NCBI GenBank assembly: GCA_030622125.1
Contig: JAUXGM010000004.1
Coordinates: 1 to 34,156, forward strand
DNA: 34,156 bases
DNA from: a bacterium
GTDB taxonomy: Bacteria; AUK180
Direction: 5' to 3'
Shown: piece by piece, positions 1 to 34,156 of the stretch
How the letters are laid out: each line of letters begins with the position of its first letter
Numbering within the stretch: position 1 is the stretch's first letter
Translations under genes and position numbers: made by a program
The notes under the pieces: generated by a model
What the model saw: the letters and a program-made list of their open reading frames with translations, nothing else
What the model was told of the DNA's origin: nothing
The model's database searches: none

Positions 1-418
1 GATAAGAATATATAAAAAGAGATACAAGAAGATAAAATAATGAATAAACCTCCATATTAAACATAAAATAAAGAAAATAATTGCCGAAGAAGATTGAAAG
101 CACCCCAATATACCTCATAAATCTATTTTTGGTATAAAATCCGAATATCTTATAGATCACTATCAGAGCAAAAAAGGGAAACAGAGCATTTATAAAGTTC
201 AATTTCCACAGTAGATTCGGAATAGGCAGCACTGTTCCAAGTGCCTTTAGAAGTATGTAGTAAAATGGATATGAGGGTGGATGAATAATAGAATCATCAA
301 TATATGATATCATAAATTCAGCGGAATCTAAAAATCCCGGACTGCTGTGAACATTTAAAATAATGAAAACTAATAGTATCCCAAAGAAAATAAGAGAATC
401 AAATTTTATCTTTTTCAC
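1..418 (-). CDS. DUF2723-like / glycosyltransferase-like polytopic membrane protein, N-terminal part, truncated by the window edge (GTG start)
   Basis: Open minus-strand frame from GTG at 418 to the window edge: VKKIKFDSLIFFGILLVFIILNVHSSPGFLDSAEFMISYIDDSIIHPPSYPFYYILLKALG...NMEVYSLFYLL. The D-S-A/G-E, HPPxYPxY and EVYSL motifs resemble DUF2723. Absent from the ORF track (non-ATG start, edge). Confidence 0.75.
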   Translation of the reverse strand, partial: MKKIKFDSLIFFGILLVFIILNVHSSPGFLDSAEFMISYIDDSIIHPPSYPFYYILLKALGTVLPIPNLLWKLNFINALFPFFALIVIYKIFGFYTKNRFMRYIGVLSIFFGNYFLYFMFNMEVYSLFYLLVSLFIYSY

Positions 419-542
419 TTTTCAGAATATCATTTTTTCACTTTTTTTTCAACTTTTTTTTATCAACTTATTTCCATATTTTCTTCTTTACTAACCTCCA
501 ACTTTTGTTTTTCCTTATTCCCTTATTTCTTTCTTTCCTAAT

Positions 543-571
543 TTGCGAAAAAATTATTTTTTTGTTATAAT
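543..571 (+). promoter_or_regulatory. sigma70-like promoter of the rhomboid gene: TTGCGA-17-TATAAT
   Basis: TTGCGA 543-548, TATAAT 566-571, 17-bp spacer; GGTGG SD before ATG 589. Confidence 0.55.
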
Positions 572-588
572 ACAAAAAAAGGTGGAAT

Positions 589-2406
589 ATGTTTTTAATT
601 CCTATTGGAACGGATACAAAATTTAGAAAATTTCCTATTATCACTTTGTGTTTAATAATCGTTATGACGCTTATTTTTGCCGTAACTTATAATAAATCCA
701 AAAAGATTGAAAATGAAATGTTCATTATTAGAAAGCAAATTAGAAAAATGATATATATGGATCTCTTCAAAAAAGATCCAACTTTTATTGCTTTGTCGTA
801 CAATGAACAACAAGAGATACTCAAAGACAAACTTATTTCGGCACTTGACGGTAAATATCAATTCGAAGACGATCAAAAGCAAAAAAAATACCAAGAACTT
901 TATGTGGATTATATAGAATTTAAAAAAGAGGATTTTGTTGGTAAATATGCTTTTGATCCAAAACACCCATCAATTATAACTGCAATTACAAGTGCCTTTT
1001 TACATGGCGGCATATTGCATTTATTCGGCAATATGTGGTTTTTATTCCTTTTTGGAGCATTTGTAGAAGATTTTTTTGGAAAGGCGTATTATTCCATTTT
1101 CTTTTTGTTGGCAGCAATCGGAGCTGCATACATACATGGGATGAGCAGTGTTCCTGTAATCGGGGCATCCGGAGCTATTGCCGGTTTAATGTCCGGTTTC
1201 CTGGTTTTTTTCTTTACCATTAGAATAAAATTCTTTTTTTTCATCCTTATTTTTTTTAGACCCTATGTGAAAACATTTTTTTTAAAAGCCTATTTCGCAC
1301 TTCCGATGTGGTTCGGAATGGAATTGATCCAACATCTCATGCGCAGCAATGATAATATTGCACATTCCGGTCATATCGGTGGTTTTTTAACAGGACTTAT
1401 TCTTACACTTATAATTAGATTTACTCCGTTAAATGAGGTTTTTAAAGATAAATATTTTAAAAGTGCCGCTGTGGAAAACCCCAAAAGTTACATAGATGAT
1501 ATTGAAGATATGATCCTGCAAAATGATCTAAAGGGAGCACTTGACATTGCAAGAAAGGCATTACTCTTCAAGCCTGATCACATTCCTTTTTTGGAAGAAA
1601 AACTTAAGATATATGGCATTATGAAAGATAAAGAATCACTTATATCTGTATATAAAAAGTACTTTAAAATATTAAAAGAAAAAGACACCGATTTTTCAAC
1701 TCAGTTCATCAGTGCATTTAACGAATGTGAATATGATATCATTGACACAAATGACTTTCCATCGGTGCTTTCAAATTTTGTTAATTACGGGCAATATGAA
1801 GCAGCGGAACAATTTAGCAGTGACTTTCTTTCAAGAATAAAGAATAAGAAATTACCTGTATATTCACTAACTTTAATTCCTTGCATTCTTGCAAAAATAA
1901 AATTAGAGAAGTATGATGAGGCATTAATTAAAATAAATGAGGGATTGATATTAAATAGGAATGTTCAAAGTGAATTGACTAAATTCAGAGAACTGCGAAA
2001 TGAGGTCTTGAAAAAGAAATTTCCGCAATTATCCATAAATATAATTGATAAACTAAGTCGATTGGAAAAATATAGATTGCACAAAAATAAAAGGGATTTT
2101 TTAATTTTGTTTCAAGAACTTGAAAAAGTCAAGGACATTACTTATACATTTGAACAGTATCTATATTATACTGAGCTTTTAGATCAGAAAAAAGATTACA
2201 AGAAAATCGTTGCTTATTATCAAAAAATGGTTAGTATATATGAAGAACATCCATTGAAATATATTATTTACTATAGATTGGCAAAACTTGTGTATAATAT
2301 TACAAGTGATAAAACGAAAGCACTAAAATATTATCAAAAGGCAACTCAAATATGTCGTAATAACAATCATTTGGAAACAATCCGCAACGAGATGCTTAAT
2401 CTGTAA
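589..2406 (+). CDS. Rhomboid-family intramembrane serine protease with long TPR-like C-terminal region
   Basis: HGGILHLFGNMWFLFLFG, GASGAIAGLMSG (catalytic Ser) and HSGHIGGFLTG (catalytic His) motifs; the C-terminal ~300 aa is helical repeat/TPR-like. Confidence 0.88.
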   Translation: MFLIPIGTDTKFRKFPIITLCLIIVMTLIFAVTYNKSKKIENEMFIIRKQIRKMIYMDLFKKDPTFIALSYNEQQEILKDKLISALDGKYQFEDDQKQKKYQELYVDYIEFKKEDFVGKYAFDPKHPSIITAITSAFLHGGILHLFGNMWFLFLFGAFVEDFFGKAYYSIFFLLAAIGAAYIHGMSSVPVIGASGAIAGLMSGFLVFFFTIRIKFFFFILIFFRPYVKTFFLKAYFALPMWFGMELIQHLMRSNDNIAHSGHIGGFLTGLILTLIIRFTPLNEVFKDKYFKSAAVENPKSYIDDIEDMILQNDLKGALDIARKALLFKPDHIPFLEEKLKIYGIMKDKESLISVYKKYFKILKEKDTDFSTQFISAFNECEYDIIDTNDFPSVLSNFVNYGQYEAAEQFSSDFLSRIKNKKLPVYSLTLIPCILAKIKLEKYDEALIKINEGLILNRNVQSELTKFRELRNEVLKKKFPQLSINIIDKLSRLEKYRLHKNKRDFLILFQELEKVKDITYTFEQYLYYTELLDQKKDYKKIVAYYQKMVSIYEEHPLKYIIYYRLAKLVYNITSDKTKALKYYQKATQICRNNNHLETIRNEMLNL

Positions 2407-2415
2407 AAGAAAATA

Positions 2416-3270
2416 TTACATATTGTATATTGCTTCTTGTAAAGTTATGAAATCTTCTTTAAGAACACCACCATCACCGATCTTAATGTTCGGTTTACTT
2501 TTTTCGCCATGAAAATCCGATCCGCCAAAAATAAGAAGTCCATTATTTTCGCATATTTTTTTAAGTTCATTTCTTTCCGTATCACTATGATCGGAATAGT
2601 TTACCTCAATGCCGTCAATACCACAATCTATGGTTTCCAGTATCAATTTCTTAATGGTAGATCTATCTGCATTCATTAAAAATGGATGAGCAAGCCCGAT
2701 AATGATTTTAAATTCTTCTTTTGCTTGCCTTATAAGGTCTTTGAAATTGATCCTGTTTTTTGGTACATAAAGGGGTTTCCCTTTTTTAAGGAAATGAGCA
2801 AATGCCTCGGGAACTGAATTGACAATCCCGAGTTCATACATATATCTTGCAATATGGGGTCTGCCTATTGAGGTATTTTTAGCATATTTGGAAATTAGAG
2901 TATCAAAATCCATCTTTTTATTAAATAATTTGTTCGCTTTTTCTATGGTTTTTTGAGCTGCAATATTGCGGGCTTCACATTGACCAACTAAAAAATTTCC
3001 CAGCTTCTCATTTTGCCAGCTTTTCATATATCCGACAAAGTGCATATTGGAAATATCTGTTGCAAATTCAACTCCCTTCACAATTGGGAGCTCATTTTCA
3101 TCTATTATTTTTTCATCTTCAATTGAACCCAGGACATCATGATCGGTAATGGCAATCCCATTTAACCCGTTTTTTTTTGCTTTTGCAATCATTTCTTTAA
3201 TAGTGTATTCGCCATCTGAATTTGTTGTATGCAGATGCAGATCGTAAGGATATTTCATTATTTGCTCCAT
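2416..3270 (-). CDS. PHP-domain metal-dependent phosphoesterase (TrpH/RNase AM-like)
   Basis: YDLHLHTTNSDGEYTIKEMI, AITDHDVLGS, GLAHPFLM and GGSDFHGEKSKP metal-binding motifs. The start may be the ATG at 3258, with GGAG just upstream. Confidence 0.88.
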   Translation of the reverse strand: MEQIMKYPYDLHLHTTNSDGEYTIKEMIAKAKKNGLNGIAITDHDVLGSIEDEKIIDENELPIVKGVEFATDISNMHFVGYMKSWQNEKLGNFLVGQCEARNIAAQKTIEKANKLFNKKMDFDTLISKYAKNTSIGRPHIARYMYELGIVNSVPEAFAHFLKKGKPLYVPKNRINFKDLIRQAKEEFKIIIGLAHPFLMNADRSTIKKLILETIDCGIDGIEVNYSDHSDTERNELKKICENNGLLIFGGSDFHGEKSKPNIKIGDGGVLKEDFITLQEAIYNM

Positions 3271-3281
3271 AAAAAGATTAC

Positions 3282-3309
3282 ATTATAGTAAAATTTCAAA
3301 TAAAGTCAA
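3282..3309 (-). promoter_or_regulatory. promoter of the PHP gene: TTGACT-16-TATAAT (minus strand)
   Basis: Forward AGTCAA 3304-3309 and ATTATA 3282-3287, 16-bp spacer. Confidence 0.5.
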
Positions 3310-3313
3310 ACTA

Positions 3314-3342
3314 TTGCAATAAAATTATAAATGAGGTATAAT
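3314..3342 (+). promoter_or_regulatory. promoter of apgM: TTGCAA-17-TATAAT
   Basis: TTGCAA 3314-3319, TATAAT 3337-3342; AGGAG SD before ATG 3364. Confidence 0.6.
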
Positions 3343-3363
3343 AAAAAAAAATAGGAGTTAACA

Positions 3364-4569
3364 ATGGCTGATATATCCATCGTAGAAAAACTTGTAAATA
3401 AAACCGATTCAAAGATCGTTCAAATAATTCTTGACGGTGTCGGGGATCTCTTCACTGCAAATAAAAAATCGCCTCTTGAATTTGCTTTAACACCAAATTT
3501 AGATGAGTTGGCAATCCATTCATCATTAGGTTTGGCTGATCCGATTTTTCCCGGTATTACGCCGGGAAGCGGACCCGGGCATTTGGCACTCTTTGGTTAT
3601 GACCCGATAAAAAATGATATTGGGCGTGGTGTATTGGAGGCACTTGGAATAGGTCTTACATTAAGAAAAAATGGACTCTATGCCCGTGGAAATTTTTGCA
3701 TATTAGATAAAGATGGAATTGTTGTTGATCGAAGAGCCGGAAGGATACCAACAGAGGAAAATGCAAAGATATGTGAAAAAATAAACAAAGAATTGGAAAC
3801 ATACAAGGATATAAAAGTTAAGATATATCCGGTTAAAGAACACCGTTTTGTCGCGGAATTTCTTGGGGAAGAACTTTTTGCAGATATTGATGACGCAGAT
3901 ACGGAAAAAGTTGGGATCCCCTACAAATATGCCATCGCACAGAACGAAAAAAGCCTAAAAACCACTGAGATGATAAATAAATTTATAGATTTTGTTCTTG
4001 ATATAGTAAAATCTGATAAGGTAAATGGAATTTTGCTTCGCGGTTGTTCGGTAGATCCGGGATTAATTACATTTGACAAAAAATTTAAACTTACTCCAGC
4101 TGCGATTGCTCAGTATCCAATGTATAAGGGATTGGCAAGTTTAGTTGGCATGCATCTTTTGCCTGTTGGGGATAAGATGGAGGATTTAGTTGAAACATTG
4201 AAACAATATTGGAATGAAGAATATGATTATTTCTTTTTTCATGTTAAAAAAACAGATTCCTATGGAGAAGATGGAAATTTTGACGGTAAGGTGCATATCA
4301 TTGAGGAATTCGATAAGATATTACCGCAAATATTGGCATTAAGGCCGGATGCTCTTCTTATAACCGGAGATCACTCTACTCCCTGTCCTATGAAAAGTCA
4401 TTCATGGCATCCTGTACCGTTACTTATTCATTCCTCTTTTGCAAGAGAAGATAATATGGTATTTAACGAAAAGAGCTGTTGCACCGGATCATTATCTCGT
4501 ATCCCTGCAATTTATGAAATTCCTCTTCTCTTAGCACATTCCGGAAAGCTATCAAAGTATGGAGCATAG
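3364..4569 (+). CDS. apgM: 2,3-bisphosphoglycerate-independent phosphoglycerate mutase, archaeal (ApgM) type
   Basis: IVQIILDGVGD, PGSGPGHLALFGYDP, FFFHVKKTDSYGEDG and LITGDHSTPCPMKSHSWHPVPLLI, alkaline-phosphatase-superfamily motifs characteristic of ApgM. Confidence 0.9.
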   Translation: MADISIVEKLVNKTDSKIVQIILDGVGDLFTANKKSPLEFALTPNLDELAIHSSLGLADPIFPGITPGSGPGHLALFGYDPIKNDIGRGVLEALGIGLTLRKNGLYARGNFCILDKDGIVVDRRAGRIPTEENAKICEKINKELETYKDIKVKIYPVKEHRFVAEFLGEELFADIDDADTEKVGIPYKYAIAQNEKSLKTTEMINKFIDFVLDIVKSDKVNGILLRGCSVDPGLITFDKKFKLTPAAIAQYPMYKGLASLVGMHLLPVGDKMEDLVETLKQYWNEEYDYFFFHVKKTDSYGEDGNFDGKVHIIEEFDKILPQILALRPDALLITGDHSTPCPMKSHSWHPVPLLIHSSFAREDNMVFNEKSCCTGSLSRIPAIYEIPLLLAHSGKLSKYGA

Positions 4570-4620
4570 GACAATTAAGAATAAATTTGAACTTTTTTTT
4601 AAAAAAAATATAAAAAACTA

Positions 4621-4649
4621 TTGACAAACTACTTTTTTTTTGATACAAT
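4621..4649 (+). promoter_or_regulatory. rrn promoter: TTGACA-17-TACAAT
   Basis: TTGACA 4621-4626, TACAAT 4644-4649, exact 17-bp spacer, upstream of the 16S gene. Confidence 0.75.
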
Positions 4650-4670
4650 AAAGTTTCTTAAAAGTAAAAA

Positions 4671-4684
4671 GCTCTTTAACAAAA
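4671..4684 (+). promoter_or_regulatory. boxA-like antitermination element GCTCTTTAACAAAA
   Basis: Matches the rrn boxA (GCTCTTTAACAA) between promoter and 16S. Confidence 0.7.
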
Positions 4685-4730
4685 TGCGAAAGGTAAGGAA
4701 TGTAACTTCGAAATTAATTATTTCCTTTAA

Positions 4731-6292
<1,562 letters not shown>

Positions 6293-6344
6293 AGGTATAA
6301 TTTCATTCTGACCCTTTCGCATTACATATAATTTAAATAACCAC

Positions 6345-6418
6345 GGGCCTCTAGCTCAGTTGGTTAGAGCGCGCGCCTGATAAGCGCGAGGTCAGTGGTT
6401 CAAATCCACTGAGGCCCA
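6345..6418 (+). tRNA. tRNA-Ile(GAT), CCA not encoded
   Basis: Cloverleaf GGGCCTC...GAGGCCC, anticodon GAT at 6379-6381, GGTTCAAATCC T-arm. Confidence 0.97.
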
Positions 6419-6423
6419 TTTAA

Positions 6424-6496
6424 GGGGAATTAGCTCAGCTGGGAGAGCGATGGCTTTGCAAGCCATAGGCCACCGGTTCAAGTCCGGTATTCTCCA
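6424..6496 (+). tRNA. tRNA-Ala(TGC), CCA not encoded
   Basis: Cloverleaf GGGGAAT...ATTCTCC, anticodon loop TTTGCAA (TGC at 6457-6459), GGTTCAAGTCC T-arm. Confidence 0.97.
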
Positions 6497-6560
6497 CTGT
6501 AAATAATACAGAGAAATATCTCAATTATATAGAATTGTTCTTTTACAACATATTAAAATA

Positions 6561-9560
<3,000 letters not shown>

Positions 9561-9583
9561 ATTTTTTATAAATAATAATTTTA

Positions 9584-9702
9584 TCCCGGTGATATTGCAA
9601 GGGGGTAACACCTGTTCCCATTCCGAACACAGTAGTTAAGCCCTTTAGCGCCGATGGTACTGCCCGTATTCATCTGGGTGGGAGAGTAGGTCATCACCGG
9701 GA
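9584..9702 (+). rRNA. rrf: 5S ribosomal RNA
   Basis: Terminal helix ATCCCGGTGAT...ATCACCGGGAT, CCATTCCGAACACAGTAGTTAAGCCC; followed by T6. Ends are approximate. Confidence 0.93.
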
Positions 9703-10758
9703 TTTTTTATTGAATAATTTTAAAGCTACATTTCTTTTAAAGACACTAAATGTAAGATTGCTTTCGTAAAAATCACGAATATTTTCACTATAAGTTATAT
9801 AATTCTTCCAGACGGTTTTTATACCGTTTGCTATCTCTTCCGGATTTTTTTTCCCAATCAATGCTCCGAAATCCACTCTGGAGTAAACTTCCGGTATAAT
9901 ACCGACATCGGTGGCAACAACCGGAAGATAATAAGAAAAATATTCATATAATGCTCGGGAAAAGACCTCCGAACCGATTGATGAAACAATACCGAGATTT
10001 GCCCAATTTAAAAATGGTTCAATACTTTCAACATAACCAAGAAATGACACATTCGGTAATATTCCAAGTTTTTCGGACATTTCTTCAAGAGTTTCAACGG
10101 GAATCTGACAGATATTTCCTATAAATTTAGTTTCAAACGGTATCTTTTCCTTTTTCAAAAGAGAAAGTGCTTCCAAAAGATATTTATGCCCCTTAACTTT
10201 TGATGTTCTTGCAATGTTAAGAATTTTCAATTTGGCTATTTTTTTTTGTTTGATAGTTTTGGTTTTTCTTGGAAATGTTCCCTCTAATACAGCAAGATTT
10301 TTTTTAATATTAGTTATTTCTTTGAATTTGTTTAATTCAATTTGTGATGGGAAAATAATCAGGTCGGTTTTTTTATTGAGTCTTAATGCAGCTTTATTTT
10401 TTCTTGGTTCTCGTGCATCTATCCGCACCCTGAATAATTTTTGGTCACTGTTTTTTTTAAAATTAAAAAGCTGCTGATCTCTTCCCCAATATGTTATAAT
10501 AATATCATAATTCTTTATATCAAAATTCCTCAAATAAAGGGGGATATAATGAATATCTTTGTCGGGTAAGATCGGATCAAAGGGGATATTTTCAAGTGAT
10601 AATCTTTCGTTTATCGGATTTTCTTTTCCGCTTATGACAAACTGTTCAAAACCAAGTTCCTTTAATGCCACGATCAAGTTAAAAGCATAGTTTGATGTAG
10701 CATTCCACCATCTGATATTGTGTATGTGAAGTATTCTTATTTGAGAATTCTCTTCCAT
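9694..10758 (-). CDS. Glycosyltransferase family 1/4-like
   Basis: RILHIHNIRWWNATSNYAFNLIVAL, NIARTSKVKGHKYLLEAL, VSFLGYVE, SSIGSEVFSRALYEYFSYYLPVVATDVGIIPEV. Confidence 0.85.
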   Translation of the reverse strand: MEENSQIRILHIHNIRWWNATSNYAFNLIVALKELGFEQFVISGKENPINERLSLENIPFDPILPDKDIHYIPLYLRNFDIKNYDIIITYWGRDQQLFNFKKNSDQKLFRVRIDAREPRKNKAALRLNKKTDLIIFPSQIELNKFKEITNIKKNLAVLEGTFPRKTKTIKQKKIAKLKILNIARTSKVKGHKYLLEALSLLKKEKIPFETKFIGNICQIPVETLEEMSEKLGILPNVSFLGYVESIEPFLNWANLGIVSSIGSEVFSRALYEYFSYYLPVVATDVGIIPEVYSRVDFGALIGKKNPEEIANGIKTVWKNYITYSENIRDFYESNLTFSVFKRNVALKLFNKKSR

Positions 10759-12050
10759 AATTTTTTTGCAATTTCCTGTGATCTTTTAATAATATTCTCT
10801 TGATTTATATCAAATGTAAAATTAAAATCTTTCATTAGAAAATGTCCGTTTGAAATAGTGTCCGATACCCTGCTGTTTATCATTCCAAAAAGAAAATGAC
10901 CTATTGTATTTCCATTATTTATTGGAGTTGGAAGTTCATAATCAAAAAAAGCAAGATCAGCATCCGCACCCTCCTCAATAACACCGATCCTTCTCTCAAA
11001 TATATTGGAAGCGATCTTTCCATTGTTTCGCAATGTATTAAAGACTTCAACCCATCCGACAGAAGGCAATTTGTTCTTAATATGAGTCAAGTAATAAGCG
11101 AGTTGATACTCTTTCAAAGGAATATTATGCATTCCATCTGTTCCGATACCGACGGTAAGACCTGTCTCAATTGCTTCCAAAAGGTCAAATATTCCTACTG
11201 CATTATTAAGATTCGAAGAAGGATTATGGATAAGATATGAGTTTTTATCCCTTATCAATTCCCATTCAGATCTTTCAGTTGCGACACCATGGATCAATAG
11301 TGAATTTTTTCTCAAAAGATCGAATTTATTAAGTCTCTCCGTAACATTCTTATAATTGAGAGACCTTACAAAATCCTGATCGATAGATGATTCCGCTAAA
11401 TGACAATGTATCGGAAGATCATTCGGAGTATTCTCCGATATATACCTTAGATCATCATCGGAAAGGGTCATATTTGCATGAAGCCCGAGCATTCCTCTTA
11501 TATTTTCATCTTTCTTTGTCTTTTTGAAAAAAGCAAGATTTTCCCTCACTTCTCTTTGAAAGATATCATTTCCATTTCTATTTGTTACCTCATAGGATAA
11601 TGTTCCTTTTAAATAAAAGTCATCCATTATTTTTTTTATTGCATCCAAACTTCCGCCGATAAATTTTGTTGAGACATGATGATCAAAAATGGTTGTTGTT
11701 CCCCATTTAATTCCTTCAAGGATCGGAAATATTACCGAATAATAAAGCTCTTCTTCCGAAAGTTCAAGGTCAAGCCTCCACCAGAATTTTTCTAATACCT
11801 CTTTAAAATTCATTGCGGGATTACCCGGTATTGAAAGTCCCCTTCCCAATGTTGAGTAAAAATGCATATGAGCGTTTATTATACCGGGCGTTACGATCTT
11901 TCCCGACATATCGTAAGCCTTTAATGATCCATTTTTTATTCCGCCAATTTTTTTTATCTTTCCATTTTCAATAAGAATATCGGTATTATCAAGAAATGAA
12001 TTCTCATCAGAGAAAGTTAAGCCTGTTACATTCTTTAACACATATTTCAT
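10737..12050 (-). CDS. ssnA: Amidohydrolase, SsnA-like
   Basis: GKIVTPGIINAHMHFYSTLGRG, NFKEVLEKFWWRLDLELSEEELYYSV, TTTIFDHHVS..IGGSLDAI, GIGTDGMHNIPLKEYQL; collinear with the E. coli SsnA pattern. Confidence 0.8.
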   Translation of the reverse strand: MKYVLKNVTGLTFSDENSFLDNTDILIENGKIKKIGGIKNGSLKAYDMSGKIVTPGIINAHMHFYSTLGRGLSIPGNPAMNFKEVLEKFWWRLDLELSEEELYYSVIFPILEGIKWGTTTIFDHHVSTKFIGGSLDAIKKIMDDFYLKGTLSYEVTNRNGNDIFQREVRENLAFFKKTKKDENIRGMLGLHANMTLSDDDLRYISENTPNDLPIHCHLAESSIDQDFVRSLNYKNVTERLNKFDLLRKNSLLIHGVATERSEWELIRDKNSYLIHNPSSNLNNAVGIFDLLEAIETGLTVGIGTDGMHNIPLKEYQLAYYLTHIKNKLPSVGWVEVFNTLRNNGKIASNIFERRIGVIEEGADADLAFFDYELPTPINNGNTIGHFLFGMINSRVSDTISNGHFLMKDFNFTFDINQENIIKRSQEIAKKLWKRILK

Positions 12051-12181
12051 AATCTATCCTCGTTTTTTTAATGTCGTCAATACAAATTTATAAGCATATT
12101 AAAAAACCAATTATTTTTCCTATTCAGTCTACATTTTTTCATAGTAAAAGTCAAATAAAAAATTCCGTCATTCTGAATTAT

Positions 12182-12210
12182 TTCACCGCAGAGACGCAAA
12201 GAACGCAAAG
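12182..12210 (+). repeat. dispersed repeat TTCACCGCAGAGACGCAAAGAACGCAAAG (inverted partner at 12639-12667)
   Basis: Most positions match the reverse complement of 12639-12667 (TTCACCACAGAGACGCAGAATTCGCAGAG). Confidence 0.75.
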
Positions 12211-12249
12211 AAAGAAGAATCCATCCCTGTCCGTCATTCAGAGGCTTTA

Positions 12250-12294
12250 GCCGATTATTCAAATTCCGGTTTATCGGAAAATATCTATCTTTTC
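12250..12294 (+). repeat. dispersed 45-bp repeat, copy 1
   Basis: 38/45 identity by eye to the reverse complement of 15602-15646. Confidence 0.8.
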
Positions 12295-12322
12295 TTTTCA
12301 TTCGTTACTACTTATTTTCTGT

Positions 12323-12358
12323 CATTGCGAAACCTCAATTTATTGAGGTTGTGGCAAT
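12323..12358. repeat. palindromic interspersed element ATTGCgaAACCTCAAtttaTTGAGGTTgtgGCAAT
   Basis: 8-bp perfect inner stem (12331-12338/12343-12350) plus 5-bp outer stem ATTGC/GCAAT. Confidence 0.75.
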
Positions 12359-12433
12359 CTCAAAATCAGGTCACCAGAGCACCAGAGCACAAGTCACCAG
12401 TCAAATACAATTCAAAACTGGTTTTGTCCTGTC

Positions 12434-12499
12434 ATTCCTGTCCCGTATTAAGCATGCACTCAACTTGATTGGGTGTACGGGATAAACTCCGGCAGGAAC
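12434..12499. repeat. nested palindromic element (ATTCCTG/CAGGAAC outer, TCCCGTA/TACGGGA inner)
   Basis: TCCCGTA 12441-12447 with TACGGGA 12476-12482; ATTCCTG 12434-12440 with CAGGAAC 12493-12499. Confidence 0.6.
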
Positions 12500-12638
12500 C
12501 CAGTATTTTTTTTCTTACAACTAAACTCATCACTTACTTTCGTGTGTTCTGCGGTATATCCAGCACCTTCTTGGTGCTGTGGTTATTATATTTCCTTGTT
12601 TTCTTTTGTTTCTTCTCGGGACTAAGCATCTATTATTC

Positions 12639-12667
12639 CTCTGCGAATTCTGCGTCTCTGTGGTGAA
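12639..12667 (-). repeat. dispersed repeat, inverted copy of 12182-12210
   Basis: Reverse complement TTCACCACAGAGACGCAGAATTCGCAGAG. Confidence 0.75.
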
Positions 12668-12949
12668 TCTCTCCTTTCTTCAACTCAAAACTTCTTTCAT
12701 TCCCCGTCCCCAATTTGTGATACCTGTATTGTAAAATTACAACAAATAATAGTCCTATGGTTGAAATATAGTCAAACAGTCAGAATTCTTCGGCACATAT
12801 GCGAATATGCGAATATACGTATATTGCCTTTAAAAAAACTGACAAAATCTCAAGGATAAATTTTAATGATGCGAATAAAAATGCTCCCCCAATTCATTTG
12901 AAATTAAATTAAAAAAGGGGGAAAAAGTGCTAGGTTGCCGGTTTAACGG

Positions 12950-12994
12950 TTTCAGATTTTATTGGTTGAGATTTGAGAAAAAATGGAAAAAGTG
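12950..12994 (+). repeat. direct repeat A flanking the HTH-MNT/HEPN cassette
   Basis: TTTCAGATTTTattggTTGAGATTTGAGAAAAAATGGAAAAAGTG; near-identical copy at 14194-14239. Confidence 0.9.
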
Positions 12995-13080
12995 GTGAAG
13001 TTTCAGAAACATATTGGATTTTGTTTGTAGAAGAAGATGACATTTATTTGACTTAAATAAATAAAAAATATATAATTGAG

Positions 13081-13117
13081 TATAAAAAGTATACAAATGT
13101 ATAAAAAAAGTATACAA
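13081..13117 (+). promoter_or_regulatory. twin operator-like repeats TATAAAAAGTATACAA / TATAAAAAAAGTATACAA
   Basis: Two GTATAC palindromes at 13089-13094 and 13110-13115, 21 bp apart, just upstream of ATG 13132. Confidence 0.55.
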
Positions 13118-13131
13118 CGGGAGATGGAGAA

Positions 13132-13731
13132 ATGGAGTTAGCAATCTTAAATAAATTATTTACTTCCAAAATAAGAGTAAAAATTCTAAACCTATTATTA
13201 TTAAATTCGGAAGATAAATATTATTTAAGACAAATAGAATCTATTATTAAACATCCAGTGAGAGGTATACAAAAAGAACTGTATAATTTAACAAATTTAG
13301 GAATTGTAAAAAAAGAATATGAAGGGAACAGAAATTATTATAGGATCAATAAAAAATGTCCCATCTTCAATGAATTGAGATCTCTTTTCTTAAAATATTC
13401 GGCATTATCCGAAATTCTCAAAGAAAAATTATCCGAATATGATATAGATTATGCTTTTATCTACGGGTCTTATGCTATGGGAACAGAGCGAAAAGGTAGT
13501 GATGTTGACTTATTTATTATAGGAAATGCTACTTCAAAGATCATTTCCACAATGCTATCTGATATTAATGAAATTTTTTATCGCGAAATAAATTATGTTA
13601 TATTTTCTAAAAAAGAATTTTTAAAAAAATATAGATTAAATAATAATTTTATTAAAACGATTTCTAAAAATAAAAAGCTTTTCTTAATTGGAAATGAAAA
13701 TGAGTTTAAAAGATTTATTAAATCAAGGTAA
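13132..13731 (+). CDS. HTH (MarR/ArsR-like winged helix) fused to MNT-type minimal nucleotidyltransferase; putative antitoxin
   Basis: N-terminal wHTH KIRVKILNLLLLNSEDKYYLRQIESIIKHPVRGIQKELYNLTNLGIVKKEYEGNRNYYRIN; NTase core YGSYAMGTERKGSDVDLFIIG (GSx(n)SDxDL). Confidence 0.88.
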   Translation: MELAILNKLFTSKIRVKILNLLLLNSEDKYYLRQIESIIKHPVRGIQKELYNLTNLGIVKKEYEGNRNYYRINKKCPIFNELRSLFLKYSALSEILKEKLSEYDIDYAFIYGSYAMGTERKGSDVDLFIIGNATSKIISTMLSDINEIFYREINYVIFSKKEFLKKYRLNNNFIKTISKNKKLFLIGNENEFKRFIKSR

Positions 13732-14140
13732 ATTAAAACCTCATAAAACAAACAAAGAAGAAATAAAAATGCTTTTACAACTTATAAATAGAGATATTCA
13801 GGATGCTTTGATTGAAACTCTTTCTGAAGATAGACGTTTTGCAATTGCTTATAATGTTATTTTACAATCGGCAACAGTTATTTTATATTGTAAAGGTTAT
13901 AAAACTACAGGCACAGGGCATCATTATACGACATTTCTTTCACTGAAATTCATTCTTGGAAAAAATTATTATGCTCTAATTAATTATTTTAATGATTGTA
14001 GAGCCAAAAGAAATTTAACCGATTATATTTCAGCAGGACAGATATCTGAAAAGGAAGCAAATGAAATAGTTGATGAAGCAAAAAAGTTCCATGAATTTCT
14101 TATAAGTTGGCTGAAAAAGAACTATCCAAATTATTTATAA
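13688..14140 (+). CDS. HEPN-domain protein; putative toxin partner of the MNT protein
   Basis: Overlaps the MNT gene by 44 bp; all-helical, LIETLSEDRRFAIAYNVILQSATVILYCKGYKTTGTGHHYTTFLSL...CRAKRNLTDYISAGQISEKEANEIVDEAKKFHEFL, the UPF0332/HEPN pattern. Confidence 0.8.
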   Translation: MEMKMSLKDLLNQGKLKPHKTNKEEIKMLLQLINRDIQDALIETLSEDRRFAIAYNVILQSATVILYCKGYKTTGTGHHYTTFLSLKFILGKNYYALINYFNDCRAKRNLTDYISAGQISEKEANEIVDEAKKFHEFLISWLKKNYPNYL

Positions 14141-14193
14141 AAAAAGTGTCAGGTTGACCCTATTACAGATGGAATTTCTAACGGGGCAAGCAG

Positions 14194-14239
14194 TTTCAGA
14201 TTTTGAGGGTTTGAGATTTGAGAAAAAATGGAAAAAGTG
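14194..14239 (+). repeat. direct repeat B flanking the HTH-MNT/HEPN cassette
   Basis: TTTCAGATTTTgagggtTTGAGATTTGAGAAAAAATGGAAAAAGTG; identical to copy A over the 11-bp and 29-bp blocks. Confidence 0.9.
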
Positions 14240-14273
14240 ATATATTTATATAAAATAAAAAAAAGGAAATGTA

Positions 14274-14351
14274 ATGAATAACATAAAAAATATTTATGTA
14301 GTTCGTTCTTTACTTGTGTTATTTGCATTAAATAAAATAAAAGAGGCGTAA
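14274..14351 (+). CDS. putative 25-aa leader peptide upstream of fic (MNNIKNIYVVRSLLVLFALNKIKEA)
   Basis: ATG preceded by AAAAGGAAA; stop 3 bp before the Fic ATG; the Fic SD (GAGG) lies inside its 3' end. Confidence 0.35.
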   Translation: MNNIKNIYVVRSLLVLFALNKIKEA

Positions 14352-14354
14352 AAT

Positions 14355-15404
14355 ATGGAAATAAAAATTTTTAAACCAACTTTCCAATATACGGATAAAA
14401 CGGTTAAATATTTAAATAAAATTACAGAAGCCCGAACAATAATAATGAATTCACCGCTTATCCCCAAATGGGAAGTATCATTAAGAAAGAGAGCTTTACT
14501 GACAAATGCCCATTCTTCCACAGCTATTGAAGGCAATATCCTTTCACTTGAAGAGGTTACCGCTCTTTCTGAAGGGAGAGATATAATGGTTAAAAGGAAA
14601 GATAAGCAGGAAGTTCTTAATTATCTCGAAATGCTTGACAAAATTCCTAAATTTGCAAAAATTATCCCCTTTAAAAAGTCGGATTTTTTAAAAATCCATA
14701 AGATTATTGTAAATAATACATTAAAAGACCCGGAAGATGAAGGCAGGTTTAGAACAAGGCAGGTTGTTGTCGGAAATAAATATACAGGTGAAATTGTCTT
14801 CAAACCACCACAAACGAAGAAAGTTTCTGAATTAGTTGATAGATTTCTAAATTGGTTAAATTTAACTACCATTAATAATTTAAGTCCTGTAATAGCAGCA
14901 GGGATAACACATTACGAAATAGTTAGAATTCACCCTTTTGTAGATGGGAATGGGCGAACAGCTCGAATAATTGCAACTCTAATACTTTATAAAAGCGGAT
15001 TTGATACAAAGCGGTTTTTTGCATTGGATGATTATTATGATCAGGATAGAGCAAGATATTATAATACCTTAAAAAATATTGATCAAAATACTCTTGATTT
15101 AACGGATTGGTTGGAATATTTTACGGAAGGTCTTTTAATAAGTATTGAAACGGTTAAAAAAAGGGTGATTGGATTGAGCAAAGATATCAAGATATTAAAA
15201 GAACAGGGACAGGTTGCCTTAAATGAAAGACAGATGAAGATTGTTGAATTTATCTTGAAAAATGGGAAAATTACAAATAAAAATGTAAGAGAATTGTTTG
15301 GATTATCAAATCGGGTTGCCCTTGATGTTTTAAATAAATTGATTAAATTAAAGGTTATAGAAACAAAAGGAAAAGGAAGTGGAATACATTACACACTCAG
15401 ATAA
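14355..15404 (+). CDS. Fic/DOC-family protein (AMPylator-like) with N-terminal inhibitory helix and C-terminal winged HTH
   Basis: HPFVDGNGRTARIIATLIL Fic core; SSTAIEGN matches the (S/T)xxxE(G/N) inhibitory motif; C-terminal NGKITNKNVRELFGLSNRVALDVLNKLIKLKVIETKGKG wHTH. Confidence 0.92.
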   Translation: MEIKIFKPTFQYTDKTVKYLNKITEARTIIMNSPLIPKWEVSLRKRALLTNAHSSTAIEGNILSLEEVTALSEGRDIMVKRKDKQEVLNYLEMLDKIPKFAKIIPFKKSDFLKIHKIIVNNTLKDPEDEGRFRTRQVVVGNKYTGEIVFKPPQTKKVSELVDRFLNWLNLTTINNLSPVIAAGITHYEIVRIHPFVDGNGRTARIIATLILYKSGFDTKRFFALDDYYDQDRARYYNTLKNIDQNTLDLTDWLEYFTEGLLISIETVKKRVIGLSKDIKILKEQGQVALNERQMKIVEFILKNGKITNKNVRELFGLSNRVALDVLNKLIKLKVIETKGKGSGIHYTLR

Positions 15405-15407
15405 TAA

Positions 15408-15443
15408 CCTCACGATCGACCTCACGATCTACCTCACGATTAA
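15408..15443 (+). repeat. three tandem 12-bp repeats CCTCACGATCGA / CCTCACGATCTA / CCTCACGATTAA
   Basis: Period 12 bp, directly after the Fic stop codons. Confidence 0.9.
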
Positions 15444-15489
15444 GATAATAAAGAAGAAAAAAACAGGGACGGTGGCAGAAAGCAATTAA

Positions 15490-15508
15490 CAATTGACAAT
15501 GGACAATT
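15490..15508 (+). repeat. low-complexity dispersed motif CAATTGACAATGGACAATT
   Basis: Related inverted copy at 34134-34156. Confidence 0.6.
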
Positions 15509-15531
15509 AGAAAGACAATAAATAAAGATGG

Positions 15532-15575
15532 ATTCCTAATTCCCCGATCAGGTCGAGGACAGGCAAGTTAGGAAT
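15532..15575. repeat. palindromic dispersed element ATTCCTAA...TTAGGAAT
   Basis: Perfect 8-bp arms 15532-15539 and 15568-15575, in a GATTCCTAA..TTAGGAATGAC context. Confidence 0.65.
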
Positions 15576-15601
15576 GACAGGAAATAAATGAAGAATGACG
15601 G

Positions 15602-15646
15602 GAAAAGATAGATTCTTTCCAAAAAATCGGGGTTTGAATAATCGGC
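15602..15646 (-). repeat. dispersed 45-bp repeat, copy 2 (inverted)
   Basis: Reverse complement GCCGATTATTCAAACCCCGATTTTTTGGAAAGAATCTATCTTTTC matches 12250-12294 at 38/45. Confidence 0.8.
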
Positions 15647-15775
15647 TGATAAATCCCTCGGAATAACGAGAAGATAACGGCGTTTTCAACTGGAGCCTCT
15701 TGATTGACACCGATGCTATTGTTTTTTTGTTTTCGGTGTATTAGTTAGATGTCAAGATTAAAATTATATAATTAT

Positions 15776-16246
15776 TTACATGTTATTTTCAATATATTTA
15801 ATAATATCATTTTTTAAATTTTCCATCTCCCTTTCTTTTTTTTCGGTTTCATGTGTATATCCGAATACATGCAAAAGAGCGTGGCTTAAAAAATTCAAAA
15901 GGGATTTTTTCCTGTCAATAAAAGTCTTATCCGAATCCCTTATCACCTCATCCCAGTTGATAACAATGTCGCCTATATAATTACTGTCATCGTTTATATA
16001 GGAAAATGACAATTCATTTGTGGGTTTATTGATATTTCTGTATTTTTTATTGAGTTTTTTCATCTCTTTATCATTGCAAACAAGTATATCCACAACATCC
16101 TTTTTACCGATGATTGAAGCAACAATGATCTTATTTTTCAATAAAAAGCGTATGATCTCGTTTATTGCTTTTTTCATAAAAGGAACATATATGTTTTTGG
16201 ATTTTATATTTTGATAAGTAATTTCAACTTTTATTTTGTTTTTCAT
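15776..16246 (-). CDS. ybeY: YbeY endoribonuclease / rRNA maturation factor
   Basis: NKPTNELSFSY, IGDIVINWDEV, HALLHVFGYTHETEKKEREME (HxxxHxxGYxH). Confidence 0.92.
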   Translation of the reverse strand: MKNKIKVEITYQNIKSKNIYVPFMKKAINEIIRFLLKNKIIVASIIGKKDVVDILVCNDKEMKKLNKKYRNINKPTNELSFSYINDDSNYIGDIVINWDEVIRDSDKTFIDRKKSLLNFLSHALLHVFGYTHETEKKEREMENLKNDIIKYIENNM

Positions 16247-18491
16247 ACTCTATTCTTTTGTGATACATTGTTTGGATGGTCTTAATAAAACTATTTGCAA
16301 CCTTGTAAAGTTCCTGAAGAGTTATAGGACAGTTAGAGAATTGTTCCTCTTCAATCAAAAGTTTGTTCAAAGTATCCATTACCATATTTTTAATTGTTGA
16401 ATATCTATAATTTTTTAAGATTCGGGATTGAGCCTCTACACGATCAGCAAACATTACAATTGCCGATTCTTTAAATGTCGGTTTATTCCCCTGATATCTA
16501 AACTCATTTTCATCAAGTTCTTTAATCTTTCCATCGTCGAACATATCTTTCGCCTTTTTATAAAAGTATTTCATAAAGGTTGTTCCATGATGTTCAAGAA
16601 TAATTTTTCTAACCGGCTTCGGCAACATATATTCAAGGGATAATTCATATCCGTAAGTTACATGCTGACGAAGGTATTTTGCGCTTATTAACGGACCTAT
16701 TTTGTCATGTGGATTTTTCCCATTGAATTGGTTCTCAATGAAATAATTTGGTGTCTTTACCTTACCGATATCGTGAAAATGTGCCCCGAGCTTTGCTATT
16801 ATGGGATTTGCATCGATCTCTAATGCTGCGGGTTCGGAAAGATTGCCGACTGCAACAGAATGCTGATAAGTACCCGGTGCTACAAGCGTTAAATTCTTTA
16901 AAGCGGGATGTTCGCCACTTAGAAGTTCTATCATTTGAAAAGTAGTCGTAATATCAAATATACTCTCAAATAACGGTACGAACGATATTAAGAGAATATA
17001 TGACAAAAGATTTCCTATGATAACGGATATGCTGTTATAAAAAATAATACCACCTGGAAAGCCCTTCATCAATCCAAATAAAATTGGAACGGAGATCGAA
17101 AGAAATCCAAAGAGTAAGAAATTGAAAAACAATGTAGTTCGTTTGAAAATGTCTTTTGTAAAATAAATGGTAAAGGCGGAATTTACAATGCCATAAAGTA
17201 ATACATCAATACCATACCCAAAAAAGAATGATGCGATGATAGAAAGTATCAATGAAGCATATATTGCAAGGTTGGTATCTAAAAAGAGTATTATAACAAT
17301 AGTAAAAAAAGAGAAAGGTAAAGCATAGAAGGATAAAAAACTACTTGAACTGGTTCCAATTAAAAAATTTATAAAAAGCATTACTACTAAAAATACAATA
17401 AAATCAAAGAACAGAACAAGATATGCTTCATTCGTTCTGAATATATTTGCAGCGAATTTTTTAATGTAAAAAAATAAAAGCAAAAAACTTAAAAGAATAA
17501 AAAGTGATAATCCTATGATCCTTTTGACCGTTACATTCGTTGCAAGAAAATTATTCAGAACGGTTATTATTCTTTTATCCTTATCGGTAAAGATCTTTCC
17601 GTTTTGTAGAATGATCTGCCTCTTGAAAAAATTATCCTTTACCGGTTGTGTATTTTCAATGACTATTTTCTCTCTTTTTAGCGTCTCTTCGCGGTCAAAA
17701 GTAATATTTGAGGTTAGATAGTATCGCATGACCTGCAATATAAATTTTCTCAATTTATCTATTTGAAATTTGTACGAACCGATCTCTTCAATAACATTGT
17801 CAACCGTTATAATTTCAAGAATACTTTTGGTTATCTCATTACCATTTGGATATTTAATAACCGTAAAGGATTGATTTTTACCCCATCTTAATAAATTCTC
17901 CGTTAAAATATCTTTGCTCGAAACGATCCCGTTTCTAAAATAAGGAACTAAATATAAGTAAATTGTATTGGTGATCTCCTCGTAATTTATAATCCTGAAT
18001 AATTCATTCCATTCATTTTTTGAAAGATTAAGAAATGGATATATTTTTGCCAATCTGTTTCGTTTTGCATAAACGGAAAGAGAATGATTATTTTTTATTT
18101 TTTTTATATCGGAAAACAAGGTAATAATATTATCATAGAAATTCTTTTCAACCTCCTGATCTATTGAAAAGATAGCAGGTAATTTTGCCAACCGTAATTT
18201 TATTATATTCTCTGTTTTTTCATTATTATCAACAGAAAAATCAATTGGAGAAATGTAATCTGATCTTATAATTTCTCCGATCTTATAGTTTGCCATATCA
18301 AATTTATAGCTTTTATTGAATATAAGAAAAACGATGAGTAAGGTTGCAAATACAATTAACGATTTAAAATAGCAATCTTTTTTCGCACCACTGATCTTTA
18401 TTGCATTTTGAAGTTTTCTAAGTAAGTAATTCGGATTCAATCTATTTTTTTTGTTCATATTTTGTAAATGCATCAATGATCTTTTGCACAA
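16224..18491 (-). CDS. 7TM-HD family membrane phosphohydrolase (PgpH-like)
   Basis: N-terminal extracytoplasmic 7TMR-HDED-like region, multiple TMs, HD motifs HSVAVGNLSEPAALEI, LGAHFHDIGKVKTPNYFIENQ, ILEHHGTT. The true start is probably downstream of 18491 (for example M12 at 18458). Confidence 0.9.
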   Translation of the reverse strand: MCKRSLMHLQNMNKKNRLNPNYLLRKLQNAIKISGAKKDCYFKSLIVFATLLIVFLIFNKSYKFDMANYKIGEIIRSDYISPIDFSVDNNEKTENIIKLRLAKLPAIFSIDQEVEKNFYDNIITLFSDIKKIKNNHSLSVYAKRNRLAKIYPFLNLSKNEWNELFRIINYEEITNTIYLYLVPYFRNGIVSSKDILTENLLRWGKNQSFTVIKYPNGNEITKSILEIITVDNVIEEIGSYKFQIDKLRKFILQVMRYYLTSNITFDREETLKREKIVIENTQPVKDNFFKRQIILQNGKIFTDKDKRIITVLNNFLATNVTVKRIIGLSLFILLSFLLLFFYIKKFAANIFRTNEAYLVLFFDFIVFLVVMLFINFLIGTSSSSFLSFYALPFSFFTIVIILFLDTNLAIYASLILSIIASFFFGYGIDVLLYGIVNSAFTIYFTKDIFKRTTLFFNFLLFGFLSISVPILFGLMKGFPGGIIFYNSISVIIGNLLSYILLISFVPLFESIFDITTTFQMIELLSGEHPALKNLTLVAPGTYQHSVAVGNLSEPAALEIDANPIIAKLGAHFHDIGKVKTPNYFIENQFNGKNPHDKIGPLISAKYLRQHVTYGYELSLEYMLPKPVRKIILEHHGTTFMKYFYKKAKDMFDDGKIKELDENEFRYQGNKPTFKESAIVMFADRVEAQSRILKNYRYSTIKNMVMDTLNKLLIEEEQFSNCPITLQELYKVANSFIKTIQTMYHKRIEYEKQNKS

Positions 18492-19401
18492 TTGGATGTC
18501 TTACAACATCATTTCTTGAAAGATTTATTATCTCTATTCCATCAATACCCCTTAATATTTTTGAGATAACCACAAGCCCTGATTGTTTTTTATTTATGAG
18601 ATCAATCTGGGTAATATCACCGGTTACCACAAGTTTTGAGCTATAACCTACCCTTGTTAAAAGCATTTTCATTTGTTCAATCGTGGTATTTTGTCCTTCA
18701 TCAAGAATAATAAATGAATCATTTAAGGTTCTTCCTCGCATGAAAGCAAGAGGAGCAACCTCTATTATGCCTTTCTCCATCATGGCAGCAGCTTTATTAA
18801 AACTCAGATGTTCATAAAGTGCATCAAATATCGGTTTTAGGTACGGATCTATTTTTTGTGCAATATCACCCGGAAGAAATCCTAATTTCTCTCCGGCTTC
18901 AACAGCAGGTCTGGTTACTATCAATCTTGTAACCTCGTGTTCTAAAAGTGATTCCACTGCCCTAGCAACTGCGAGGTATGTTTTCCCTGTTCCCGCCGGA
19001 CCAACACAGACAGTAAAATCACTTTCTTTGAGTGCCTGTAAATATTTTTCCTGTCCAAATGTTTTTGGTTGAACAAAACCTTTTTGATGTCCCACTCTTA
19101 TGAAAGAACTGAAAAGTTTTTCTGAGTTCTGTAATCCATTTTCTTTACTGTTATCTATAAGATATTTTATTACTTTCTTGTTTATTTTATATCCTTTTGT
19201 TATTGAATTTGAAAGATCTTTTATCAGATTTATAACTTGTTTTTCAGTTTCCTTATCATCATCCGTAATCGTAATATTTTCATTTATGGCACTGATGTTT
19301 ACATTATAAACCTTTTCAATATATTTGAGATTTTCATCATTTGTGCCGAACAAAGCCGATAATTTCCCCTGTTCATTGAGACCTGTAAGATTAATTTTCA
19401 T
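18442..19401 (-). CDS. phoH: PhoH-like ATPase
   Basis: FTVCVGPAGTGKTYLAVARAVE, VTRPAVEAGEKLGFLPGD, AFMRGRTLNDSFIILDEGQNTT, LVVTGDITQIDL. Confidence 0.95.
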   Translation of the reverse strand: MKINLTGLNEQGKLSALFGTNDENLKYIEKVYNVNISAINENITITDDDKETEKQVINLIKDLSNSITKGYKINKKVIKYLIDNSKENGLQNSEKLFSSFIRVGHQKGFVQPKTFGQEKYLQALKESDFTVCVGPAGTGKTYLAVARAVESLLEHEVTRLIVTRPAVEAGEKLGFLPGDIAQKIDPYLKPIFDALYEHLSFNKAAAMMEKGIIEVAPLAFMRGRTLNDSFIILDEGQNTTIEQMKMLLTRVGYSSKLVVTGDITQIDLINKKQSGLVVISKILRGIDGIEIINLSRNDVVRHPIVQKIIDAFTKYEQKK

Positions 19402-21139
19402 TAGAATTATCCTTTTTTATACTTATTGAAAGCTCATCTAAAAAATCTTTTTCTATAACCGACGGCGAATTTGTGAGTGGGCAGCTGCCGGAAGTAGTCT
19501 TCGGAAATACAATAAAATCATGGATGGAATCACAACCGTAAAGTATAGCTGCCATCCTTGCAATACCAAGTGCAATGCCTCCATGTGGGGGAAATCCATA
19601 TTTCATTGCATCTAAAAAAAATCCGAAGCGCTCCCTTTGTATATCTTCGGAAAGCCCTAATATTTCAAATACCCGCTTTTGAGTATCTATTTTGTTTATT
19701 CTTATGCTTCCCGAACCAAGTTCACTCCCGTTTAAAATCAGGTCATAAGCTCTTGAAGGTATATCTTTGTAATTACCGGTTTTATTAAATAGTTGTTCCG
19801 GGTTCACCGGCATTGTGAATGGATGATGCGCGGGTTTATATTTCTTTTCATCTTCATCATATTCAAAGAGGGGAAAATCAACAACCCATAAAAACTTAAA
19901 TACCCCTTTAAGAAGATCATATTCTTTTCCAAGGTAATTTCTTAAAAAATTCAAGACGGATTCGTTCTTTTTACCGATCTGAAATAGTATCGTTTCATTA
20001 TTTTGAAGATCAAATCCATCATAAAATGATTTATCCGCAAATTTAGACAGGGTGAAATTGTAACTATTATTCAATCTGGAAAGTGAGATCAAGCCCTTTG
20101 CACCTTCTGCTTTAAGTATCGCCTCAATTTTTTTTACCTGCGATCCGGAAAGACATATAGGTATTTTAATTCCTCTTATTTTTTTTCCTTCTTTTATTGC
20201 TTTTTGAACAAAATCAATTGGTAATACAGAAAATTGAACCGTATGATCTTCTATAACAAGCGGATTTCTCATATCCGGTTTGTCGGAAGCATATTTTTCC
20301 ATTACCTCATCGTAACTTAATTGCGGAAACGGGATATTAATATCGAACCCCATTTTTTCGCCGGTGTATGCAAACATATTTTCTATTTCCGAATAGATCT
20401 CGGATTCTTCAATGAATGCTCTTTCAACATCAAGCTGTGAAAATTCCGGTTGGCGATCTGCTCTCAGATCCTCATCTCTATAACATCTTGCTATCTGAAA
20501 ATATTTTTCAAAACCGCTGCCCATTAGGATTTGCTTCATAAGTTGAGGAGATTGCGGAAGTGCATAGAATTTTCCTTTGTAGTTTCTTGAAGGAACAATG
20601 AAGTCCCTTGCACCTTCCGGTGTCGATTTAATTAAGGAAGGAGTTTCTATCTCATTATAATTCCGTGAATAGAAATATTCTCTTATGTATCTTGTAATAT
20701 TTGATCTGAATATTATCTTTTTTCTTACCTTTTCGTTTCTCAATTCAATATACCTGAATCTACCTCTGATGCTTTCATTTATTTCATTGATTTTGTCTAT
20801 TTCAAATGGAGGTACTTCCCCTCTTATCAGGATATCGAGTGCCTTTCCCTCTATCTCATATTCGCCTTTAAATATGTTTTTTACCTGATTCTTGGGGCGC
20901 TTTCTTAAAATTCCTTCCATGTTTATTATGTTTTCATTACGAAGATGTTCAACTATCTTATATTCCTTTTCATTAAGATCCGCACTGTTAAAAAATACCT
21001 GGATCTTTCCGCTACCATCCCGTAAATAGAAAAAAGTTAGTTTACCCAATTTCCTTATTGAATCAATAAACCCGTACAAAACTATATTTTTTCCGTTTAG
21101 AACATCACTTAGTTCCGATACTAATATTCTATCTTTCAT
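19391..21139 (-). CDS. aspS: Aspartyl-tRNA synthetase, bacterial type
   Basis: OB-fold N-terminus, RGRFRYIELRN, ETPSLIKSTPEGARDF, ALPQSPQLMKQILM, CYRDEDLRADRQPEFSQLD, GGIALGIARMAAILYG. Confidence 0.95.
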   Translation of the reverse strand: MKDRILVSELSDVLNGKNIVLYGFIDSIRKLGKLTFFYLRDGSGKIQVFFNSADLNEKEYKIVEHLRNENIINMEGILRKRPKNQVKNIFKGEYEIEGKALDILIRGEVPPFEIDKINEINESIRGRFRYIELRNEKVRKKIIFRSNITRYIREYFYSRNYNEIETPSLIKSTPEGARDFIVPSRNYKGKFYALPQSPQLMKQILMGSGFEKYFQIARCYRDEDLRADRQPEFSQLDVERAFIEESEIYSEIENMFAYTGEKMGFDINIPFPQLSYDEVMEKYASDKPDMRNPLVIEDHTVQFSVLPIDFVQKAIKEGKKIRGIKIPICLSGSQVKKIEAILKAEGAKGLISLSRLNNSYNFTLSKFADKSFYDGFDLQNNETILFQIGKKNESVLNFLRNYLGKEYDLLKGVFKFLWVVDFPLFEYDEDEKKYKPAHHPFTMPVNPEQLFNKTGNYKDIPSRAYDLILNGSELGSGSIRINKIDTQKRVFEILGLSEDIQRERFGFFLDAMKYGFPPHGGIALGIARMAAILYGCDSIHDFIVFPKTTSGSCPLTNSPSVIEKDFLDELSISIKKDNSNEN

Positions 21140-22912
21140 TTACATTCCTGCTGTTGCTCTTGCAACTTCATCTAAGGTCGTTACTCCTTCTTTGACTTTT
21201 AAGAGCCCCTGTTTTCGTAAAGACATCATTCCTTCTTTTATTGCTTGTAGCCTAATTTCTTTTATTGATACCTGTTGCATAATAAGCTCTTGCATTACTC
21301 TTGTGATCGGCATAACTTCAAAAAGTGCCGTTCGTTCATAATAACCGGTTCCGGCGCAGTGTTTGCATCCCGTACCTTTATAAAAATGCTCAATATCCGA
21401 TATTGCATCTCTTTCTATGTCCATTTTTTCTAATTCTTCATTGGAATATTTGGTTTCCTTTTTGCATTTTGGACAGATCTTTCGGATTAGTTTTTGAGCT
21501 ACAACACAGGTCAAAGATGCTGATATTAAAAAATACGGTGCCCCGATATTCATTAATCGTGTAACAACCGACGGTGCATCGTTAGTATGTAGAGAAGAAA
21601 TGACCATGTGTCCTGTAAGAGCAGCCCTGATGGCAATATCAGCGGTTATCCCATCTCTTATCTCGCCGACCATGATCTTATCCGGATCCTGTCTTAAAAA
21701 TGCTTTTAATGCTTTCGCAAAAGTCATTTGAGTAGCGAGTATTTTTTTCTTCTGTGCTTCTGTTTTGCCGGCGAGTTCATCTTCTTCATTAATTTTTATA
21801 TTCACTTGATTTATTCCGCTCATATTAAATTCAACCGGTTCTTCCACCGTCATTATGTTTGAATCATCATCAAATATTTCATTCATCATACTATATAATG
21901 TAGTTGTTTTACCCGAACCCGTAGGACCGGCGACAAGGATCATACCCCATGGTTTGGCAAGTGATTCCTTTATAACCCTAATATCCCTTTTATTGAATCC
22001 GAGATTGTCAAGATTGAGTTTTATTCTTCTTTTATCCATAATTCTTATCTCGGCTCGTTCACCGTAAACGGTCGGAAGAACGGAGAGCCGAAATTCTATT
22101 CTACGATTCTGATAAACAAGAGAAAATCTGCCGTTTTGAGGTTTTCGTGTTTGATCAAGTTTCAATCCTGCTTTAATTTTTAAAACTGCAATTATCTTCT
22201 TTAGTAATGAGATCGGGTATTTTTTTTCTTCGTAGAGTACACTATCTATCCTATATCGGATTCTGATCATCTTATCATCAAACGGTTCTATGTGAATATC
22301 CGATGCCCTTTTGCCAAGTCCTTTAACTATGAAAAGATTAATTAAATTCTTAATATTTTTATCCTCGGTAACCTTTAATATTTCATCTTCCGATAATTTG
22401 GTTTCCCCTTTTTCATCCAAAATATCCGCTTCTATCATTGTCTCATCTCCGAGCATTTCACTTATATCTGCATCGTTCTTAGCCATACGATTCTTATACA
22501 ATCTTTCCACTGCTGCCTTAATTTCAGACGGAATACCTATCATAACATTTATTTTAAGTCCGGTACGCATTTTGAGATCTTCAATAACCGTGGATTTCAT
22601 CGGGTTTCCCATCAATATTGTCAAAGAATCCCCTAAAAGTTCCAGTGGAAGAATGAGTTCTCTCTGTGCAATATCACCCGGTACTTTTTCAAGAATATCA
22701 TCTTCTATTTCCATATCCTTTACATCAGGGAAATATGGTATATTTAATTGTTCTGAAATGACCATTACAAGATTATCTTCTTTGATATAACCCTTATTAA
22801 TAAAAATGGTTCCTAAAAAATCACCGCTGTTCTTTTGTTCGGCAAGTGCTTCATCAAGCTGCACTTTTGTAATAAGTCCTTTTTCTATAAGTAATTCTCC
22901 CAATCGTTTCAT
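21140..22912 (-). CDS. Type IV pilus assembly / type II secretion ATPase (PilB/GspE)
   Basis: N-terminal T2SSE domain, VAGPTGSGKTTTLYSMMNEI Walker A, VGEIRDGITADIAIRAALTGHMVISSLHTNDA, Zn motif CPKC...CKHC. Confidence 0.93.
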   Translation of the reverse strand: MKRLGELLIEKGLITKVQLDEALAEQKNSGDFLGTIFINKGYIKEDNLVMVISEQLNIPYFPDVKDMEIEDDILEKVPGDIAQRELILPLELLGDSLTILMGNPMKSTVIEDLKMRTGLKINVMIGIPSEIKAAVERLYKNRMAKNDADISEMLGDETMIEADILDEKGETKLSEDEILKVTEDKNIKNLINLFIVKGLGKRASDIHIEPFDDKMIRIRYRIDSVLYEEKKYPISLLKKIIAVLKIKAGLKLDQTRKPQNGRFSLVYQNRRIEFRLSVLPTVYGERAEIRIMDKRRIKLNLDNLGFNKRDIRVIKESLAKPWGMILVAGPTGSGKTTTLYSMMNEIFDDDSNIMTVEEPVEFNMSGINQVNIKINEEDELAGKTEAQKKKILATQMTFAKALKAFLRQDPDKIMVGEIRDGITADIAIRAALTGHMVISSLHTNDAPSVVTRLMNIGAPYFLISASLTCVVAQKLIRKICPKCKKETKYSNEELEKMDIERDAISDIEHFYKGTGCKHCAGTGYYERTALFEVMPITRVMQELIMQQVSIKEIRLQAIKEGMMSLRKQGLLKVKEGVTTLDEVARATAGM

Positions 22913-22918
22913 AATGTA

Positions 22919-22947
22919 ATTATAATAAAAAAAAACAAATTTTTCAA
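22919..22947 (-). promoter_or_regulatory. pilB promoter TTGAAA-17-TATAAT (minus strand)
   Basis: TTGAAA = 22947-22942, TATAAT = 22924-22919, 17-bp spacer. Confidence 0.6.
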
Positions 22948-22964
22948 ATTTTGGTTAAAATAAG

Positions 22965-22993
22965 TTGACAATTGTAAAAAAATATGTTAATAT
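22965..22993 (+). promoter_or_regulatory. hydrogenase operon promoter TTGACA-17-TAATAT
   Basis: TTGACA 22965-22970, TAATAT 22988-22993, 17-bp spacer. Confidence 0.65.
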
Positions 22994-23003
22994 GAAATAT
23001 AAA

Positions 23004-23025
23004 ACTTGTGATTAAAATCACAAGT
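23004..23025. promoter_or_regulatory. perfect palindrome ACTTGTGATT-AA-AATCACAAGT, Rex- or CRP/FNR-like operator
   Basis: Fully self-complementary 10-bp arms; contains TTGTGA-N6-TCACAA (23006-23023); immediately downstream of the predicted +1. Confidence 0.6.
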
Positions 23026-23049
23026 GATTTTTTAGCAAGGAGTTGTATT

Positions 23050-24756
23050 ATGATAACTGAGATTTTGGAAAAGTACGAAGCAAAAAGAGAGAATCTAATT
23101 TCTATTTTGCATGACATTCAAAATGCCGATCCGCAACATTATCTTTCACAAGATAATATCAAGCGGGTTACGAAGTTTCTAAATATTTCACTTTCTGAAA
23201 TATTCGGAGTTATAAGCTTCTATACAATGTTCTCTACCGAACCAAGAGGAAAATATGTAATAAAGATTTGCCGTTCAACGGTATGCCATATAAACGGAGC
23301 TTGTAACATTATTAAGAAAATCAAAGAAAAATTGGGAATTAATGTAGGTGAAACCACGAAAGACGGCTTGTGGACATTGGAAGAGGTAGAATGTTTGGGA
23401 CTCTGTGGAATGGCACCGTCAATGATGATAAATAATAATGTATATGGAAATTTGACCAATGAAAAGATTGACAGCATTTTCAAAGAAGTGAAAAACGGTC
23501 GATATAAAAATGAATCGTATTTAGGTGATAAACTTTTGAAACGGGAAAAACAGACATTAAATGTTCTTGAGAACATCGGCGTTATTGATCCTCTCAACAT
23601 CGATGAAAATATGGAAAAGAACGGTTATAAAGCACTTGAAAAAGCAATAAAAGAGATGACGCCGGAAACAGTTTTAGAAGAGGTCAAAAGATCGGGATTA
23701 AAGGGTCGCGGTGGTGCCGGATTTCCAACCGGACTAAAATGGTCGTTCACAGCACCGTTAAAGGGAGAAAAATATATCCTTTGTAATGCTGATGAAGGTG
23801 AACCCGGTACCTTTAAGGACAGACCGCTACTTGAAGGTGATCCGCATAAGGTCATCGAAGGTATTCTCTTAGCTGGGTATGCGATAGGTGCATCAAAGGG
23901 TTACATTTATATCAGAGGTGAATACGAAAATGCCATTGGAATAATAAAAAAAGCAATTGCTCAAGCCCAAAAAAAAGGATTGTTGGGAAAAAATATATTG
24001 GGAAGTGATTTTTCTTATGAAATAGATGTCAAAATCGGTGCCGGTTCCTATGTTGTAGGAGAAGAAACCGCACAGATAGAATCATTGGAAGGAAAGAGAG
24101 GAAATTCAAGGATAAAGCCGCCGTTTCCAGGGACAAAGGGAATTCATCAAATCCCAACGGTGGTAAATAATGTAGAGACACTTGCAAATGTGCCAAATAT
24201 TATTTTAAAAGGTGCCGATTGGTTTAAGGGCTTTGGTACGGAGAGATCCTCAGGGACAAAAATATTCGTAATAAGCGGAAAAGCAAAGAATACGGGTCTT
24301 GTGGAGGTACCGTTCGGAATTACGCTCAGGGAATTGATATTTGATTTTGCCGGTGGAGTAAGAAATGATAAAAAATTTAAAGGAGCACTTGTTGGAGGTG
24401 CAGCAGGTGTATTTATTTCCGAAGATCTCCTTGATGAAAAGATAAGCTATGAAAATTTTATATCAAAGGGACTCTCATTCGGTTCGGGTGCAGTCAAGGT
24501 TTTAGATGAAGATGTTGATATCGTTGATCTATTGACAAATATAATGGAGTTCTTTACTAATGAATCCTGCGGGCAATGTTCTCCTTGCAGGATAGGTAAT
24601 AAAACCATATTGAGATTGATAAAAACAGGAAAATGGGAACTCATTAAACAAACAGCGGAAACAATGAAGGAGGCATCTCTATGTGCCCTTGGGCAATCCC
24701 CAATACTTCCCATATCAACTGCGCTAAAATATTTTAAAGAAGAATTAGTTAAATAG
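23050..24756 (+). CDS. Fused NuoE(HydC)-NuoF(HydB)-like NADH-oxidizing subunit of [FeFe] hydrogenase
   Basis: NuoE-like 2Fe-2S CRSTVCHINGAC...CLGLCGMAP, then NuoF FMN/NAD motifs SGLKGRGGAGFPTGLKW, CNADEGEPGTFKDR, GAGSYVVGEETA, SCGQCSPCRIG. Start moved from the ORF-track GTG at 23008 to ATG 23050, which follows AAGGAG. Confidence 0.92.
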   Translation: MITEILEKYEAKRENLISILHDIQNADPQHYLSQDNIKRVTKFLNISLSEIFGVISFYTMFSTEPRGKYVIKICRSTVCHINGACNIIKKIKEKLGINVGETTKDGLWTLEEVECLGLCGMAPSMMINNNVYGNLTNEKIDSIFKEVKNGRYKNESYLGDKLLKREKQTLNVLENIGVIDPLNIDENMEKNGYKALEKAIKEMTPETVLEEVKRSGLKGRGGAGFPTGLKWSFTAPLKGEKYILCNADEGEPGTFKDRPLLEGDPHKVIEGILLAGYAIGASKGYIYIRGEYENAIGIIKKAIAQAQKKGLLGKNILGSDFSYEIDVKIGAGSYVVGEETAQIESLEGKRGNSRIKPPFPGTKGIHQIPTVVNNVETLANVPNIILKGADWFKGFGTERSSGTKIFVISGKAKNTGLVEVPFGITLRELIFDFAGGVRNDKKFKGALVGGAAGVFISEDLLDEKISYENFISKGLSFGSGAVKVLDEDVDIVDLLTNIMEFFTNESCGQCSPCRIGNKTILRLIKTGKWELIKQTAETMKEASLCALGQSPILPISTALKYFKEELVK

Positions 24757-24765
24757 GAGTTGAAA

Positions 24766-26535
24766 ATGACCATGATCAAGATAAAAATAAATAATATTGA
24801 GATAGAGGTAGAAAAAGGGATAATGCTTCTTGATGCAATAAAAAAGACGGGATATGATGTTCCGACCCTCTGTTATTATGAGGATTTAGAACCGTCAGGT
24901 GCCTGCGGTATCTGTGTTGTCGAAGTAAAGGGTGAACCCACATTAAAGAGAGCTTGTTGTACCCCGGTTGATAGGGATGGACTTGAGATATTTACCAATA
25001 CAAAAAGAGTAAGGGAAACGCGGAAGAGGGTTTTGGAGCTTATTCTCTCCGACCACCCGGATGACTGTTTGCAATGTATACGAAATGGGAATTGTGAACT
25101 TCAAGCACTTGCAGAAAAACTGGGGATCAGAGAAAATCATTATGAAAAGATATATGTTGAAAAGGAAAAAGATGTAAGCTCATTTTCACTTGTAAGGGAT
25201 CCAGTAAAATGTATAAAATGCGGCAGATGTGTTCAGGTTTGTCAGGAAGTTCAATCGGTTTTTGCAATTGAAATGATCAATAGAGGGTTTGATACCGTAA
25301 TGGGACTTCCGTTTGAGATGGGGATGGGCGATAGTATCTGCACAAACTGCGGACAATGTTCACTGGTTTGTCCTGTTGGAGCTATCTATGAAAAAAGTAG
25401 CGAAAGTGAGGTTTGGGAAGCACTCAACGATCCCGATAAGTATGTTATTGTTCAGGAAGCACCTGCCATCAGGGTTGCCATTGGTGAAGAATTCGGAATG
25501 GAACCGGGAACCGTAACATCGGGAAAAATGCATACAGCGTTAAAAAAACTCGGATTTGATAAGGTCTTTGATACAAACTTCTCTGCCGATCTTACCATTA
25601 TGGAAGAGGGAACAGAACTTATCAACAGGGTTAAAAAGACATTAGTGGATGGAAATTTCAGAAGATTACCTGTTATTACATCCTGTTCTCCCGGCTGGAT
25701 CAAGTATATGGAAACATTCTTTCCAAATCTTATTAAGAATGTGTCGTCCTGTAAATCACCGCAGCAAATGTTCGGGGCATTAGCAAAAACCTATTTTGCA
25801 GAAAAAGAGGGGATAGACCCCGCAAAGATAGTTTCTGTTTCAATCATGCCTTGCACTGCAAAAAAGTTTGAAGCAAATAGACCGGAAATGAAGGATTCCG
25901 GTTACAAGGATGTTGATTATGTTTTAACAACAAGGGAATTTGGAAGAATGATTAAGGAGATGGGAATAGATTTTCCGAGTTTAACTTCTTCCGATGCTGA
26001 TGCTCCGATGGGTGAATATACGGGCGCAGGAACGATCTTTGGTGCAACCGGCGGCGTTATGGAGGCAGCATTAAGAACCGGATATGAACTTATTTCTGGA
26101 GAGACATTGAAAGCGGTGGATCTTAAAATGGTTAGAGGCATGGAAGGTATCCGAGAAGCTGAGATACCAATTCCCAAATTACCGTTCCCGTTAAAGGTTG
26201 CCGTTGCCCATGGTCTTGGTAATGCAAAAAAGATATTAACAAAGGTATCGGAGCAGATTGAAAAGAATGGAAAATCCGAATACCACTTTGTTGAAATTAT
26301 GGCATGTCCCGGTGGTTGTGTCGGCGGCGGTGGTCAACCGTATGGCTCCACATTGAAGGTAAAAGAAGAAAGAGGTGAAGGGCTTTATAAAGAGGACTCC
26401 GAGATGCTTGAACATAGAAAATCTCATGAAAATGAAGAAGTAAAACAGCTTTATAAAGAATTTTTAGGAGAACCTAACGGTGAAAAATCACACCATCTTC
26501 TTCATACAAAATATGGTAAAAGAGAAAAGTTTTAG
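24766..26535 (+). CDS. hydA: [FeFe] hydrogenase catalytic subunit HydA (group A)
   Basis: N-terminal 2Fe-2S, His-Cys3 HPDDCLQCIRNGNC, two 4Fe-4S motifs, H-cluster motifs TSCSPGW, MPCTAKKFE, EIMACPGGCVGGGGQP. Start set at ATG 24766 after AGGAG. Confidence 0.96.
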   Translation: MTMIKIKINNIEIEVEKGIMLLDAIKKTGYDVPTLCYYEDLEPSGACGICVVEVKGEPTLKRACCTPVDRDGLEIFTNTKRVRETRKRVLELILSDHPDDCLQCIRNGNCELQALAEKLGIRENHYEKIYVEKEKDVSSFSLVRDPVKCIKCGRCVQVCQEVQSVFAIEMINRGFDTVMGLPFEMGMGDSICTNCGQCSLVCPVGAIYEKSSESEVWEALNDPDKYVIVQEAPAIRVAIGEEFGMEPGTVTSGKMHTALKKLGFDKVFDTNFSADLTIMEEGTELINRVKKTLVDGNFRRLPVITSCSPGWIKYMETFFPNLIKNVSSCKSPQQMFGALAKTYFAEKEGIDPAKIVSVSIMPCTAKKFEANRPEMKDSGYKDVDYVLTTREFGRMIKEMGIDFPSLTSSDADAPMGEYTGAGTIFGATGGVMEAALRTGYELISGETLKAVDLKMVRGMEGIREAEIPIPKLPFPLKVAVAHGLGNAKKILTKVSEQIEKNGKSEYHFVEIMACPGGCVGGGGQPYGSTLKVKEERGEGLYKEDSEMLEHRKSHENEEVKQLYKEFLGEPNGEKSHHLLHTKYGKREKF

Positions 26536-26648
26536 ATAGAGATAAAATTTCTGAGGTAAGGAGTAATCTAATCTGAGGATAATTGTATGAGTAAGAGAAA
26601 TACTAAAAAATCACGATTCATTAATAAATTAAAAATAGGAGTAAAAAA

Positions 26649-26897
26649 ATGGCAAGAAAGGGTATTATAGGAATAATTATAGAGGATCATAAAAATTCAG
26701 CAGGCAAGGTAAATGATTTTCTTCATAGGTATGGAAATATTATCATTGCAAGAATGGGTATTCATAAAAAAGAAGAAAATTACGGGCTTATAAGTTTGAT
26801 TGTGGAGGCGAATACCGACATAATCGGTGAATTTACTGGAAAACTTGGACAGATAAAAGGTGTAAATGTCAGTTCAACTATGTTGAAGGAGAAATAG
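26649..26897 (+). CDS. TM1266-family iron-only hydrogenase system putative regulator
   Basis: Small ACT-like protein: GIIGIIIEDHKNSAGKVNDFLHRYGNIIIARMGIHKKEENYGLISLIVEANTDIIGEFTGKLGQIKGVNVSSTM, next to hydG. Confidence 0.88.
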   Translation: MARKGIIGIIIEDHKNSAGKVNDFLHRYGNIIIARMGIHKKEENYGLISLIVEANTDIIGEFTGKLGQIKGVNVSSTMLKEK

Positions 26898-28286
26898 ATG
26901 AAAAATAATAATTTTATTGATGAACGAGAGCTTCAAAGGCTTTTGGATGAGACGACTTCTACAAAGGAAAAAGTAAGAGATATTATATCAAAATCGTTAT
27001 CCAAGAACAGATTATCGCTTGAAGAGACCGCTGTACTTTTGAATACAGAGGATCCCGACCTCAATGGAATGATATTTGAAGGTGCAAGGAAATTAAAAAG
27101 AGATATTTATGGGGATAGAATAGTTCTTTTTGCACCGCTTTACATTGGAAATAATTGTATAAGTGACTGTGCCTACTGCGGATTCAGGATCTCCAACAAG
27201 GATGCTGTAAGGAAAACATTGTCGGATGAAGAACTCAGAGAACAGATCATCTCTCTCGTATCCACCGGGCAAAAAAGATTGATACTGGTTTATGGCGAGC
27301 ATCCAATGTATAGTGCCGATTTTATTGCTCATACAATTGATGTCGTTTACAAAACAAAATTTGAAAAAGGCGAGATAAGGCGGGTGAATATTAATGCTGC
27401 CCCTCTTGAAATCAATGATTACGGAAAATTAAAAAAGGTCGGAATTGGGACATATCAGATATTTCAGGAGACTTACCATCTTGAAACTTATGAGAAATAT
27501 CATCCAAGCGGCAAAAAAAGTAATTTTCTTTGGCGTCTTTATGGCCTTGACAGGGCAATGGAAGCAGGAATTGATGATGTCGGCATTGGTGCACTTTTTG
27601 GACTTTACAACTGGAAATTTGAAGTACTGGGTTTATTATCACATACAATTCATTTTGAAGAGAAATTCAACTGTGGTCCTCACACCATCTCATTCCCAAG
27701 ACTTAAAATAGCGAGTAATGTGGATATACCGGATAGATATATTGTTAATAACTATGATTTCAAAAGATTAGTAGCGATTATACGTCTTGCCGTTCCATAT
27801 ACCGGTATGATACTAACGGCACGAGAACCGGCTGAGATAAGAAAAGAGGTAATTCCCCTCGGTTGTTCACAGATTGATGCGGGAACAAGGATAGAAATCG
27901 GCGGATATACAAAACAGACATACTCTCAGGAATTGGATAGAGAGCAATTTAATATAGGAGACAGTAGAACACTTGAAGAGGTTATTTATGAATTGGCAAA
28001 TTACGGCTACATTCCATCATTTTGTACCGCCTGTTACAGACTTGGAAGAACCGGGGAACATTTTATGGAATTTTCAAAACCCGGATTTATCAAAAATTAC
28101 TGTACCCCGAATGCAATCCTTACATTTAAGGAATTTCTCACGGATTATGCAGGTGAAAAAACTAAAAAAATAGGTGAAAGATTGATTGAAAAAAAAATAA
28201 AAACCATAACAAATAAAAAGCAAAAGAAGATCTTGATTGAAAGATTAAAAAGAATAGAAAATGGAGAACGAGATCTCTATTTTTAG
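26898..28286 (+). CDS. hydG: [FeFe] hydrogenase maturation radical SAM protein HydG
   Basis: CISDCAYCGF (CX3CX2C), C-terminal cluster motif CTACYRLGRTGEHFMEFSKPGFIKNYC. Confidence 0.95.
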   Translation: MKNNNFIDERELQRLLDETTSTKEKVRDIISKSLSKNRLSLEETAVLLNTEDPDLNGMIFEGARKLKRDIYGDRIVLFAPLYIGNNCISDCAYCGFRISNKDAVRKTLSDEELREQIISLVSTGQKRLILVYGEHPMYSADFIAHTIDVVYKTKFEKGEIRRVNINAAPLEINDYGKLKKVGIGTYQIFQETYHLETYEKYHPSGKKSNFLWRLYGLDRAMEAGIDDVGIGALFGLYNWKFEVLGLLSHTIHFEEKFNCGPHTISFPRLKIASNVDIPDRYIVNNYDFKRLVAIIRLAVPYTGMILTAREPAEIRKEVIPLGCSQIDAGTRIEIGGYTKQTYSQELDREQFNIGDSRTLEEVIYELANYGYIPSFCTACYRLGRTGEHFMEFSKPGFIKNYCTPNAILTFKEFLTDYAGEKTKKIGERLIEKKIKTITNKKQKKILIERLKRIENGERDLYF

Positions 28287-28307
28287 AAATGATCCGCTAA
28301 CTTAAAA

Positions 28308-28574
28308 GTGAATAGAATAGATTTTTTTAAACTCGGTGAATATTTAAGAAAGGAATTGGATTGCTGCCTTGTAAACATTTCAGAAAGATTCGGGAAGAGG
28401 ATATCGAACATTTGTGTTAGCGGACAATCCGATTTTATCCCGGTTCAATCATTTGATATCGGAAAAAAATATATTATATTGATTGAGGGTGAAAAAACTT
28501 ATTTTAAGGAAAAAATATTGGACCTTATAAGATCTTTTGATAGGGATTTATACGATAAAATGTTGAGGAAATAA
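28308..28574 (+). CDS. Uncharacterized 88-aa protein between hydG and hydF (GTG start)
   Basis: Fills the hydG-hydF gap, with its stop 2 bp before the hydF ATG; co-directional. No recognised domain. Confidence 0.7.
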   Translation: MNRIDFFKLGEYLRKELDCCLVNISERFGKRISNICVSGQSDFIPVQSFDIGKKYIILIEGEKTYFKEKILDLIRSFDRDLYDKMLRK

Positions 28575-28576
28575 TT

Positions 28577-29881
28577 ATGAATGGAACACCGACGGGGATG
28601 CGTCTGCATATTGGTATTTTCGGCAAGGTTAATGTAGGTAAATCATCATTGATCAATAGTTTAACGAATCAGGAAAGGGCAATTGTTTCAGAAGTGCCGG
28701 GAACGACAACCGATCCTGTCGGGAAAGGGATGGAGATCTCTTCTATCGGTCCCTGTTTTATTATTGACACAGCAGGACTTAATGATACGAGCATTCTCGG
28801 TAAAAAAAGGGTTGAAAGGGCATTAAGGGTTATTAAAAAGATAGATATTGCCATCATTGTTTCAACATATTCGGAGTTTGATGAGGATGAATGGAATTTA
28901 CTCCGACAATTGGAAGAAAAAAAGAAGAATTATTTTATTGTTTTTAATAAGGTTGATATTGATAAAAGAAATTCTAATCTATTAAGAAAAATTAAAGATA
29001 AAAAGATTGATTTTACCGATGTTTCCTGTAAAAATAAAGTGGGAATTGATAAGGTAAGGCAGTTGATCATTAAAAATGCACCAAAAGACTTCATTGAAAA
29101 TGATACGATAATTGGTGATATAATCAAAAAAAGAGATTTGATATGTCTGGTAACACCCATTGATACCGGTGCTCCAAAAGGAAGAATTATCCTTCCGCAA
29201 GTAAATGTTTTAAGGGATGTATTGGATAATTTTGCTATTAATATTGTATTAAAAGAATCGGAACTTCATAATTTAATTTACAAAAAAGGTATCCGTCCCG
29301 ATCTTGTTATAACAGACTCACAGGCAATTTATAATGTAAATAAAATTGTGCCTGATGATATCTTATTAACTACATTTTCAATTGTTTTTACAAGATACAG
29401 GGGAGATCTCTCTGAAATGGTAAGAAATGTTTTTGCAATAGATCATTTGCAGAATAATGATAGAGTACTCATTTCCGAGGCATGCACACATCACCCAATG
29501 CCCGATGATATCGGAAGAAAAAAGATTCCACATTGGATTAGAATGTATACGAAAAAGAATATTGGATATGACATAAATACGGGACATTTATTTAAAGAGA
29601 ATTTAAAGCCTTACAAGCTTATTGTTAATTGCGGTGGTTGCATGATCAATAGACAGGCGATGCTTTCACGGATCAAAGATGCCAAAGAACAAGGTCTTCC
29701 TATTACAAATTACGGTGTTATTATTTCCTATCTTTTCGGGTATCTTGAAAGAACATTAGAGCCGTTTAAGAATGCTCACAGGGTCTATACAAATATTGTA
29801 AATGAAAGGGGCAAAGATATAAATAGGAAAAGAATGATAAAAGGGAATATTGATTTTAAAAATATGGATATCAAACTATGA
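28577..29881 (+). CDS. hydF: [FeFe] hydrogenase maturation GTPase HydF
   Basis: GIFGKVNVGKSSLINSL, DTAGLND, NKVD, and cluster ligands EACTHHP...NCGGCMINRQAM. Confidence 0.95.
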   Translation: MNGTPTGMRLHIGIFGKVNVGKSSLINSLTNQERAIVSEVPGTTTDPVGKGMEISSIGPCFIIDTAGLNDTSILGKKRVERALRVIKKIDIAIIVSTYSEFDEDEWNLLRQLEEKKKNYFIVFNKVDIDKRNSNLLRKIKDKKIDFTDVSCKNKVGIDKVRQLIIKNAPKDFIENDTIIGDIIKKRDLICLVTPIDTGAPKGRIILPQVNVLRDVLDNFAINIVLKESELHNLIYKKGIRPDLVITDSQAIYNVNKIVPDDILLTTFSIVFTRYRGDLSEMVRNVFAIDHLQNNDRVLISEACTHHPMPDDIGRKKIPHWIRMYTKKNIGYDINTGHLFKENLKPYKLIVNCGGCMINRQAMLSRIKDAKEQGLPITNYGVIISYLFGYLERTLEPFKNAHRVYTNIVNERGKDINRKRMIKGNIDFKNMDIKL

Positions 29882-30915
29882 AATTAGAGAATATAATTGA
29901 AAGGATATTAAAGAACAATTTTAAAATAAAAGATATTATCAGCCTTCTTTCATTAGATAATAAAGATGATTTGGAAGTACTTTATAAAAAAGCATTTGAG
30001 ACAATGCTAACATTTACAAGCGGAAAGATCCATTTGAGAGCAATTATAGAATTTTCAAATTATTGCAGGAAGAATTGCAGGTACTGCGGTATCAGAAGGG
30101 GAAATAAAGATCAAAAACGGTACCGAATGAGCTCAGAAGAGATAATAAGTGTCTCAATAGAGGCGTACAAACAGGGATTTAGAACGGTTGTATTACAGTC
30201 GGGAGAGGATTTATACTTCACAAAGGATAAGATTGGCGATATAATAAAACGAATAAAAGAGAAGGTGGATATTGCCGTAACGCTTTCAGTCGGAGAACGA
30301 GATTATGAAACATATAGGTATTGGAAAATGTGCGGAGCGGATAGATATTTAATGCGGATTGAAACAACAAATAAAGATTTATTTAAAAAATTGCATCCTG
30401 ATGATGATTATGAATATAGAATACGGTGTTTAAAATGGATCAAGGAATTTGGCTATGAATTGGGAACCGGAATTATGCTCGGATTACCGAAACAGACTCT
30501 TGAAGATTTGGCGAATGATATTTTACTATTTAAAAAATTTGATGCGGATATGATTGGGTGCGGACCCTTTTTGCCGCATAATGGAACGCCACTTTTCAGT
30601 GAAAAAATGAGTGATGTTAATCTAACATTAAAATTTTTGGCGGTATTGAGACTGGTAATGAAGGATATAAACATTCCAGCCACGACCGCACTTGGAACTA
30701 TCGATCCTTATGGCAGGGAAATGGGGTTAAAGGCGGGTTGTAATGTGTTAATGCCGAATTTTACTCCTGTGGCTTATAGAAAACATTATCTCCTCTATAA
30801 TAATAAAATATGCATTTTTGAAGATGCAAATAAATGTTATCAATGCACCTTAGAAAGGATTAAAAATGTTAATTTAAAGGCATCGGATTCAAAGGGTTTT
30901 AGAGAACATTCTTGA
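29878..30915 (+). CDS. hydE: [FeFe] hydrogenase maturation radical SAM protein HydE
   Basis: NYCRKNCRYCGIRRGN (CX3CX2C), GTGIMLGLPKQTLEDLANDI, ATTALGTIDPYGREMGLKAGCNVLMPN; ATGA overlap with hydF. Confidence 0.95.
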   Translation: MKLENIIERILKNNFKIKDIISLLSLDNKDDLEVLYKKAFETMLTFTSGKIHLRAIIEFSNYCRKNCRYCGIRRGNKDQKRYRMSSEEIISVSIEAYKQGFRTVVLQSGEDLYFTKDKIGDIIKRIKEKVDIAVTLSVGERDYETYRYWKMCGADRYLMRIETTNKDLFKKLHPDDDYEYRIRCLKWIKEFGYELGTGIMLGLPKQTLEDLANDILLFKKFDADMIGCGPFLPHNGTPLFSEKMSDVNLTLKFLAVLRLVMKDINIPATTALGTIDPYGREMGLKAGCNVLMPNFTPVAYRKHYLLYNNKICIFEDANKCYQCTLERIKNVNLKASDSKGFREHS

Positions 30916-30940
30916 TATTTTTAACAAAATTTGGTATAAA
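30912..30940 (+). promoter_or_regulatory. promoter-like TTGATA-17-TATAAA before the porin-like gene
   Basis: TTGATA 30912-30917 overlapping the hydE stop; TATAAA 30935-30940. Confidence 0.45.
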
Positions 30941-30960
30941 AAACAAATTAGGAGATCTTT

Positions 30961-31896
30961 ATGAAAAAGATAGGATTATTATTTATTTGTTTATTGGTAA
31001 GTGTTGCATTTAGTGTAAATACTGATTGGGGATATGTAAAATTGATAAATAGGACATCATACAGTATTACAGAAGGGGGCGCAAACAGTTTCGATCTTTT
31101 AAAAGCACGATTTTTAATGGGTGGCGATATCGTTAAGGATCTCGTTTTTTTGGGATTTCAGGCGGACCTTAATACTACCGGAATAAATATACTCGATGCA
31201 AAAGGTATTTTCAAATTAAACCCATTGAAGATAACCGTTGGAAGATTTCTTGCTCCGATAGATTATTATACGACGCAATCACTTGCTCATTTGAATACAA
31301 TAGATTATCCTATCCTTGAGAAATTTAGTCCGTGGCGACAGGTCGGGATCATGCTTAGTTACGGCAATAAATTACTAAATTCTTATGTAATGGTTTCAAA
31401 CGGCGGAGGAAAAAATACTTATGAAGAGACAGACACCGAAAAAGCATATATGGTTAGAATGGATATTATGCCATTTAAGGGAATTTCAATTGGAGGAAGC
31501 AGCTGGCAGGAAAAGTATCTCACCGGTTCTCATTATACCGTATTCAATAGATCGAATTTTCTACTTAATGTAAGAGAGAATAACTTCTTTTTTAATACCC
31601 AATTTTCTTATATAGAAGATGAAGACCCGATTACCGATAAAAATATTTATTCCTACGCATACTTTTTACATCTCAGTGTTTATATGAAGAAATTTGAAAT
31701 TCTTACAAGATATGAATATACCGATGAAGATATAAATTCTCCGGGCACTATAAGGACACGATTAACGGTCGGATTAAATTACAATATCAAAGGTCCCGCT
31801 GCTCAGATCGCCGTGAACTACCAGCGAAATGGTGAAAGCGACGAAATCCAGCAAAATAACGACAAATTTATCGTACAGTTTATGTTTATTTTATAA
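30961..31896 (+). CDS. Putative outer-membrane beta-barrel / porin-like protein with signal peptide
   Basis: MKKIGLLFICLLVSVAFSVN signal; alternating amphipathic strands; barrel-like end with terminal aromatic/hydrophobic residues (KFIVQFMFIL). Confidence 0.65.
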   Translation: MKKIGLLFICLLVSVAFSVNTDWGYVKLINRTSYSITEGGANSFDLLKARFLMGGDIVKDLVFLGFQADLNTTGINILDAKGIFKLNPLKITVGRFLAPIDYYTTQSLAHLNTIDYPILEKFSPWRQVGIMLSYGNKLLNSYVMVSNGGGKNTYEETDTEKAYMVRMDIMPFKGISIGGSSWQEKYLTGSHYTVFNRSNFLLNVRENNFFFNTQFSYIEDEDPITDKNIYSYAYFLHLSVYMKKFEILTRYEYTDEDINSPGTIRTRLTVGLNYNIKGPAAQIAVNYQRNGESDEIQQNNDKFIVQFMFIL

Positions 31897-31901
31897 AAAA
31901 A

Positions 31902-32306
31902 TTATTCCAGGGTTATCAGGACCTTTGTATCCTCTTCATTTACTTCCACAAGGGTTAGCGGACCATAACTTTTTATTGCATCAATAAGTTCCTGAAGATT
32001 AAGATCTTCAAGACTTAAAGAAGCATCGTCACCAAGGTTAAAGTTCATCTTTTCCTTTGCCTTTTCCGGGATCATCTTTAATACCGTTTTTGCAAGTCCA
32101 ATCGGTATATTGACATTAACCTTCGGTTTTTTGGAAGAATCGACTTCTTTTCCGCCCTCATTTTCCCATACTTTTATCTTCAACCATCTTGAAGGTTTTA
32201 TCTTTTCTTCAAGGTTTTCTATACCGTTTAATAATTCTGCTCCCTCTTTAGGGGAAAGTTTACCATCTGCAACCATTTTCAAAATTCTTAATCTCTCATC
32301 ATTCAT
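31902..32306 (-). CDS. YvlB/LiaX-N-like protein with SHOCT-like N-terminal motif
   Basis: MNDERLRILKMVADGKLSPKEGAELLNGIENLEEK N-terminal helical motif; NVNIPIGLAKTVLKMIPE region. Confidence 0.65.
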   Translation of the reverse strand: MNDERLRILKMVADGKLSPKEGAELLNGIENLEEKIKPSRWLKIKVWENEGGKEVDSSKKPKVNVNIPIGLAKTVLKMIPEKAKEKMNFNLGDDASLSLEDLNLQELIDAIKSYGPLTLVEVNEEDTKVLITLE

Positions 32307-32572
32307 TTTTTATCTCCTTTTTTTATAGAATCTACTGCTTGTTTTGCATCAATCTTACCTTTTTCCAGATCATCAAGGGTTGTTTTGACAGATTTTTTAT
32401 TTGATGATTTTCTAAAGCGAATTCCTTTGATTAAAATAATTATCCCAACTATTATAAAAATAATAGGCCAGTCTCTTGAAAAATCAATTGCTAATACATT
32501 TAAATTTCCAAGCCAAATTAAGATACCGATAATCAAAAAAAGAACTCCCCAAAAAATGCTTGATTTTCTCAT
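32303..32572 (-). CDS. Small LiaI/LiaF-TM-like (DUF5668-type) membrane protein with C-terminal SHOCT-like motif
   Basis: SSIFWGVLFLIIGILIWLGNLNVLAIDFSRDWPIIFIIVGIIILIKGI; C-terminal TTLDDLEKGKIDAKQAVDSIKK; ATGA overlap with the next gene. Confidence 0.7.
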   Translation of the reverse strand: MRKSSIFWGVLFLIIGILIWLGNLNVLAIDFSRDWPIIFIIVGIIILIKGIRFRKSSNKKSVKTTLDDLEKGKIDAKQAVDSIKKGDKK

Positions 32573-32581
32573 AAAATCCTC

Positions 32582-33355
32582 CTATAACTTTTTAAATTTA
32601 ACATCACCGCCAAGAGAGTGAATTTCAATATCCAATTTTTTCCCTTGCTTAAATTTACCTGAATATTCGCCCCTTCTTTTCCCTCCTTCATAAGATATAT
32701 CGGATGAAAAATCTCCACCCTCGCATTTTACATTAAATTTTCCATCTATGTTTTCGGGAAAATAACAGGCAACATCACCGCCTGCCGACTTTACAACAAG
32801 CTCTTTTATTTCGTTTAATTTAAGTTCTACATCCCCACCTTTAGAATTTACTTTTACTTTATTTGCTATTAAATCACAGTTTAAATCTCCACCAAGTTGT
32901 AAAATATCAAGAATCTCAATATTTTTTGGAATATATAGTGCTGCATCCGAACCGAATAATTTTATGTTCATTTCATCATTTTGTTTTTTAACCAATCCAT
33001 TAATGTTTTCTGCACTATCAAACCTTAATTTAATATCATCCGAATTTCTTATAGTAAGATCTCCACCAAATGATTTGATATTCAACTTTTGAAGATCAGA
33101 GCAATCATATTCCGCATCAACAATCACTTTACCCTTTGCTTTTATGGAACTATTTACATAGTCACCGACACCGTCAAATGTTTCTTTAATACTGCTTAGC
33201 ACATTATCGGTAATAGAATTTATCCAATTGGATTCAATTTTTCTATCCTTCTCGTCCGATTTACCTTTTATTGCATCAATTAGTTCTGTTGCTTCATTAG
33301 CACTAATCTTATTCTGTTCCAACATGTTAAGTATCTTTTTGATCTCTTCTTCCAT
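32582..33355 (-). CDS. DUF4097-like beta-repeat protein with N-terminal SHOCT-like motif
   Basis: N-terminal IKKILNMLEQNKISANEATELIDAIKGK; repeated GGDL/GGDV/GGDF strands. Confidence 0.75.
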   Translation of the reverse strand: MEEEIKKILNMLEQNKISANEATELIDAIKGKSDEKDRKIESNWINSITDNVLSSIKETFDGVGDYVNSSIKAKGKVIVDAEYDCSDLQKLNIKSFGGDLTIRNSDDIKLRFDSAENINGLVKKQNDEMNIKLFGSDAALYIPKNIEILDILQLGGDLNCDLIANKVKVNSKGGDVELKLNEIKELVVKSAGGDVACYFPENIDGKFNVKCEGGDFSSDISYEGGKRRGEYSGKFKQGKKLDIEIHSLGGDVKFKKL

Positions 33356-33357
33356 TT

Positions 33358-33741
33358 TTACCTCCGTTTTATTTTTTTTATTTTTTTAATACCTTCCTTA
33401 GAATCCATTTCGCCGGACTCTATTTTTTCAAGGATCACACCGATCTCACTTTTTACCGCTTCATTTACCTCCTTTTCAGCAGGTGAAATTCCAAGATCAG
33501 CAAGAAGGCTATCGAATCTTACCCTAATAGTAGGATATGAAACACCCATTTGATTTCCAAGTTCCCTCAGATTTCCTCTCAAAGAAAGATACTTGTAGAG
33601 AAATTCCAACCTATCCTTTGATAGGTTCAAAAATCCCTCCAATGTAAATTCTCCTCGTATCGTGGTATCACAATGGGAACAATAATATTCCTTAACGATC
33701 ATCTGTTTGCCACACACCGGACATCTGCTTATTTTATTCAT
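33358..33741 (-). CDS. DUF2089-family zinc-ribbon/HTH regulator with C-terminal SHOCT-like motif
   Basis: CPVCGKQMIVKEYYCSHCDTTIRGEF zinc ribbon; LRELGNQMGVSYPTIRVRFDSLLADLG HTH. Start set at ATG 33741, because GGAGG lies between it and the ORF-track GTG at 33753. Confidence 0.85.
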   Translation of the reverse strand: MNKISRCPVCGKQMIVKEYYCSHCDTTIRGEFTLEGFLNLSKDRLEFLYKYLSLRGNLRELGNQMGVSYPTIRVRFDSLLADLGISPAEKEVNEAVKSEIGVILEKIESGEMDSKEGIKKIKKIKRR

Positions 33742-33761
33742 TAGCACCTCCACTTTTATAT

Positions 33762-33790
33762 AGTATAAACTTTTTTTTATAAAATGTCAA
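33762..33790 (-). promoter_or_regulatory. consensus promoter TTGACA-17-TATACT for the DUF2089/DUF4097 operon (minus strand)
   Basis: TTGACA = 33790-33785, TATACT = 33767-33762, exact 17-bp spacer; GGAGG SD and ATG 33741 follow. Confidence 0.8.
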
Positions 33791-33918
33791 GTGTTTTTTA
33801 TATAAAAGTAAAAAAAAGTGCCATTCCGAGCCTACACCGCTCGTCATTCTGAACCCCTTGTGGGTGAAGAATCTATCTTTTCTTTTTGCTTTGGTGTATT
33901 TTCTTTTGAACCTCTTTA

Positions 33919-34062
33919 TCTATTTCCTTTGGCAATACTGTTCTCGGGAGATATATCGTCATCTAAGGAAGAATCCGGGACACACCTCATTCTATTTCCT
34001 TTGGCAATACTGTTCTCGGGAGGTATATCGTTATCTAATGAAAAATCCGGGACACACCTCAA
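33919..34062 (+). repeat. two tandem copies of a 72-bp unit
   Basis: TCTATTTCCTTTGGCAATACTGTTCTCGGGAG(a/g)TATATCG(t)... 33919-33990 and 33991-34062. Confidence 0.92.
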
Positions 34063-34069
34063 CTTTCTT

Positions 34070-34100
34070 GGGACGCACCTGAACATCCGAGGTACGTCCC
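34070..34100 (-). repeat. REP-like hairpin GGGACGTACCT-N9-AGGTGCGTCCC (minus strand)
   Basis: 11-bp stem with one G-U wobble when read on the minus strand; related half-sites GGGACACACCT at 33977-33987 and 34049-34059. Confidence 0.8.
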
Positions 34101-34133
34101 GCTTGTTTTCTGAGTTTGTATTTGTCTTTTTTT

Positions 34134-34156
34134 CATTGTCAATTGTCCATTGTCCA
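34134..34156 (-). repeat. dispersed low-complexity motif TGGACAATGGACAATTGACAATG (related to 15490-15508)
   Basis: Reverse complement shares CAATTGACAATG/ATGGACAATT blocks with 15490-15508. Confidence 0.6.

Follow-up and report, generated by a model that had tools for sequence, protein, structure and literature searches.

A dispersed repeat joining a Y1 transposon end to a sigma70-like promoter sequence, with copies ahead of an MNT/HEPN pair and a fic gene

The two direct repeats that flank an HTH-MNT/HEPN gene pair in the window (the whole analysed stretch of 34,156 nucleotides) are probably copies of a dispersed, non-autonomous repeat in which an end of a TIRYT-type Y1 (HUH) transposon is combined with a sigma70-type promoter, found before individual accessory genes or operons, whose transcription it would supply or would once have supplied. 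The sequence and the coordinates of both repeats were verified (12950–12994 and 14194–14239; they align along about 46 bp and differ little, with a 1-base gap among the differences). Their last 29 bp are identical (12966–12994 and 14211–14239, spaced by 1245 bp), and this identity is far beyond chance, since the exact 29-mer was present at these two sites only in the 2.08 Mb assembly, together with one copy with 3 mismatches elsewhere, while the reversed-sequence control gave no match in the same assembly. The weaker upstream similarity noticed in the initial annotation was borne out, with AAAAAGTGYNAGGTTG present in both copies and followed by a middle part which differs between them. The repeat unit of about 45 bp described there exists, but it belongs to a longer unit (about 12922–13003 and 14141–14250), which is one of many copies. 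The features of the locus are as follows.

12051..15775, no strand: accessory block of about 3.7 kb between the amidohydrolase gene and ybeY, absent in G001 and G003, with one other gene at this place in G002
about 12922–13003, + strand: copy 1, whole
12927..12955, + strand: copy 1, transposon-end half, GTGCTAGG followed by the tandem words GCCGGTTT/AACGGTTT and CAG
12950..13001, + strand: copy 1, promoter half, TTTCAGATTTTATTGGTTGAGAT..., with the -35 element TTGAGA (12973–12978) and a decayed -10 element TGAAGT (12996–13001)
13048..13076, + strand: own sigma70-like promoter of MNT/HEPN, TTGACT-N17-TATAAT, 11 of 12 consensus bases
13089..13115, + strand: operator-like GTATAC repeats (13089–13094 and 13110–13115) between the MNT promoter and the start codon
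13132..13731, + strand: HTH-MNT nucleotidyltransferase, 199 aa (PADLOC PDC-M05A, E 1.8e-49)
13700..14140, + strand: HEPN-like partner, 146 aa (PADLOC PDC-M05B, E 4.2e-55)
about 14141–14250, + strand: copy 2, whole, starting directly after the HEPN stop codon
14146..14199, + strand: copy 2, transposon-end half, GTGTCAGGTTGACCC, a middle in common with contig C184 and GTTTCAG, 5 bp past the HEPN stop codon
14194..14246, + strand: copy 2, promoter half, -35 TTGAGA (14218–14223), N17, -10 TATATT (14241–14246)
14355..15404, + strand: Fic-domain protein with a C-terminal wHTH, 349 aa (PADLOC SoFic, E 5e-59)

The profile search with the repeat resulted in 20 full or partial matches in the genome of the window itself (G000), 16 in G002, which belongs to the same family but to a different (sister) genus, and 2 partial matches in G001, while G003 and G005 gave no match at E<=0.01. 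Among the searched genomes from outside the phylum, which is represented by seven genomes in the collection, two weak partial matches only were detected. The genomes are drafts, and several of the copies are located at contig ends.

As one of two possibilities, the initial annotation had suggested that the MNT/HEPN pair is a mobile cassette, which inserted or excises when its direct repeats recombine. The exact 29 bp repeats at a distance of 1245 bp do enclose precisely the MNT and the HEPN genes, slippage between direct repeats is physically possible, and a similar repeat-gene-repeat arrangement is present at G000:C150. However, the two window copies are not mutual nearest relatives: copy 1 is closest to the copy on contig C144 (91% over 69 bp) and copy 2 to the copy on contig C184 (87% over 133 bp), while they match one another over 47 bp only. 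The search for the repeat, genome-wide and in related genomes, placed it at many unrelated sites, including those ahead of unrelated genes, and homologous MNT/HEPN pairs in G005, G012, G022, G026 and Methanoregula were without the repeat. Moreover, the relatives in which the site is empty miss the complete 3.7 kb: in G001 and G003 the amidohydrolase gene directly neighbours or overlaps ybeY, and both the MNT/HEPN and the Fic module are missing, so that the gain or loss concerned the entire block, fic included. On the basis of synteny, relatedness of the copies and the repeat-free homologues, the excising cassette was rejected as very improbable. The bracketing is explained by each copy preceding one gene or operon, with the next gene, fic, having a copy of its own. 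The intergenic DNA flanking the block (12180–12660 and 15450–15700) is packed with other repeat families of the TCTGCGTCTCTGCGGTGA and GGATTCCTG..GGAATGAC types, and the contig end (33919–34061) holds a tandem repeat of a 71-bp sequence (94% identical, period 72).

The alignment of the copies demonstrated that the repeat consists of two halves, a 5′ transposon-end half and a 3′ promoter half. The former includes, in this order, an A-run, GTGYCAGG, two tandem 8-bp words and TTTCAG. The words differ from copy to copy, being GACGGTTT twice in C144, GACGCTTT twice in three of the G002 copies, GCTTCTTT twice in two others from G002, as well as GGTGCTTT/GGTTCTTT and others, and they agree within a copy at 6.95 of 8 positions versus 5.50 of 8 in random between-copy pairing (permutation p<5e-5). 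Copy 2 of the window, the C184 copy and C150a have a longer, different middle. The 3′ half, TTTCAGATTTTATTGATTGRRATTTGAGAAAAARTGGAAAAAGTGRTATAAT, holds TTGAGA-N17-TATAAT or near variants, and most of the complete copies have TTGAGA-N16/17-TATAAT or a sequence near to it. A REP hairpin was rejected: the sole consensus stem is weak (-1 kcal/mol), T-rich and located in the promoter half.

A Y1 transposase gene located exactly between purC and purH in G000 (C122; L148 1930–2770) and G002 (C188; L091 3845–4905) is flanked on both sides by the 5′ half, inverted and free of the promoter half. These were the only Y1 genes found with the 5′ half inverted on both flanks, and this end was absent from every other Y1 locus in the survey. 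In G001, G003, G004 and G005, purC and purH abut, which identifies the transposase and its ends as inserted DNA; the first purH codons originate from the transposon end (MKPSNRQPG in G000:C122 and MKASKRQPG in G002:C188). The tandem word covaries by genome, with GACGGTTT shared by the C122 flanks and the dispersed copy C144 of G000, and GACGCTTT by the C188 flanks and dispersed G002 copies. The G002 transposase (324 aa) possesses the HUH and Y motifs NHFH and YIILNP and a long C-terminal extension, while the G000 gene is probably inactive, judging from the missing N-terminal part. Both matched the NCBIfam model of REP-associated tyrosine transposase below the cut-off. Since the dispersed copies are single-ended, co-oriented within contigs and not organised as inverted pairs, they are not simple MITEs of the purC-purH transposase; an inverted pair of ends enclosing an element, typical of MITEs and REPINs, was not found among them.

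The TIRYTs, or TIRtrons, are described in the main text of Di Nocera et al. (2013, PMC3733652) as Y1 HUH transposase genes with 20–30 bp terminal inverted repeats (TIRs) and no REP hairpin; the TIR copies can form dispersed families, and according to the main text of PMC6006769 the TIRYTs correspond to TnpA subclass 2.1. The family resembles this group in having its 5′ half as inverted repeats around a Y1 transposase gene and in being dispersed, and it differs from the main-text descriptions in the GTGYCAGG tag with the tandem 8-bp word and in the promoter half on the dispersed copies. The motif GGGGWSAS is absent from the repeat family, which has GTGYCAGG instead, while GGGGACGG is carried by further Y1 genes in these genomes; in the main text of PMC3733652 this motif is reported for many but not all TIRs, hence it is not strictly defining. 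With the REP/REPIN elements and their RAYTs (PMC3116915, PMC8266576) the family shares short intergenic repeats, often at gene 3′ ends, and a single-copy Y1 transposase, but it has neither a GTAG tetranucleotide, and so not the canonical REP arrangement of GTAG/GTGG beside a stable hairpin, nor a strong hairpin, and its copies are single and low in number.

The gap-free survey of the ends included 46 genes of the Y1 type, called here TIRYT-like, of which 22 belong to these genomes and 24 to genomes outside the phylum. Inverted ends with a score of at least 17 were found in 36 of them, with the 95th percentile of the null at 12 and its maximum at 62, an outlier presumably caused by pairing of related sequences. 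Many of the ends are composed of a tag (GGGGACGG, AGGGACG, GGGGTCAGG, GGTGTCAGG, GGTACCGGG or GTGCCAGG) and a gene-specific word of 7–9 bp repeated in tandem, for example, GTAGAAAAA, GTTGCCTTT or TTGCATTT, each twice. The tandem word was significant at 0.05 against shuffles in 17 of these 36 taken individually (binomial 3e-13), with a mean best word match of 6.5 of 8 versus 4.8 in shuffled and 4.6 in outside control sequence. Such ends were present at the loci L097–L123, L148 and L199–L226, some of them outside the phylum, so that the ends of such TIRYT-like genes often consist of a tag and a transposase-specific tandem word of 7–9 bp. The genes of this type are described in the main text of PMC3733652 as TIRYTs with TIRs and the GGGGWSAS motif, the survey in the main text of PMC6006769 could recognise nothing REP-like at the termini of TnpA subclass 2.1 (TIRYT), a large group, and the main texts of both papers contain no mention of the tandem word.

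An integron-like array, with the repeat as an attC-like site and the genes as cassettes, might be suspected from G002:C31 and G000:C150, where same-direction repeats, often placed right at a stop codon, lie between single accessory genes, and from the inverted-repeat middles present in two copies. But no gene in the seven genomes reached the cut-off of the integron integrase model TIGR02249, for which the matches obtained were Xer-like and below the cut-off, with all 14 controls matching as well. Furthermore, the aligned copies have no conserved R''/L''/L'/R' layout, and the repeat combines a promoter with a match to a Y1 transposase end. With no integron integrase found in these genomes and without the attC layout, this explanation is largely refuted and hardly credible.

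In 13 of the 15 promoter-complete copies with a readable downstream region, an ORF of at least 80 aa started on the same strand within 160 bp, as compared to the background of 0.19 at random intergenic positions. One of the two exceptions, C50, is followed by a short ORF only, while in the other, C175, the repeat leads directly into a 3′ third that resembles part of the gene following the element at C150. Comparison of G000:C175 (L086 4630–5027) with G000:C150 (L082 223–1349) showed that the N-terminal part of the gene is a separate ORF at C150, which suggests a deletion or recombination beside the element. The downstream genes are mutually unrelated and include MNT/HEPN (PDC-M05), Fic (SoFic), RhuM-Fic, Schlafen AlbA_2, DUF3267, HATPase, YhcG nuclease, a DUF4062 protein, an AbiEii-like pair, CitX-CitG, a KAP NTPase and a type II methyltransferase. 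Defence families (PADLOC, E<=1e-10) were represented in 6 of the 15 first genes, as compared to no more than 9, among the matches listed, of the 77 remaining ORFs on these contigs (Fisher p about 0.015), in a post hoc count with two first genes unscanned and two further weak Argonaute-associated matches uncounted. The enrichment is modest and suggestive only, and a preference of the repeat for defence genes would be deduced from it. Several promoter copies are followed by a short ORF ending like KIDxMVYKLYDLTxEE (L075 3700–3790 and 900–970, L076 about 800–910, L083 about 340–400), a tail resembling the C-terminal tail of restriction-modification methylases; the peptide KIDxMVYKLYDLT had no match among solved structures.

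Mobile promoters were reportedly studied by Matus-Garcia et al. in 2012 and van Passel et al. in 2014. Putative elements of this kind, as cited in PMC8049555, are short repeats acting as promoters upstream of unrelated genes, and the repeat family likewise places a promoter-like sequence, here a predicted promoter, before unrelated genes; it differs from the elements as cited there in the attached end of a specific transposase and in the downstream genes leaning to defence families. The same pattern could be created by genes being transferred horizontally along with the regions upstream of them. In a related reading, either the genes brought their own promoter regions with them when acquired, or a regulon has the promoter half as its shared, immobile promoter, with the transposon-end half being incidental. 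The existence of copies with the promoter half only (C150b, C175, C28b) and with the transposon end only (G002:C66, G002:C327, G000:C151) agrees with it, but the two halves are joined at one and the same point in many copies across two genera, the downstream genes are unrelated, and the MNT/HEPN homologues elsewhere have no upstream repeat sequence, making this reading unlikely. The promoter half was not found at the transposase flanks in G000 (C122) or G002 (C188).

The preferred explanation, a transposon end combined with a promoter, can be followed at the two modules of the window. The proposal that the repeat is a shared leader controlling both of them holds in so far as a sigma70-like promoter within the repeat points at each module, but the -10 element of copy 1 is decayed and MNT has a stronger promoter of its own. 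Because the former reads TGAAGT and another promoter is available, the MNT/HEPN operon is probably independent of copy 1 by now, while fic is probably driven by copy 2, whose promoter is located about 108 bp upstream. The GTATAC sites may serve as an operator for the HTH-MNT protein; in the region 13080–13116 each of the two is placed inside a GTATA-rich direct repeat. The MNT protein has the active site GSx10DxD (GSYAMGTERKGSDVD in P0001; Pfam NTP_transf_2), and the search for loci related to MNT gave one distant match only. The motif of the HEPN-like partner is RxKR[N/H]xxxY, kept as such or as a close variant across the 7 aligned members, and the RNase motif RX4-6H was not found. In the presence of an HTH-MNT protein and a HEPN-like partner in an overlapping operon, the pair is similar to the MntA-HepT type VII toxin-antitoxin and PADLOC PDC-M05 systems, while it differs from MntA-HepT in the strong match to PDC-M05A/B with the MntA equivalog model matched below its cut-off only, and in the partner lacking RX4-6H.

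Taken together, the transposase would have spread the repeat, the copies of which precede individual accessory genes or operons, frequently of the defence or toxin-antitoxin type, with copy 2 probably supplying the transcription of fic and copy 1 having once supplied that of MNT/HEPN; that the promoters work and that the events followed this order we infer from the sequences. As a more tentative and rather doubtful generalisation, the TIRYT-class Y1 transposases may recognise a hairpin-free tag with a tandem, transposase-specific word of 7–9 bp, one such end having here become fused to a sigma70 promoter and spreading, thereby switching on newly acquired defence genes. The tag with its transposase-specific tandem word offers a simple and directly testable hypothesis for recognition by the TIRYT enzymes. 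If true, a promoter-bearing transposon-end repeat located before unrelated defence genes would be a concrete answer to how acquired defence genes become expressed in a new host.
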